From: an uncultured archaeon
Lineage (GTDB): Archaea > Hadarchaeota > Hadarchaeia > Hadarchaeales > Hadarchaeaceae
DNA: 57,798 bases
Assembly: GCA_937921735.1 (NCBI GenBank)
Contig: CAKZTQ010000045.1
Location: 1-57,798 of the forward strand
Reading direction: 5' to 3'
Shown: in pieces, positions 1-57,798 of the stretch
Position numbering within the stretch: position 1 is the stretch's first letter
How the letters are laid out: each line of letters opens with the position of its first letter
Program-made: the position numbers and the translations under genes
Notes under the pieces: model-generated
What the model was told of the DNA's origin: nothing
The model's database searches: none
Seen by the model: the letters and a program-made list of their open reading frames with translations, nothing else

Positions 1-274
1 TGCTTGATTAATTGGTTAATTGTTTCAGTAGGTGCCTCGTAAAGTGAGGATTGAAAGGGCGGTAGCACCAAGCGGAACACCAGCGCCTCGTCGTTTCAGT
101 AGGTGCCTCGTAAAGTGAGGATTGAAAGGGCGACGTTATTACGGCACTGTTAAGGAGATACTTCTGTTTCAGTAGGTGCCTCGTAAAGTGAGGATTGAAA
201 GGAAATTACTCTGGCTAGCCTGTTGATGTCTGCCACGTTTCAGTAGGTGGCCTCGTAAAGTGAGGATTGGAAAG
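1..274 (+). CRISPR. CRISPR array, trailer end (four repeats)
   Basis: Three identical 36-bp repeats lie at 22-57, 93-128 and 166-201. They begin GTTTCAGTAGGTG and end GTGAGGATTGAAAG. A fourth, degenerate copy at 237-274 carries two single-G insertions. Spacers are 58-92 (35 bp), 129-165 (37 bp) and 202-236 (35 bp), and 1-21 is part of a further spacer cut by the window edge. The ATTGAAAG end is the usual 8-nt crRNA handle of archaeal repeats, so transcription should run left to right and the leader should lie off the left edge. The degenerate last repeat fits a trailer end. No cas gene is in the window and I saw no spacer match in it. Confidence 0.95.
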
Positions 275-300
275 ATACAAGCCGGGATTAGATTTACGAG

Positions 301-344
301 CCGAGCTCGTAACCGGACGCCGGGTTCAAATCCCGGCAGGCGGA
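301..344 (+). other. tRNA 3'-half-like fragment beside the CRISPR trailer
   Basis: A perfect T-arm is present: stem CCGGG (320-324), loop TTCAAAT (325-331), stem CCCGG (332-336). It is followed by a 7-nt acceptor-like strand (337-343) and a discriminator-like A. Upstream at 306-312 is CTCGTAA, which would be an anticodon loop for Thr(CGT). The stretch between that loop and the T-stem is 7 nt instead of about 10, the anticodon stem does not pair well, and no matching 5' half is present upstream. I read it as a tRNA remnant; a split or permuted gene is a less likely alternative. Bases 345-500 hold nothing else I can identify. Confidence 0.4.
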
Positions 345-504
345 TCAGCAGTTTCGGCGACCATTATGAAAACACGTTCGGGTCTGCCTGCCGGACGGTT
401 GCTGAAGCTATGGACGCCAAAAAGGAAAAGAAAAGGCGTGGGTCCCCTCAGTCAAACCCGCCCACTCCGAGTTTGTAAGAAGTAAGAACTTGTGCAGCGT
501 ATTG

Positions 505-1038
505 CTAAGCGAGGGGTCCACCGTATTCCTCCAGCCCCACTATGTTCCGAAGCTTTTTCCTCCTGCGGATGAGATGCATGATTTTCCCTAGCAAGTCGAA
601 TTTCTTTTTGGGATAGCCTACGGCTAGGAGAGCAACCACGTTGTAGCGCTCTGGGATTTTTAATAAGCGTTTAACGAGCTCTTCGTCGAAGCTTCCGACC
701 CAGCACGTTCCGAGGCCCTCGCTGGTCGCCGCGAGAACCATGTTCTGCATCGCGATCGCGACATCGATCGCATACCATTTGGGCGAAGCTTGGCGATCAC
801 CGCAACCGACTATTACCAACGGACACTCGGTTAAAAACCTCGCAAACCTCCCACTTTTCGCGATCCGTTTTCTACGTTCAGGATCGGTTACGATCACAAA
901 GTACCAAGGTTGTTTATTTTCCGCGGACGGTGCCAGGCGGGCTGCCTCTAGGATCTTTTCAAGCTTCTCTTTTGGCACGGGATTTGGGGAATAGGCTCTG
1001 ATCGACTTTCTTACTCGAATGGCCTCCAAAACTTCCAT
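505..1038 (-). CDS. nitroreductase family flavoprotein
   Basis: A 177-aa protein with the layout of FMN-dependent NAD(P)H nitroreductases. An N-terminal RKSIRAY motif contributes to the flavin phosphate site, APSAENKQPW (about residues 36-45) is the family signature, and the central AIAMQNMVLAATSEGLGTCW helix is typical. The family works as FMN-bound homodimers in the cytoplasm and reduces nitro, quinone or similar acceptors; substrate cannot be told. A decayed relative is at 42400-42840. The upstream region (1039-1304, 266 bp) is non-coding, A/T-rich and carries two GTACA sites described separately. Confidence 0.85.
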   Translation of the reverse strand: MEVLEAIRVRKSIRAYSPNPVPKEKLEKILEAARLAPSAENKQPWYFVIVTDPERRKRIAKSGRFARFLTECPLVIVGCGDRQASPKWYAIDVAIAMQNMVLAATSEGLGTCWVGSFDEELVKRLLKIPERYNVVALLAVGYPKKKFDLLGKIMHLIRRRKKLRNIVGLEEYGGPLA

Positions 1039-1057
1039 ATCAGTAGTCCCTAATTAT

Positions 1058-1094
1058 TGTACAACTTTTGAATAAAATAAGCTGTTTTAGTACA
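1058..1094. promoter_or_regulatory. possible TRP-box-like pair upstream of the nitroreductase
   Basis: TGTACA (1058-1063) and AGTACA (1089-1094) lie in an A/T-rich stretch just upstream of the minus-strand nitroreductase start, 31 bp centre to centre. The same two hexamers occur 30 bp apart in the trpB2 promoter at 55945-55980. A 6-bp match is weak evidence alone. Confidence 0.25.
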
Positions 1095-1304
1095 GTTTAA
1101 TCTTTTTTTGTGAGGAATTAATGGTTGTGGAAAGGTTATCTTGTTGCCGTTTCTCCCATCTAGCATCGAAAGCTTTGCTCGATCGTCTCTTCTTTCTAGT
1201 GGTTGGGCCAGATGCGAGGATGAATGAATTCTGAAACTCCAGCCCCCAAAATTTGACCGACAGATCAACGTTTTTAAAACATCAGAGGGCAATTAAATTT
1301 ACCC

Positions 1305-2471
1305 TTAGCTGATTTTTCCCCTCGCGGATATGGGCCAGATGACCTCGACTTCATTATCCCTGATGCCGATGACTTCGTCGTAAAGGAAAACGGTACCGCA
1401 GCAGTGGATCGGAATGATCTCCACCTTGTCTCCAACTTTAAACAGTTCTCGACACCTCTCACCACGAAGGAGCCCATATTCCTCCCCGATCTTAGAATCG
1501 AAAACGATGTCCCACAGGATCTCGCCATCCAAGGTCCTCACCAGCCCTAGGCCAGTAGTTGGATCTTTCCTGCGGGCTTCGACGGGTGGGGTGTTTGGGG
1601 GCGTGAATGCTCCAAACGTACAGGAATCCGGGCCGGCAGCCTTCGATCCAGCGTCGCATATCGCTCGATCGTTGGCTGGGACGCTTATGATCGTCGTCAA
1701 AACGGTTGCGGCAAAGTCTTTTTCGGCGCATACGCCGAGACCATACTGTTGGGTATCGTTGAAGACGTAGGCTCCTGGTCTTATCTCGGTGACCCCCTTC
1801 ACTTTAGCAACGATTTTCGCGCCAGGCGTCGAGCCTAGGCTGACCTCTCTTATGTCAATTCCGTTGTCGCGTAACAGCTCTGCGGTCTCGACCATGTCCC
1901 GAGCCGCTCGCGTGGCTATTTCGTGAAGTTCTTCCTTGTTTTTAGCTCGATAAACGATGCCTTCGTGAGTATAGATCCCCATTAGATTTAGACCCGGTAG
2001 CTTTACCACCTCCTTCGCCAACTCGAGAGCGGGCTCTCCTGGCGGTACTCCGGTCCTCTTTATGCCCGTATCGATATCGAGCAGGGTATCTATCTTCATG
2101 CCTTTGCCTTCGGCCAATCTGGATATCTCCCTCGCGTTTTCGACGCTATCGACGGCGATCCTGATTTTGGCTCTTCTGGCGAGCCTGATGAGCCTTTCTA
2201 TCTTTTGGGCCCCCACGATTTGATTGGAGATGAAAATGTCTTTGATCCCCGCGGCTTCCATGACCTCTCCCTCGCTCAGCTTGGCCACTTGGATTCCAGC
2301 CGCTCCTGCCTCTAATTGAAGGTGCGCTATCGCCGGGCACTTGTGGGTCTTGGTCATAGGTCGAAGCTTTACCCCGGCGGCCCTCGCAAAATCGGCCATG
2401 CTTGTTATGTTTCTCTTTAAAATATCGAGATCTACGATGAGAGCAGGGGTATCTAATTCTTCTTTCCTCAT
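1305..2471 (-). CDS. PLP enzyme of the D-threonine aldolase / D-serine dehydratase-like family
   Basis: A 388-aa protein with a fold type III (alanine racemase-like) barrel. The N-terminus LDTPALIVDLDILKRNI and the TKTHKCP motif (the Lys there is the expected PLP Schiff-base residue) are typical of the DSD1 / D-threonine aldolase group. A C-terminal IPIHCCG segment resembles the His-Cys metal site of eukaryotic-type D-serine dehydratase. Members cleave or dehydrate D-threonine, D-serine or 3-hydroxyaspartate, and the substrate here is not determined. The ATG is preceded by an A/T-rich stretch. The gene stands alone, divergent from the nucleoside-binding protein gene. Confidence 0.8.
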   Translation of the reverse strand: MRKEELDTPALIVDLDILKRNITSMADFARAAGVKLRPMTKTHKCPAIAHLQLEAGAAGIQVAKLSEGEVMEAAGIKDIFISNQIVGAQKIERLIRLARRAKIRIAVDSVENAREISRLAEGKGMKIDTLLDIDTGIKRTGVPPGEPALELAKEVVKLPGLNLMGIYTHEGIVYRAKNKEELHEIATRAARDMVETAELLRDNGIDIREVSLGSTPGAKIVAKVKGVTEIRPGAYVFNDTQQYGLGVCAEKDFAATVLTTIISVPANDRAICDAGSKAAGPDSCTFGAFTPPNTPPVEARRKDPTTGLGLVRTLDGEILWDIVFDSKIGEEYGLLRGERCRELFKVGDKVEIIPIHCCGTVFLYDEVIGIRDNEVEVIWPISARGKIS

Positions 2472-2549
2472 GGCGACCCTTTAAAGTTCTAATAATTTCT
2501 CTTTAAGAATTTGTCGAAAAGTTTCCAATTTTTGAGCTCTTAATAGAAA

Positions 2550-2560
2550 GTTTTAAAAAC
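2550..2560 (+). promoter_or_regulatory. TATA-like box of the BMP-family binding protein gene
   Basis: GTTTTAAAAAC lies about 30-35 bp upstream of the ATG at 2590, the right distance for an archaeal promoter with a very short leader. Confidence 0.5.
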
Positions 2561-2589
2561 GTCTCAAAGCTAGTCTAGTTTGTGGTTAA

Positions 2590-3897
2590 ATGAGGGGTGA
2601 AAAAAGAGGAATAGCGGTTGCGACAGCAGTTATAATCGCTGTAATAATAACTGCGATAATCGTTGGACCAGTAGTATACCTTGCCAAACCCGCAGGGGAA
2701 GTGGTGGAAAAAATCGTGGAAAAGCCAGTGCCGGTGGCCGAAAAAATAATAATGGGTTTCGTGATGGGGGGCTACACTGCCGGGTCCACTTGGGATGGTC
2801 GGTATAAAATAGCGGCGGATCGGCTGAAATGGCTTTACCCCTGGTTCGATTATTACTACGATGAAGGAGTGGTGCTCGAGGGAAGGGATCCAGCCGCGTC
2901 CGCTAGGGACCTCATCGCAACGAAGAAAGCGAACTTAGTGGTGGGAAGCTGGGAGCCCTGTGCTGTACCGGCTTTTGAAACCATCAAAAGGGATTACCCG
3001 AACGTTTGGTTCTTGGGCAACATAGGGAGTGACATTAGTAGGGGAGGAAATCACCTAAGGTTCTTCCCAAGGCAGTACCAAGCGATGTATTTGGAGGGCC
3101 TCGTAGCCGGTGCGATAACGAGGACGAATAAAATAGGTATTGCGGTGGGGCCAGCCTGCGTTCAGAACTGGAGGCGGATGGCTGCCTTTTACCTAGGAAT
3201 AAAAGAAGTGAACCCGAATGCCACGCTGTACGTTAAGTACGTGGGAGAGTGGTATAACCCACCGGTAGAAAGGGAGGTCTCCTTAGCCCTAGTGGATCTT
3301 GGCTGCGATGTCTTAACGAATTACACGGACTCTACGGCCCCGGTTGAGGTCGCTGAAGAAAAAGGCATTTGGTTCGTGGGCAAAGACAGCGATATCGTAG
3401 GGATGTATGGCTGGTCGACCACGGATACCGTGGCGGTTTCCTTCGACACGCGTTGGGAGGTGATATGGGATCACTTCCTGAAGGAATACCGCGCCGGTGT
3501 AAAGGCTCCGGATACTTTGGTAATGTTGGGCATGGACCGGCATATAGCGATGCCGGCCGACAATCCATGGCTCCCAGGACAGACCATATTGCCGACGGTC
3601 GATCTTCAGAACGATAACAAAATAGGCATCGATGCGATAAGTCCGAAAGCCCGAGCACTCATCCCAGAAAATGTCTTAAGGCTGATCGCGCACAGGAGGG
3701 AACAAATGATGTTTGGACAATGGGACCCATTCTTCGAGTACGAGCTTGTGGCTGGTGAAGAGTCCGTGGAGATCCCAGGAGTAGCACCGAAAAGAACGCC
3801 GGGAGAAGTGGTAAAGCCAGCTCGTACAGCAGTTTCCGACGAGTTTCTCCTTGGACAGTTCAACTTCATGTTACAGGGCATAGTGCTTGTCAAATAA
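2590..3897 (+). CDS. BMP-family nucleoside-binding lipoprotein-like protein
   Basis: A 435-aa substrate-binding protein of the basic membrane protein (BMP/PnrA/Med) family. An N-terminal hydrophobic segment (about residues 8-31, AVATAVIIAVIITAIIVGPV) would anchor it outside the membrane, followed by a short VEK-rich linker and the periplasmic-binding fold. The family binds purine nucleosides and feeds ABC transporters like the one encoded next to it. The gene faces that transporter convergently instead of sitting in its operon. I see no lipobox Cys, so a transmembrane anchor is more likely than a lipid one. Confidence 0.85.
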   Translation: MRGEKRGIAVATAVIIAVIITAIIVGPVVYLAKPAGEVVEKIVEKPVPVAEKIIMGFVMGGYTAGSTWDGRYKIAADRLKWLYPWFDYYYDEGVVLEGRDPAASARDLIATKKANLVVGSWEPCAVPAFETIKRDYPNVWFLGNIGSDISRGGNHLRFFPRQYQAMYLEGLVAGAITRTNKIGIAVGPACVQNWRRMAAFYLGIKEVNPNATLYVKYVGEWYNPPVEREVSLALVDLGCDVLTNYTDSTAPVEVAEEKGIWFVGKDSDIVGMYGWSTTDTVAVSFDTRWEVIWDHFLKEYRAGVKAPDTLVMLGMDRHIAMPADNPWLPGQTILPTVDLQNDNKIGIDAISPKARALIPENVLRLIAHRREQMMFGQWDPFFEYELVAGEESVEIPGVAPKRTPGEVVKPARTAVSDEFLLGQFNFMLQGIVLVK

Positions 3898-3923
3898 GTC
3901 TTTTTTCTTTTTTTATTTTTTCA
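3898..3923 (+). terminator. oligo-T terminator after the binding protein gene
   Basis: Immediately after the TAA the plus strand runs through three T tracts broken by single bases, the usual archaeal termination signal. It lies between two convergent genes. Confidence 0.55.
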
Positions 3924-3950
3924 ATTCGAGTTAGGTAATGGACTTGAATT

Positions 3951-4829
3951 TTACTCTTTTATGTAAGGTTGACCCAGAGCCGCGGGTTTCGCCAGCCCCC
4001 ATTTCCTCCTAAATCTTGGGGTCGAGATCACCGCTAGAACTATGATCGTTGCTATAAATGGAAACATCCTGCAAACGCCTAGGGGCAAGCCAAAGCCAGG
4101 GATGAGGGTTTCCGGGGCGATGCCGAACTGCCATATCACGCCGAAAATTAGCGCACCAGCTAACAATATCGGAGGTCTCCACATGGAAAAAAGGACAAGG
4201 GCTAATGCGATCCACCCCATGCCTTGAGTTGGAATGTGGCTCCAGAGCCCCAGATAAGTTATGCACATGAACGCACCCGCTAACCCACCCAACAATCCAC
4301 CTATGATCACGCAGAGGTAACGGATTTTCACCACGTTTATGCCGGTGGCTTCGGCAACCGAGGGGTCTTCTCCCACCGACCGTATCTTCAACCCGATATG
4401 AGTTTTGGAAAGTATAAACCAAACTACTAAAACGAGCACGACCGCAAAGAAAAACATGGGGGAGAGGAGACCCCCGATACGGGGGGAGGGAATCCTCAGG
4501 GGTCCAGAGTATTTATCCATCCAGAAAGTGACAAATCCCATGGCGAATATCCATATCCCCATCGCGCTCACGACTTGGTCTACCTTTAAGGTTATCGAAA
4601 ATAGTCCATGTAGAAAACCAAAAACGGCTCCCAGTGCCGCCCCAACTATGAAACCAACTAAGAGGCTACCGGTGCGAAGGGCAGTTATAAAACCGGAGGC
4701 TGCCCCGAAGAGCATTAACCCTTCTATCCCAACGTTGAGGACGCCGGAGCGCTGGTCCAGCAGTTCTCCTATGCCGGCTAGTAGAAAAATCGTTGCCACT
4801 TCCAGACATCTCGCGATAAACGGCCACAT
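3951..4829 (-). CDS. nucleoside ABC transporter permease (NupQ/YufQ type)
   Basis: A 292-aa integral membrane protein with about eight hydrophobic segments and the hallmark motif ERSGVLNVGIEGLMLFGA near residue 25 (here DQRSGVLNVGIEG). The SVGEDPSVAEATGINV segment in the middle is the coupling-helix region that contacts the ATPase. This is the BPD-transport type 2 permease family used by BMP-type nucleoside importers. It starts 4 bp after the other permease stops and would be co-transcribed with it and the ATPase. Confidence 0.88.
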   Translation of the reverse strand: MWPFIARCLEVATIFLLAGIGELLDQRSGVLNVGIEGLMLFGAASGFITALRTGSLLVGFIVGAALGAVFGFLHGLFSITLKVDQVVSAMGIWIFAMGFVTFWMDKYSGPLRIPSPRIGGLLSPMFFFAVVLVLVVWFILSKTHIGLKIRSVGEDPSVAEATGINVVKIRYLCVIIGGLLGGLAGAFMCITYLGLWSHIPTQGMGWIALALVLFSMWRPPILLAGALIFGVIWQFGIAPETLIPGFGLPLGVCRMFPFIATIIVLAVISTPRFRRKWGLAKPAALGQPYIKE

Positions 4830-4833
4830 GTTT

Positions 4834-5928
4834 TCACGCCTTTTTCTTCCTCACGATTTTATACCGATAGAAGAACTGGAGGGCAATAAAGGAAAGGAAG
4901 AGAATCCCGAGAAAAACTCGGTCGAGTCCATAAGTTAGTCCATACCTCCGAACTATGACGGTTCCACCCTCCCTTAGCGATCCGACAAAGATCGACAGCG
5001 GGATTGCTGCGAGGGGGTTCAAGAGACATATCAACCCTACCATGATTCCCCAATAAGTGAGTTCCCCTATTCCCTTATACGCATCGGGTCTAGGAATGAG
5101 ACGAAAGGATGGATCCCCGGCCCACATGTGGTATGCGGAGAGACCGGCTATCGCACCACCAACGGCCATCACGAAGATCGCTATTTTAGCTGGATTGATC
5201 CCTGCATGTTCAGCGGCGGGTTGGCTGCTGCCCAAGGCCTTGATTTGGAACCCGATACGCGTCTTTTCGAATAAGAAAAACAATAATATGGATATCGCGG
5301 GGGCGAGAACTACGGTAAAGGGTAGTCTCCAAATCGTCGGTGCCCACGCAGAAACTGGCAGCGGTCTGCTCTGAGATTCCGCGATACCCCTCCAAGGCCC
5401 CGTGGGTGGCATGATTAAGGCGTGAAGCAGCCAAAAAGCTATGTTATTCAACATGAGAGTTATCACGATTTCATTAACGCCGAACTTTCCTCGTAGAAAT
5501 CCGGCAAAAGCTCCATAGACCGCGCCAAAAATCCCAGCAGAGATTAACATGAGTGGGATAAGAATTGTGGAGGGAAGGTCACCATATGCATATGCAACCG
5601 CAAATGCCCCCACCGTGCCCAAGTAGAGCTGCCCTTCCATCCCAACGTTCCATAGCCCAGCTTTTAGTGGGAGGATGAACGCGAGCGTTGCAAATAATAA
5701 AAGCGTGCTCCTATGGATCATCGTGGGTAGTCCGGTTTTTGGATCGAAGGCGTAGGAAAAGACGCATTTATATACGTCTATCGGGTTGGCCCCCTCGAAA
5801 AGAATGAAAGCGCTGAAGACGACAAAGGCGATAATTATAGAAAGGACAGATATCTTAACCGCGTCCCGTCCAGTTACTACAAGCACCCTTTCGAGTTTTA
5901 GTTTAGGTAGTTTCAAGACATCAACCAC
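4834..5928 (-). CDS. nucleoside ABC transporter permease (NupP/YufP type)
   Basis: A 364-aa membrane protein with a single N-terminal transmembrane helix, then LKAGLWNVGMEGQLYLGTVGA, the conserved first-core motif of this permease family, and the coupling segment ALGSSQPAAEHAGINPAKI. It pairs with the 292-aa permease to form the heterodimeric channel. The start lies 2 bp downstream of the ATPase stop, so all three form one minus-strand operon. Confidence 0.88.
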   Translation of the reverse strand: MVDVLKLPKLKLERVLVVTGRDAVKISVLSIIIAFVVFSAFILFEGANPIDVYKCVFSYAFDPKTGLPTMIHRSTLLLFATLAFILPLKAGLWNVGMEGQLYLGTVGAFAVAYAYGDLPSTILIPLMLISAGIFGAVYGAFAGFLRGKFGVNEIVITLMLNNIAFWLLHALIMPPTGPWRGIAESQSRPLPVSAWAPTIWRLPFTVVLAPAISILLFFLFEKTRIGFQIKALGSSQPAAEHAGINPAKIAIFVMAVGGAIAGLSAYHMWAGDPSFRLIPRPDAYKGIGELTYWGIMVGLICLLNPLAAIPLSIFVGSLREGGTVIVRRYGLTYGLDRVFLGILFLSFIALQFFYRYKIVRKKKA

Positions 5929-5930
5929 CT

Positions 5931-7541
5931 CTATTTAGCGCGCGCACCCGTCATCATCGCTCCTACTATTTCCTTCCTCGCCTTTTCCGCTGGGATTATG
6001 TCTACGAACTTACCCTCGTAGATCGGAGCTATCGTATCGCTTACTTGTAAAACCTCATCGAGATCTTCTGAGATGAGCAAGATCCCCATTCCTTCTTTTT
6101 TGCAATCGAGGAGCTTGTTTCTAACGAATTCTGTTGCACCGACATCGAGGCCCTGCGTAGGTAGATTAGCGATCAATAACTTCTTGGTTCTCGGGATAGT
6201 GCGTGCCAAAATTAATCTTTGTAGGTTCCCTCCGGACAGATGTGCTGCCCTCGTGTAGATACCCGGTGCCATCACCTCAAACTCCGAAATGACTTTTTCA
6301 GCATGCTCACGAATTCGTTTATAGTCGAGAAGCCCCCACTTGGAAAATTCTCTATCGAAATAAAGGCTCAGCGCAATATTTTCCATCAATGAAAATTGGG
6401 GGATGGAGCCGACCCTCACGCGCTCGGAGGGAATATATCCAATTCCCATCTTCAACCTCTCCAACGGGCTGGCGTGCGTGATATCCTTACCTTCGAACAT
6501 TACTTTTCCACCCGAGGCTTTGCGGACGCCCGCCAAAACTTCGGCGAGCTCCTGTTGCCCGTTGCCTGAAACTCCAGCGATTCCGAAAATTTCACCCTCC
6601 CTGATCGAGAAGGTCACTCCCTTTAGAGCTAAAAATCCCCTGTCGCTTATTGCTGAAAGATTTTCCACCCGCAATATTTCCTTTCCCTTTTTTACCTTCG
6701 GTTTCTTCACTCGGAAGAGGACCTCCCTCCCGACCATGTATTTCGCCAAGGCTTCCATTGTGGCTTTTCTCGTCTCAAGACGCTTAACCACTTTGCCTTT
6801 CCTGAGGATGGTAACCCTATCGCTCACGCTGAGCACTTCTGGCAACTTATGGGTAATAAACGGGATCACCGCAATTTCGGTACCCGCCATGCTCCGGAGG
6901 GATTTCAGGAATCTCTCGGTTTCGATGGGGGTCAAAACCGAGGTAGGTTCATCTAGGATCAGGAGCTTTGCGCCTCGATAAAGGGCCTTCACGATTTCCA
7001 CGGATTGTTGTTCGCCTGCCGATAGTTGCCAGACCTTGGCATCGAGGTCTATTTTAAAACCGTATTTATCGCAGAGTTCTTGCACTTCCTTTTTAGCCGC
7101 CTCAATATCCACGATTTTCCCAGCCTTCGGATGCCCCAAAATGATGTTCTCTAAGGCAGTGTGGGCGGGTATCAACTTTCGATGTTGGTGGACCATCCCT
7201 ATCCCGAGGTTGATAGCGTCCAAGGGGGACTTGAATTCCACTTTTTTACCGCGGATGTAAATCTCGCCTTCGTCCGGTTTCAACAGGCCGTAGAGGATGT
7301 TCATGAGGGTGGTTTTTCCCGCACCGTTTTCCCCCAAAATAGCGTGGATTTCACCGGCTCTTATCTCTAAATCAATATGATCGTTGGCCACGACGCCTCC
7401 AGGAAACTTTTTGGTGATCCCCCTTGCCTCGAGGACGACTTCACCGTGTTTTAAATTGGCCCAGAATTTTTCTGATAATTGGCTTCTCTCTTCTTTACGC
7501 CCACCGAAGAGGTCAATTATCTTTTGGCTGAGCACCGACAT
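5931..7541 (-). CDS. nucleoside ABC transporter ATP-binding protein with two ABC domains
   Basis: A 536-aa tandem ABC ATPase of the sugar/nucleoside (RbsA/NupO-like) type. The first domain is canonical: Walker A GENGAGKTT (about residue 70), signature LSAGEQQ, Walker B LLILDEPTS. The second is degenerate: GVSGNGQQE replaces Walker A and LLIANLPTQGLD replaces Walker B (no Asp-Glu pair), as is common in this family, so one composite site is expected to carry out hydrolysis. It is first in the operon. Its start diverges from gatE with a 116-bp gap. Confidence 0.9.
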   Translation of the reverse strand: MSVLSQKIIDLFGGRKEERSQLSEKFWANLKHGEVVLEARGITKKFPGGVVANDHIDLEIRAGEIHAILGENGAGKTTLMNILYGLLKPDEGEIYIRGKKVEFKSPLDAINLGIGMVHQHRKLIPAHTALENIILGHPKAGKIVDIEAAKKEVQELCDKYGFKIDLDAKVWQLSAGEQQSVEIVKALYRGAKLLILDEPTSVLTPIETERFLKSLRSMAGTEIAVIPFITHKLPEVLSVSDRVTILRKGKVVKRLETRKATMEALAKYMVGREVLFRVKKPKVKKGKEILRVENLSAISDRGFLALKGVTFSIREGEIFGIAGVSGNGQQELAEVLAGVRKASGGKVMFEGKDITHASPLERLKMGIGYIPSERVRVGSIPQFSLMENIALSLYFDREFSKWGLLDYKRIREHAEKVISEFEVMAPGIYTRAAHLSGGNLQRLILARTIPRTKKLLIANLPTQGLDVGATEFVRNKLLDCKKEGMGILLISEDLDEVLQVSDTIAPIYEGKFVDIIPAEKARKEIVGAMMTGARAK

Positions 7542-7657
7542 CCCCTAACACCTTGCAAATATCTTCAGGAGCGCCCTCAATTAAAAAGCTTTCCAAACTA
7601 AAAACTGAAAATGTTATGTTTTATTTACAGGGCAATCGAAAAGGACGAGGGGATCAG

Positions 7658-9556
7658 GTGGGGCTAGACTATAAGAAATTGGGTCTAAAGATCGGTTTTG
7701 AAATCCATCAGGAGCTTGATACCCATAAGCTATTTTGTAATTGCCCCGCTACCCTGCGGGAAGAAGAGCCCCCAATAAAAATAAGGCGACGACTGCGCCC
7801 GGCGCAGAGTGAGCTTGGTGAAGTGGATCGGGCCGCGTTGGCGGAGGCAATCAAGGGCAAGGGATTCAATTATCATGTTTATCCGGACACCATTTGCCTC
7901 GTTGAGACGGACGAGGAACCACCTCACCCCATTAACGAAGAGGCGTTAAATATCGCGTTGGAAATCGCCTTGCTCCTGAACGCAAAGCCCGTAGACGAGG
8001 CCCACGTGATGCGTAAGGTCGTCATCGATGGCAGCAACACATGTGGCTTCCAGCGGACGATCCTCATCGCGACTGATGGCTACATTGAGATAGATGGGAA
8101 GAAAGTGCGGATCCCTACCGTTTGCTTAGAGGAAGATGCTGCCAGAAAGGTGCGAGAAGACGTAAGCTTCGTCGACTATCGTTTGGATAGGTTGGGCATC
8201 CCGCTTGTCGAGATCGCGACCGGGCCCGAATTTTCCGATCCCCATACGCCTGCAAAGGCGGCCCTCTACATCGGGCAGATCTTGCGCGCGACCGGCAAGG
8301 TCAAGCGGGGCATCGGTACGATAAGACAAGACATAAATATATCCGTCTCCGGCGGCGCGCGACAGGAAATAAAAGGAGTGCAGGAATTAGCTTTAATATC
8401 CAAGGTCATAGAGAACGAGGTCCAAAGGCAGGTCGCCCTCCTTGAAATCCGTGACGAGCTGAAGAGGCGAGGGGCAACAACTGTTGAGAAGAAGTTCATC
8501 GACGTTACCAACGTATTCTCTCACACGAAATCCCGGGTGATACAAAAAGCCATCGAGGCAGGAGGTGTGGTGCTGGCTGTCAAGCTATCGAAGTTCGCTG
8601 GCTTAGTAGGCAAAGAAGTACAGCCAAGCAGAAGGTTTGGGGCCGAGCTAGCGGACCACGCCAAAACATACGGAGGGGTTGGAGGGATCTTTCACACGGA
8701 TGAGCTACCCGCCCACGGCATATCGATCGAGGAACTCGAGAGGCTACGAGAGGTCATGGGGGCCTCGCCCATCGACGCTGTAATCTTCGTCGCAGATATC
8801 AAGGATAAGGCAGAAGCGGCGTTAAGCGCCGTAGTGGATAGAGCCAATCAGGCTTTGATCGGCGTTCCGGAGGAGACCCGCAGGGCTTTACCGGACGGCA
8901 CCACCGAATTCATGCGTCCTTTACCCGGCGCTGGTCGAATGTATCCCGAGACGGATATCGCCCCGATCCCTATCACGGAGGACAGGATAAAAACGATAAA
9001 GAGCTCGCTACCTGAACTTCCCGAATCCAAGAAAAAAAGATTCATCGATGAATATCGATTGAGCGAAAGCTTGGCCGAACGAATCGTCCTCTCTGAAAAC
9101 GTCGACTTGTTCGAAGCGCTTATTAGAAAGTATAGGGTCGAACCCGCGCTAGTTGCTTCCACGCTTGAAGAGACAATTGTCAACTTAAGAAGGGAGGGGG
9201 TACAAACCGTGAACATTACTCCGTCAGCGCTGGAGGAGGTCTTCGAGAGGATCTCTAAGGGTGCGCTTGCCAAGGAGGCGATTCCCGATGTTTTGAGGCT
9301 GGTCGCAAGCGGCATCAGCGTTTCTTCCGCCATTAAGCAGCTCGGTTTAGAGCGGATATCCAAAGCCGAGCTCATCGCGTTAATTTCGGAAACAGTTCGA
9401 TCGAACTTGAACTTGGTCAAGGAGCGAGGTGAGGCGGCGATAAAGCCGCTAATGGGCATTATCATGAGTAAGGTGCGAGGAAAGGTTAACGGAAAGCTTG
9501 TGTATGAGCTATTGGAGCGTGAGCTAAGGAGAGCCTCTAAAGTGCAAACTCCATAA
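7658..9556 (+). CDS. gatE: Glu-tRNA(Gln) amidotransferase subunit E
   Basis: The archaea-specific partner of GatD. GatE activates Glu-tRNA(Gln) with ATP and transfers ammonia released by GatD to make Gln-tRNA(Gln). The GatB/E core is clear: LKIGFEIHQELDTHKLFCNCP near the N-terminus, the ETDEEPPHP stretch, LGIPLVEIATGPEF, and a GAD-type insertion plus a helical C-terminal YqeY-like tail. I place the start at the GTG before GLDYKKLGLKIGFEIHQEL. The open frame extends further upstream, but GTG has GGGGATCAG just before it and a TATA-like TTTTATTT about 33 bp upstream. gatD is not in the window. Confidence 0.93.
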   Translation: MGLDYKKLGLKIGFEIHQELDTHKLFCNCPATLREEEPPIKIRRRLRPAQSELGEVDRAALAEAIKGKGFNYHVYPDTICLVETDEEPPHPINEEALNIALEIALLLNAKPVDEAHVMRKVVIDGSNTCGFQRTILIATDGYIEIDGKKVRIPTVCLEEDAARKVREDVSFVDYRLDRLGIPLVEIATGPEFSDPHTPAKAALYIGQILRATGKVKRGIGTIRQDINISVSGGARQEIKGVQELALISKVIENEVQRQVALLEIRDELKRRGATTVEKKFIDVTNVFSHTKSRVIQKAIEAGGVVLAVKLSKFAGLVGKEVQPSRRFGAELADHAKTYGGVGGIFHTDELPAHGISIEELERLREVMGASPIDAVIFVADIKDKAEAALSAVVDRANQALIGVPEETRRALPDGTTEFMRPLPGAGRMYPETDIAPIPITEDRIKTIKSSLPELPESKKKRFIDEYRLSESLAERIVLSENVDLFEALIRKYRVEPALVASTLEETIVNLRREGVQTVNITPSALEEVFERISKGALAKEAIPDVLRLVASGISVSSAIKQLGLERISKAELIALISETVRSNLNLVKERGEAAIKPLMGIIMSKVRGKVNGKLVYELLERELRRASKVQTP

Positions 9557-9605
9557 TTACGTCGAAGCTTAAAAGCCCTCGGAGCGATATCCTTGCTAGG
9601 TTAAT

Positions 9606-11414
9606 ATGTGTGGTATAATCGGATACATCGGTAAAAGACAAGCGGCAGCGATCCTATTGGATGGGTTGAAACGTTTGGAATATCGGGGTTATGATTCTGC
9701 TGGTATAGCTACAATCTCGGATAAGCTCCACATGAAGAAGGATAAGGGCAAGATAGAGGAGATCGATCGCAGGTTGAATTTCGCAGACATGCCCGGAACT
9801 ATAGGCATAGGGCATACAAGGTGGGCAACGCATGGCGAACCCTCTCAAAAAAATGCACATCCGCATATTGATAATGCTGGCAAGATAGCAGTCGTACACA
9901 ACGGAATAATCGAAAATTACGAACATTTACGCCATTTTTTGCGCAGCAATGGTTACAGTTTTTATTCAGACACCGACACGGAAGTCGTTCCGAACTTAAT
10001 CAACTACTTTATGCGGCAGGGCCACGATTTTGAGGAGGCCGTAAGGTCAACCGTTAGTCGTCTAAAGGGTAGCTATGCGTTGGGCATCGTAAGTCTCGAC
10101 GAGCCAGATAAACTGATTGCGGTTAGAAAGGAAAGCCCCTTGATCATTGGCCTCGGGGTTGACGAGATGTTCATAGCATCGGACGTCCCAGCCGTGCTTC
10201 CGTATACGAAGCGCGTTATTGTGATGGAAGATGGGGAGATGGCGATCGTGACCTCCGTTAAAGCCATCATCAAGCGCGTGGATTCGGGGGAGATCGTCGA
10301 GAGAAAACCATTAGAGATAACTTGGACCATCGAAATGGCAGAGAAACGTGGTTATCCCCATTTCATGTTGAAGGAGATTCATGAGCAACCTGACGCCGTG
10401 CGGGAAACCCTACGCGCCGCACAAAAAGAGCTCGATGGGTTATGCGACATGCTGCTGAACGCAAAGCGTATTTACCTTGTCGCATGCGGTACTGCTTATC
10501 ATGCCGCTCTCATCGGCAAGTATGCGCTAGCGCAGCTAGCTGGTATGTCAACAGAAGTCGTGATTTCATCGGAGTTTCAGGAAAGCTGCATGGCGGATGA
10601 AGGCACAGTGCTCTTGGCGATTAGCCAGTCAGGCGAAACCGCGGACACCCTCAAAGCAGTTAGGGTTGCTAAAGCGAATGGGGCAAAAATAGCATGCCTG
10701 ACCAACGTCGTGGGTAGCTCGATTACTCGAGAGAGCGACTTAGTCTGCCATACGTACGCAGGTCCTGAAATAGGCGTCGCGGCCACGAAGACATTTTCGG
10801 CCCAAGTTGCATACCTTTTATCGCTCGCCATCCGCTTAGCTGAGAAACGAAGCCTAAAATCTAAAAAGGAGCTCAACGAGTTAGCCATACAACTCCACAA
10901 AATTCCGGAGACGATATTGGACACCCTGCAAATAGTCGAACCCAAAGTTAAGGACATCGCGAGACGACATAAGGACGCGACTAATTTTTTCTTCATAGGC
11001 CGAGGAATAGGCTACCCGATTGCAATGGAGGGAGCGCTGAAGCTGAAGGAGATCGCTTACATCCACTCTGAGGCTACCCCAGCCGGCGAGCTTAAGCATG
11101 GGCCATTAGCGCTCATCCAGCGAGGCGTGCCCGTCGTGGCTGTAGTGGTACCCGGCGCTTCCTATAGCCGAATGCTCAGCAATGTGGAAGAGGTGGGGGC
11201 AAGGGGTGGAGAGGTAATAGCGCTGGCGGTTGAAGGCGATGTCGAAGTCGGGAAGCACGTGACCGAGCTCATCCAAATACCTAAAACTCATGAACTATTT
11301 ACGCCGCTGACCTACATTTTACCCCTCCAACTATTAGCCTATTTTATCAGCGTCGAGAGGGGTCTAGATCCAGATCGCCCGAGACATCTGGCTAAGTCTG
11401 TTACGGTTGAGTAA
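9606..11414 (+). CDS. glmS: glutamine-fructose-6-phosphate aminotransferase (isomerizing)
   Basis: A 602-aa GlmS that makes glucosamine-6-phosphate from fructose-6-phosphate and glutamine. The Met is followed by Cys (MCGIIGYIG), the Ntn nucleophile exposed by Met removal. GHTRWATHGEP and HNGIIENY are glutaminase motifs. Two SIS domains follow (ACGTAYHAALIGK, SQSGETADTLKA, and the second with FIGRGIGYPIAMEGALKLKEIAYIHSEA), ending in DRPRHLAKSVTVE. Length and motifs are standard. It is alone, with a TTAAAAG box about 30 bp upstream. Confidence 0.96.
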   Translation: MCGIIGYIGKRQAAAILLDGLKRLEYRGYDSAGIATISDKLHMKKDKGKIEEIDRRLNFADMPGTIGIGHTRWATHGEPSQKNAHPHIDNAGKIAVVHNGIIENYEHLRHFLRSNGYSFYSDTDTEVVPNLINYFMRQGHDFEEAVRSTVSRLKGSYALGIVSLDEPDKLIAVRKESPLIIGLGVDEMFIASDVPAVLPYTKRVIVMEDGEMAIVTSVKAIIKRVDSGEIVERKPLEITWTIEMAEKRGYPHFMLKEIHEQPDAVRETLRAAQKELDGLCDMLLNAKRIYLVACGTAYHAALIGKYALAQLAGMSTEVVISSEFQESCMADEGTVLLAISQSGETADTLKAVRVAKANGAKIACLTNVVGSSITRESDLVCHTYAGPEIGVAATKTFSAQVAYLLSLAIRLAEKRSLKSKKELNELAIQLHKIPETILDTLQIVEPKVKDIARRHKDATNFFFIGRGIGYPIAMEGALKLKEIAYIHSEATPAGELKHGPLALIQRGVPVVAVVVPGASYSRMLSNVEEVGARGGEVIALAVEGDVEVGKHVTELIQIPKTHELFTPLTYILPLQLLAYFISVERGLDPDRPRHLAKSVTVE

Positions 11415-11427
11415 TTTCCGGTTTTAC

Positions 11428-11745
11428 TTATTTGATCAATTCATATTTGAAAAGTTCATCTCTGAACGCTAACAGCACCTCCCTTATGCCGTCCTCATTT
11501 GGAGCATGGACCTCAATGTACCCCGAAGGGAAAAACAGCAGATATGCGCCCCGCCTAAGCTCGAACTTGGCGACGGTCTTGCCAGCCGTCTTCGCTTTTT
11601 TGACCTTAGGGACGCGCTTCAAGAGCTCTTCGATATTTACCTTGGAGCGCAATGTCGTCGTTGCACGAACCGCTTTGACTCTAGGTATTTCAAATACGTT
11701 GTACAGCCGAGGCATATATATGAGGTGTGCCTTTTCTTCGTCCAC
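11428..11745 (-). CDS. uncharacterised 105-aa protein in tandem with a histone gene
   Basis: I do not recognise this gene firmly. The protein is basic in the middle (VPKVKKAKTAGKTVAKFELRRG) and ends in a pattern of alternating strands and a helix (YLLFFPSGYIEVHAPNEDGIREVLLAFRDEL) that looks loosely like one repeat of a TATA-binding-protein fold. It lies 20 bp downstream of the histone gene on the same strand and is probably co-transcribed, so a nucleic-acid or chromatin role is possible. The 14-bp gap to glmS shows convergent packing. Confidence 0.6.
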   Translation of the reverse strand: MDEEKAHLIYMPRLYNVFEIPRVKAVRATTTLRSKVNIEELLKRVPKVKKAKTAGKTVAKFELRRGAYLLFFPSGYIEVHAPNEDGIREVLLAFRDELFKYELIK

Positions 11746-11765
11746 GGCTATCCCAAGTCAACTTT

Positions 11766-11972
11766 TTAAATCCTCTTCGCCGCAAGGCGGATGTCGACAT
11801 CTCGAACTGTTCTGCGACCTGCGTGTTCAGCTAACTTGGCTGCTTCACTAGCTATTATCAAGGCACGCTCCTCCAACACATCAGCTAGGGCGATGGCCGC
11901 ACTCTCGCTGACGCGTTTGGCACCTGACTTTCTGATGATACGATCCACGGCGGCTATCGGTAACTCAGGCAT
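11766..11972 (-). CDS. archaeal histone (HMf-like)
   Basis: A 68-aa histone-fold protein: short helix (LPIAAVDRIIRKSG), loop AKRVSES, long central helix, RRTVRDVDIRLAAKRI final loop and helix. Length and the RTV-DV-LA pattern match HMfA/HMfB-type histones that wrap DNA as dimers and extended oligomers. Start ATG is preceded by AAAGGAGGCGATTAA, a strong Shine-Dalgarno sequence, unlike many genes here. A long A/T-rich region (11973-12207) separates it from the divergent purA. Confidence 0.93.
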   Translation of the reverse strand: MPELPIAAVDRIIRKSGAKRVSESAAIALADVLEERALIIASEAAKLAEHAGRRTVRDVDIRLAAKRI

Positions 11973-12167
11973 TTAATCGCCTCCTTTTACCTCTAACCTC
12001 CTCCCTTTTTTTGTTTTGAGGGTAGATATTTAAATTTTACTAAAAAAACGTCTAAAAACGCTATTTTAATATGAAAGTTGCAGTTTTTAGCATTTTATTT
12101 TTTCAAGCATGTTTTAAAAAACTCCGTTGTGATTTTTTTGTTCAATGCTTTCGTTTTTCAACAGAAG

Positions 12168-12179
12168 AGTTATAAAGGG
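12168..12179 (+). promoter_or_regulatory. TATA-like box deciding the purA start
   Basis: GAGTTATAAAGG sits about 35 bp upstream of the TTG at 12208. An ATG at 12145 in the same frame lies upstream of this box, so the downstream TTG is the better start. Confidence 0.5.
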
Positions 12180-12207
12180 AGCTTGCGCAAATTGCAAAGG
12201 TGCGATA

Positions 12208-13221
12208 TTGCCGTGCGTTATCGTTGCTGGCGGGCAATTTGGCGATGAGGGGAAGGGCAAGGTCGTAGCGTATTTGTCGCTGCACGATAAACCGAAGTTG
12301 GTGGCGAGAGCGGGCGTCGGGCCAAACGCGGGGCATTCGGTGGTTTTCGGAGGGAAAAAATTTGGCCTGCGCCAGGTCCCATGCGGATTTGTATACGAAG
12401 GCGCTCGACTACTGGTGGGCCCTGGAGTTCTCGTCAACCCTGAGGTCCTACTGAAGGAAGTCGATGAAACTGGCGTACGCGGCAGGTTCGGTGTGGATCA
12501 AAAATGCGCGATAATAGAGGCAAAGCACATCGAGGAGGATCAAAAATCCGAGTACCTTCGGGAAAAAGTAGGCTCGACGGGCACCGGTTGTGGCCCAGCC
12601 AATGTTGCCAGGGTAAACCGCATCGCAAAGTTAGCGAAAGAGATCCCGGCGCTTCAGCCTTTCCTAACGGACGTGCCCCTAGAGGTGAACGATGCTCTTA
12701 GCAAAGAAGAGCTCGTCTTGATCGAGGGTTCGCAGGGATTCGGTCTATCCTTGATACACGGCACCTATCCCTACGTAACCAGTAAAGATACCTCCGCCAG
12801 CACGTTGGCCGCCGATGTGGGCGTAGGTCCGACGAAAGTGGACGAGGTCATGTTGGTTTTCAAGGCATATGTTAGTCGCGTGGGGGGAGGACCCCTCGTC
12901 ACTGAAATTCCTCCAGAAAAAGCGGAGGAGATGGGCATCGTCGAATACGGTACCGTCACGGGAAGGCGGAGGCGAATCGGAGACTTCGACTTTGAGCTCG
13001 CTAAACGAGCGGTCATGGTAAATGGCGCTACGCAGGTCGTGATAACGTGCATAGATCGACTTTTCAAGGGTTGCTTCGGCGCGCGCAGTCTGGCGCAGCT
13101 CACGTCTGATGCTAGAGCCTTCATCCAACGGGTAGAGGACGAACTCGGGGTTCCCGTGACGCTGATCTCGACCGGCGAAAGGATAGAAGACATGATAGAT
13201 TTGCGTGACGAAAAGCTCTAA
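12208..13221 (+). CDS. purA: adenylosuccinate synthetase (archaeal short form)
   Basis: Makes adenylosuccinate from IMP, Asp and GTP in AMP synthesis. The N-terminus [22 protein letters not shown] carries the GDEGKGK GTP-binding loop, followed by [10 protein letters not shown] and, later, [10 protein letters not shown] and EGSQGFGLS, the IMP and catalytic motifs. At 337 aa it matches the short archaeal type, about 90 residues smaller than the bacterial enzyme. I chose the TTG start because the protein aligns from [12 protein letters not shown] lies 5 nt upstream, and the TATA box fits. It is 13 bp from the downstream kinase gene. Confidence 0.93.
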
Positions 13222-13234
13222 GGGCTCGACCCAG

Positions 13235-13777
13235 ATGAAGAGGCTTATAATCGCAGTTAGCGGTACCCCCGGCACCGGCAAGTCGAAGGTTGCTCGCGTG
13301 CTGGCTAGAAGGTTAAATGCTCATTTGATAGATTTGAACGAACTTATCCGCGAGAAGAAAATCTATACGCGTGATGCGGATGGCACTTTAGTCGCGGACG
13401 AGCGAAAGATGCGCGCTGAGTTCGCCCGCGTCATGAAAAAAACTGAGGGACATATTGTGGTGGAAGGATTATTGGCTCATCTCCTACAGACGAAATACCT
13501 AACACATGTGATCGTCCTCCGTACTCATCCTAAGGTGTTGGAGCGAAGGCTTAGGGCGCGTAAGTACTTCGGGGCAAAATTGCGCGACAACATCGAGGCC
13601 GAGGCACTAAGCATAGTTCTCTGGGAGGCCGTCCAAGCGCACGGCGTGGATAAGGTATACGAGATCGATACGACAAAACTTGGGCCGCGAGCAGCAGCTA
13701 AGCTTTTCACCGATGCATTATCTGGTAAGGTCTCGCTCCGACCTGGAAAGATAGATTGGCTCGAGGAAGTTTTTTAA
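13235..13777 (+). CDS. AK6/Fap7-type adenylate kinase / NTPase
   Basis: A 180-aa P-loop kinase. MKRLIIAVSGTPGTGKSKVA has the Walker A, and IVVEGLLAH and RKYFGAKLRDNIEAEAL match the AK6 group, whose members bind Rps14/uS11 and act in small-subunit ribosome maturation as well as phosphorylating AMP. Start ATG chosen over an upstream in-frame TTG because the P-loop strand begins right after it. It follows purA closely, so co-transcription of the two AMP-related genes is likely. It ends at a VF* C-terminus, 33 bp before htpX. Confidence 0.88.
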   Translation: MKRLIIAVSGTPGTGKSKVARVLARRLNAHLIDLNELIREKKIYTRDADGTLVADERKMRAEFARVMKKTEGHIVVEGLLAHLLQTKYLTHVIVLRTHPKVLERRLRARKYFGAKLRDNIEAEALSIVLWEAVQAHGVDKVYEIDTTKLGPRAAAKLFTDALSGKVSLRPGKIDWLEEVF

Positions 13778-13810
13778 GACGACGATCACATTTATTAAAA
13801 AGGGGTAGAA

Positions 13811-14686
13811 ATGGGCTCCGGCGGAAGGACGGTTCTGCTGATGGGTGCGCTTACGGTCCTCTTATTGATAATTGGTTATATCGTAGGTTTACTCACAGGT
13901 GTTTCTATAACTTATGCGGTGAGCGCAGCGTTTATCGTTGCCATGATAGTGAACCTCTTCAGCTATTGGTACGCCGACAAATGGGTGCTCAGGCTCTATA
14001 GGGCAAAAGTCGTGGACGAGCACGAAGAACCAGAACTTCACGCGATGGTCGAGCGGTTGGCGGCGAGCGCTAGGCTGCCGAAGCCCAAGGTAGCGATTGT
14101 GCCCAGCGATGTCCCAAACGCTTTTGCAACGGGTAGAAATCCGTCTAACGCGGTGGTCGCGGTGACGACGGGGGCGATGAAGGTGCTCAACAAGGAAGAG
14201 CTGGAGGGGGTCCTTGGGCACGAGATCGCTCACATAAAGAACCGCGACATGCTGGTGAGTACGATGGCGGCGATGATCGCTGGCGCGATCGCTTGGCTAG
14301 CGCTAATAGGTCGATTTGGGATCCTCGCCGGTGGCAGGAGGGATAGGGGCAACACCGGATCGGCGATCTTGGCGCTTCTGGCGCTGATTTTGGTGCCCAT
14401 CGCAGCGACCTTGATAAGGCTATCCGTCTCGAGAACGCGGGAATATGGGGCGGACGAGGAGGGTGCTAGGATATCTCGAAAGCCCCTCGCATTGGCAAGC
14501 GCGCTCAGGACCTTAGAATCGGTGGTGAGGCAGAGGCCCATGAAGGAGGGCAACCCATCTACTTCCCACATGTTCATAGTTAATCCCTTCCGCGGCGATA
14601 GTATTGTAGAGCTGTTCTCGACCCACCCACTAACAGAGAAAAGGATCCAAAGGCTCGAGGAAATGGCTCGGACGGGGCATTTTTAA
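13811..14686 (+). CDS. htpX: M48 family membrane zinc metalloprotease
   Basis: A 291-aa HtpX-like protease. Two N-terminal membrane helices (about residues 9-27 and 33-51) precede the catalytic domain with GVLGHEIAHIKNRD (the HExxH zinc motif), then two more hydrophobic segments, and SRTREYGADEEGARIS supplies the third zinc ligand (Glu). HtpX degrades damaged membrane proteins. A GGGG ribosome-binding site lies just upstream and TTTATTAAAAA could be its TATA box. Confidence 0.92.
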   Translation: MGSGGRTVLLMGALTVLLLIIGYIVGLLTGVSITYAVSAAFIVAMIVNLFSYWYADKWVLRLYRAKVVDEHEEPELHAMVERLAASARLPKPKVAIVPSDVPNAFATGRNPSNAVVAVTTGAMKVLNKEELEGVLGHEIAHIKNRDMLVSTMAAMIAGAIAWLALIGRFGILAGGRRDRGNTGSAILALLALILVPIAATLIRLSVSRTREYGADEEGARISRKPLALASALRTLESVVRQRPMKEGNPSTSHMFIVNPFRGDSIVELFSTHPLTEKRIQRLEEMARTGHF

Positions 14687-14693
14687 AGCTTTT

Positions 14694-14867
14694 TTAAAAT
14701 CCTAGCAAGGCTTTTCCATAAAATCGCAAAAATATCTCAAAAATGATCACAGCTATGGTGAAGGCAAGCACACTTTTAGGCGATATCTTGATCCCGCGCG
14801 TTTCCTCTCTAAAATAACGGATAAGGCCAGCCCCCGTAGGGGGCATCGTTTCTTCACGCCTGCGCAT
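14694..14867 (-). CDS. secG: Sec61-beta / archaeal SecG, 57 aa
   Basis: A short minus-strand gene. Translation gives MRRREETMPPTGAGLIRYF, then REETRGIKISPKSV and one transmembrane helix (LAFTIAVIIFEIFLRFYG) ending KALLGF. The basic N-terminus, the MPPTGAGLIRYFxEE motif, the PKSV turn and a single C-terminal helix are the family signature of the third subunit of the SecYE translocon. Length is normal. A second Met (residue 8) is a possible start. It is convergent with htpX, with stop codons 7 bp apart. Confidence 0.93.
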   Translation of the reverse strand: MRRREETMPPTGAGLIRYFREETRGIKISPKSVLAFTIAVIIFEIFLRFYGKALLGF

Positions 14868-14900
14868 GTGAATACCGCCCCAATTTTGTCGGCAATTGGT

Positions 14901-15428
14901 TTAAATTTTTGTCTTACTCCCCAACCTAGACATGATCTCCCGTTGAAGGGCGATGATCTCGGAGCTATCTCTCGCGCATGCGTATTTCTCCAATAATTCC
15001 CGATTTAGCTCGAGGAAGGTTTGTCCCCACTTGAAGATTTTAAGTAAATCGTTTGCTTGTTCGGGTTCGCCGAGAATGAACAAAGCAGCGGCAAGCGCTT
15101 CCACGGTGCTCAGTATCGTGGGTCGCCCATAGTACGTTGGGTTTGCGGCGACTAAGTAGGGCAAGCTTCGAGGCAACATCCTCTTTCTCGCGTGGATGAT
15201 CTGTTCGATCCGCTTCCAAGAACAGTCCAGAGCTGCCAGTCCCCGTGCTCTAGCTGTGTCTGCATCCTCCTTTGAGAGAGCTTTTTCCGCCAACGGATCG
15301 AGTAAAATCGCCCCGGCGGGAAGATCCCGAAATCGGTAAACCATTTTGACTTTGCCAGCACGCTGAAGGCGGATTGCCGTACACCTCTTCGGATCACATT
15401 CTCTCGCATCGTATACGAAGAGCCGCAT
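14901..15428 (-). CDS. tsr3: Tsr3 family rRNA aminocarboxypropyltransferase
   Basis: A 175-aa DUF367/RLI-associated protein. In eukaryotes and archaea Tsr3 transfers the aminocarboxypropyl group of SAM to a conserved small-subunit rRNA pseudouridine late in ribosome maturation. MRLFVYDARECDPKRCTAIRL at the N-terminus, LDPLAEKALS, GLAALDCSWK and RSLPYLVAANPTYYGRP are its conserved blocks. The ATG at MRLFVYD is preferred over the longer open frame because all similarity starts there. It diverges from the amidohydrolase gene with 47 bp between starts. Confidence 0.9.
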   Translation of the reverse strand: MRLFVYDARECDPKRCTAIRLQRAGKVKMVYRFRDLPAGAILLDPLAEKALSKEDADTARARGLAALDCSWKRIEQIIHARKRMLPRSLPYLVAANPTYYGRPTILSTVEALAAALFILGEPEQANDLLKIFKWGQTFLELNRELLEKYACARDSSEIIALQREIMSRLGSKTKI

Positions 15429-15475
15429 ATTCCCAGCCGTACTTGATAGAGATTTAAGCAATCACGCAGTAATAA

Positions 15476-16609
15476 ATGGGCTTGATGCACAAACAAACTC
15501 TCTCCAACGTAACTATTCTTGAGGGCAATGATTTAGAAATCACGCATGGCTATTTGGTGATCCACCGAGGGGTAATCGAAAAAATTTGCAGCGGCATGCC
15601 TCCAGGGCGTGCTACAGACCTGAAGCGCGGATTTATCTTGCCTCCATTTGTTAACGCTCATACCCACATCGCGGACGCGGTTAGCAAGGAGCTTTACTTG
15701 GGCAAAACACAACACGAAGTAGTTGGACCTGGTGGCCTGAAATTTCGCGCTTTGAATTCCGCACGAAAAAGCGATATCATTACCGCGATGCGCTCAGCAA
15801 TAAAGGACATGCTACAAACCGGAACCATGGCCCACTTCGATTTTAGAGAAGGAGGCGTGAAAGGCGTAAAACTTCTACGCATGGCATCTAAGAAATATCC
15901 GGTTACTTCGATCGCTCTTGGCCGTCCATCCACGATAGAAGAGCTGGAGGATGTCCTCAAGGTGGCGGATGGGATAGGGTTACCATCCATGGACGCGTTT
16001 GAGCAGAAAGTGTTAAGGGAGATCGCCGATCGGGCTTTGAGGGCAAATAAACTTTTTGCTGTCCACGTCGCGGAGGAGCGAAAGGTTTCGCCTCACGCCA
16101 CGAGCGATGAGATACGCCTTGCATTGAGGTTAAGGCCCTCCTTCTTGGTGCACGCTACTTGGGCTACGGGGCGTGATTTTAAAACCATCCGCCGTGCGGG
16201 GGTACCGGTGGTTTTTTGTCCTAGAGCGAATAGTTTGTTTGGCGTGGGCGTTCCGCCCTTGCATATCGCGCTGGCGTTGAACGTCGAATTTTGTCTGGGT
16301 ACGGACAACGTTACTGCCTGTCAACCGAATATGTTCGAGGAACTTGCCTTCGCTTGGGCATGTCTACGTCGCGCCAACAATGAAGTTGGTGGGGAAGAAG
16401 CTAGGAGGTTGCTCAAGGCGGCGACGCTGGCTCCGCTTTCCATATTTAAACTTCCTTGGGGCGCCATCAAAGAGGGTAGTCCAGCTACATTTATTATTTT
16501 GGCTAGGAAGGACAACCTCGTCAACTTGACCGATGTCTACGCTGGTCTGATTAATCGCGCGCGAGCGGATAACATAAAGGCCATTTGCGTTGATGGCAAA
16601 ATTTTATAA
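15476..16609 (+). CDS. amidohydrolase, cytosine/nucleoside deaminase-like
   Basis: A 377-aa metal-dependent hydrolase of the TIM-barrel superfamily. FVNAHTHIADA has the HxH metal pair near residue 60, FAVHVAEE and LVHATW add His ligands, and LGTDNVTACQPNMFEELAFA carries the catalytic Asp. This layout is close to SAH/chlorohydrolase and cytosine deaminases. The substrate is not clear; nucleobase or nucleoside deamination would fit the nucleoside importer at 2590-7541 (inference). A second ATG three codons downstream is also possible. Confidence 0.78.
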   Translation: MGLMHKQTLSNVTILEGNDLEITHGYLVIHRGVIEKICSGMPPGRATDLKRGFILPPFVNAHTHIADAVSKELYLGKTQHEVVGPGGLKFRALNSARKSDIITAMRSAIKDMLQTGTMAHFDFREGGVKGVKLLRMASKKYPVTSIALGRPSTIEELEDVLKVADGIGLPSMDAFEQKVLREIADRALRANKLFAVHVAEERKVSPHATSDEIRLALRLRPSFLVHATWATGRDFKTIRRAGVPVVFCPRANSLFGVGVPPLHIALALNVEFCLGTDNVTACQPNMFEELAFAWACLRRANNEVGGEEARRLLKAATLAPLSIFKLPWGAIKEGSPATFIILARKDNLVNLTDVYAGLINRARADNIKAICVDGKIL

Positions 16610-16683
16610 GTCCATCGCGCAAAAGAAAAATCGAATTCTTTGGGAATTGACGCGGCGTAGGATGAAGAAGGCAGGGGAAAAGC

Positions 16684-17520
16684 ATGCAGGTAAGGGACGT
16701 GATGACCAAAGAGGTCAAGTGGGTGGAGGTACCAGGAACCAGAGCGGAAGCTCTAGAGCTGCTCAGGAAATTAGGCGCAAGCGCCGTGCCCGTGGTGAAA
16801 CAGGGCACCGATGAACTAGTTGGCATGGTCACGCTGCGAAAGCTATTCGAACACCCGGATGAGGAACAGCTCGCTATGCTTGTAGACCGCGATGTCCCCA
16901 CCGTTGCCCCAGACGATCCACTCGAGGAGGCCGCGAAACGCCTTTTGACTTCGCACACGAGAAGATTGCCGGTGTTGAAGGACGGCAAACTCGTGGGGAT
17001 AATCACAGTCAGGGATATCGTCTACCGCGCCATCGCTACGATGAACATAGAGAAACCGGCCTCTGATTACATGCGCCCTCATGTCATCGCCGTGTGGGAT
17101 GGCACACCCTTAAAGGCGGCGATAGAGATAATGGCGCTTTCGGGATTCCGGGTTTTGCCGGTAATCGATGAAAACGGGAACTTGGTGGGCATGATCGGCG
17201 ATGCGGACATAGTGAAGATAAGCGATATCGAAACCGAGTCGAAGATGAGTCAGATGGCGGGTCGCACAGAGGGCGATAGCTGGACTTGGGACAGCGAGAA
17301 CCGGATTTACATCACCAAGAGAAAGCTTAAGATTCCCGATAAGCTCGTGCGCGACGTGATGACAAAGGAATTGATCACCATAAGTCGACGGACAACGGTA
17401 AGCAGGTGCGCCGAGTTGATGAAACAACATAAGATTGAACAGACGCCGGTGATTTCCGCGGAAGGCGCATTGCTAGGGATAGTGCGCGATGTTGACCTAC
17501 TCCAGGCGCTGATCACATAG
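16684..17520 (+). CDS. four-CBS-domain protein
   Basis: A 278-aa protein made only of four CBS motifs (starting near residues 1, 63, 129 and 218), each with a VRDVMTKE- or VGMITxRD-like pattern. A linker of about 30 residues separates the third and fourth (MSQMAGRTEGDSWTWDSENRIYITKRKLKIPD). CBS pairs bind adenosyl ligands and regulate partner proteins. Without a fused enzyme domain the target cannot be named. It lies 54 bp before glyS. Confidence 0.85.
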   Translation: MQVRDVMTKEVKWVEVPGTRAEALELLRKLGASAVPVVKQGTDELVGMVTLRKLFEHPDEEQLAMLVDRDVPTVAPDDPLEEAAKRLLTSHTRRLPVLKDGKLVGIITVRDIVYRAIATMNIEKPASDYMRPHVIAVWDGTPLKAAIEIMALSGFRVLPVIDENGNLVGMIGDADIVKISDIETESKMSQMAGRTEGDSWTWDSENRIYITKRKLKIPDKLVRDVMTKELITISRRTTVSRCAELMKQHKIEQTPVISAEGALLGIVRDVDLLQALIT

Positions 17521-17573
17521 CCGTTCAGGAATGTTTTTAGTCTTGAAATCGTTCAAGGAATTGCGGTGGGCCA

Positions 17574-19097
17574 TTGAAGCGAGATAAACATGAAAAGCTT
17601 ATGGACCTCGCTAAGAGGCGCGGTTTCATTTGGCCGTCCTTTGAGCTATATGGAGGTGTCGGTGGTTTCTATGATTTCGGTCCGCTTGGATCGGTGCTGA
17701 AGGAAAAAATAATCCGGAAGTGGCGTGAATATTATGTGATCCGGGAAGGGTTTTTTGAGATAGATTCACCAAGCATCTTGCCAGAGGAAGTCCTCAAGGC
17801 AAGTGGGCACGTCGACCATTTCATAGACCTGATGACCGAGTGTCAGAAGTGCGGAACCCCCTTCAGGGTAGTTGATGTCATAAAGGAGGTCACGGGAGAG
17901 GACATCGAAGGGATGCCAAGAGAGGAAGTTCAAAAGTTCATGGATGAGAAGCACGTGAGGTGCCCGGATTGCGGCGGAGAATTGGGGTCGATTTTTGAAT
18001 TTAACGCGATGTTCCGGACCATGATCGGTCCTGGGACAAAGAGGATTGGCTACCTTCGGCCGGAAACGGCTCAAACGATTTTCATAGACTTCAAAAGACT
18101 TCATCGTTATGCCCGAGGCAAGATACCGTTTGGGATAGTGCAGATAGGCAGGGGCTTTCGAAACGAGATCTCGCCAAGACAGGGGATCATACGCTTAAGG
18201 GAATTTACGATGGCTGAAGCAGAGGTTTTTTTCGACCCTCAGGATCCGCATCATCCTAAGTTCTCAAATGTCGCAGGCAAAAAAATTCGATTGTGGCTTG
18301 CAAGCGACCAAGAAAAAGGCAAGACAGAAACGATGGAGATAAAGGCCGAGCAGGCGGTCAAGAACGGAATCGTGTGCAACGAGTTGATGGCGTACTATAT
18401 AGTTTTAACTAAGCACTTTTTGATCGATCTTGGCATTCCTGAAGGGGCGATCAGGTTTAGACAGCAAACCCCCGGTCAGCGGGCCCACTACTCGTCCGAA
18501 ACATGGGATGCAGAGGTGTTAACCGAGAGGTTCGGTTGGGTTGAGGTGGCTGGGCTAGCCTATCGCACGGATTATGATTTGAGGCGCCATTCCGAGTTCA
18601 GCGGAGAAGATCTCTCGGTCTTTCTACCCGAAGAACGACGCAAAGTGATTTGCCATGTGATAGAGCCATCTTATGGTATAGATCGTACTTTCTATTGTGT
18701 GTTGGAACATTCTTTTGTCCAAGAGGGGAACCGCACGTATCTCAAGCTGAAAAGGGAGTTAGCGCCTATAGAAGCAGGAGTATTCCCGCTTCTAAATCGG
18801 GATGGCTTACCAGAAAAGGCCATAACTGTACTCGAGAGTTTAAGGCTAAAAGGCTTTCACGTCGAATATGATGAGTCAGGCTCAATAGGTAGAAGATACG
18901 CTCGCGCGGATGAGGTCGGCACGCCCTACTGCGTGACGATCGATCATCAAACGCTCGAGGACGATACAGTGACCATCCGAGACCGAGACACTACAGCACA
19001 AGTAAGGGTTAAAATTGAGGAGCTCCCCAAGGCGTTGAACTTACTCCTTCGCGAAGGGGCCGCGCTTCAGGACGTTGGCGTGCCGATGGGTCTTTGA
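17574..19097 (+). CDS. glyS: glycyl-tRNA synthetase (alpha2 type)
   Basis: A 507-aa class II synthetase of the dimeric archaeal/eukaryotic type. Motif 1 region starts RGFIWPSFELYGGVGGFYDFGPLG; a zinc-binding insertion carries CQKCGTPF and CPDCGGEL; motif 2 is in FRNEISPRQGIIRLREFTMAEAE; motif 3 is PSYGIDRTFYCVLEH. The C-terminal anticodon-binding domain ends at GVPMGL. The start is a TTG, with GGTGGG directly upstream; no better start lies nearby. Confidence 0.95.
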   Translation: MKRDKHEKLMDLAKRRGFIWPSFELYGGVGGFYDFGPLGSVLKEKIIRKWREYYVIREGFFEIDSPSILPEEVLKASGHVDHFIDLMTECQKCGTPFRVVDVIKEVTGEDIEGMPREEVQKFMDEKHVRCPDCGGELGSIFEFNAMFRTMIGPGTKRIGYLRPETAQTIFIDFKRLHRYARGKIPFGIVQIGRGFRNEISPRQGIIRLREFTMAEAEVFFDPQDPHHPKFSNVAGKKIRLWLASDQEKGKTETMEIKAEQAVKNGIVCNELMAYYIVLTKHFLIDLGIPEGAIRFRQQTPGQRAHYSSETWDAEVLTERFGWVEVAGLAYRTDYDLRRHSEFSGEDLSVFLPEERRKVICHVIEPSYGIDRTFYCVLEHSFVQEGNRTYLKLKRELAPIEAGVFPLLNRDGLPEKAITVLESLRLKGFHVEYDESGSIGRRYARADEVGTPYCVTIDHQTLEDDTVTIRDRDTTAQVRVKIEELPKALNLLLREGAALQDVGVPMGL

Positions 19098-19105
19098 CCT
19101 TAGAG

Positions 19106-20032
19106 TTACATCATGATGTACCCAACTATAGGCACCGCCACTAACATAGATGCCAGCGTCAAGTAAAAGACCAGCGCCCCGTAATGCTGAACATCCAATT
19201 TAAAATTATGGGCGAGGATCATGTTGAAGATCGCCGGCGGCATGGTGGCTTGGATCATGATGCTTTTTCTTACGGTCTCGCTTGGGTCTAATAGGCTCAT
19301 GAACGCGTACGTCACGAGCGGACATATTACCAACCTGATGAGCCCCACGGTTGTCAAGTCCTGAAGGTGCCTGCGCGGATCTGTTAGTGGCATTTGGTAT
19401 CCTACCAACAGGAGCATCAATACCAGCGATGGGCTAGCGATGTAGTCGAGCACTGCCATCATTTCATCCGGTGGATAAGCTTTGAAGCCAACAAAGAGCA
19501 ACGCAACGATGAGGGCAAATGCGGGCGGGAAGGTTAGCAAACCATCTAAAATCGATCGAACGCTTACGCGCCTTCTGGCGGCTGTAGAAGCCAAGGCCGT
19601 GCCGAAGATGAGATGCAAAATTCCGATGACCATCGCGTAAAAACTAGCTGGGGACAGCCCGCGGGGGCCAACGATGGCATACACAGCGGGTAGGCCGAGG
19701 TGCGTGACGTTCATAAACGAGGCGTTCAACGTTATCGCAACGCTCGCCTCTCGATTTAATCGCCTAATGCTCGTCACCACCGTTGAAATCACAAAGCAGA
19801 AACCCAGACCTAGGAACGCAAGCAATATGGCGCTGCCGTAGTCGTGTATCCTCAAGCTCTGGCTAGTTATCGAGCTGAATATCAAGGCAGGCAACATGGC
19901 CCAAATTACAACCGTATTAATTACTTCGAATACGGGTCGAAAGAACTTTATTCGTCGTGCAGCCATCCCTGCCCCTAGTAGAATCAACATCAGAGCGATT
20001 CGGCTAACGTATCCTTCGAGCATGGCGTTCAA
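19106..20032 (-). CDS. AEC family transporter (auxin efflux carrier-like)
   Basis: A 308-aa membrane protein with ten predicted hydrophobic segments in two repeats of five, the architecture of AEC/PIN-like permeases. NASFMNVTHLGLPAVYAIVG in the first half and ATMPPAIFNMILAHNFKLD in the second are the broken-helix crossover motifs. Bacterial members export or import malate, malonate or amino acids. Substrate is unknown here; it lies 29 bp downstream of the class III aminotransferase gene on the same strand, so an amino or keto acid is plausible. Confidence 0.82.
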   Translation of the reverse strand: MNAMLEGYVSRIALMLILLGAGMAARRIKFFRPVFEVINTVVIWAMLPALIFSSITSQSLRIHDYGSAILLAFLGLGFCFVISTVVTSIRRLNREASVAITLNASFMNVTHLGLPAVYAIVGPRGLSPASFYAMVIGILHLIFGTALASTAARRRVSVRSILDGLLTFPPAFALIVALLFVGFKAYPPDEMMAVLDYIASPSLVLMLLLVGYQMPLTDPRRHLQDLTTVGLIRLVICPLVTYAFMSLLDPSETVRKSIMIQATMPPAIFNMILAHNFKLDVQHYGALVFYLTLASMLVAVPIVGYIMM

Positions 20033-20061
20033 CTTTGGTGTGGTTCGGAGGGCTTAAATGG

Positions 20062-21408
20062 CTATTTGCGCTCGACTTCCTCCAGCGATTCCTCGAAGAT
20101 CTGCAGACCGACGTCAGCTTGTTCCTTAGTTAGGATCAATGGTGGGGCCAACCTAATCGATGATACACCGGCGCCTAAGAGTACTAGCCCCCGCTTAAAC
20201 GCGCTCGTGAGCAACTCGTTTCGCTCCTTCCTCGCTGGTTCCCTCGTTTTCCTGTCCCTTACCAGCTCTATCCCGATCATCAAGCCCTTCCCGCGAACGT
20301 CCCCGATGAGCTCATGCTCGTCCATCATCTCCTTGAATCTATTGAGCATGTAGCTCCCAATCTTGGAAGCGTTGTCCGCCAATCTCTCCGACTTCAACAC
20401 GTCTAACACCGCAAGCGCGGCGGCGCATACCACGGGGTTTCCCCCTAACGTGTTTTCGTGGGCTCCAGGTGCCCAATCCATGATCTCGGCGCGAGCTATC
20501 GCTGCGCCGCATGGCAAGCCTGCAGCGATAGCCTTTGAAAGGGTGATTATATCCGGCTCTATCCCCCAATGTTCGCAGGCAAACCATTTACCGGTGCGGC
20601 AAAAGCCGGTCTGGACTTCATCGGCGACGAAGATTATGTTGTTTTCCTTGCACAGCTTCGTCAGCGCCGGCAAAAATTCATCTGGTGGGACTATGTAGCC
20701 GGCAGCACCTTGGATCGGTTCCACTATCATGCAAGCGGTATCCTCCGGTGGACAAAGTTTCTTGAGCACTATGTCTTCGATGTAGCCAACGCACCATAGC
20801 CCGCAGTCCGGATACTCCTGCTTGAAGGCACAGCGGTAACAATACGCGTAAGGCACGTGGTAGACACCTTGCATCATTCCCTTAAAGTGTCGCCTCGCCT
20901 CCACGCCCGTCGTGGTGAGCTGCAGCGAGCCCATCGTGCGCCCATGGAAGCCGCCTATGAATGCAATGACGTAGTAGTTGCGGGTGTGCCATTGTGCGAT
21001 CTTAAGCGCCGCCTCCACCGCTTCCGTTCCTGAGTTCCCTAGGAACGCTCGCTTCTTGAACTTCCCAGGAGTCACCTCGATCAATCGCTCTATCAGCTCC
21101 ACTTGCGGAAGGGTGTAGAAGTCGCAGCTGTTGATGTGAATCGCATAGTCAAGCTGGCGCTTTATCGCCTCCACCACCTTGGGGTGGCGATGTCCCACAT
21201 TGGTAACGGCGATCCCCGAGCTGAAGTCTAAAAACACGTTTCCGTCTATATCCTTTACCCACACACCTTCCGCCTCTACGCCGACCAACGGGGCGGTTCT
21301 CGTCAGGGAAGGGGAAGTTACCGCATGATCCCGCGTGATGAAGGCCTTGGCTTTTGGCCCGGGCGGGGTGACAACTATTTTAGGTTTTTTTATCTCACCT
21401 ATCGTCAT
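20062..21408 (-). CDS. class III PLP aminotransferase or amino-acid racemase
   Basis: A 448-aa fold type I enzyme related to 4-aminobutyrate and ornithine aminotransferases and to the archaeal amino-acid racemases of the same family. FLGNSGTEAVEAALKIA binds PLP phosphate, FHGRTMGSL is typical, FVADEVQTGFCRTGKWFACEHW has the conserved Asp, and DIITLSKAIAAGLPCGA carries the PLP Lys. An unusual insert near residues 192-206 has Cys in a C-x2-C-x9-C-x3-C arrangement (YCYRCAFKQEYPDCGLWC). Substrate is undetermined. The start ATG has GGAGGTG upstream. Confidence 0.85.
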   Translation of the reverse strand: MTIGEIKKPKIVVTPPGPKAKAFITRDHAVTSPSLTRTAPLVGVEAEGVWVKDIDGNVFLDFSSGIAVTNVGHRHPKVVEAIKRQLDYAIHINSCDFYTLPQVELIERLIEVTPGKFKKRAFLGNSGTEAVEAALKIAQWHTRNYYVIAFIGGFHGRTMGSLQLTTTGVEARRHFKGMMQGVYHVPYAYCYRCAFKQEYPDCGLWCVGYIEDIVLKKLCPPEDTACMIVEPIQGAAGYIVPPDEFLPALTKLCKENNIIFVADEVQTGFCRTGKWFACEHWGIEPDIITLSKAIAAGLPCGAAIARAEIMDWAPGAHENTLGGNPVVCAAALAVLDVLKSERLADNASKIGSYMLNRFKEMMDEHELIGDVRGKGLMIGIELVRDRKTREPARKERNELLTSAFKRGLVLLGAGVSSIRLAPPLILTKEQADVGLQIFEESLEEVERK

Positions 21409-21516
21409 TTCAACACCTCCGAACTTTTTTCAACTTTTTGGCATTTCATCTTGGTCTATTTATCTTTTTACGCAGAGATCCCTCAACCTCCTCCTTCTCC
21501 TCTTTTTCTCCTAAAT

Positions 21517-21558
21517 ATCATATGTTTTTTAGTATATATATACTTAATCGTATATGAT
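21517..21558. promoter_or_regulatory. nested palindromes between the aminotransferase and a winged-helix regulator
   Basis: A perfect 14-bp palindrome AGTATATATATACT (21531-21544) lies between an inverted pair ATCATAT (21517-21523) and ATATGAT (21552-21558). It sits in the A/T-rich 235-bp region between two divergent genes, where both promoters must lie. It could be an operator for one of the neighbouring winged-helix proteins; A/T richness makes some palindromes expected by chance. Confidence 0.4.
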
Positions 21559-21643
21559 TTAAAACGTGCTTTTCAAAATATTTAATTTCATACAAAGTTT
21601 TAAAAAGGTGGATACCTATTGCATTTGAATGGAGGTGGCATTG

Positions 21644-22123
21644 ATGAAAATAGAACTACCAGAAATCTTATTTTTGCAAGAAAAGCCGGTTAAAATTCTT
21701 TTATTACTAAAGGAGGAACAAGAACCGATATATGTTTCCCTAATAGCGAAGGGTGTAGATGGCACATATGCCCATATCCTTCGGGTGTTGTCCAATTTAG
21801 AAAAATGCGGGATGGTCAGATTCGAGAAAAGGGGGCGCGTCAAGCAAGTTAAACTCACCGAACTCGGCACGAAGGCAGCCGAAACCTTGACTAACTTTAT
21901 TGATATCGTAAGAATGTCCGACATCGACGTAAAGATCGAGGAGCTTCGTAGGAAGAAAATAGAGGGGCGAAGGCCAGACGAGATAAATAAGGCGGCAATA
22001 TCAAAGCGCCTAGCGTTTTACGAACGCGAAGTGAAGCGCTTATGGGAAAAGAACTCAGCCTTAAAGCAATGTGCCGAGTTGTTATTGGACAAAATAAAGA
22101 AGATCCTCGAAACCGTTGGCTAG
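21644..22123 (+). CDS. winged-helix transcriptional regulator with C-terminal coiled coil
   Basis: A 159-aa protein. Residues 10-75 form a MarR/ArsR-like winged helix (PVKILLLLKEE... VSLIAKGVDGTYAHILRVLSNLEKCGMVRFEKRGRVKQVKLTELG). The C-terminal half is charged and helical, probably a coiled coil for dimerisation (FYEREVKRLWEKNSALKQCAELLLDKIKKI). ATG chosen with GGAGGTGG 7 bp upstream and TTTTAAAAA about 40 bp upstream; an upstream ATG at 21629 overlaps the expected transcription start. Its stop overlaps the stop of the next, convergent regulator by 4 bp. Target unknown. Confidence 0.8.
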   Translation: MKIELPEILFLQEKPVKILLLLKEEQEPIYVSLIAKGVDGTYAHILRVLSNLEKCGMVRFEKRGRVKQVKLTELGTKAAETLTNFIDIVRMSDIDVKIEELRRKKIEGRRPDEINKAAISKRLAFYEREVKRLWEKNSALKQCAELLLDKIKKILETVG

Positions 22124-22434
22124 AACCTTTCCGGTGCCCTACTTCTGAGATTTCGTACGGGATCGACGAATAGAGTGTCGATGCGCGAATGGAAGCCGTC
22201 CACACTTATATAATAGTGGTATCCATCTCTCGACTTAAACCCCTGGACTAACCGGAAGTGCCTGAGCTTAGTGAGATAATACTCGAACGTCTTTTCGCCG
22301 AGCCCGGTTTCGCGGATTATTTCTTCGCGAGTTAAACTTTCTTTGCCCTGGAAGCACCGCAAAATGCGCAGCACCACGTCTGCCCTTCTCGGCGCCACAA
22401 GCTGTGCAACGTCCTCAAGGGCCGTATTTTTCAC
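22120..22434 (-). CDS. winged-helix DNA-binding protein, 104 aa
   Basis: A small protein with a helix-turn-helix (about residues 22-70: VLRILRCFQGKESLTREEIIRETGLGEKTFEYYLTKLRHFRLVQGF) followed by a beta wing (KSRDGYHYYISVDGFHSRID). GTG start. It is convergent with the 159-aa regulator and they share 4 bp at their stop codons. It diverges from the zinc-ribbon gene over a 263-bp region containing a repeated inverted repeat that it might bind (inference). Confidence 0.7.
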   Translation of the reverse strand: MKNTALEDVAQLVAPRRADVVLRILRCFQGKESLTREEIIRETGLGEKTFEYYLTKLRHFRLVQGFKSRDGYHYYISVDGFHSRIDTLFVDPVRNLRSRAPERF

Positions 22435-22508
22435 CCCCAGCTGAGTTTAGGATGATTCTCGTTATTAAACTTCCTTGAATTTGCGCATTCCAGGGGGATG
22501 TAATCGGC

Positions 22509-22621
22509 GATCCTAAGCCCAACTTAGGGTCTGCCGGTTCCTCGACCTGCGGGTTTTTACCAAAAAAGGGATTTTTATGGGGTTTCCGCTAAAGCTGTCT
22601 AGATCCTAAGCTAAAGTTAGG
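22509..22621. repeat. two copies of a 20-bp imperfect repeat, each a hairpin
   Basis: Copies at 22509-22528 and 22602-22621 match at 17 of 20 positions (both begin GATCCTAAGC and end TTAGG). Each can fold back: CCTAAG/CTTAGG in the first, TCCTAA/TTAGGA in the second. They lie in the 263-bp non-coding gap between a winged-helix gene and a zinc-ribbon gene. Paired operators are the simplest reading. Confidence 0.6.
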
Positions 22622-22697
22622 ACTGGCGCGCTTATTTGTTTTGTAGACCGCAGCCAGACGCTAAGCTTTAAAAGGAAAACGGAGTTGAGGTGAAAAC

Positions 22698-22892
22698 ATG
22701 CCGAAGTGCTCCATTTGCAAGAAGGAATTTCCGGAAGAGAAGCTCATCAGGTGCGGCGAGTGCGGGAAAGCTTACTGCTTGAAATGCGCGGAAGAAGATC
22801 CCACGATAAAGGAACTCGGCGTTTGCCCAGATTGCGAAGAGGTTTATGAAGCGGAAGAGGACTACTGGGGCTGGGGCGAGGAAGAGGAGTAG
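22698..22892 (+). CDS. small double zinc-ribbon protein with acidic tail
   Basis: A 64-aa protein with four CxxC pairs: CSIC (4-7), CGEC (20-23), CLKC (28-31) and CPDC (44-47), enough for two treble-clef or zinc-ribbon sites. The tail is strongly acidic (YEAEEDYWGWGEEEE). GTTGAGGTG precedes the ATG and AGCTTTAAAAGG is a possible TATA box. The function is unknown; such proteins are often protein-protein adaptors. Bases 22893-23074 after it hold the promoter of the next operon. Confidence 0.8.
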   Translation: MPKCSICKKEFPEEKLIRCGECGKAYCLKCAEEDPTIKELGVCPDCEEVYEAEEDYWGWGEEEE

Positions 22893-23014
22893 TAATCACG
22901 GTCTGATGGCATCGAAACTCAAAAGTGGATTTGTTAGCTTAAGTTATGAGACGAAAGTCGAGACAAACTCCTTCAAGAGCCTAGTCAGAGTGGCAAAGTT
23001 GCCTAAAGGCCCCC

Positions 23015-23044
23015 CTTTACAAATGTAAAGAAAATCTTTATATA
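23015..23044 (+). promoter_or_regulatory. operator-like palindrome abutting the TATA box of the LeuA/LeuC/LeuD/IDH operon
   Basis: CTTTACAAATGTAAAG (23015-23030) is a 7-bp inverted repeat with a 2-bp centre. Seven bases later comes TTTATATA (23037-23044), a strong TATA box about 31-38 bp upstream of the ATG at 23075. A protein on the palindrome would touch the BRE/TATA region and so could block or recruit TFB. Confidence 0.6.
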
Positions 23045-23074
23045 TGTATGAATCCCCCATTATGAGACGATAAA

Positions 23075-24388
23075 ATGGATAACACCAATCTAATGGAGCT
23101 TGAGGAAAAAAGGAAAAAATTCGTGGAAAAAATTAGGAGCCTCAGCTCGGCTGATTTTGATTTAGAGCAATGGGAGGGCCTGAGAAAAACCGTCTATCCC
23201 CCCAGCCCCCTCGACATCGACGTCATCATCGACGACACTACGCTGAGGGAAGGATTACAAATGGCGGGGACGGTCACGCCCTTGCCACAAGACGTCGCTA
23301 GGATCGCAGGGATGTTGAGGGATATTGGCGTCGAAAGGCTCGAGGTACTCACGTACACGCGTTCGGATCAGGAGGCCATCAAGCTAATGCACGAAGATGG
23401 ATTGGGGAACATGCTGGCCGCGTGGTGCAGGGCGACGAGGGAAGACGTAGATATGGCCTTAAAACTGGATTTTAAACAGGTGGGCATCTCCCATCCAGTA
23501 TCCTATATACACTTCGAGAAGTGGCCGGAGAGGACCCTCTCTCAACTGGTGGATAGAACGGTGGATACCGTCGCGTATGCAGTGGACCACGGCCTCAAGG
23601 TTTTCGTTCACGGGGAGGACAGCACTAGGGCGGACTGGGACTTTGAGAGAAATTTCATAAATGCCGTAGCGGAGGCCGGAGCTAGCGTCTACAGAATTTG
23701 CGATACCATAGGTTACGGTAGATCGGACCCTAGCGCTCCTCTCCCGTTCGGTATCCCGGCCAAAATTCGACACATCAAGGAGGAAACGAAGATCCCGTAC
23801 GTCGAGATACACGCTCACGACGATTTGGGCAACGCGGTCGAAAACACCATGGCGGCGATCAGGGCTGCCTCCGGTCTCTTCGATAAGGTATACGCCAGCA
23901 CCACCTTCCTCGGAATAGGGGACAGGGCGGGCAATGCCGAAACGGAAAAGGTGATGATGAACTGCTACATGCATCACGGCATCTCCAAGTGGAATCTGAG
24001 CCTCTTCAGGGAATTGGCGCTGTTCATGGCGGCGGCCCTAAGGTATCACCTTCCGGTCAACAAGGCGATCGTGGGGGACGCCGCGTTTGCTCACGAGTCC
24101 GGCGTTCACATCCAGGGGGTCATGGCACTTCCCCTCACCTACGAGCCATTCCCGCCCGAGCTCGTAGGGCAGAGGAGGACGATCGTGATAGGAAAAAGAT
24201 CGGGCAAACACGGCGTGAAGCTCAAGCTGGAGGAGATCATGGGAAAACAAATAGGGGAAGACGACCCAAGGCTGGCGAAACTCGTGGAGATGATCAAGGA
24301 TAAGTTCGTGGACGGAAGTAGGAGGTACCCGATAAAGGAAACGGAATTTAAGGAATATGCGAGGAAGGTCGGTTTCGAAATAAAGTGA
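23075..24388 (+). CDS. LeuA/homocitrate-synthase family enzyme (possibly Re-citrate synthase)
   Basis: A 437-aa HMGL-like acyltransferase that condenses acetyl-CoA with a 2-oxo acid. The barrel starts IDDTTLREGLQMAG (catalytic Arg and metal Asp), and VEIHAHDDLGNAVEN supplies the HxH metal ligands. Homocitrate synthase, isopropylmalate synthase, citramalate synthase and Re-citrate synthase all share this fold, and it lacks the long regulatory domain of most LeuA. Downstream genes encode a hydro-lyase pair and an IDH-type dehydrogenase, so the substrate may be oxaloacetate (inference). First gene of a four-gene operon. Confidence 0.8.
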   Translation: MDNTNLMELEEKRKKFVEKIRSLSSADFDLEQWEGLRKTVYPPSPLDIDVIIDDTTLREGLQMAGTVTPLPQDVARIAGMLRDIGVERLEVLTYTRSDQEAIKLMHEDGLGNMLAAWCRATREDVDMALKLDFKQVGISHPVSYIHFEKWPERTLSQLVDRTVDTVAYAVDHGLKVFVHGEDSTRADWDFERNFINAVAEAGASVYRICDTIGYGRSDPSAPLPFGIPAKIRHIKEETKIPYVEIHAHDDLGNAVENTMAAIRAASGLFDKVYASTTFLGIGDRAGNAETEKVMMNCYMHHGISKWNLSLFRELALFMAAALRYHLPVNKAIVGDAAFAHESGVHIQGVMALPLTYEPFPPELVGQRRTIVIGKRSGKHGVKLKLEEIMGKQIGEDDPRLAKLVEMIKDKFVDGSRRYPIKETEFKEYARKVGFEIK

Positions 24389-24405
24389 AATCGAGTTGAG
24401 GAGAG

Positions 24406-25659
24406 ATGGGCAAAACCATCGTCGAGAAGATACTGAGCAGGGCCTCGGGCCGTGACGTTAATGCCGATGATATCGTGGTGGCCGAGGTGGATGCGGCGAT
24501 GGCGCACGATGGCACCGCTCCGCTTGCGATCGAGGCATTCAGGGAGATGGGCGGAAAAAAGGTTTGGGACCCCAACAGGATCATCCTTGTTATCGACCAC
24601 ATCGCCCCAAGCGCCTCTGAGGGCACTTCCTCTTTACACGTCATGATGAGGGAATTCTCAAGGGAGCAGGGTATAAAGTTATACGATGTGGGCAGCGGTA
24701 TTTGCCATCAGCTCATGCTGGAAGGGAGCCACGTAAGACCAGGCGCGGTCGTGGTAGGGGCGGACTCGCACACTTGCACGTATGGCGCGGTTGGCGCGTT
24801 CTCGACCGGCATAGGGTCGACGGAGATGGCAGCCGTCTTCATCTCCGGTAGACTCTGGTTCAGGGTCCCAAGGACCCTAAAGTTCTATATCGAGGGCAGA
24901 CTGCCCGATTTTGTCACGCCGAAGGACATCATCTTGTACATTTTGGGTAAAGTTGGGGCGGATGGGGCAAATTACAGAGCCATCGAATTTGGAGGGCCGG
25001 TAGTTGAACAGATGGGCGTCAGCGGTAGGATGACCCTGTGCAATATGGTGGTTGAGATGGGGGCAAAGGCGGGCATAGTGGAGCCGGACGAAAAGACCTC
25101 CGCATACTTCAGGGAAGACTTCGGCGTAGAGGTCGGGGCCATGAGGAGCGACGACGACGCGGCGTACGAGGATGTCCTGAAGTTTGACGTGAGCGGTTTG
25201 GAGCCACAAATAGCCTGCCCGAGTTCGGTGGACAACGTCAAACCCATCAGCGAGGTGGAGGGGGTCGAAGTGGACCAGATCTTTCTCGGAAGCTGCACCA
25301 ACGGCAGGCTCGAGGATCTGCGACAGGCGGCTGAGATCCTGAGAGGCGCCGAGGTTAAAGATGGGGTAAGGGTGCTCATCGTCCCGGCCTCTCGGAGGGT
25401 GTACCTACAAGCCCTCAAGGAGGGGCTGATCGAGGTCTTTCTGCGGGCCGGCTGCACGGTCTGCAATCCTGGCTGCGGTCCATGCCCGGGTGGCCATATG
25501 GGGGTTCTGGCCCCTGGCGAGGTCTGCCTCTCGACCTCAAACAGGAACTTCGTGGGGAGGATGGGAAGCACTAAAGCGAAGATCTACCTGGCCTCTCCCT
25601 TGACGGCAGCCGCCTCAGCCATCACAGGGAGGATAACTGATCCACGTGACTTTGGGTGA
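24406..25659 (+). CDS. aconitase-superfamily hydro-lyase, large subunit
   Basis: A 417-aa LeuC/HacA-type protein: [39 protein letters not shown] (the first cluster Cys lies in SHTC), [13 protein letters not shown] and [25 protein letters not shown] supply the three [4Fe-4S] Cys and substrate residues. It isomerises a 2-hydroxy acid with the small subunit encoded next. IPM, homocitrate or citrate are possible substrates. It lies 17 bp after the synthase and overlaps the small-subunit region. Confidence 0.88.
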
Positions 25660-25664
25660 AAAGG

Positions 25665-26174
25665 ATGATCAGGGTCTCAGGTAGGGCTTGGAAGTACGGC
25701 GACGACGTGAGCACGGATTTGATAATGCCCGGCAAGTACAAATTCAAGACCATCGATCCGAGCGAGCTAGCTAAACATGCGATGGAGGGGATCGACCCGG
25801 AATTCTCGAAAAAGGTTAGAGAGGGGGATATCGTCGTCGCGGGTTGGAACTTCGGGTGTGGGTCGAGTAGGGAACAAGCACCGTTGGCGTTGAAGCATGC
25901 GGGCGTAGGGGCGATCATCGCAAAATCCTTCGCGCGCATATTTTTCAGGAATTCTATAAACGTCGGTTTGCCCATCGTTGAAAGCCAAAACGTTTTCGAT
26001 GAAACTGACGAAGGGGATATCCTCGAGGTCGACTTGGACGAAGGTCTGGTGAGGAACTTGAGTAAAAACAAGTCTTTTGCCGTGAAGCCCCTGCCCGGCT
26101 TCCTCTTGAGGATATTACAGGACGGGGGGCTCGTAGAGCACTTTAAGAAGAGGGGCAAATTTGAATGGGGCTAA
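25665..26174 (+). CDS. aconitase-superfamily hydro-lyase, small subunit
   Basis: A 169-aa LeuD/HacB-type swivelling domain. [17 protein letters not shown] is the N-terminal motif, [15 protein letters not shown] is the conserved active-site segment. The specificity loop after MPG reads KYKFKTIDP. In the methanogen family, isopropylmalate isomerase carries YLVY here and homoaconitase YLRT; the basic residues favour a carboxylated substrate such as citrate or homocitrate (family knowledge plus inference). I use ATG 25665; a GTG at 25656 overlapping the previous TGA is an alternative. Confidence 0.88.
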
Positions 26175-26187
26175 GGGGGGTCAAGGC

Positions 26188-27276
26188 ATGTACAAGGTCA
26201 CACTCATACCTGGAGATGGGATCGGACCCGAGGTCATCGAAGCCGCGGTAAGGTGCATAGAAGCAACGGGCGTCGCGATCAGGTGGGAAAGGGTCGAAGC
26301 GGGAGAAAAAGTCATGAGAGAATTTGGGACCCCTCTCCCTAAGCAGGTGATAAGGTCAATTGAAAAAAATAAAGTAGCGCTCAAAGGACCGATAACCACC
26401 CCCGTTGCTTCTGGATTCAGAAGCGTGAACGTGGCGTTGAGGAAGATCTTTGACCTATACGCTTGCGTGCGGCCATGTAAGCTCTACGAAGGGGTGATGT
26501 CGAAATTTAAGCGAGTGGACCTCGTCGTCGTGAGGGAAAACACCGAGGATCTTTACTCTGGTATCGAGTTCGCCGAGGCTCAGCCGGAGACCAGGGAGCT
26601 CATGGATTTTTTGAGGCGAAAGGAAGCCGAGGTCAGGCATGATTCGGCGATAAGCCTAAAGGTCATCTCTCGTTTCGCCTCCGAGAGGATAGCCAGATTC
26701 GCGTTTAACTACGCCGTCGAAAATGGGCGCAGAAAGGTCACCGTTGTGCACAAGGCCAACATCATGAAGTACTCCGACGGCCTTTTCTTGGAGGTCGCGA
26801 GGGAGGTCGCGCGGGAATTTCCGCAAATCGAGTTTGAGGACAGGATCGTGGACAACATGTGTATGCAGCTCGTCAGAAAGCCGGAGCAATACGATGTCAT
26901 ACTGGCGCCGAATCTTTACGGGGACCTGCTCTCCGATCTATGCGCTGGGCTCGTGGGCGGCCTGGGCATGGCGCCTAGCGCCAACATAGGCGAAGGCATC
27001 GCGATCTTCGAACCGACCCACGGTAGCTCCCCAAAGTACGCTGGCTTGAACAAGGTCAACCCGACCGCGACGATACTATCGGGCGTGCTCATGCTTCGCT
27101 ACTTAGGGGAGAAGGAGGCGGCAGAGAGGTTGGAGCGCGCCGTTGCCAAGGTGATCGCCGAGGGCAGGTACGTGACCTACGATCTAAAGGAAAATCCAAG
27201 CGACCCAACGGCGGTTGGGACCCAGGAAATGGCCGATGCCATAATCGAGGAGATGGAGGGTCGATGGAAGTCATGA
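26188..27276 (+). CDS. isocitrate/homoisocitrate dehydrogenase family
   Basis: A 362-aa beta-decarboxylating dehydrogenase. [13 protein letters not shown] opens it, [13 protein letters not shown] follows, and the NADP/NAD and metal region is [27 protein letters not shown]. The substrate helix reads [19 protein letters not shown], the S-x-N-x-x-L-R pattern of isocitrate dehydrogenases; isopropylmalate dehydrogenases carry hydrophobic residues there. [13 protein letters not shown] precedes the adenine site. ATG 26188 has a strong GGGGGGT upstream. With the two previous genes it would yield 2-oxoglutarate if the first is a citrate synthase (inference). Confidence 0.88.
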
Positions 27277-27858
27277 GGTGATTTGCTCTTCTTCGAGCCA
27301 TCCGGCGCGGAGGAGTTCCTCGCGCAACTTGGCGATGGCCTCTTGTGCGGCGGGCGAGTCCGTCACTTTTTTCGAGAGCTCATCAAATTCTCTAAGGCCC
27401 ATCTTGACCTTCCTCTCGACGACCTCCCTGACGACCCGCTCCACGGGCCTCTCCACTATCCGTTGCACCTCCGGCACCGCCACTGGCTTCTCGACCGTCC
27501 GCTCTATCACCCTCTCCACCACCACGGGCTTCTCTATGATGCGCTCATGGCGCATGTGGCGGAGGGCGTCGCTTGCCCTCACCAGCTCCCCGCAGGTCGG
27601 GCAGGTGCCAAGCTGGATCTCGTTCAGCCTGCTCGCAGCCGATCTCCTAGCGTTGGAGGCCTTTTCGGTGGCCCTCATCCTCCGCTCCGGAAGGGGGATC
27701 CCCAACCTCTTGCAGAGCTCGTCTAGGCCGCCGGGAAACATCGCGTAAAACCTGGAGCGCGAAAGTTTAAGCTCGCTCAGCAAACGCCTAACCGACGGGA
27801 CCTCACCCTCGAGCTCATATTTTTCTCGGGCGAATTTTAGACAGGCCTCGAAGCTCAT
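27271..27858 (-). CDS. putative DNA-binding protein with HTH, zinc site and VEKP-rich linker
   Basis: A 195-aa protein I cannot assign. Residues 1-55 look like a helix-turn-helix ([25 protein letters not shown]). Residues 85-103 have CPTCGELV followed by two His, a possible zinc knuckle. A repetitive stretch of Val, Glu, Arg and Pro (about 105-150, with [12 protein letters not shown] and ERPVERVV units) follows, then an amphipathic helix. It overlaps the IDH gene end by 6 bp, convergent. A palindrome lies between its TATA box and ATG, so it may control itself. Confidence 0.65.
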
Positions 27859-27870
27859 TTGCGTTCCTCC

Positions 27871-27900
27871 AGAACGTTTTAACGTTCTTTGAGAACGTAT
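27871..27900 (-). promoter_or_regulatory. operator-like 18-bp palindrome plus a third half-site
   Basis: AGAACGTTTTAACGTTCT (27871-27888) has 8-bp arms around a TT centre. A further half-site AGAACGTAT follows at 27892-27900. On the minus strand it lies between the TATA-like CTTAAATA (about 27899-27908) and GGAGG plus the ATG at 27858, a position that would block transcription if bound. Confidence 0.55.
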
Positions 27901-27938
27901 TTAAGCCTTCTGGTCCTCGAAAAAAGCTCTAAGCTACG

Positions 27939-28304
27939 CTATTTCACCCTGGAAATGAACATTAACGGATAATCGAGCTCTCGCACGTAGCGCATACCCA
28001 CGCGAATCCTCGATTTCCCGTACTTTGCGACCAGCTCGATCGAAAGCATCCTCCCTTCGAGCTCTGGATAAATGTACGGATGTTTCCGCTTGCCCTTTGG
28101 GCATTTGATTTTTACTTTTGCCTCCTCGATAAATGGCTGCGCGAGCGCCGCTTGTTCCATCGCTCGCTCGAGGGCTTTCACGTCATGGATGGCTGCGCCG
28201 ACGAACTGATGATAGAGGGCGCCGAGGGTTATCGCTCCCTCGAATATCGCTCGCTCGCGATCGGTCACGCTTTTGTCGAAGTACTTGCGCGCTGGGTCTT
28301 CCAT
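27939..28304 (-). CDS. mptD: archaeal dihydroneopterin aldolase
   Basis: A 121-aa MptD-like protein (the family known as DUF372/DHNA), which cleaves dihydroneopterin to 6-hydroxymethyldihydropterin and glycolaldehyde in methanopterin and folate synthesis. TDRERAIFEGAITLGALYHQF is the conserved opening helix, with the Glu the likely catalytic residue, followed by KIKCPKGKRKHPYIYPELEG and a strand-rich end. GAGGGGGAAG precedes the ATG, and it has its own TATA-like ATTATTT about 35 bp upstream. The next pathway enzyme, MptE, is encoded upstream across a palindrome-rich gap. Confidence 0.82.
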   Translation of the reverse strand: MEDPARKYFDKSVTDRERAIFEGAITLGALYHQFVGAAIHDVKALERAMEQAALAQPFIEEAKVKIKCPKGKRKHPYIYPELEGRMLSIELVAKYGKSRIRVGMRYVRELDYPLMFISRVK

Positions 28305-28416
28305 CTTCCCCCTCTCACGCTATTCGCACCCCAAAGCTAAATAATCGACGATTTTGGATTCATAGCCCAAATGCTGGGTGATGCGCTGTCAGGGCAAGTG
28401 TCGGCTGCAGGTTGGT

Positions 28417-28663
28417 GACATACGTGTGTCAAAAGCAGCTAAGCGTCGCATGATCGATGACATACGTATGTCATGACACGAGCGCCATCGCCGCGATAGC
28501 TTGTTACCCGAGAACGGATAACCCCCCGTTCGTCGACCTCGGGACCATGATCCCCGGAGTTAGCTAATTCTTCGAGCTTCTAGAGGAAATGGCGCACCAG
28601 CCCCTCCGATGGGGCATGACATACGTGTGTCAAAAGCTCAGCGATCGATGACACACGTATGTC
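28417..28663. repeat. four copies of a 14-bp palindrome between mptE and mptD
   Basis: GACATACGTGTGTC (28417-28430), GACATACGTATGTC (28459-28472), GACATACGTGTGTC (28618-28631) and GACACACGTATGTC (28650-28663). They form two pairs with starts 42 and 32 bp apart, close to four and three helical turns. In each pair the first copy is followed by AAAAGC and the second preceded by GATCGAT. Between the pairs is a hairpin, CCCGAG/CTCGGG (28507-28512 and 28538-28543) stacked on AACGG/CCGTT. No gene occupies 28305-28678. Confidence 0.85.
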
Positions 28664-28678
28664 GATGGCAGTTTTCCG

Positions 28679-29413
28679 CTAAATGATCTTTCTGGGCACG
28701 TTCGGGATGTCCTCGCCGCCGCCGGTCAGGTTGACGAGCCTAGCCCCGAGCTCGCCCGCGAGCCACGCAAGGAGCTCCTTGCATATAGCTAGCTTGGCTA
28801 CCTTTCGCGCTAGGTCCTTGTCACCCGAGCGCTTCCCCACTTGCCTGCCGAGGTTCATACCCGCGAGGTAGATCTTAGACGCCCCCAGTTCGTGCGCCAT
28901 AAACGCGGCGCGGTCGCCATCCGTGAAGCCGCCGAAGTTGTAGAGTCTGCCGAATGGCTCGACCTGCGTGGTGCCGATGACTCGCTCTTTCAACGTCGGG
29001 GCGATGTTTCGGACCTGCCCCAAGTTGTCGCCGTGTGCGTGGACAACCAGCCAAGAGCCCAGCCGCCAGGCGCGGAGCTGATCCTGGACTTTCCCGTCGA
29101 GGTCCGTAACGATGACGTCAGGCCTGCGATACTCGATTACCGCCGAGGTAGCGCCGTCCGCTGCTATGAGCACCTTCTCCAGATATCCCGCTTGCTCCAG
29201 CCTGATCAAGTCCTCGTCTAGCGACGGACCGGCGCCGAACACCACGCACTCTTGCCCGCGGAGGATGCTCGCTAATCCGTGGGGGTCGGGGTCGGGTAGG
29301 AGGTCGTCCAGCGCCTTCGCCGCCTCGGCATCGGCGATCGGGTCAAGCCCTAGCCGTTTAACGATGGACTCGTAGCGCGGACGCCAAACCTCCCATCGCA
29401 TGTTCATCCCCAT
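28679..29413 (-). CDS. mptE: 6-hydroxymethyl-7,8-dihydropterin pyrophosphokinase (MptE type)
   Basis: A 244-aa DUF115-family protein. MptE transfers pyrophosphate from ATP to 6-hydroxymethyldihydropterin, giving the substrate for dihydropteroate synthase. MRWEVWRPRYESIV, VFGAGPSLDEDL, IAADGATSAVIEYRRPDVIVTDLDGKV and VVHAHGDNLGQ are the conserved blocks, and DLDG and HAHGDN should bind metal-ATP and pterin. Two further in-frame Met follow within five residues. It overlaps the JAMM gene by 10 bp, so the two are translated together. Confidence 0.88.
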   Translation of the reverse strand: MGMNMRWEVWRPRYESIVKRLGLDPIADAEAAKALDDLLPDPDPHGLASILRGQECVVFGAGPSLDEDLIRLEQAGYLEKVLIAADGATSAVIEYRRPDVIVTDLDGKVQDQLRAWRLGSWLVVHAHGDNLGQVRNIAPTLKERVIGTTQVEPFGRLYNFGGFTDGDRAAFMAHELGASKIYLAGMNLGRQVGKRSGDKDLARKVAKLAICKELLAWLAGELGARLVNLTGGGEDIPNVPRKII

Positions 29414-29814
29414 TTAACTGCGTCCACGATCTTGAGCGGGATCTCCCTTCCTCGATGGTCATAGGCACGCCAAGAGCTCCGGTCGTATGGGTAAGCGATG
29501 ATCACATGAACGCGCCCGAACTTAGCGAATAATACTAGGTCCTCCGGCGATGGCTGTAGATCGGGCGAAGGGTGGCTGTGAACGGTGCCGCACGCGCTCC
29601 GATCGATGGGCAACATGTGGAGCTCCAACAAGGCCGAACGACCCGATGAGCGAGTCCCCGGGAGTACCAGTACCTCGCGGATCAAACCCCGTTCAGCCCT
29701 TAGGATCCCCGCGAACTCGTTGGGGTGGCTCTTGCGCGAGACCTCGAGCATGAAGATGAGGGCTTCTCGTTCGATGCCGAATATTTCCTCCACCGTTGTC
29801 GCCTCGATCTCCAC
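29404..29814 (-). CDS. JAMM/MPN-domain metalloprotease
   Basis: A 136-aa protein that is one JAB1/MPN domain. It has a catalytic Glu (E33 in NEFAGIL) and the H-x-H-x10-D zinc motif (H79, H81 and D92, in TVHSHPSPDLQPSPEDLVLF). Archaeal relatives remove ubiquitin-like SAMP modifiers or act on other isopeptide-like bonds. GTG start with no obvious Shine-Dalgarno sequence. It lies 44 bp downstream of the orphan CRISPR repeat and overlaps mptE, an unexpected partner. Confidence 0.85.
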   Translation of the reverse strand: MEIEATTVEEIFGIEREALIFMLEVSRKSHPNEFAGILRAERGLIREVLVLPGTRSSGRSALLELHMLPIDRSACGTVHSHPSPDLQPSPEDLVLFAKFGRVHVIIAYPYDRSSWRAYDHRGREIPLKIVDAVKWG

Positions 29815-29858
29815 TCGTTCCGTTTCTCATTTAGCGATGCCGGTTCTCGAATAGTAAA

Positions 29859-29895
29859 GTTTCAGTAGGTGGCCTCGTAAAGTGAGGATTGAAAG
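29859..29895 (+). repeat. orphan CRISPR repeat, 37 bp
   Basis: A single full repeat nearly identical to the array at 1-274, in the same orientation, with one extra G at the same place (GGTGG instead of GGTG) as the degenerate last repeat at 237-274. It has no neighbouring second repeat. It ends at 29895, exactly next to the TCA that is the minus-strand stop codon of the alcohol dehydrogenase gene at 29896. Confidence 0.95.
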
Positions 29896-30930
29896 TCACC
29901 GCTGAGGTTCTATAATTACCTTTAGGCAATTCTCACCGCTGGCCGCGAGCTCAAACGCCCGTTGGGACTCCGACAGCCCAAACCTGTGGGTGATCATGCC
30001 CTCCACGTCCAACTCTCGCCTCGTTAAAAGCGCAAGCGCTTCCTCTAGGTCGTTGGGCGCCGCGCCGTAGGAGGTCCTAATCGTGATCTCGTTCCTCCAA
30101 AAGTCCACGAGCGGTAGGGCAACTTCTTGCCCGGGTGGGGGGACAGCGAAGAACAGGATGGTACCCCCTCTGTCCACCGAGCGAAGGGCCTGTTCGGCTG
30201 CAGCCCTTGCTCCAGCGCAGACTATAACCTTGTCCGCGGGCCTTCCGTCGTTGAGCTCCTTTATCCTGCTCGGCACGTCCTCGTCCGCATGTATTGCTTC
30301 GTCGGCCCCAAATCTCCTCGCGGCCCTCAGCCTGTACTCGCTCAGATCGGTCGCCACTATCAGCCCCGCTCGACGGAGCCTTGCGAGTTGGACGTGCAGC
30401 AGCCCTGCCACGCCGCTGCCCAACACTAGGATGGCATCTCCCTCTCTCACGTCGGCGATCCTCTGGCCACGCAGGGCACATGCTAGGGGCTCCACGAAGG
30501 TTCCGACTTCGAAGGATATCTCGGGCGGTAGGAGGTAAACGCCGCGCTCGACGTTTATCCTAGGTACGCGGACGAACTCGGAGAACCCTCCCGGATAGTA
30601 ATTGGTGGTGTGTAGGGTCTCGCACGCGGTGTGATGGCCGGAGAGGCAATATCTACACTCGCCGCAGGGGACGTGATGCGAGACGAAAATCCTGTCCCCG
30701 ACCTTGTAGCGCGTTACACCCTCCCCGACCTCTTCCACTAGGCCGGTAGCCTCGTGGCCGAGAACTCTGGGCGCGGTCTTGAGCCTATACCACTCGAGGA
30801 GATCGCTGCCGCAGATGCCGCAGGCCATCACCTTCATCAACAGCTCGCCCGGCCCCACCTTAGGTCTAGGTAGCTCCTCCAACCTCACGTCCCGATTGCT
30901 GTAGTACATCGCGACTCGCAAGGCATACAC
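29896..30930 (-). CDS. zinc-dependent alcohol/polyol dehydrogenase
   Basis: A 344-aa medium-chain dehydrogenase related to sorbitol, threonine and glucose dehydrogenases. CGICGSDL and GHEATG carry catalytic-zinc ligands, CGECRYCLSGHHTAC holds the four-Cys structural zinc site, and VLGSGVAGLLHVQLARLRRAGLIVATDLSEYRL is the Rossmann segment, with an acidic residue that favours NAD. The substrate is unknown. It is 21 bp downstream of the LsrF-type aldolase gene on the same strand, so the two probably act on one sugar or diol. GTG start. Confidence 0.85.
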   Translation of the reverse strand: MYALRVAMYYSNRDVRLEELPRPKVGPGELLMKVMACGICGSDLLEWYRLKTAPRVLGHEATGLVEEVGEGVTRYKVGDRIFVSHHVPCGECRYCLSGHHTACETLHTTNYYPGGFSEFVRVPRINVERGVYLLPPEISFEVGTFVEPLACALRGQRIADVREGDAILVLGSGVAGLLHVQLARLRRAGLIVATDLSEYRLRAARRFGADEAIHADEDVPSRIKELNDGRPADKVIVCAGARAAAEQALRSVDRGGTILFFAVPPPGQEVALPLVDFWRNEITIRTSYGAAPNDLEEALALLTRRELDVEGMITHRFGLSESQRAFELAASGENCLKVIIEPQR

Positions 30931-30951
30931 CGGGAAGGGGAGGGAATGATC

Positions 30952-31758
30952 CTATTTTCCCGTTCCACTGCTTTTTATCTCCTCGAATAGCTCGAGTGCC
31001 TCCTTGGGGGTGGCGTCCTCGTGGATGATCGCGCGTATCGCCCTAGCCATCGCCACCGGATAATCGTGCTGCCAGATGTTGCGTCCGAGGTTTACCCCTA
31101 TTGCTCCCTTTTGCAGCGCATCGTAAACCCAACTGAAGACCTCCAGCTCGCTGTCCACCTTGGGTCCGCCGGCTATGACTATCGGCACCGGGCATCCACG
31201 TACGACCTTTTCGAAGCCCTCCTCGCAGTAGTAGGTCTTCACCACCCTGGCCCCAAGCTCAGCGGCTATCCTGCAAGCGAGGGCGAGATACCTCGCGTCC
31301 CGCTTCTCGAGCTCGGCGCCGACGGCCGTCACCGCCATCACGGGAATGCCGTATTCCTCGCACTCGTTCACGAGGTTCGAAAGGTTGAGCAACGTCCGAT
31401 GCTCGTTGGGGGCGCCCACGAAGATCGACATCGAGACGGCGCAAGCGTTCAACCTTATCGCCTCCTTGACGGACGTGGTGATCCCTTCTTGGTCCAGCTC
31501 GTCCCTCCTGGCCATGCTAGTGCCACCTGAGACGCGGAGGATGATCGGTTTGGTGTTGGCCGGGTCGATGCAGGAGCGAAGGATCCCCCTCGTGAGCATT
31601 ATGGCGTCGACGTATGGCAGCAGGGGCGCCACGGTCTTTCCGGGTTCCTCGAGCCTTGTGGTGGGGCCTTGGAAATACCCGTGGTCTATGGGCAAGAACA
31701 TCGCCCTGCCATCGCGCTGGATCAATTGGGCGAGCCTATTCCTCATCCCCCAATCCAT
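30952..31758 (-). CDS. LsrF/DhnA-type class I aldolase or thiolase
   Basis: A 268-aa TIM-barrel protein close to LsrF of E. coli: LDWGMxxRL-like start (MDWGMRNRL), LPIDHGYFQGPT, LTRGILRS, ILRVSGGTS, KTYYCEEGFEKVVRGCPVPIVIAGGPK and GVNLGRNIWQHDYPVAM. The Lys of KTYY is the expected Schiff-base residue. LsrF works on phospho-AI-2 in bacteria, but archaeal relatives include fructose-bisphosphate-type aldolases, so the substrate is open. It follows the 70-aa Cys-rich gene by 9 bp. Confidence 0.85.
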   Translation of the reverse strand: MDWGMRNRLAQLIQRDGRAMFLPIDHGYFQGPTTRLEEPGKTVAPLLPYVDAIMLTRGILRSCIDPANTKPIILRVSGGTSMARRDELDQEGITTSVKEAIRLNACAVSMSIFVGAPNEHRTLLNLSNLVNECEEYGIPVMAVTAVGAELEKRDARYLALACRIAAELGARVVKTYYCEEGFEKVVRGCPVPIVIAGGPKVDSELEVFSWVYDALQKGAIGVNLGRNIWQHDYPVAMARAIRAIIHEDATPKEALELFEEIKSSGTGK

Positions 31759-31767
31759 CCGATCCCC

Positions 31768-31980
31768 TCACCCCTTTGGCTTGACGATTAAATATCCTTT
31801 GTCGATGAGCCAGTAGTGGAATTCCCTGGCGGTGTGCAGGCATCCGACCTTACATATTTCCCTCGTCCTCTCGTAGTCCTCGGAGCCCTTCTCCTTCGCA
31901 TCTAGGAGGAGTTGCACGGGGCATCTCACATCCCTGCAGAACTCTCTCGCTTGGTATTCCACGAAGCCGGGGATCGACAC
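31768..31980 (-). CDS. small Cys-rich protein leading the LsrF operon
   Basis: A 70-aa protein I do not recognise. Four Cys are spaced C-x4-C (FCRDVRCP) and C-x3-C (ICKVGCLHTAREFHYWLI), 20-odd residues apart, with a His nearby; this could bind zinc or an iron-sulfur cluster. GTG start supported by a TATA-like GTTTTATATT (minus strand, 32011-32020) about 35 bp upstream. It is the first gene of a short operon with the LsrF-type aldolase and alcohol dehydrogenase. Confidence 0.6.
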   Translation of the reverse strand: MSIPGFVEYQAREFCRDVRCPVQLLLDAKEKGSEDYERTREICKVGCLHTAREFHYWLIDKGYLIVKPKG

Positions 31981-32047
31981 GGTCGCACCGATGTTTGTAA
32001 TTTCGGAGCGAATATAAAACTTGGTCGAGCGCGCTCGGTTAGCCGCA

Positions 32048-33055
32048 CTATCCCTCGCGGAGGCTGGCCCTGATCTCCTCGACCGCCTTCACCATAGCTT
32101 GAAGCTTGCCTATGGCCTCCTCCCGGGTTCTCGTCTTGAGCCCGCAGTCCGGGTCTATCCATAGCTGCTCTGGGCTCAGGACCTCGAGGGCGCGCCTTAT
32201 CCTCTTCTTGATGAGGTCAACGCTCTCGATGACATGTGAGTGGACGTCCACGACGCCAAACGAGATATCCTTGGTGAAGGGATGCCTCCTGAAAAGTTCG
32301 ACGAGGTCAAGCTCGCTATTCGACATCTCTAGGTCGAAGTTGTCCACGGGTAACTCGAGCATTTGGGGGTAGATGAACTCGAAGGCCCCATAACACACGT
32401 GCGCGATGAAGTATGCGTCAACGCCTCGCGTGACGATTTCGAGCGCGTCGACGACGAACTCCTCAAGCTCCTCTGGCCTCGTCGAGAGTGCCGGCTCATC
32501 TATTTGGATTATCTTCGCGCCCGCTTCCGCGAGTGCCCTCACCTCCTGATGCAGCGCTTTGGCTAAGTCCAGGCAAGCGTCCTTCCTGCTGGAGTAATAC
32601 TCGTTGAACGACCAGTCCATCATGGTATAGGGTCCTGTGATCATCCCCTTGATCGGCTTCTTGGTAAGCGCTTGGGCGAACTTCCACCAATCGACCGTTA
32701 TAGGCCCTCGCCAGCGGACCTCGCCAACGATGATGGGTTTTCGGTAATAGCGATTGCCGTATGAGCGAACGAGCCCGCTTATCTTAAAGCCCTCTAAGTT
32801 CTCGGCGAAATAGGTGGCCATATCCCCTCGATACATCTCGCCGTCCACGAGGACATCGAGCCCGATCTCCTCCTGCAGCGCTATCCACTCCTTGGTCGCT
32901 CGCTCCTCCATTTCCCTGAGATCTTTTGGTTTGAGCCTTCCAGCGAGCATCATCCTCCTCGCTTCCACCAACTGCTCGGGTTTGGGGTAGCTGCCCACGG
33001 CAGTGGTGGGCAACAAGGGAAGGTCCAGTCCGAGCTTGCGTAGTTTTTCCCTCAT
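32048..33055 (-). CDS. MetE-like methyltransferase, catalytic (C-terminal) domain
   Basis: A 335-aa protein equivalent to the C-terminal half of cobalamin-independent methionine synthase. The zinc and homocysteine residues are present: HVC (FIAHVCYGAF), a Glu in DLEMSNSELDL, and Cys in WIDPDCGLKTR. PLLPTTAVGSYPKPEQL is the N-terminal strand. Such archaeal core-MetE proteins transfer methyl groups to homocysteine, in some cases from a corrinoid or pterin donor. It overlaps the upstream partner gene by 4 bp. Confidence 0.85.
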   Translation of the reverse strand: MREKLRKLGLDLPLLPTTAVGSYPKPEQLVEARRMMLAGRLKPKDLREMEERATKEWIALQEEIGLDVLVDGEMYRGDMATYFAENLEGFKISGLVRSYGNRYYRKPIIVGEVRWRGPITVDWWKFAQALTKKPIKGMITGPYTMMDWSFNEYYSSRKDACLDLAKALHQEVRALAEAGAKIIQIDEPALSTRPEELEEFVVDALEIVTRGVDAYFIAHVCYGAFEFIYPQMLELPVDNFDLEMSNSELDLVELFRRHPFTKDISFGVVDVHSHVIESVDLIKKRIRRALEVLSPEQLWIDPDCGLKTRTREEAIGKLQAMVKAVEEIRASLREG

Positions 33056-34035
33056 CCCAGCACCTCCCTCGCCTTGTTAGCGATTGCCACGAGATTCTTG
33101 AGCTTCGCGAACGCTGTCTCGCGCGGCAAGTGCTCGAGCCCGCACGATGGGTTGAGATAGACCGGCCGGCCTTCCACATGGGGGATGATCCGTTCGAGGG
33201 TGGGCAGGACCTCGGCTTCCTTTTCCATTCTCGTGTTCCTACCGTCGATAAGCCCAAGCCCAAGTCCCTTGCTCGAGCCCTTTTCCTCGATGATGTCGAC
33301 CAAATTGCCGCTGTAGGTGAAATCGAGGCCGATGATGTCCACGGGGAGCTCTTGGAGTTTCTCGTATATCCCCGCGGCGTCGCCGAAATAGGTGTAGAGG
33401 GCTAGACTAGCGCTCTTGAAGTGTTCGCGCATTTCCTCGATCGCGTTCCGGAGTAGCTCGAGATCTTGAGGGTTTTTAAGGATGGCCGGTTCGTCCACTT
33501 GAACGATTTCAGCGCCCACTTTTTCCAGTTCACCTATCTCTCGTCCGATGGCGTTCGCTAGGTCTAGGACCAGCCCTTCGATGTCCGAGTAATGTCTGTT
33601 GATGGAAGATCTCGCGATAGTGTAAGGCCCTGTCACCACGGGTTTAACCGGGACGGGCGAGACCCCTTTGGCAAAGGAGAACTCTTCGACCAAGATGGGC
33701 CCAATCCAGCGCACCTCGCCCTCGACCACCGGCTGTCTAAAGTAGAAGTTGGTGTCGAAAAACCTCAGTAGTCCATCTATCTCGAAGCCCTTCAGCCTGC
33801 GGGCGATGTGGGAAATAGGATCATACCACCGCACTTGCCCATCCGTGACCAAATCCAAACCAGCTCGCACCTGTTCTTGGATGACCTCCTTCGTCACCTC
33901 GTCCTGTACCCGCATGAACTCCTCATCCGATATTTCCCCTTTCTCCCACCTCGCGTAGGCTTGGCGATGTTTTTGCTGCTCGGGCTTATCCCCTATGCGC
34001 GGGTAGCTTCCCGTGTTCGCCGTCAGCAACTCCAT
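33052..34035 (-). CDS. MetE-like protein, N-terminal-domain type
   Basis: A 327-aa protein with the same barrel fold as its partner, but without the zinc site: YTYFGDAAG replaces HxC and LDFTYSGN replaces the Glu. LGLIDGRNTRMEKEAEVL and VYLNPSCGLEHLPRE match the N-terminal half of MetE. So the two genes together reproduce full-length MetE in split form, in the order N then C. Start ATG before ELLTANTGSYPRIG, with TTATATCG and CTTAAAAG TATA-like boxes 30-45 bp upstream (minus strand, 34064-34080). Confidence 0.82.
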   Translation of the reverse strand: MELLTANTGSYPRIGDKPEQQKHRQAYARWEKGEISDEEFMRVQDEVTKEVIQEQVRAGLDLVTDGQVRWYDPISHIARRLKGFEIDGLLRFFDTNFYFRQPVVEGEVRWIGPILVEEFSFAKGVSPVPVKPVVTGPYTIARSSINRHYSDIEGLVLDLANAIGREIGELEKVGAEIVQVDEPAILKNPQDLELLRNAIEEMREHFKSASLALYTYFGDAAGIYEKLQELPVDIIGLDFTYSGNLVDIIEEKGSSKGLGLGLIDGRNTRMEKEAEVLPTLERIIPHVEGRPVYLNPSCGLEHLPRETAFAKLKNLVAIANKAREVLG

Positions 34036-34132
34036 CCTGTCACCAAGGCGAGATGGAAGCCAAGCGATATAACTTTTAAGTAGGTGCCAGCCGAAAACTC
34101 GCCGAGAGGGCATCGTCCCCGTTTTCAACGCA

Positions 34133-35803
34133 TTACCCGTGGCTTTTCACCTGTTTCCTAAAGATCTCCCTTACCCTTTGAATGGTATCCGCGTCTTCTG
34201 GCCCCTTGTCGTCCCGGATCCTTGTTATCCTGGCGAACCTCAGCGCCATCCCACACTTGTACTTCGGGCTCCGCTGGATCTCGTTATAAGCCACCTCGAC
34301 GACCACTTTTGGTGTGACCAATACGCGCCGACCCTCCCGTTTGATCGTCAGCTCCTTTAATCGCTCGGTCATCTCCGCGATTTCCTTATCGGTCAGACCC
34401 TTGAAGGTCTTCCCGACGACGAGAAACTCGCCCGTTGCCTCGTCTCGAGCCGCGAGGTAGTAATCGGAAAGCCACCTGTGTCGCTTTCCGTACCCATACT
34501 CGGCCGCGACGATGACGAGGTCCAGCGGCTCGAGCACGGGTTTTATCTTCAACCAGAGCTTCCCCCTCGCGCCGGGGGTGTAGGTGCTATCCAACTTTTT
34601 TGCCACCAGTCCTTCATGTCCCGCTCGAAGGGATTCCTCGAGGAACCCCCTCGCCTCGCTCGCGTCGTCGGTTATGAGTTGCTCCACCACCGAGATTTCG
34701 CCGGCCAGCTCGCAGAGCTTTTTCCTCCGGTCTAGGTAGCGGAAATCGATCAAGCTGTGGCCATCGTAATACAAAACGTCGAACAGGGTCAAGCTCACCG
34801 GTATCTCCCGCATCATCGCCTCGATGTCTCGTTCCCTCCGAAATCTTTGCATCAGGTACTGAAACGGGAGCGGCACGTTGCCCTTGCCCAACGCTACGAC
34901 CTCGCCCTCTAAGATCACCTGCTCAGCCTTAACTTCCTCCTTCACCGCGTCAACGACCTCCGGCAAACCCTCGGTCACATCGCTAAGCCTGCGGCTGAAC
35001 ACCTTGACCTCATCTCCCCGCTTGTGGACCTGCACGCGGGCACCGTCTAGCTTATATTCGAAGGCCGTGCTACCACCGTGGAGCGCGATGGCCTCTTCCA
35101 CCGAGCAGATGTTTTGGGCAAGCATGGGCTGAGTGGGCCTGAAGATCTCAGGGCCAATCGCTAGCACCCCCTTCTCGCCCTCTGTGGCCGCGACTTTAGC
35201 CACGTCGACGATCTCACCGCAGAACATGGTTGCCCTTTTGATCGCCTCCGGGCGCACGCCGAATGCCCTAGAGACGGCAAGCTCCATGAGGCCCTCCCGA
35301 AATCCCGTGCGCATCTCGCCGATGATTATTTTGATCAGATATTTCGCCTCAAGAGGCGTGGCCCTGCTGAGCAGGCCCTCCAGTATGGCCTCCTTCCTTT
35401 CCCTTGCTCCCTCCCCCTTGACCGCCGCGATCCTATTGAAAATTCTAATCACCTCGTCCAACGTCAGCGGTGCCTCGATCAACGTGGCCTGCCTTTTCGG
35501 CTTCGAGGCGAATACCATCTCCGCGGCATCGCCTAGATCCCCCGTCGCGTCGAATGCTCTCTCCAGCTCCTCCCGCTCGGAGCCAACCGCTCGCAGCACG
35601 ACGTCGGACAACGTGGCCCAGCTGATGTCCAAGTTCTTGGCGCTCCAGCGAGGGAAGGGGCGGCCCGATATCATCAACACCGCTGGCTCGACCTCGCTTG
35701 GGCGAAGCTCGCGGAGGAAATTTGCTACGAGGTCCACCATTTTACTCCTTTCCCTCGTCCTGCTCAGTAGTTCACATAGTTCTGCCAACCTGCGAAACTC
35801 CAC
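34133..35803 (-). CDS. lig: ATP-dependent DNA ligase
   Basis: A 556-aa archaeal replicative ligase. An N-terminal DNA-binding domain leads to the nucleotidyltransferase core: KLDGARVQVHK (motif I, adenylated Lys, in EYKLDGARVQ), SRRLSDVTEG (motif III region), ILEGEVVAL (motif IIIa), EGLVAKKLDS (motif IV) and KLWLKIKP (motif V); an OB domain ends the protein. A GTG at VEFRRLAELCELL is preferred over a TTG eight codons earlier, since TTTAAAG lies about 40 bp upstream. It diverges from the PH-domain gene. Confidence 0.93.
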   Translation of the reverse strand: MEFRRLAELCELLSRTRERSKMVDLVANFLRELRPSEVEPAVLMISGRPFPRWSAKNLDISWATLSDVVLRAVGSEREELERAFDATGDLGDAAEMVFASKPKRQATLIEAPLTLDEVIRIFNRIAAVKGEGARERKEAILEGLLSRATPLEAKYLIKIIIGEMRTGFREGLMELAVSRAFGVRPEAIKRATMFCGEIVDVAKVAATEGEKGVLAIGPEIFRPTQPMLAQNICSVEEAIALHGGSTAFEYKLDGARVQVHKRGDEVKVFSRRLSDVTEGLPEVVDAVKEEVKAEQVILEGEVVALGKGNVPLPFQYLMQRFRRERDIEAMMREIPVSLTLFDVLYYDGHSLIDFRYLDRRKKLCELAGEISVVEQLITDDASEARGFLEESLRAGHEGLVAKKLDSTYTPGARGKLWLKIKPVLEPLDLVIVAAEYGYGKRHRWLSDYYLAARDEATGEFLVVGKTFKGLTDKEIAEMTERLKELTIKREGRRVLVTPKVVVEVAYNEIQRSPKYKCGMALRFARITRIRDDKGPEDADTIQRVREIFRKQVKSHG

Positions 35804-35880
35804 AGTTAAACCCCATATCTTGTTCAAGCGCGCGGCATAAGTCTTTAAAGATGCCTGCGCAATTTACTCCGGTAGCGAGA

Positions 35881-36483
35881 ATGGTTGAGAGGTTCTCCCC
35901 TCATCCAAACATGAAGAAGGTTTATTATACCTACTTGGCGATCGTGATGGTTCCTCTCCTCCTAGGAGGCATCGGGGTAACGCTCGCGGTGTACGTTCAC
36001 TCCCGCCCCTTCGTCTGGGTGCCGATCTTGGTCTGGATCGTCCCCTGCCTAGTCGCCATTTGTTTTACCGTCTATTGGATATCGAAGTATTACAGCTCGA
36101 TTTCCTATTCCCTGACCGACGATGAGGTCATCGTTGAGCGAGGGGTTTGGTGGAAACCCAAGCACGTCGTCCCGTATTCCCGAGTGATGTCGGTTGACGT
36201 GGTTCAAGGGCCAATATCCAGGCATTTCGGCGTCGGTACCATCGACGTGTTTACAGCTGGCTATACGGGCATGGGTGGCACCGCTGGGCCCGGCACTAGG
36301 AGGGCCGAGGCCTCGATCCTCTGCGTGCCGAACTTCTTAGAGCTGAGGGACAAGATACTAAGCTTCGTTAGGCACAGGCCACTTTTCGGGCCTCCCGCAA
36401 AGCCCGGCGATGTCAGTACGGAAATACTGAACGAGCTAAAACAGATCAGGGCGATTTTACAGAAACAAACGCGTGGCAGATGA
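35881..36483 (+). CDS. PH-domain (YdbS-like) membrane protein
   Basis: A 200-aa protein with two transmembrane helices (about residues 17-38 and 45-67 from this start) and a bacterial-type PH domain: SISYSLTDDEVIVERGVWWKPKHVVPYSRVMSVDVVQGPISRHFGVGTIDVFTAG. The C-terminal EILNELKQIRAILQKQ is a predicted coiled coil. Function is not known. I use the ATG before VERFSPHPN; an ATG at 35851 is in frame but lies only a few bases from TTTAAAG, the likely TATA box. It is upstream of the mevalonate operon by 63 bp. Confidence 0.75.
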   Translation: MVERFSPHPNMKKVYYTYLAIVMVPLLLGGIGVTLAVYVHSRPFVWVPILVWIVPCLVAICFTVYWISKYYSSISYSLTDDEVIVERGVWWKPKHVVPYSRVMSVDVVQGPISRHFGVGTIDVFTAGYTGMGGTAGPGTRRAEASILCVPNFLELRDKILSFVRHRPLFGPPAKPGDVSTEILNELKQIRAILQKQTRGR

Positions 36484-36546
36484 GACCGAGGCTATCGGAA
36501 AACCAAAGGGTTTTACGGAGGTCCATGAACTTGAGGTAGGGAGAAG

Positions 36547-37482
36547 ATGGGCAAGGGCATAGGTTTCGGCAAGGTGATCCTCTTCAACGAACATTTCGTG
36601 GTCTACGGCGTGCCCTCCATCGTCTCAGCCATAGACAAGGCCACGGTTGCGGTCGTGGAGCGCTTCGACGGCGAGGGTTGGGCGCTGGAGGACGAGAGGC
36701 CCGCGACCCCAGGCTACAAGGAGGAGAAGCTCGAGCAGCAAAGGGAGTCCATCGAGAGGATCCTGAAAGCGGCTGGCCTTGACGCGACCAAAAATCCCAT
36801 CAAGATATGGTTCGGCGGCGACCTGGTGGCGGCAAGCGGGATAGGTGCTAGCGCTGCCTCCTGCGTGGCCCTCGCGCGCGCCCTCTCCGATGAGTTTGGG
36901 CTGCAGCTGTCCGACGAGCGTATAAATGAGCTGGCCTACGAAGGCGAAAAGGCCTACCATGGAACCCCCTCCGGCGTCGACAACACCGCCGCCACCTACG
37001 GCGGTCTTATATGGTTCGTCAAAGGCCAGCCTCCCCTTTTCGAGCGTATCGAGCTCAAGGAGCCAGTGGAGGTGGTGATGGGCAACACCGGCATCGTCGC
37101 CGACACGGCTGCGGCGGTGGCCGGGGTTAGGGAGAGAAAGGAGAAACATCCGGAGAAGTATGCCAAGTTGTTCAAGGAGGCGGAGGAACTGGCGTACAAG
37201 GCGAGAAAAGCGTTGGAGGACTTCAACTTGAAGGCCGTGGGTGAACTCATGGATGAAAACCACGAACAGTTACGGGCGATAGGCGTCTCCTGTGAGGAGC
37301 TAGACCGTCTAGTGGAGCTCGCTAGGGACCACGGTGCCTTCGGGGCAAAGCTAACGGGGGGCGGTTTGGGGGGCTACATGGTGGCGCTTACCCCGGGCAA
37401 GGAACTTCAGGAGGAGGTCGCGAGGGCGATCGAGCGCGAGGGCTTCGAGGCCCTGAGGACGAGGATAGGGGTGAGGCCTTGA
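36547..37482 (+). CDS. mvk: mevalonate kinase
   Basis: A 311-aa GHMP kinase making mevalonate 5-phosphate. FGKVILFNEHFVVYGVPSIVSAI is the N-terminal motif, DLVAASGIGASAASCVALARAL is the phosphate loop, GTPSGVDNTAATYGGLI contains the catalytic Asp, and KLTGGGLGGYMVAL is the C-terminal GHMP motif. AGGTAGGGAGAAG precedes the ATG. The 3' end overlaps the UbiD-type gene by 4 bp. First gene of the archaeal mevalonate operon. Confidence 0.93.
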   Translation: MGKGIGFGKVILFNEHFVVYGVPSIVSAIDKATVAVVERFDGEGWALEDERPATPGYKEEKLEQQRESIERILKAAGLDATKNPIKIWFGGDLVAASGIGASAASCVALARALSDEFGLQLSDERINELAYEGEKAYHGTPSGVDNTAATYGGLIWFVKGQPPLFERIELKEPVEVVMGNTGIVADTAAAVAGVRERKEKHPEKYAKLFKEAEELAYKARKALEDFNLKAVGELMDENHEQLRAIGVSCEELDRLVELARDHGAFGAKLTGGGLGGYMVALTPGKELQEEVARAIEREGFEALRTRIGVRP

Positions 37483-38753
37483 ACTTCAGGGACTTCGTCG
37501 AGCTCTTGGACAAGAAGGGGCTACTGGTGAGGATCAAGAAGCCTGTGAGCACCAAGCTCGAGGCGGCCGCATTGATGCGGGCGCTCGATGGGAGGCCCGT
37601 GATGTTCGAGAAGGTCGAGGGCTTCGAGATGCCCATCGCGGCGAACGTGTGCTCCTCCCGCGAGCTCATAGCGTTGGGTTTGGGCGTGAAGGAGGGGGAG
37701 CTGTTGAGCAAGCTTGCGGAGGCCATCGACAATCCCAAGGAGCCCGAGGTAGTAGAAGCGGAGGGTTACGGGGAGATCGGGGTAGACCTGGGCGGGCTCC
37801 CCATCCTGACGCATTACCCCTTCGACGGCGGTCCGTACATCTCCTCGGGCGTGGTGATAGCCAGGGACCCGGAGCTAGGGCTCAACGCCTCCTATCATAG
37901 GATGATGGTGATAGGTAAGGACAAAGTGGTGGTAAGGATCCTCCCGAGGCACTTCGATGAGTTTCTGAAACGGGGCAACAGGGAGTTCGCGGTTTGCATC
38001 GGCAACCCGGTGCCAGTATTGGTTGCGGCGGCGGTGTCGACGGAGCTGGGAGTAAGCGAACTTAGCATAGCGAACGCGCTGGCCGAGACGAGGCTGGTGA
38101 AGCTCGGTGGGCACAAGGTGCCAGAGGCGGAGATAGTCATGATTGCCGAGATGACCGACGAGCTCCACGACGAAGGGCCATTCTTGGACCTCACCGAAAC
38201 CCCCGACATCGTTCGAAAACAGCGGGTGGCGAGGATACGACGAATATTCGTCAAGCAAGGGGCGATCTATCACGCGTTGCTACCGGGTGGGTTCGAGCAC
38301 AAGCTGCTAATGGGGATGCCACGGGAGCCTACGATATTTAAGGAGGTCAGCAAGGTCTGCGAGTGCAAGGGCGTGCTCATAACCCCCGGCGGATGCTCTT
38401 GGCTGCACGCCATCGTCAGCATAAAAAAGAAGGGACCAGACGATGGGAGGAAAGCGATAGAGGCCGCGTTCAAGGGGCACAGATCGCTCAAGCACGTGTT
38501 CGTGGTGGACGACGACATAGACATCCACAATCCGCACGAGGTGGAGTGGGCGATGGCCACGCGCTTCCAAGGCGATCGGGACATGATCCTGCGCAGGGAA
38601 CCCGGCTCCTCGCTTGATCCCTCCTCGGACCTCGAGACGAGGGAGACGGCCAAGGTTGGCTTCGACCTTACGATACCCTGGGGGAGGGACCCCAAGGACT
38701 TCAAGAAGCCCGGCCCGCCCATGGAGATCAAGCTCGAGGACTACCTGGGGTAG
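37479..38753 (+). CDS. UbiD-family decarboxylase (anhydromevalonate phosphate decarboxylase)
   Basis: A 424-aa UbiD-type protein, expected to use prenylated FMN. MNFRDFVELLDKKGLLVRIKKPV, PVMFEKVEGFEMPIAANV, HYPFDGGPYISSGVVIARDP and FVVDDDIDIHNPHEVEWAMATR are conserved blocks, the last holding the acidic catalytic and metal region. Its place between mevalonate kinase and both aconitase-X subunits identifies it, by knowledge of the modified archaeal mevalonate pathway, as trans-anhydromevalonate 5-phosphate decarboxylase giving isopentenyl phosphate. TTG start overlaps the TGA of the previous gene. Confidence 0.87.
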   Translation: MNFRDFVELLDKKGLLVRIKKPVSTKLEAAALMRALDGRPVMFEKVEGFEMPIAANVCSSRELIALGLGVKEGELLSKLAEAIDNPKEPEVVEAEGYGEIGVDLGGLPILTHYPFDGGPYISSGVVIARDPELGLNASYHRMMVIGKDKVVVRILPRHFDEFLKRGNREFAVCIGNPVPVLVAAAVSTELGVSELSIANALAETRLVKLGGHKVPEAEIVMIAEMTDELHDEGPFLDLTETPDIVRKQRVARIRRIFVKQGAIYHALLPGGFEHKLLMGMPREPTIFKEVSKVCECKGVLITPGGCSWLHAIVSIKKKGPDDGRKAIEAAFKGHRSLKHVFVVDDDIDIHNPHEVEWAMATRFQGDRDMILRREPGSSLDPSSDLETRETAKVGFDLTIPWGRDPKDFKKPGPPMEIKLEDYLG

Positions 38754-38757
38754 TGGC

Positions 38758-39942
38758 TTGTACCTGACCAAGGAGCAAGAGCGGATGCTCGCCGGCGAGT
38801 ACGGCGAGGTGCTGGAGAGGAACTTCAGGTTACTGGTGAGGCTGGGCGACATATATGGCGCCGACCGCATGATCCCCGTTGGCTCGGTGCAGGTCGCCGG
38901 CGTCTCCTATAAGTCGATAGGGGACCCCGGCCTTGAGTTCCTCGAGGACCTCGCGGACAAGGGGGCGAGGGTGAGGGTGCCCACGACGCTCAACCCGCCG
39001 GGCATGGACCTCGAGGACTGGAAACAGCTGGGGTTCCCGGAGGACTTCGCGGAAAAACAGTTGAGGATAATCGCAGCGTTCCGTAAGATGGGTGTGATGA
39101 TGACCGCCACCTGCACCCCCTACTTGGTCGGCAACCTACCTCGCTTTCGAGAGCACCTCGCTTGGTCGGAGTCGTCCGCGGTATCCTTCGCGAACTCGGT
39201 AATAGGCGCAAGGACGAACCGCGAAGGCGGCCCCTCCGCGCTCGCCTCCGCGCTTTGTGGTGTGACCCCGAACTATGGGCTGCACCTAAACGAGAACCGG
39301 CAGCCGACCATCGTGGTGGACGTTAAGGTTGAACTCAGACATGAAGCGGACTTCGGTGCCTTGGGCTATCACGTGGGGAAAACCATCGAAAAGGGAGTGC
39401 CCTATTTCAAGGGCATCAAGCACGCGGACGTCGACCAGCTCAAGGCGCTGGGCGCCGCCATGGCCGCCTCTGGAGCGATAGCGCTTTACCACGTGGAGGG
39501 GATAACGCCGGAGGCCGATCTCGTAAACGTGGAGGGGTTGGAGAAGTTGGAGGTCGACGAGGGAGAACTTAGGGGGGCTTACGAGAAGCTGAACACCGGC
39601 GAGGAACCGGATATAGCGATCCTGGGCTGTCCCCACGCCTCGCTAAGGGAGATCGCGAAGCTGGCCGAAAAATTGGAGGGCAAACGCCTTCGCAAGCCGC
39701 TTTGGATATGCACCGCGCGCGCGACCAAGCGGGCTGCTGAAGGGATGGGGCTGGTAGACGCGATCGAACGGGCTGGGGGGAAAGTGGTCGCCGATACGTG
39801 CGCCGTAGTTGCGCCAATAGAGCGCATGGGGTTTAAGTGCACAGCCGTTAACTCGGGGAAGGCGGCGAGCTACCTACCTGGATTCTGCAAGCAGGCGGTC
39901 GTCTTTAGAAGCATCGACGAGATATTGGGGATGATGGCTTGA
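38758..39942 (+). CDS. phosphomevalonate dehydratase, large subunit (aconitase X)
   Basis: A 394-aa AcnX catalytic domain. LTKEQERMLAGEYG, ATCTPYLVGNLP, SESSAVSFANSVIGARTNREGGPSAL and ILGCPHASLREI are typical; Cys residues such as those in CTPY, CPHAS and ADTCAVVAP are candidate iron-sulfur and substrate residues. Together with the small subunit it dehydrates mevalonate 5-phosphate to trans-anhydromevalonate 5-phosphate. I start at TTG 38758 (MYLTKEQERM), 4 bp after the previous stop. The open frame upstream overlaps the UbiD gene and is not real. Confidence 0.9.
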   Translation: MYLTKEQERMLAGEYGEVLERNFRLLVRLGDIYGADRMIPVGSVQVAGVSYKSIGDPGLEFLEDLADKGARVRVPTTLNPPGMDLEDWKQLGFPEDFAEKQLRIIAAFRKMGVMMTATCTPYLVGNLPRFREHLAWSESSAVSFANSVIGARTNREGGPSALASALCGVTPNYGLHLNENRQPTIVVDVKVELRHEADFGALGYHVGKTIEKGVPYFKGIKHADVDQLKALGAAMAASGAIALYHVEGITPEADLVNVEGLEKLEVDEGELRGAYEKLNTGEEPDIAILGCPHASLREIAKLAEKLEGKRLRKPLWICTARATKRAAEGMGLVDAIERAGGKVVADTCAVVAPIERMGFKCTAVNSGKAASYLPGFCKQAVVFRSIDEILGMMA

Positions 39943-40322
39943 GGGGGCGCACGATAAGCCCGGGTAAGGCGAGGGGGGAGGCGTTGGTCTCGAGGCAGCC
40001 GATCGGCTTTTATGGGGGGGTGGACCCGAAAACGGGCATGATCATAGAAAGAGGGCATGAGCTAGAGGGGAAGTGCGTGAAGGATAAGATACTAGTCTTC
40101 CCGTGCGGCAAGGGCTCGACGGTGGGTTCGTACGTCATCTACGGGCTGAAGAAGAACGGCGTCGCCCCAGCGGCGATAGTCAACCGAGAGACCGAGACGA
40201 TAGTTGCGACGGGGGCCATCTTGGCCGGCATCCCATGCGTCGACGGGATAGACATCGACAGGATCAAGACAGGCGATAGGCTGATCGTCGATGCCGACGA
40301 GGGCAAGGTGGAATTCGAATGA
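39939..40322 (+). CDS. phosphomevalonate dehydratase, small subunit (aconitase X)
   Basis: A 127-aa swivelling-domain protein (DUF126). RTISPGKARGEALVSRQPIGFYGGVDPKTG opens it, and FPCGKGSTVGSYVIYGL holds the conserved GKGSTVGS segment that faces the active site, followed by AIVNRETETIVATGAILAGIPCVDGID. TTG start overlaps the TGA of the large subunit, so the subunits are translationally coupled. It overlaps the next small gene by 4 bp. Confidence 0.9.
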   Translation: MRGRTISPGKARGEALVSRQPIGFYGGVDPKTGMIIERGHELEGKCVKDKILVFPCGKGSTVGSYVIYGLKKNGVAPAAIVNRETETIVATGAILAGIPCVDGIDIDRIKTGDRLIVDADEGKVEFE

Positions 40323-40555
40323 CCGGTCCAGCTGAGAGCAAGATAGAGATCGAGGCGCGCGTGTACATACACAAGCGCGATCCTTGGACACGCTCGAAGA
40401 TCCCGCACATCGACATCGAGTCCCCCATATTGAACGAGATAATAAAGCCGAACGAAACCACCTTCGTGAGCGGGAAGGAGGGCGGGGTCTTCATAGGGCT
40501 GAAGCGGGAGATGCTCGCGCGCCTCGAGCGCGTGCTCGAGCGATTGGAAAAGTGA
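40319..40555 (+). CDS. uncharacterised 78-aa protein in the mevalonate operon
   Basis: A small protein of unknown family, translated from an ATG overlapping the TGA of the aconitase-X small subunit. It is basic to amphipathic: EIEARVYIHKRDPWTRSKIPHIDIESP, NETTFVSGKEGGVFIGLKREMLARLERVLERLEK, with strands first and one long helix at the end. No Cys. Four-base overlaps link all five genes, so it probably acts in the same step or complex. I cannot assign function. Confidence 0.65.
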   Translation: MTGPAESKIEIEARVYIHKRDPWTRSKIPHIDIESPILNEIIKPNETTFVSGKEGGVFIGLKREMLARLERVLERLEK

Positions 40556-40623
40556 AGGGACAGCGCTCGTTCGCGCGACCTCCTTAATAAGGCGGCAGCG
40601 CTGAAATTTTAAATGGGATATGG

Positions 40624-40827
40624 GTGGGCGTCGTCTTCAAGCCGGAGGATGTCCTCAAGGGGCGAAAGTGGATGCTGGAAAAGGCCGCTAGGGATCTGGC
40701 CCCGGGGCAAGTGGAGCGCGTGGAAAGCATCCTGAGGAGATGGGGGGAAGGCTCAAGGGAGGAGCTGATAAGGCTCTTGGGCGAGGAACGGGCGAAAAAG
40801 CTAATGGCCGATTTGGGTATAGCGTGA
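40624..40827 (+). CDS. uncharacterised 67-aa helical protein
   Basis: A short protein with three predicted helices (EDVLKGRKWMLEKAARDL, GQVERVESILRRWG, SREELIRLLGEERAKKLMADLG). GTG start with TTAATAAGG (about 40583-40591) as a possible promoter. It lies between the mevalonate operon and tRNA-Val, and codon use is like its neighbours. Family not recognised. The 68 bp before it include an inverted GC-rich AGCGCTCGTT...GGCAGCGCT region but nothing I can name. Confidence 0.5.
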   Translation: MGVVFKPEDVLKGRKWMLEKAARDLAPGQVERVESILRRWGEGSREELIRLLGEERAKKLMADLGIA

Positions 40828-40843
40828 TCGCGCGGTTACAAAG

Positions 40844-40850
40844 ATTTAAA
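40844..40850 (+). promoter_or_regulatory. TATA-like box of tRNA-Val
   Basis: ATTTAAA lies 24-30 bp upstream of the mature tRNA 5' end, the standard distance for an archaeal tRNA promoter. Confidence 0.55.
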
Positions 40851-40873
40851 GCCGAACGGATGAACTTTTACTT

Positions 40874-40946
40874 GGGCCCGTGGTCTAGTGGCTATGACGG
40901 CAGTCTCACACACTGCAGGTCCGGGGTTCGAATCCCCGCGGGCCCA
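40874..40946 (+). tRNA. tRNA-Val(CAC)
   Basis: A complete 73-nt cloverleaf without intron. Acceptor GGGCCCG pairs with CGGGCCC (40939-40945), discriminator A. D-arm GTC/GAC with TAGTGG in the loop; anticodon stem GCAGT/ACTGC around loop CTCACAC, giving anticodon CAC; T-arm CGGGG-TTCGAAT-CCCCG. CCA is not encoded. A more A/T-rich gene block begins right after it. Confidence 0.95.
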
Positions 40947-40973
40947 CTAGCAAAGGGGTCGTAAGGCATAACG

Positions 40974-42395
40974 ATGGCTAAATTAGATTTGGTCATTAAA
41001 AATTGTAAAATAGCCTCTTCCACGGGTTTATGGGAATGCGGGCTAGGTATAAACGATGGTAAGATAGTATCAATTTCCAAAGATCACCTCCTGCCCGCTG
41101 CCGAAAGGGTAATAGATTGCAGGGGAAAGATAATCCTCCCCGGTGGAATCGATTTTCATGTACATTTCCAAGACCCAGGATACACGTACAGGGAAGATTG
41201 GAAAACGGGGACGGAGTCCGCGGCCGCTGGCGGCACGACATTGGTGGTCGACCATGGCAACACCAATCCGCCATCGACCACACCGAAAAATCTAATGAGG
41301 ATAATTAAAACCGCTGAAAGAAAAGCAATCGTCGATTTCGGCATCAACGGCGCTGTCACGTCAAAGAACTTAGACCAGCTGCCAAAACTAGCTGCCGAGG
41401 GCGTAATGGCATTCGGCGAAATTTATATGGCCGAGTCCGTCCCCGAGCTCGAGAGGGTTGAAGACGGTGCCCTGCTCGAAGCCTTTAAAATAATCGGCGA
41501 AATGGGATGCATCGCCGGCGTACATGCGGAAAACTGGGAAATCGTCTCCTACTTTACACAAAAACTCAAGCGGGCCAAAAGAAAGGATCCCCTCGCCCAC
41601 TGCGAATCTAGGCCGGATATTGCAGAGGCAGAGGCCATATCTAGAGCGATACTTTTTGGGAGAGAAACCGGTGTTCGCCTTCATATTTTCCACCTGAGCA
41701 CCCGACTCGGGGTAAATATTTTACGGCAAGCGAGGACCCTCGGGCAGGATGTAAGTGCCGAGGTTCTCCCCCAACATCTCCTTTTCAGACAAGAAGATAT
41801 GAAGAAACTAGGCCCTTACCTGAAATGCAATCCGCCCATAAGAAGCGAGGCAAATAGGGTTGCTCTGTGGGAAGGATTGAAAACTGGCGTGATAGAGATG
41901 GTTTCAAGTGACCATTGGCCAATGCCACTCTCCGAGGTTGAAGCCGGGTGGGAGGATATTTGGAAAGCAGGTTCGGGAATAGCCGGTGTCGAGACAAGAT
42001 TACCGCTCCTACTGACCTACGGGGTGAGAAAAAATTTAATTTCAATGGAAAAATTTGTCAGGATAACCTCTGAGAACCCGGCCCGCAGGCTGGGCCTTTA
42101 CCCACGGAAGGGATCAATAAGTATAGGGGCAGATGCCGATTTGACCATTGTAGATATGAAGAAAAAAGTTAGAATAAAGATAGATAACTTGCACACGAAG
42201 GCGGGTTACACGCCCTTCGAAAATTGGACCGTTGTCGGTGTACCGTGGTTAACTTTGGTGCGCGGCGAAATTGTGCTTGAGGAAGGAGAAATCGTGGCTA
42301 AACCGGGGCATGGTAAGTACATTCAACGTGATTACGGAAAGAATTGGAACATGGTGCCAGCAAAAAATCTGAATTCGAAAAGCTCAGGCTCATAA
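40974..42395 (+). CDS. dihydroorotase/hydantoinase-like cyclic amidohydrolase
   Basis: A 473-aa metal-dependent amidohydrolase. FHVHFQDPGYTYREDWKTGTESAAAGGTTLVVDHGNTNPP resembles dihydroorotase and allantoinase (HVH metal pair, DPG, TGT-AAAGGTT). VHAENWE, FHLSTRLG and VSSDHWP carry the other His and Asp ligands. The usual carboxylated Lys position (AFK in most relatives) seems replaced by Glu: GVMAFGEIYMAE. It sits next to a PreA-like flavoprotein, so cyclic ureide breakdown is likely, with unknown substrate. Composition is more A/T-rich than in the neighbouring mevalonate operon. Confidence 0.78.
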   Translation: MAKLDLVIKNCKIASSTGLWECGLGINDGKIVSISKDHLLPAAERVIDCRGKIILPGGIDFHVHFQDPGYTYREDWKTGTESAAAGGTTLVVDHGNTNPPSTTPKNLMRIIKTAERKAIVDFGINGAVTSKNLDQLPKLAAEGVMAFGEIYMAESVPELERVEDGALLEAFKIIGEMGCIAGVHAENWEIVSYFTQKLKRAKRKDPLAHCESRPDIAEAEAISRAILFGRETGVRLHIFHLSTRLGVNILRQARTLGQDVSAEVLPQHLLFRQEDMKKLGPYLKCNPPIRSEANRVALWEGLKTGVIEMVSSDHWPMPLSEVEAGWEDIWKAGSGIAGVETRLPLLLTYGVRKNLISMEKFVRITSENPARRLGLYPRKGSISIGADADLTIVDMKKKVRIKIDNLHTKAGYTPFENWTVVGVPWLTLVRGEIVLEEGEIVAKPGHGKYIQRDYGKNWNMVPAKNLNSKSSGS

Positions 42396-42399
42396 GCAG

Positions 42400-42840
42400 A
42401 CAGGCATTCGACACTTAAAACCGACCCCGTTCCGGACAAGCTCATAAAGAAAATATTTGAGGCCGCTAGGTGGCCCCCTGGGCGCCAACATACAACCATG
42501 GGACTTCATCGCGGTGAACGACCGGAGAACGAGGGAGAAAATCGCTCAAATTTTCGTTGAGACTTACGAGAGGCTAAAAATTGGCGGGAGATTTCCCTTC
42601 TACAGTGGTGAAAGTGTTACGGAAGAGGCTCACCGAACCGCACGTTCTCATCGTGATTTGTGCTGGCGTGCGATTTATTAGCTTATCCCAATACCATAAA
42701 GTAAAAAATATAGAGAAGAGATCTGATGTCAGCATGGGTAGCTATTCAAAACATTATCTTGGCGGCAAGTGCTCTAGGCTTGAGTCTTACCTGGGGGACT
42801 GCAAACCCCCGACTATAAAGAGGCTTAGGCATCCTCCGAA
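42400..42840 (+). pseudogene. decayed nitroreductase gene
   Basis: Nitroreductase-like pieces occur in order but in different frames: LKTDPVPDKLIKKIFEAARWPP (from about 42410), then ANIQPWDFIAVNDRRTREKIAQIF after a shift near 42480, then RLTEPHVLIVICAGV after another near 42600, and SAWVAIQNIILAASALGLSLTWG from about 42730. The start and end are also missing. It fills the gap between the amidohydrolase and PreA-like genes, so it was perhaps once part of that cluster. Confidence 0.8.
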
Positions 42841-42849
42841 GTGATAAAA

Positions 42850-44052
42850 ATGAGTGACCCAATCGATGCGAAAAAGATTGACCTGTCGGTGAAATTTTGT
42901 GAGCTTGAATTTGAAAACCCGTTTATCCTATCGTCGGGGCCGCCAACGGGTAGTACTGAGAAAATAGAGCGAGCGTTTGAGGCCGGCTGGGCCGGCGCGG
43001 TTACAAAAGTTTTGGGTTCAAAACCGCGGTCAAATCCCCATCCACGGATAGCGGGCCTACGTTACGGAGGGAAGTTAATCGCGATTGAAAATATAGAATC
43101 GGTGATTTATCCCTTAGAGGAATGGTTGCCCAAGATCGCTGAACTCAAGAAAAAATATCCGGAAAAGATCTTGATATCAAACCTCATGGGCGGAGCGGAC
43201 CCGGAGATCTGGCAAAGGATGATCATAGACGTGCAGGAAGCTGGAGCGGATATGATCGAACTCAACTTATCCTGCCCCTTGACGGACGAAGCCTGGGTCG
43301 TCGGGGCAACATTGGGCCAGAATCCAGACCTAACACGTGAGGCAACGAGGTTGGCCAAGGAGGTCGCTACCGTTCCGATAATGGTAAAGCTCACCCCAAA
43401 CGTGACAGATATAACTTTGACCGCAAAAGCGGCGGAGCGCGGAGGAGCCGACGCCGTCTCGGCTATAAACACCGTCCAGGGCTTCATCGGTATAGACCTC
43501 GAAACTATGGAACCCTTGCCCTCCGTTAGTGGGATGTCCTCATTTGGCGGAATCTCAGGCCCGTCAATTAAGCCCATCGCCCTCAGATGCGTGGCGCAGA
43601 TAGCAAAATCAACGAAGCTACCCATCTCAGGAATTGGTGGCATATCTAAGTGGGAAGATGCGGTTGAGTTTTTCATGGTGGGTGCCTCCACCGTCCAACT
43701 CTGCACAGCTGTGATGTTGCGTGGAAAGGAGATCATAGACGAGCTCAAGGAGGGTGTCTCATCCTATCTTTACAAAAAGGGATTCGGATCCGTAAAGGAG
43801 ATAGTGGGCTATGTCCTGCCCAAGCTAAAAAGCCTAGAAAAGCTGGACTATTCATATCGGGCAATGCCAGTACTCGACGCATCTAGATGTGTTAGATGTG
43901 AATTGTGTCGAATCGTTTGCTTGGATGCTGGTTTTGCAGCTATCAGAATCGAGGGTGGTCTGCCCAAAATTGATGAAGATAAATGTGATACGTGCGGGCT
44001 CTGTGTTCAAGTTTGCCCTCATCGAGCTTTGACCTTAAAGCCAAAGGACTGA
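42850..44052 (+). CDS. PreA-like dihydropyrimidine dehydrogenase subunit
   Basis: A 400-aa protein: an FMN-binding dihydroorotate-dehydrogenase-type barrel (about 1-310), then two [4Fe-4S] motifs, CVRCELCRIVC and CDTCGLCVQVC with CPH. DPD and PreA reduce uracil and thymine or run in reverse. The catalytic Cys of this family lies in LACGQDPEL; here the aligned text is GATLGQNPDL, so the Cys appears to be Leu. That suggests another substrate or reaction. An ATG (SDPIDAKKID) is used; a GTG three codons upstream is possible. Confidence 0.82.
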   Translation: MSDPIDAKKIDLSVKFCELEFENPFILSSGPPTGSTEKIERAFEAGWAGAVTKVLGSKPRSNPHPRIAGLRYGGKLIAIENIESVIYPLEEWLPKIAELKKKYPEKILISNLMGGADPEIWQRMIIDVQEAGADMIELNLSCPLTDEAWVVGATLGQNPDLTREATRLAKEVATVPIMVKLTPNVTDITLTAKAAERGGADAVSAINTVQGFIGIDLETMEPLPSVSGMSSFGGISGPSIKPIALRCVAQIAKSTKLPISGIGGISKWEDAVEFFMVGASTVQLCTAVMLRGKEIIDELKEGVSSYLYKKGFGSVKEIVGYVLPKLKSLEKLDYSYRAMPVLDASRCVRCELCRIVCLDAGFAAIRIEGGLPKIDEDKCDTCGLCVQVCPHRALTLKPKD

Positions 44053-44084
44053 TTAAAAGTTGAGATATCCAAAAAACTTTTAAT
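44052..44084 (+). terminator. hairpin after the PreA-like gene
   Basis: ATTAAAAGTT (44052-44061) and AACTTTTAAT (44075-44084) are a perfect 10-bp inverted repeat around a 13-nt loop, starting at the last base of the stop codon. It is not followed by a long T tract, so processing or weak termination is possible. Confidence 0.45.
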
Positions 44085-44526
44085 CTTCAGCGGGTTCCTC
44101 ACCGCCTACAATTTACAAGTTTTCACCGATGTGATGCTTCGCTAGCACCGAAAATGACCGCTATCATAACGAGTAAACGCTCTTCTTCAGCAGGCGTGAC
44201 CTACCTAACCTTTGAAGATAAAGGGTTGATGTAAGTTCTGTGTGAGCGATTTCATGCCCATGGAAAAGGCGTGCTGAAATGCTGGGGAGTCGAAGCGAAA
44301 GAACGGGGGTGGGTGCCACCTCGGTGCCGCTTCAAAAACGTGGTAAAGTATGGGAAGTGGAGGAAGTGTTATCAGAAATACAGTGCGATGGCCGTCAGTG
44401 CTACTTCGACGACCTGACCGCATCGTATTCGAAGACTCAAAGTCGGGTTGAAGGTTCGTCTACGCGGCAAAGCGACTGCTGAGAAAGTTGCGACGAATTT
44501 CATCGGCGAAGAGCTCCTTTTCGGTG
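44085..44526 (+). other. non-coding stretch with a possible decayed transposase-like fragment
   Basis: No intact gene. One frame from about 44280 to 44417 reads ...CWGVEAKERGWVPPRCRFKN... and GKWRKCYQKYSAMAVSAT before a stop, with a tone (basic, aromatic, Cys) reminiscent of transposase remnants, but I cannot match it to a family. No tRNA-Val 3'-end duplication that would mark an attachment site was found here. No credible RNA gene seen. Confidence 0.25.
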
Positions 44527-45291
44527 CTACTTTTTCTTTTTAGACGATCTCGAAAGCCCGAGGCACCTCGCATAAACGCATCGCTTGGGCGAGATCTTCG
44601 GCGAACTTCTCGGTTTATCCACGATCTCCAAGCCAGCATCGCGGACGATCACGACCGGCACTCGCTCGGCCGCTTCCCCCATCACCACCTGCGCGGCGGA
44701 GGCTATCTGGTCCGCGATGGCCCTAAAGGTGATCTTAAGCCTTCTTCCGAACAAGTCCAGCTGGCCGCGGCAGTCGATGACGGGTTCGATGCCCGCGACG
44801 CCGATGGCTTTGCCGATCGTACCCAGGCGAAGGGGTTGAACTTGGCTGTCCGCTATTATCACTCCCACTCTGGCCCCGGATCGCTGCCTGAGCTTCCGCA
44901 TCATCTCCTCGGCTGCCAGATCGGGCTTCGACGGCATCAACACGACTTGCCCGGGTGGCGCGTTCGAGTGATCCACTCCCGCGTTGATGCAAAGCATGCC
45001 CTCCCTTAAGGTCAGCAACGCATACCTCGCTACCCCCAAAACCTCGCTTGCCTCCCTTAGCACCAGCTCGACGAACTCCGGCTCCAACCTGCTCCTCTTG
45101 GCCAGCTGCTTCGCGCGCTTAGAGGGTCGAACACGAGCTAGCTCCTTTAAGCGACCTTGGGCGGTAGCCAGAGCGCTCGAGGCCACGACGACGATATCCC
45201 CATCCCTCAGCCCGCCCACCTGCTCGGAGGCCTTCAAGATCATCGACACCAGATCATCGCCGGGCTTAACGAGCGGCATGTTTAAGCCCAA
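44527..45291 (-). CDS. CofE paralogue, F420:glutamate-ligase-like
   Basis: A 254-aa member of the CofE family, clearly distinct from the CofE at 50669-51409. Shared blocks are GDIVVVASSALATAQGRL, INAGVDHSNAPPGQVVLMP, VIIADSQVQPLRLGTIGKAIGVAGIEPVIDCRGQ and DQIASAAQVVMGEA. It has SSALATAQG where the other copy has AQTIVSKVEG, and ends in a basic Cys-containing tail (CVYARCLGLSRSSKKKK). Being last in an operon after DHPS, it could add glutamate to a pterin cofactor instead of F420 (inference). Start 13 bp after the DHPS stop. Confidence 0.82.
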   Translation of the reverse strand: MGLNMPLVKPGDDLVSMILKASEQVGGLRDGDIVVVASSALATAQGRLKELARVRPSKRAKQLAKRSRLEPEFVELVLREASEVLGVARYALLTLREGMLCINAGVDHSNAPPGQVVLMPSKPDLAAEEMMRKLRQRSGARVGVIIADSQVQPLRLGTIGKAIGVAGIEPVIDCRGQLDLFGRRLKITFRAIADQIASAAQVVMGEAAERVPVVIVRDAGLEIVDKPRSSPKISPKRCVYARCLGLSRSSKKKK

Positions 45292-45304
45292 AACCCTCGT
45301 CGTA

Positions 45305-46168
45305 TCACCTCGCTAAATCCCGCTCTTCACCTGAGCGTTTAACCCTTGCGCCGGCACTCCTTATGGCCTCGGCGATCCTGACCGCATGCGATGTCTCCTT
45401 GGGGTCATGAGTTCTGACGACGTCCACGCCATTGAGCACCGCTATCGCAGTAGCGGCTAGGGAGCCCCAAAGCCTATCGCCAGGATCGGACAGGTTCAAC
45501 ACGCGCCCGATGAAGGATTTTCTGGAAACGGCCACGCAGATCGGGCGACCTAAGTTCTTCAACCTACCTAAGTTGGCTAGGATGTGGAGGTCCCACTCAG
45601 CGCCCTTTCCAAAACCTATGCCAGGATCGACGACCACCTTTCGCTCGTCGATGCCGTTGAGCTTGCATATGCTCAAACTATCGCGGAGTGCATTCATGAC
45701 CTCGTCGATGCTCTCGGCGTCGCCCGGTCTCTCGTTGGCGGCCATCAGGACGGTCGAACACCCGAAGCTCGAGATCACCCGTGCCATCTTTGGGTCGGCC
45801 TTGAGCCCGCTGACGTCGTTTATTATGCTTGCGCCAGCTTCTAAGGCGGCCTCGGCCACCTTAGCCCGCTGGGTATCGACGGAAATGGGTGCATCTAGTC
45901 CTTTGACGAGCGCCCTGACGACCGGGATTAGCCTCCGCATCTCCAGCGAGGTTGGGATGGGTTTGGCCCCGGGGGCAGTAGACATCGCCCCGACATCGAT
46001 GATGTGGGCCCCCTCTTCGAGCATGGTGCCCGCGCGCTCTACGGCCTCAGCTTTGCTCCGAACCACCGATCCGCGATAAAAGGACTCGGGGCCGACGTTT
46101 ATCGCCCCGACTATCACGACCGGATTTCCGCCCCCGACCCTTATCCCCGCGAGCTCGGCATATCCCAT
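45305..46168 (-). CDS. dihydropteroate synthase-like protein
   Basis: A 287-aa pterin-binding TIM-barrel enzyme. INVGPESFY, HIIDVGAMSTAPGAKPI, ISVDTQRAKVAEAAL, INDVSGLK, VVDPGIGFGKG, VSRKSFIGRV and VVRTHDPKE are the classic DHPS motifs. It would couple the MptE product (pterin pyrophosphate) to an aryl amine such as a ribofuranosylaminobenzene derivative in methanopterin synthesis. ATG at GYAELAG with GGGGAG upstream is preferred to a longer frame overlapping the radical SAM gene. 11 bp separate it from that gene. Confidence 0.88.
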   Translation of the reverse strand: MGYAELAGIRVGGGNPVVIVGAINVGPESFYRGSVVRSKAEAVERAGTMLEEGAHIIDVGAMSTAPGAKPIPTSLEMRRLIPVVRALVKGLDAPISVDTQRAKVAEAALEAGASIINDVSGLKADPKMARVISSFGCSTVLMAANERPGDAESIDEVMNALRDSLSICKLNGIDERKVVVDPGIGFGKGAEWDLHILANLGRLKNLGRPICVAVSRKSFIGRVLNLSDPGDRLWGSLAATAIAVLNGVDVVRTHDPKETSHAVRIAEAIRSAGARVKRSGEERDLAR

Positions 46169-46179
46169 GATCTCCCCGC

Positions 46180-47181
46180 TCAATCGCTTCCCAACCAACA
46201 GGTTGGGTCCTCCGCGAGGAAATCGCCGCTCCTCGCAAATGCCATCGCCCTGCACCCACCGCACCAATTTCTGTAATCGCAGACACCACATCTCCCCTTC
46301 AGGTTGTCCCTATCCCTGAGCGCGGCTAGGAGCTCCGAGGAGTACCAAATCTCCCGAAGAGACATCTCGCGCACGTTGCCTAGCGCCAGCTGGAGCCTCG
46401 AGCAAGGTGAGACGTTCCCGTCCGCCGAGACGCAGAGGATGGAAATGCCCGCCGTACAACCTCCTCGGATCTCATTGCTAGGTCTTCTCCGCTTTCCGCT
46501 TAGCAGCCCGGCGTATGGATTGCAGGTGGTGACGATATCGAGCTTCCCGTTTAGCTCCTTTTTCTTAGCGAGCAGGTATTCATACAGCCCTTTTTGCTCT
46601 TGCGGGGTAAGGCAGTACTCGCTTATGGACTTAGCCTGGCCCATGGGGATCATCACTTTCGTCGAGAAGTTCACCCCCAGCTCGAGTGCGAGCGAGAGAA
46701 GGGCCGGAAGTTCATGTAAGTTGTGCTTCGAGAAGGTGGGTGAAAGATAGGTCTTCACGCCAGCGCTCTTCAGGGACCTTATCGCCCTCAAACACCTCTG
46801 GAAGGAGCCGGGCTTGTTCCTGAATTCATCGTGGGTTTGCCTGATGCCGTCCACGCTCACCGAGACGTGATCCACCCCGCTGCTTCGGAATAGCTTGGCC
46901 CTCTCTTCGGTCAAGTACCACCCGTTGGTGATCGCCGCGACCCGCAACCCCAAATCAACCGCATATCGTATGAGGACGAAGAGGTCCCGCCTCGCTAAGG
47001 GCTCCCCGCCGCTTATGTAAAGCTCCTCGGCCCCTAAATCAGCTACTTGCACCAGCAGCCTCTTCGCCTCCTCGGTGCTCAAATCCCTTCGCTTGGGAGG
47101 GGGCACGTAGCAATGTTTACAGGAGAAATTGCACTTGCTCGTGATGTTCCAAGTCACGGAATAAAGACCATGCCAGACCAT
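46180..47181 (-). CDS. radical SAM protein with SPASM domain
   Basis: A 333-aa enzyme. The [4Fe-4S]-SAM motif is CNFSCKHC (C17, C21, C24), ISGGEPLARRDLF is the GGE motif. The C-terminal SPASM region supplies Cys for auxiliary clusters: GGCTAGISILCVSADGNVSPCSRL and CGVCDYRNWCGGCRAMAFARSG, with a final Cys near residue 330. SPASM enzymes modify peptides or build cofactors. It is first in the operon with DHPS and the CofE paralogue. The substrate cannot be named. Confidence 0.85.
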   Translation of the reverse strand: MVWHGLYSVTWNITSKCNFSCKHCYVPPPKRRDLSTEEAKRLLVQVADLGAEELYISGGEPLARRDLFVLIRYAVDLGLRVAAITNGWYLTEERAKLFRSSGVDHVSVSVDGIRQTHDEFRNKPGSFQRCLRAIRSLKSAGVKTYLSPTFSKHNLHELPALLSLALELGVNFSTKVMIPMGQAKSISEYCLTPQEQKGLYEYLLAKKKELNGKLDIVTTCNPYAGLLSGKRRRPSNEIRGGCTAGISILCVSADGNVSPCSRLQLALGNVREMSLREIWYSSELLAALRDRDNLKGRCGVCDYRNWCGGCRAMAFARSGDFLAEDPTCWLGSD

Positions 47182-47203
47182 CGTGATACCCTAACTTTAG
47201 GCC

Positions 47204-47377
47204 CTACGACGCACATATGCAGCTGTTTTTCTTGCATTCCTCCCGGCTTAACTTCCATTTCTTGGTCCGCAGAAAATCACCCGAGTTAAGCTGCGCTAGG
47301 TACGATTTAAGTGTATCGTGCTGGTGTTTGTGACGTGAGCCAGTCGCCTCGGTTCGGCGATAAGGTTTAAACTTCAT
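47204..47377 (-). CDS. possible 57-aa Cys-ended peptide upstream of the radical SAM gene
   Basis: An open frame starting MKFKPYRRTEATGSR and ending SREECKKNSCICAS, stop 22 bp before the radical SAM start on the same strand. Three Cys lie in the last ten residues, after a charged leader, a layout seen in RiPP precursors. Against it: no clear ribosome-binding site, a TATA-like ACTTAAATC inside the frame, and the start lies in the gcvT promoter region. Treat as a candidate only. Confidence 0.3.
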   Translation of the reverse strand: MKFKPYRRTEATGSRHKHQHDTLKSYLAQLNSGDFLRTKKWKLSREECKKNSCICAS

Positions 47378-47401
47378 TTGACCCAAAATCCACGGGGCGG
47401 C

Positions 47402-48532
47402 ATGAAGCAGCTTCAGCTTGCCAGCGTCCATCGCTCCCTGGGGGCGAAGATGGTACCGTTTGCTGGTTGGGAAATGCCACTTATGTATTCCAGTATCGCA
47501 GAAGAACACCTTGCCGTCAGGGAGACCGCTGGATTATTCGACGTCAGCCACATGGGCGAGCTGATCGTCGAGGGAAAGGACGTCGAGGACTTTCTACAGC
47601 ACGTAACCTCGAACGACTTAGCTAAGCTAAAAGTGTTCGATGCGCAGTACTCGACGGTTCTCAACGAGCGCGGCGGCGTGAAGGATGACGTCTTCGTTTA
47701 CAAGCTCGAGGAGCAAAAGTACATGGTGGTGACCAACGCGGTCAACGTCGAGAAGATCTTCAATTGGTTCAAGCAGCACGCTCGGGGAGATGTTAAGATA
47801 GAGGACATCACGGATCGAACGGTCATGCTAGCATTGCAAGGGCCTAGGGCGGAAGAAGTGCTCCAGCAATTGACAGAATTCGAGCTAAAAGGGCTGAAGC
47901 GCTTCAAGAGCGCCCAGATCGAAATAGCCAACATTCCCCTGCTCGTGAGCCGCACCGGCTACACAGGCGAGGATGGGTTTGAGCTCTACCTGATGGATGA
48001 AAGCGCTTCCAAACCCGGGCGCGCGGAAAAGCTTTGGGATGTCCTGCTTCGCGCTGGTGAGGAGGTCGGCGTTAGACCCTGTGGCTTAGGTGCGAGGGAT
48101 ACCACAAGGCTAGAGGCGGGATATGTGCTTTATAATCACGAGCTCAACGAGGAGATCACACCGCTTGAGGCCAAGATACAGTATGCGGTCAAGTTGGAGA
48201 AGGGGGACTTCGTAGGACGCGAAGCTCTCATCGCACAGAAGGAGGTTGGGTTGAAGAAAATGCGCATAGGTCTCAAGATGCTGGAGCCGGGTGTGCCCAG
48301 AGAAGGTTGTAGGGTGTTGAAGGATGGGAAGGAAGTGGGTTATCTAACCTCCGGCACCTTTTCGCCTCTCTTGAAAGTCGGAATCGCCATGGGCTACGCA
48401 ACCCCAGATATCGCGCTCGGCACGGAGGTGATGGTCGAAATACACGGCAAACCTCGGCGAGCGGAGGTCGTCGGATGGCCGTTTTACGATCCTCAAAAGT
48501 ATGGCTTCAGCAGGAGGGCGGAATCATCGTGA
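47402..48532 (+). CDS. gcvT: aminomethyltransferase, glycine cleavage T protein
   Basis: A 376-aa GcvT. MVPFAGWEMPLMYSS, GLFDVSHMGELIVEG, SNDLAKL, LQGPRAEEVLQ and VSRTGYTGEDGFELYL are the family motifs; LGARDTTRLEAGYVLYNHEL binds the pterin. It transfers the C1 unit of a lipoyl-bound aminomethyl group to tetrahydrofolate or tetrahydromethanopterin. The start is ATG 47402 after GGGGCGG, with GTTTAAAC as the TATA box about 30 bp upstream. gcvP and gcvH are not in the window. It overlaps the FrhB-like gene by 4 bp. Confidence 0.92.
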   Translation: MKQLQLASVHRSLGAKMVPFAGWEMPLMYSSIAEEHLAVRETAGLFDVSHMGELIVEGKDVEDFLQHVTSNDLAKLKVFDAQYSTVLNERGGVKDDVFVYKLEEQKYMVVTNAVNVEKIFNWFKQHARGDVKIEDITDRTVMLALQGPRAEEVLQQLTEFELKGLKRFKSAQIEIANIPLLVSRTGYTGEDGFELYLMDESASKPGRAEKLWDVLLRAGEEVGVRPCGLGARDTTRLEAGYVLYNHELNEEITPLEAKIQYAVKLEKGDFVGREALIAQKEVGLKKMRIGLKMLEPGVPREGCRVLKDGKEVGYLTSGTFSPLLKVGIAMGYATPDIALGTEVMVEIHGKPRRAEVVGWPFYDPQKYGFSRRAESS

Positions 48533-49635
48533 AGGTATTTGGGCATCTGATGAAGGAAGTGATAAATCCCGGGCTCTGCTTGAGCTGCGGGGCCTGTGCA
48601 GCTTCTTGTACACATGCTGCGGTCCAGATGGTGGACGAAAGACCCATGCTGAAAACTAAATGCGAATTATGCAATGTTTGCTATTATCACTGCCCACAGG
48701 TCAACGATCAAGCGGCGCTGGAGGTCAAGACCTTCGGGCGCAGCGCCAGCGAGGGCGAGGTCCTAGGTGTCTACGAAAGGGCGTTCTCGGCTAAAGCATT
48801 GGACCCAGAGATAATCGCGCACGCGCAGGACGGAGGCGCGGTTACGGCGTTGTTAGCTGCCCTGCTTGAGGTCGGATTTATAGATGGTGCCGTGGTGATG
48901 GGCAGGGATGAGAGGTGGCGCCCTACCCCAAGGGTGGCGCTCACGAAGGAAGAGCTCATCGAGTGCAGCGGGACGAAGTATTCTAGAGGCGCGATCCTAC
49001 TTGGGCTACGCGACGCCGTCGATCTCTACTCCTGCCAACGTTTGGCGCTCGTGGGCACCCCGTGTCAGATCAAGGCGTTCCGAGCGATGGCGACGGGGGA
49101 GCGCGCCGTCTATCGCCTCACCCATGCGGTCAGGCTGTGCATAGGGCTCTTCTGCATGAGGGCCTTTCCGTACGAGGGCTTCTTCAGGCGGGTCATTGAG
49201 GGGCAGCTCGAGATCAAACTGGAAGAGGTGCCGAAGTTCGATATCAAAAGGGGAAGGTTCATAATTTATCGTAGGGGGAAACCCAAACGTGAGTTGGCGA
49301 TAGACGCCCTCGAGCAGTTCGTCGACGTCCCCTGCAAGCTATGTTCGGATTTCGCGTCGGGGCTGGCAGATATCTCGGTGGGCGCCGCGGGGTCGCCCCC
49401 GAATCGCTCTACGATGCTGCTTCGCACAAGTAGAGCATTCGAAGCGCTCGATGCGGTTGGTGGAAGCAAAGCGCTCGAGCTTCGACCCCTCGAGGAGGTC
49501 GAGCCTGGCCTAGATGCGGTCAAGCGGGCAGCAATGGGGAAGAAAAAAGATGCCGATAACGAGATAGACCGCAGGCGAAGGTTGGGTAAGCCTCTGCCTC
49601 CTTGGCTTCAACGACAGGAGGGGGAAGCCACCTAA
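48529..49635 (+). CDS. F420-dependent oxidoreductase, FrhB family with two ferredoxin motifs
   Basis: A 368-aa protein. Two N-terminal cluster motifs, CLSCGACAASC and CELCNVCYYHC, precede the FrhB core: AQDGGAVTALLAALLE, ECSGTKYSRGAILLGL, LVGTPCQIKAFRAM, CIGLFC and VPCKLCSDFASGLADISVGAAGSP. FrhB proteins bind FAD and reduce or oxidise coenzyme F420 with ferredoxin-like clusters. GTG start overlaps the gcvT stop (GTGA), so both should be made together. The electron donor is unknown. Confidence 0.85.
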   Translation: MKVFGHLMKEVINPGLCLSCGACAASCTHAAVQMVDERPMLKTKCELCNVCYYHCPQVNDQAALEVKTFGRSASEGEVLGVYERAFSAKALDPEIIAHAQDGGAVTALLAALLEVGFIDGAVVMGRDERWRPTPRVALTKEELIECSGTKYSRGAILLGLRDAVDLYSCQRLALVGTPCQIKAFRAMATGERAVYRLTHAVRLCIGLFCMRAFPYEGFFRRVIEGQLEIKLEEVPKFDIKRGRFIIYRRGKPKRELAIDALEQFVDVPCKLCSDFASGLADISVGAAGSPPNRSTMLLRTSRAFEALDAVGGSKALELRPLEEVEPGLDAVKRAAMGKKKDADNEIDRRRRLGKPLPPWLQRQEGEAT

Positions 49636-49637
49636 CC

Positions 49638-50627
49638 CTACTTTAAAAGTTCCTCTATCGAATCTATGGCCTTGGCCGGCTCTGGTCCTATGGGGGCGCC
49701 GATGACGACCTGTGTTATCCCCAGCTTGTCTAGATCGTCGATATGTCTCTCGAAATCAGATGGCGTGCCGCATACCGCGAAGGCATCGATCATCCGATCG
49801 GTCACCGCCTCAGCTGCCTTTTGAACTTCCCCGATGCGAAGGTACTCCCAAACTTTTTTCACCTCATCTAGAGGTATATCGTGCCTCTGCAGTGCCCAAG
49901 GAGGGGCGGAAGATGCTATGAAGGCGACGATCCTCCTCACCGCCCTTCGAGCTTTTTCCACGTCCTCATCGATGGAGGTTGCCATGTATGCAACCACATC
50001 TAACTCCTCGAGCTTTTTATTGGAGGACTCAGCCCCTCTCCTGATATAGCCGATGCATTCCTTTAGGTCATCGCGGTGCGATGCATTTATGAGCGCCCCA
50101 TCGGCGATCGAACCCGCCAGTTCCAACATTCTCGGTCCACGGCCACCAACGTATATCGGTACCCTGGTATCGGGCTTGAAGCGGAGCTTCGCGCCCCTAC
50201 AGGTGAAAACCTCGCCGGAAAAATCCACCCGCTCCCCCGCTAGCAACCTACGAGCGATGTGCACCGCCTCTCGCACGGCGGCGATGGGCCTGTGGTGTCT
50301 TACCCCCACCGTGGCGAGGAAAGTAGGATCGCCGGCGGAGATGCCGAGGACCGCGCGACCACCCGAGAGCTCGTCCAGCGTGGCGATCGCCGCGGCCGTC
50401 ACGGCGGGGTGGACGAGGTAGGGGTTGGTCACCCCCGGCCCTAACCTCACCCGTTTGGTGGCGAGGGCAATCGCCGCCAGCACGGAGTGCACGTAGCGAT
50501 TGTGATAGTGGTCGCATACCCAAACGTAATCAAACCCAGCGCCCTCCACCTTCTTCGCGAGCGAGACCAAGGCGTCGCACGTTTTATAGGGCACGAACTC
50601 CACGCCGAACTTCACCGAATCCCCCAC
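49638..50627 (-). CDS. mer: methylene-tetrahydromethanopterin reductase (Mer)
   Basis: A 329-aa F420-dependent luciferase-like barrel. VKFGVEFVPYKTCDALVSLAKK, WVCDHYHNRYVHSVLAAIALAT, RLGPGVTNPYLVHPAVTAAAIATLDELSGGRAVLGI, GGRGPRMLELAGSIADGALINASH and VGTPxxF-like CGTPSDF close to the end are typical of Mer, not of general F420 oxidoreductases. Mer reduces methylene- to methyl-H4MPT, the last reductive step of the archaeal methyl branch. Convergent with the FrhB-like gene (2-bp gap), divergent from cofE (41-bp gap). Confidence 0.88.
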   Translation of the reverse strand: MGDSVKFGVEFVPYKTCDALVSLAKKVEGAGFDYVWVCDHYHNRYVHSVLAAIALATKRVRLGPGVTNPYLVHPAVTAAAIATLDELSGGRAVLGISAGDPTFLATVGVRHHRPIAAVREAVHIARRLLAGERVDFSGEVFTCRGAKLRFKPDTRVPIYVGGRGPRMLELAGSIADGALINASHRDDLKECIGYIRRGAESSNKKLEELDVVAYMATSIDEDVEKARRAVRRIVAFIASSAPPWALQRHDIPLDEVKKVWEYLRIGEVQKAAEAVTDRMIDAFAVCGTPSDFERHIDDLDKLGITQVVIGAPIGPEPAKAIDSIEELLK

Positions 50628-50668
50628 GATTTAAGGCTGGGAGGTGCTATAATACCGACGGTGCTCCC

Positions 50669-51409
50669 GTGCAACTCATCCCCCTCAAAGGTCTACCTTT
50701 GGTGAAAAGAGGCGATCGCATAGATGAGCTGATCGTCGACGCCCTCAAGAGGCAGGGTTTGGAGCTGGAAGATGGAGACGTGGTGGTGGTGGCACAGACC
50801 ATCGTCTCCAAGGTGGAGGGAAGCGTCGTCGACCTCCGAAAGGTTAAGCCCAGCAAGTTCGCGAGGTATTTGGCCAAGAAGTTAGAAAGGGATGCGAGAG
50901 AGGTCGAGGTCATCCTCCAGCAATCCAGGGAGATAATTAGACTGAAGCACGTTTTGATCGCACGGACCGAGCATGGTTTTGTCTGCGCCAACGCAGGCGT
51001 GGACCACTCCAACGCTGGGGCAAATCGCGTGACTCTCCTGCCGCGTGACCCGGATGCGAGCGCGAGGAGGATCCGAGAGGGGATAAGGCGGGCTTTAGGC
51101 AAGGACGTCGCGGTCATCGTCTCCGACACGCAGGGGAGGCCCTTCAGACAGGGCGCCATAGGCGTGGCCGTGGGCGTGGCCGGGATGAAACCCCTGTTGG
51201 ACCTCAGGGGAAGACGGGACCTATACGGAAAGGAACTAAGGGCCACGATCACCTCTCCGGCTGACGCGATAGCAGCCGCGGCGGTAGCGCTGATGGGTGA
51301 GGCCGATGAGGGCACACCTGTGGTCGTAGTAAAGGGGGCGGTCTACGAACGCGGTGAGGGCAGCGCGCGAGAACTCGTCATGCCCAAGGAGAGGGATTTG
51401 TTCGGGTGA
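50669..51409 (+). CDS. cofE: coenzyme F420-0:L-glutamate ligase
   Basis: A 246-aa CofE. GDVVVVAQTIVSKVEGSVVDL, FVCANAGVDHSNAGANRVTLLPRDPD, IVSDTQGRPFRQGAIGVAVGVAGMKPLLDLRG and ITSPADAIAAAAVALMGEADEGTPVVVVKG are the family blocks. It adds gamma-linked glutamates to F420-0 with GTP. GTG start. The TGA overlaps the start area of cofD by close spacing (4 bp). Confidence 0.93.
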   Translation: MQLIPLKGLPLVKRGDRIDELIVDALKRQGLELEDGDVVVVAQTIVSKVEGSVVDLRKVKPSKFARYLAKKLERDAREVEVILQQSREIIRLKHVLIARTEHGFVCANAGVDHSNAGANRVTLLPRDPDASARRIREGIRRALGKDVAVIVSDTQGRPFRQGAIGVAVGVAGMKPLLDLRGRRDLYGKELRATITSPADAIAAAAVALMGEADEGTPVVVVKGAVYERGEGSARELVMPKERDLFG

Positions 51410-51413
51410 TGAA

Positions 51414-52340
51414 GTGCTGGCGGTGCTCTCGGGCGGCACGGGAACGCCGAAGTTGCTGCAAGGGTTATCGCGCCTGCTCGAGCCACGCGAGCTGGCGATC
51501 ATCGTCAACACCGGTGAGGACTTAGAGGTCTCCGGCATGTACGTCTCACCCGATATAGATACCGTCGTTTACACGCTCGCCGGCATAGTGAACGAGGAAA
51601 CGTGGTATGGCATCCGAGGGGACACCTTCCTTTGCCACGAGATGCTCAAACGCTTGGGCGAGGTCGAGATGCTCAGGATCGGGGATCGGGATAGAGCTGT
51701 CAAGCTTTATCGCACGCTCCTGCTCAAGCGGGGAAAAACCCTTTCTGAAGCCACGGGAATGCTTTGCGAGAAGCTGGGCGTCGAATTCAGGGTCATGCCA
51801 ATGTCGGACGACCGCGTGACGACGAGCATCGTCACGGAGTCGGGAAAGATGTCCTTCCATGAATTCTGGGTCGTCCGCAAGGCCGAAGACAGGGTCTTAG
51901 ATGTTAAGTTCGAGGGGGTGGAAACCGCCAGGCCGGCGCCAGGCGTGATCGAGACGCTCGAATCGGCAGAGGCGATCCTAATCGGACCTAGCAACCCCGT
52001 GACGAGCATCGGCCCGATTGTCTCGATTGGGGAAATCAGGCGGGCCTTATGCAGGCGGCGGGGCGACGTGATCGCCATCAGCCCGATCATCGGAGATCGC
52101 CCGGTAAGCGGGCCGGCAGGCGTGCTGATGAAGGGATTGGGCTACAGCGTAAGCCCAATTGGGGTGGCGCAGCTCTACCGCGATTTCGTGGGAAAGTTCC
52201 TCGTGGACTATTCCGACGGACATCTCGCCCCGGCGATAGAGGAACTCGACATAAAAGTGGTGTCCACGAACATCCTCATGCCCAATCACTTAAGCAGGAT
52301 AGAATTGGCGCGTAAGGTACTCGAATTATTGAAGGGATGA
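51414..52340 (+). CDS. cofD: LPPG:FO 2-phospho-L-lactate transferase
   Basis: A 308-aa CofD. VLSGGTGTPKLLQGL is the nucleotide-binding opening, VNTGEDLEVSGMYVSPDIDTVVYTLAGIVNEETWYGI follows, then IRGDTFLCHEMLKRL, LIGPSNPVTSIGPI and SPIIGDRPVSGPA. It transfers phospholactate (or phosphoenolpyruvate) from the CofC product to FO, forming F420-0. GTG start before LAVLSGG chosen, since the family starts there. Its 3' end overlaps the convergent cofH by 15 bp. Confidence 0.93.
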   Translation: MLAVLSGGTGTPKLLQGLSRLLEPRELAIIVNTGEDLEVSGMYVSPDIDTVVYTLAGIVNEETWYGIRGDTFLCHEMLKRLGEVEMLRIGDRDRAVKLYRTLLLKRGKTLSEATGMLCEKLGVEFRVMPMSDDRVTTSIVTESGKMSFHEFWVVRKAEDRVLDVKFEGVETARPAPGVIETLESAEAILIGPSNPVTSIGPIVSIGEIRRALCRRRGDVIAISPIIGDRPVSGPAGVLMKGLGYSVSPIGVAQLYRDFVGKFLVDYSDGHLAPAIEELDIKVVSTNILMPNHLSRIELARKVLELLKG

Positions 52341-53465
52341 CCTCTTTTGCCCCCTAACTTCCCCGTACGTAGTGGTCCTCTGCCTCGGCACCCGCCCCAA
52401 GTCTAGGATGAGCCTCTCCAACTGCTGGGGTAACATCGTATGATATGTACCGCCTGCCGCCCGAGTGATGTTCTCCTCCATTAAGGTGCCGGAGAGGTCA
52501 TTCGCGCCCGCATTTAACATCACTTGTGCCAGCTTCGGGCCTAGCTTCACCCAAGAGGCCTGCACGTTGTTTATGCAGCCGGCCAGCATCAGTCGAGCGG
52601 TGGCGTGGACCCTGATATCATCGGCCCCACTGGGGGCCTCGCGAACCGTGCCCTCAAGTTGCAGTGGGGTGGCGTGGGGCACGAACGAAAGGGGCACGAA
52701 CTCGGTGAAGCCCCCCGTCTCAAATTGGATCTCCCGCACGAGCGCGAGGTGCTGGGCCCTCTCGCGGGGGGTCTCCACGTGCCCATACATCATGGTGGCT
52801 GTCGTGGGCAGTCCGTGCTCGTGGCAAGCTTTGATCGTCTCGACCCAAGAGTTCGAGTCGAGCTTCTGGGGACAGATGATGTTGCGAACCCTATCGACTA
52901 AGATCTCAGCGGCGGTCCCAGGGACCGAGTTAAGGCCCGCCTCCTTCAATGCTACGATCACCTCGTCTATCGACATGCCCTCTTGCCCAGCGATGTGGTT
53001 GAGCTCGGCGGGCGAAAAGGCGTGAATGTGGACATCGGGGGAGACCTGCCTGATCGCGGTCAGGATGGCCACGTAGTCCTCCAGCCCAAGCTCTGGGTGC
53101 AGGCCACCTTGAACGCAAACCTCCGTGGCACCAAACGAGATGGCTTCACGAGTCTTTCGCGCGATTTCCTCCAGCGTGAGGACGTAAGCGTCTGGATCCC
53201 CCGGCGAGCGTCGAAAGGCGCAAAACCTACAACTGCCCACGCAGATGTTCGTGAAATTTATGTTCCTGTTGACGACGTAGGTCACCACATCCCCAACCGC
53301 CTGACGCCTTACCTCGTCCGCGACGAGGGCGAGGGCGGTGAGCTCCCTTCCCTTGGCCTTGAGCAATCGTTCGCCCTCATCCACCGTCAGCTCGCCCCCA
53401 TCGAGCGCTTTTTTCAGGATCCTCGAGAATTCGCGGTCGAGCCCGTCCAACAGTTCATCGAACAT
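52326..53465 (-). CDS. cofH: FO synthase subunit 2 (CofH)
   Basis: A 379-aa radical SAM protein. NFTNICVGSCRFCAFRR holds the CxxxCxxC motif, and CVQGGLHPELGLEDY, VPGTAAEILVDRVR, TTATMMYGHVETPRERAQHL, FVPLSFVPH and NDLSGTLMEENITRAAGG are characteristic of CofH, which joins 5-amino-6-ribitylaminouracil and tyrosine in FO synthesis. It follows cofG, overlapping it by 11 bp. CofG and CofH are separate proteins here, as in most archaea. Confidence 0.93.
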   Translation of the reverse strand: MFDELLDGLDREFSRILKKALDGGELTVDEGERLLKAKGRELTALALVADEVRRQAVGDVVTYVVNRNINFTNICVGSCRFCAFRRSPGDPDAYVLTLEEIARKTREAISFGATEVCVQGGLHPELGLEDYVAILTAIRQVSPDVHIHAFSPAELNHIAGQEGMSIDEVIVALKEAGLNSVPGTAAEILVDRVRNIICPQKLDSNSWVETIKACHEHGLPTTATMMYGHVETPRERAQHLALVREIQFETGGFTEFVPLSFVPHATPLQLEGTVREAPSGADDIRVHATARLMLAGCINNVQASWVKLGPKLAQVMLNAGANDLSGTLMEENITRAAGGTYHTMLPQQLERLILDLGRVPRQRTTTYGEVRGQKRSSLQ

Positions 53466-54645
53466 CGTTCAGCCTCCTGTAGCCGAATTCGTCCATGAGC
53501 TCGATCAGGGCCGCGCAGACCTCGTCCGAGACGAAGCGTGGGTCCCTCGCAAAGCATGGGTAGATGGGTAACCTTTCCCTTGGGATAAACCCCGCGGACC
53601 TAATCATCATGCGGAGAGCCTCGAGCTCAGGCCAGGCTCGCTCGGGATTTATGAAGTCGGGCGTCACCGGGGAGATGCCGCCTAAATCGTTGGCACCCGC
53701 TATGAGAAATCGCCCCACGTCGCGCACCAAGTTAGGCGCGACCTGGATGTTCATAGAGGGCATCATCAATCTCGCCACAGCTACTACGGCCAGGAGCTCC
53801 TCCTCGCTTGGGCTAGGACAATTCGCCATGGGCGTGCCCGGCTTCGGTATGAAAGGCTGCACGATGATCTCCTGGATGTGCCCATACTTCTCATGAATCC
53901 TCATGAGCTCTAGCAGGGATCTCGCGCGGTCCTCGAAGCCCTCCCCTATGCCTATGAGCAAACCGGTGGTGAAGGGTATCTTAAGCTTGCCGGCCATCTC
54001 GATCATCTCCAAACGTAGCTTCGGGTCCTTGCCTGGGCTCTCGCGGTGCGCTGGCAGCTCGGCCGCACATTCGAGCATCAGCCCCATGCTAGCGTTCCAC
54101 CTGCGCAGCTGGCGCAATTTTCGCTCGCTCAGGATGCCCGCGTTGGTGTGGGGCAACAGCCCATAGCTAAGCGCGAGCTTGCACAGGTCCTCGAGGTAAT
54201 CGGTCATCTCCCGGTAACCGAGCTCGTCCAGCGCGCGTCGGGCTTCCTCATGCACCTCCGGCCGCTCCCCCAACGTGAGTAGGGCTTCCGAGCACCCGGC
54301 CTCCTTTGCGAGCTCTAGGAGCTCGGCCACCTCTTCTGGCCTCATGAATTTGGCCCGCTCGCTACCCGGCTCCTGCCTAAAGCCGCAGTACCAGCAACGG
54401 TTGCGGCAGAGGTTGGTGATCGGCAGAAAAACGTTGCGTGAATAAGTGACCTCTGGCCCCAATGATCTACGGACCTCCGATGCTAGCTCGATCAGCCGCG
54501 AGAGCTCGCCGCCGGTGGCGCGGAGTAGGGGCGCGAGATGCTCGAGGCGCGGCTCTCCCGTGCGGAGTTCTGCGAAAGCTCGATCGAAATCCAAAGGGGC
54601 ACCATCATAAAGGTGCACGGCGCCATAAAAGTGCTTGATCGACAT
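53455..54645 (-). CDS. cofG: FO synthase subunit 1 (CofG)
   Basis: A 396-aa radical SAM protein. TYSRNVFLPITNLCRNRCWYCGFRQ has CxxxCxxC, LLTLGERPE, LPHTNAGILSERKLRQL, PFTTGLLIGIGE and VQPFIPKPGTPM follow, and VAPNLVRDVGRFLIAGANDLGGISPVTPDFINPE is a CofG block. It completes the deazaflavin ring with CofH. The ATG of MSIKHF is opposite the ATG of cofC: the CATG at 54643-54646 serves both. About 80 residues lie ahead of the radical SAM motif, so a start further downstream is possible. Confidence 0.9.
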   Translation of the reverse strand: MSIKHFYGAVHLYDGAPLDFDRAFAELRTGEPRLEHLAPLLRATGGELSRLIELASEVRRSLGPEVTYSRNVFLPITNLCRNRCWYCGFRQEPGSERAKFMRPEEVAELLELAKEAGCSEALLTLGERPEVHEEARRALDELGYREMTDYLEDLCKLALSYGLLPHTNAGILSERKLRQLRRWNASMGLMLECAAELPAHRESPGKDPKLRLEMIEMAGKLKIPFTTGLLIGIGEGFEDRARSLLELMRIHEKYGHIQEIIVQPFIPKPGTPMANCPSPSEEELLAVVAVARLMMPSMNIQVAPNLVRDVGRFLIAGANDLGGISPVTPDFINPERAWPELEALRMMIRSAGFIPRERLPIYPCFARDPRFVSDEVCAALIELMDEFGYRRLNDVR

Positions 54646-55297
54646 GCCGACGTGGGCCATCGTGCCCGTCAAGAGGCTAAGCGAGGCCAAGTCGAGCCTA
54701 GGCCACGTGCTCGGAGAGGGGGAGAGGCGCGAGCTGGTGCTGAGCATGCTCGCGGACGTGTTAGAGGTCGTCAAGGCTACCCCCTCGCTAGCCGGTGCGG
54801 TGGTAGTTTCTCCCGACGAGGAGGTCCTCCGCGCCGCGAGGGTCTCGGGCGCGCTGGGCCTGCTCGAGCCGAGCGTGGGGCTGAACAGGGCCATCGAGCT
54901 CGCGATCCAGCGCGCAGCGGCGGAGGGCGCGGATGCCGTGCTGGTGCTTCCCGCCGATTTGCCGCTCGTGAAGGTTGCGGACCTCGAGAACATCGTCGCG
55001 ATGGCGCGTTCCCCGCGAGAGGTCGTGCTCGCGCCCTCTAAGGACAACGGCACAAACGTCCTGCTGTTGAAGCCGCCTGATGCGATGAGTCCGAGGTTCG
55101 GAGGGGAGAGCTTCGTCGATCACCTTTGGGAGGCCCGAGGAAAGGGCATACTACCCCGGATATACCGCTCCACCTCCACCGCGATGGACGTAGACGATGT
55201 TCAAGACCTGATGAACCTCGAGGTAGAGGAACTCGGCGCACATACCCGCGCCGTGGTTCAAAGGATCAGGCGCGGGACGAAGCTGGCCAAGAAGTAA
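54644..55297 (+). CDS. cofC: 2-phospho-L-lactate guanylyltransferase
   Basis: A 217-aa nucleotidyltransferase of the CofC family. WAIVPVKRLSEAKSSLGHVL is the GTP-binding start, VVVSPDEEVLRAA, GLNRAIELAI, VLPADLPLVKVADL (catalytic Asp region) and LAPSKDNGTNVLLLKPP follow. It makes the GPP-lactate donor used by CofD. ATG at PTWAIVPVK chosen; a TTG three codons upstream is possible. Its 3' end overlaps the convergent LysE gene by 40 bp. Confidence 0.9.
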   Translation: MPTWAIVPVKRLSEAKSSLGHVLGEGERRELVLSMLADVLEVVKATPSLAGAVVVSPDEEVLRAARVSGALGLLEPSVGLNRAIELAIQRAAAEGADAVLVLPADLPLVKVADLENIVAMARSPREVVLAPSKDNGTNVLLLKPPDAMSPRFGGESFVDHLWEARGKGILPRIYRSTSTAMDVDDVQDLMNLEVEELGAHTRAVVQRIRRGTKLAKK

Positions 55298-55899
55298 GCG
55301 CCGAAGAGCAAAAGCACCGCCCCGCATGCTAGGAGAAGCCCCTTATACGCTCGAGTTCCCAGGAGCCACCTTCCCCTAGCTATGGAGTAGGAGACGAGGG
55401 AGTACCACCCCAAGTCCGCGAGGAAGTGCCCGATCAACCACAGGATCGCCCCAAGCGCGGCGGCGGCCAAGAAGGCCTGGGTGAGCATCGCGAGCCCCAC
55501 CGTCGACCACCACAGGAAGACGCTGGGATTCAACACGCTGCTAAAGAGCACGCCCCCTATGATCGCGTGATGCTTTAAGCCCGGCACGTTGGGTCTAAAC
55601 TCGTGGAGGTTTTTGACCCTCGAGAGGTTGAGCCCGCCCAGCAAGACGAGAAGCAACCCGCCGATCACCCCTATCGCGGTTTGGAGCGCTTGGGTCTTGA
55701 CCGCAAATCCGAGCCCCAAGGCGACGACTGAGACTATCGCGAGTTCCACCACGACATGACCCGCCGCCGCGAAAGCCCCGCTCCTTCCGCCGTCGGAGAG
55801 GGTCTTAACGACCACGTACGCCAACAGGGGGCCGGGTATCAGCGCGCCCGAGAGGGCGATTATAAAACCTATGGGTAGCTGGACGATCGCCTCGAACAT
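55258..55899 (-). CDS. LysE/RhtB family amino-acid exporter
   Basis: A 213-aa membrane protein with six hydrophobic segments. GALIPGPLLAYVVVKTL near the N-terminus is the LysE signature, with GAFAAAGHVVVELAIV next, and NPSVFLWWSTVG follows the third segment. LysE family proteins export amino acids or related compounds. It diverges from trpB2 across 107 bp containing three TRP-box-like sites, so the substrate may be an aromatic amino acid (inference). Confidence 0.83.
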   Translation of the reverse strand: MFEAIVQLPIGFIIALSGALIPGPLLAYVVVKTLSDGGRSGAFAAAGHVVVELAIVSVVALGLGFAVKTQALQTAIGVIGGLLLVLLGGLNLSRVKNLHEFRPNVPGLKHHAIIGGVLFSSVLNPSVFLWWSTVGLAMLTQAFLAAAALGAILWLIGHFLADLGWYSLVSYSIARGRWLLGTRAYKGLLLACGAVLLLFGAYFLASFVPRLIL

Positions 55900-55924
55900 C
55901 GTGACCCATCTCTGCTCGCTGGGG

Positions 55925-55986
55925 AAAGCTTTAAATTTTCTTTTTGTACAAAAATGTACTAAAAAGCTTTAAATAGTACAAATTTA
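55925..55986. promoter_or_regulatory. shared LysE/trpB2 promoter with TRP-box-like sites
   Basis: Three GTAC-cored hexamers occur: TGTACA (55945-55950), TGTACT (55955-55960) and AGTACA (55975-55980). TGTACA is the TRP box bound by TrpY upstream of trp genes in Methanothermobacter, including trpB2 (established for that species). The TATA-like AAAGCTTTAAAT occurs twice (55925-55936 and 55963-55974), one serving each direction; the second lies about 35-45 bp upstream of the trpB2 ATG and is embedded between the sites, so binding would block both promoters. Confidence 0.65.
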
Positions 55987-56006
55987 AAAAGAAAGCCTGG
56001 GTTGGC

Positions 56007-57365
56007 ATGGTGGAGACGAAGTTCCTGCTGGACGAGAACGAGATGCCAAAAAAATGGTACAACATCCAGGCGGACCTCCCCTCGCCGCTGGACCCGCCGA
56101 TAAACCCCGCGACCAAGGAGCCGGTGAAGCCGTCCGACTTGGAGCCGATCTTCCCGAAGGAGCTGATCAGGCAGGAGGTGAGCACGGAGAGGTGGATCCC
56201 GATACCAGAGGAGGTAAGGGAGGTCTACCGCCTGTGGAGGCCCACGCCACTTTATCGCGCGGTCAGGCTAGAGAGGGCCCTCAAGACCCCCGCGAGGATC
56301 TACTATAAATGGGAGGGCGTGAGCCCGCCCGGAAGCCACAAGCCGAACACCGCGGTGGCGCAGGCATATTACAACATGAAGGAGGGCGTGGCCAGGCTCA
56401 CCACCGAGACCGGCGCGGGGCAGTGGGGGAGCTCGCTCGCATTCGCCACCTGCCTGTTTGGGCTAAAATGCACCATCTACATGGTCAGGGTGAGCTACGA
56501 GCAAAAGCCATACCGACGCATCCTCATGGAAACTTGGGGGGCGGAGTGCGTGCCTAGCCCTAGCACCAGGACACAATTCGGGAGGAAGATGCTCGAGGCG
56601 GACCCCAACTGTCCAGGCAGCCTTGGAATAGCCATTTCGGAGGCGATCGAGGACGCGGCCACCCATGAGGACACGAAGTACTCGCTCGGAAGCGTGCTCA
56701 ACCACGTCCTGCTCCACCAGACCATCGTGGGGCTGGAGTGCAAGAAGCAATTCGAGATGGCGGGGGATTATCCCGACGTTATCTTCGGCTGCGTGGGGGG
56801 CGGGAGCAACTTCTCCGGCGCGTCCTTCCCGTTCCTCATGGACAAGCTGCGGGGAGAGCGTCCTGACTTGAGGGCGGTCGCCTGCGAGCCCAAAGCCTGC
56901 CCGACCTTGACGAAGGGACCTTATACGTACGACTACGGCGACACCGCCAGGATGACGCCCCTCCTCAAGATGTACACGCTGGGCCACGAGTTCATCCCGC
57001 CGCCCATCCACGCGGGCGGGCTCAGATACCACGGCGACGCCCCGCTCCTTTGCAAGTTGGTGAAGGAGGGCTACGTCGAGGCCGCTGCGTACCATCAAAA
57101 CGAGGTGTTCGAGGCCGCGACCCTATTCGCGCGGACGGAGGGCTTCCTCGTGGCGCCCGAGACGGCGCACTGCGTGAAGGCGGCGATAGACGAGGCCATA
57201 AGGTGCAGGCGGACGGGGGAGGAGAAGGTGATATTGTTCGCCAACAGCGGGCATGGGCACTTCGACCTGGCGGCGTACGATGCCTACCTGTCGGGCAGGC
57301 TCGTCGATTACGAGTATCCCGAGGAATTGGTCCGGCAGGCGTTGGCGAAGCTGCCCAAGATATAG
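56007..57365 (+). CDS. trpB2: tryptophan synthase beta chain, TrpB2 type
   Basis: A 452-aa PLP enzyme of the TrpB2 group, longer than TrpB1 with an extended N-terminus ([15 protein letters not shown]) and insertions. [19 protein letters not shown] has the PLP Lys (K112), [28 protein letters not shown] binds PLP phosphate, and [11 protein letters not shown] is the C-terminal motif. It makes Trp from indole and Ser, and is often found away from trpA. An ATG 25 codons in-frame from neighbouring features is not needed; TTGGCATGGTG is the start region. Confidence 0.93.
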
Positions 57366-57376
57366 GAGGTGAGGTC

Positions 57377-57607
57377 ATGCCCGTAGCGTTCGTGCTGATA
57401 AACGCCGAGGTCGGGAAGACGGGCGAGATATTAAAGGAGCTGCGAGGTATAGAGGGCATCGTGGAAGCCTACTCCGTCGCGGGTCCGTACGATATCATAG
57501 CTAAGTTGCAAGCGGACAAGTTCGAGAAGGTCGCCGAGGGGGTCACCAAGAAGCTCCACAAGATAGGCGGGATCAAGAACACCGTGACCCTGTTCGCCTT
57601 CGGATGA
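57377..57607 (+). CDS. stand-alone RAM (Lrp/AsnC effector) domain protein, copy 1
   Basis: A 76-aa protein that is only the C-terminal ligand-binding half of Lrp/AsnC regulators: VAFVLINAEVGKTGEILKELRGIEGIVEAYSVAGPYDIIAKLQADKFEKVAEGV. It has no helix-turn-helix. Such small RAM proteins form oligomers that bind amino acids. GGAGGTGAGG lies just upstream. It follows trpB2 by 11 bp and precedes a close paralogue, so it may sense Trp or modify a regulator. Confidence 0.88.
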   Translation: MPVAFVLINAEVGKTGEILKELRGIEGIVEAYSVAGPYDIIAKLQADKFEKVAEGVTKKLHKIGGIKNTVTLFAFG

Positions 57608-57616
57608 GGTTTGGAG

Positions 57617-57798
57617 ATGCCGGTAGCGTTCGTGCTGATAAACGCGGAGATCGGAAGGATAGACGACGTGCTGGATGAGTTGCTCGGGATCGACGAGGTG
57701 GTCGAGGCCTACTCCGTCGCGGGCCCTTACGCCATCCTCGCCAAGGTGGAGGCGGAGAGGTTCGAGAGGCTGACGGAGATCATCCCTGCGAAGATCCA
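57617..57798 (+). CDS. stand-alone RAM domain protein, copy 2 (cut by window edge)
   Basis: A tandem paralogue of the preceding gene, 9 bp downstream: PVAFVLINAEIGRIDDVLDE then LGIDEVVEAYSVAGPYAILAKVEAERFERLTEII. The protein is open at the right edge (60 codons seen). Close similarity in the first 12 and central residues shows a recent duplication, with divergence elsewhere. Confidence 0.85.
   Translation, partial: MPVAFVLINAEIGRIDDVLDELLGIDEVVEAYSVAGPYAILAKVEAERFERLTEIIPAKI

Follow-up and report, generated by a model that had tools for sequence, protein, structure and literature searches.

The window analysed here, a stretch of 57,798 nucleotides, comes from a Hadesarchaeon whose genome (1.05 Mb) is 83% complete. 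Three genes with intact reading frames lie head to tail on its minus strand. The first encodes an AhbD-like radical SAM/SPASM enzyme (46180-47181; PF04055 and PF13186) and is followed by folP, the gene of a folate-type dihydropteroate synthase (DHPS; 45305-46168; TIGR01496, 262.6 bits against a cut-off of 162.6), and by the gene of a second CofE-family ligase, a putative dihydrofolate/folylpolyglutamate synthase that is called CofE2 below (44527-45291; PF01996, 243.9 bits). The stop codon of the SPASM gene is separated by 11 nt from the ATG of DHPS, and the stop codon of DHPS by 13 nt from the TTG start of cofE2. For DHPS the ATG at 46168 is the most likely start; the mechanical ORF start at 46291 falls within the SPASM gene. 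The preliminary description of this DNA took the three genes for one operon, and both the short gaps and the recurrence of the order agree with it: since the order SPASM-DHPS-CofE2 is kept in two other genera (genomes G002 and G009) and the DHPS-CofE2 pair is found across many archaeal phyla, the arrangement exceeds chance.

The surroundings of the operon contain further genes of pterin and F420 metabolism. Divergent from it on the plus strand is gcvT, encoding an aminomethyltransferase (47378-48532; TIGR00528, 379 bits, cut-off 235.85), and in Odin-, Baldr- and Hermodarchaeota, too, gcvT and folP point away from each other. A Mer-type F420-dependent methylene-tetrahydropterin reductase is encoded on the minus strand (49638-50627; TIGR03555, 379 bits, cut-off 348.7). 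The canonical F420-0:L-glutamate ligase gene, cofE, was found on the plus strand at 50669-51409, where it had been placed before; its product scored 288.6 bits with TIGR01916, exceeded the cut-offs of both this model and NF009809, carries the motif DTQGRPFR and falls inside the CofE clade of the tree described below. Beside it is cofD (51354-52340, plus strand), recognised from its sequence and its conserved place next to cofE in relatives; the coordinates given are those of the mechanical ORF start and overlap the end of cofE. The genes cofH and cofG lie downstream of this pair. The presence in the window of MptD, the archaeal dihydroneopterin aldolase (27939-28304, minus strand), and of MptE, the 6-hydroxymethylpterin diphosphokinase (28679-29413, minus strand), was also correctly described, with matches to PF04038 (112 bits) and PF01973 (78 bits), respectively. 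Elsewhere in the window, genes for a mevalonate kinase-like protein, a UbiD-like decarboxylase and aconitase-X subunits stand in a row (36547-40322) that, by its sequences, resembles the modified mevalonate pathway of archaea. A tandem pair of core-length MetE-like genes is found at 32048-34128; with the archaeal methionine synthase model, one of them exceeds the cut-off and the other falls short of it.

CofE2 resembles CofE in family and fold. In a Pfam scan it was matched by PF01996 only, and of the NCBIfam CofE models TIGR01916 accepts it (229.5 bits, cut-off 180.65) while NF009809 does not (219.8 bits, cut-off 274). The AlphaFold2 model of CofE2 (pLDDT 89) matched CofE structures only, with a TM score of 0.87 to the Archaeoglobus enzyme (7uld/2phn). 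A maximum-likelihood tree of 122 proteins separates the two. A single branch with an SH-aLRT value of 100 splits the CofE2 clade (53 proteins and L216) from all other CofE, the groups having been named by a motif from the same alignment, of which the tree uses 259 columns. The protein L216 carries the CofE2 motif, was given a different label by a narrow pattern and falls on the CofE2 side.

The residues that distinguish the two groups are located where the F420 ring is bound. In Archaeoglobus CofE the ring is held by G153-C155 and by R234 of the partner subunit (Bashiri et al. 2024, PMC10861534). No other alignment column separates the groups as well as that of G153, with Gly in 98% of CofE and Val, Thr, Leu or Ile in CofE2. 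Arg at position 154 is found in 100% of CofE and 7% of CofE2, the clade having Gln, Lys or His, and R234 is kept in 85% of CofE, this genome's own canonical CofE having Met there, and is replaced by Ile, Val or Met in CofE2. At these three positions the CofE2 of the window has V151, Q152 and a residue other than Arg. The catalytic residues of the Archaeoglobus enzyme (D109, N112, D150, D181 and E208) are invariant in all CofE2. F92 was also considered as a group marker and was dropped, being variable within CofE itself. Retention of the catalytic residues together with a changed ring pocket fits a ligase for a different large substrate. Judged by its sequence, CofE2 is not CofE and belongs to a distinct, fully supported archaeal clade, which supports both the expectation that the paralogue does not serve F420 and the phylogenetic separation proposed as a check of it.

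A second F420 ligase, making a longer glutamate tail or making the tail under other conditions, could be expected to share the CofE fold and family and to be accepted by TIGR01916, as CofE2 is, and in three Hadesarchaea (G023-G025) cofE2 is divergent to cofE. Such a role is nevertheless very improbable given the loss of the ring-holding residues throughout the CofE2 clade, which never groups with CofE in the tree, and the linkage of cofE2 to folP, mptE and folD and not to cofD. Moreover, G042, G063 and G103 (loci L193, L196 and L201), each with a completeness rating of 99%, have CofE2 as their sole PF01996 protein, encoded beside folP.

The linkage to folP also distinguishes the groups. A folate-type DHPS gene was located within 1 kb of 33 of the 53 CofE2 genes and of 0 of the 114 CofE genes, which upholds the conserved adjacency that the preliminary description wished to see examined; 7 further CofE2 have DHPS within 5 kb. 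The Fisher p value of 2e-21 for this difference is uncorrected for relatedness and is only indicative, because the sequences are related and the relatives were partly chosen for holding a second PF01996 gene. In the same family as the host, the pair was found in G002-G006, G008, G009, G011, G013, G014, G018, G019 and G021, and it is also present in a genome of a sister family (G022). When the collection was scanned with the CofE2 alignment, by which homologues from other archaea were gathered regardless of their neighbours, most of those best matching CofE2 again adjoined DHPS. The lineages with cofE2 next to folP include Odin-, Baldr-, Hermod-, Loki- and Heimdallarchaeota, Hodarchaeum, Harpocratesius, Methanocellaceae and Methanoperedenaceae.

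Other folate genes accompany cofE2 as well. It is the last gene in operons of tetrahydrofolate (H4F) genes of methanogens: a Methanocellaceae genome has the order folD, 5-formyl-THF cyclo-ligase (5FCL), purN, purH, folP, cofE2, and two methanogen-like genomes have glyA, folD, folP, metV, metF, thiC, cofE2, a similar order being found in a third. In two further lineages cofE2 adjoins an mptE-like gene. For Methanosarcinaceae and ANME-2/3 an H4F cluster of MetF-MetV-FolP-FolD-GlyA-PurN has been described, with no mention of a CofE gene (PMC9012536). Several details of these loci were recorded separately. The gene between metF and cofE2 in the methanogen-like H4F operons encodes the radical SAM protein ThiC (L194:5200-6468 and L204:5117-6388). 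A Hermodarchaeon (L115) has a truncated cofE2 after folP (2529-2879) and a full copy 3.4 kb downstream (5986-6792), and the long ORF preceding the full copy may be a transposase. The FolP proteins of Asgard archaea and methanogens (L112:4757-5971, L113:4755-5999 and L194:2445-3680) have about 130 extra C-terminal residues, an extension that is missing from the Hadesarchaeal FolP of the window.

The distribution of the genes points to the same pathway. FolC of the Mur type gave no model match in this genome (83% complete) or in any of 28 near relatives (up to 95% complete), although controls responded. In a set of 150 archaeal genomes FolC was above the cut-off in 18, and none of these 18 has a PF01996 gene. 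Among 45 genomes with a folate-type DHPS, CofE2 is found in 31 and FolC in 8 (one a fragment), no genome has both and 6 have neither; the zero overlap would have a chance of 1e-5 if the genomes were independent. In two genomes, G001 and G012, CofE2 is present and DHPS was not found.

The preliminary description suggested that the paralogue glutamylates a pterin, in place of either FolC or MptN, the glutamate ligase of tetrahydromethanopterin (H4MPT). The first of these is the best reading of the data; the second was not supported. The DHPS of the window scored 22 bits with TIGR00284 (cut-off 256.65), which we take to be the model of the MJ0301-type (H4MPT) dihydropteroate synthase, so its scores assign it to the folate type; they do not point to the MJ0301 type, which serves H4MPT. 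Two H4MPT markers, beta-RFAP synthase and Mch, were not found in Hadesarchaea having folP-cofE2 and are missing from most CofE2-bearing Hadesarchaea. Within the group, beta-RFAP synthase was found in G010, G016 and G023-G026 and Mch in G016 and G023-G025. What speaks for a substitute of MptN is that three Hadesarchaea (G023-G025; loci L050, L051 and L052) have H4MPT genes and CofE2 and lack folP. These H4MPT-type genomes also have FolD, and so probably use both carriers, whereas G010 and G016, likewise of the H4MPT type with beta-RFAP synthase, showed no CofE2. In methanogens, too, the neighbours of cofE2 are H4F enzymes. Replacement of MptN by CofE2 was rejected on the distribution of beta-RFAP synthase, Mch and FolD, and we give it hardly any chance.

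The reading that we favour, with a probability of about 85%, is that CofE2 is an archaeal dihydrofolate (polyglutamate) synthase replacing FolC, and that the folP-cofE2 pair would thus make the second half of folate. Its replacement of FolC would follow from the proposed coupling of dihydropteroate (or tetrahydropteroate) to L-glutamate. In the proposed sequence of steps, MptD and MptE would supply 6-hydroxymethyl-dihydropterin diphosphate, which FolP would couple to p-aminobenzoate to give dihydropteroate. Using two metal ions and a nucleotide, by analogy GTP, CofE2 would convert the carboxylate of dihydropteroate (or tetrahydropteroate) to an acyl phosphate, from which L-glutamate would displace the phosphate, yielding dihydrofolate. 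CofE2 may also attach more gamma-glutamates, in the way that CofE does with F420-0. The substrate, the nucleotide and the number of glutamates in this scheme are those that we infer for the enzyme. Some observations weigh against this reading: CofE2 without folP in the H4MPT-type genomes G023-G025, CofE2 with no DHPS found in G001 and G012, the six DHPS genomes that have neither ligase, the missing FolD of this genome, G002 and G009, and the acceptance of CofE2 by TIGR01916.

In this genome, folate would serve GcvT and probably also the Mer-like reductase of the window. Given the lack of Mch and beta-RFAP synthase, this reductase (49638-50627) probably uses folate and may be an F420-dependent methylene-H4F reductase. 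FolD was not found in this genome (G000), G002 or G009, and for this reason folate use in the three rests on GcvT, the Mer-like reductase and the biosynthesis genes.

The same three genomes are the only ones with an orthologue of the SPASM enzyme (77% identity in G002, 63% in G009), always encoded directly before folP, while most folP-cofE2 pairs are without it. Scores separate the trio sharply from all other SPASM proteins, at least 688 bits against at most 260. As the three genomes form clades in both the CofE2 tree (support 98) and the DHPS tree (support 94), a single gain of the gene suffices, and from the spacing it appears to be co-transcribed with folP-cofE2 in one Hadesarchaeal subclade. 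No candidate for a precursor peptide stood out around the gene; between its start and gcvT lie 196 bp, hardly enough to accommodate one. The protein has a CX3CX2C motif at residue 17 and an 8-Cys SPASM motif at residue 220.

Heme chemistry, supply of p-aminobenzoate and an unrelated role may be considered for this enzyme. Its best NCBIfam match is AhbD (TIGR04545), with 268.8 bits, and its full 8-cysteine spacing is that described for methanogen AhbD (PMC10452713); the next-best matches are methanogen-like proteins of AhbD length. A divergent heme synthase, or other tetrapyrrole enzyme whose gene only happens to be on the transcript, may thus be entertained, though doubtfully, given that the score falls well short of the 500 bits that the AhbD cut-off demands, that no other heme gene was recognised within the window and that the trio is set apart by the score gap from all other SPASM proteins. 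A part in the folate pathway, for instance in an alternative to PabABC for supplying p-aminobenzoate, could account for the first place of the gene in tightly spaced operons of three genera with proteins of 63-77% identity, and a search with PF00425 found in these genomes no second, shorter chorismate-binding enzyme that could be PabB. We consider this part unlikely, because the SPASM gene is absent from most folP-cofE2 genomes and five SPASM-negative folP genomes likewise show no second chorismate-binding enzyme; the absence of FolD and of this enzyme is common to several genomes without the SPASM gene. To our knowledge, no SPASM enzyme makes p-aminobenzoate. The most far-reaching version, in which the AhbD-like enzyme would carry out a novel radical step for folate or its p-aminobenzoate part in one Hadesarchaeal subclade and the operon would be a complete pterin-arylamine-glutamate assembly unit entered by a new radical reaction, seems distinctly unlikely.

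If CofE2 acts as proposed, it would be the missing folate-glutamate step of archaeal vitamin B9 synthesis in the FolC-less archaea surveyed, and one clade, recognisable by two sequence signatures, would account for it in several groups of methanogens as well as in Hadesarchaea and Asgard archaea. From Chlamydiae a protein of the CofE family is already known to act as FolC. For the deep archaeal CofE2 clade, which has signatures of its own and is linked to folP in many phyla, no description was found in the searchable literature; in the literature search, whose coverage lay outside subscription journals, no paper assigning archaeal CofE paralogues to folate was found. As NCBIfam calls CofE2 an "F420-0 ligase" above the trusted cut-off, the whole clade is probably misannotated. 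A second "CofE" in databases would then wrongly be taken as evidence of F420, and for genomes having CofE2 only, a false claim of F420 synthesis would be possible. In G042, G063 and G103 standard annotation would give CofE and hence suggest F420.

Several known systems can be compared with these enzymes. The SPASM enzyme shares its cysteine spacing with the AhbD heme synthase, its best match, but its gene is set among folate genes and not among heme genes. MptN is an ATP-grasp H4MPT:glutamate ligase, and CofE2 has no ATP-grasp fold, as seen from the exclusive match to PF01996 and of its model to CofE structures. The Mur-ligase type FolC/FPGS catalyses the reaction proposed for CofE2 with an unrelated fold. 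The family TIGR04132, a putative folate metabolism gamma-glutamate ligase, is a CofE-like family already suspected of a folate role, but CofE2 scored only 94 bits with it (cut-off 350). Archaeoglobus CofE (AF2256, PDB 2PHN and 7ULD) has 37% identity with CofE2 in the structural alignment and is expected to share with it the fold, the GTP/metal site and the glutamate chemistry; CofE2 differs in the replaced ring contacts G153, R154 and R234, in its separate clade and in its gene neighbours. The closest parallel in function is the chlamydial FolC2 (CT611), a COG1478 CofE homologue able to rescue an E. coli folC mutant (PMC1971073). Like CofE2, this CofE-family ligase is encoded among clustered folate genes where FolC is absent from the organism, a likeness drawn from the published description. 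Chlamydiae, however, have no further genes of the F420 pathway; the archaeon studied here has retained a true CofE in addition to CofE2.
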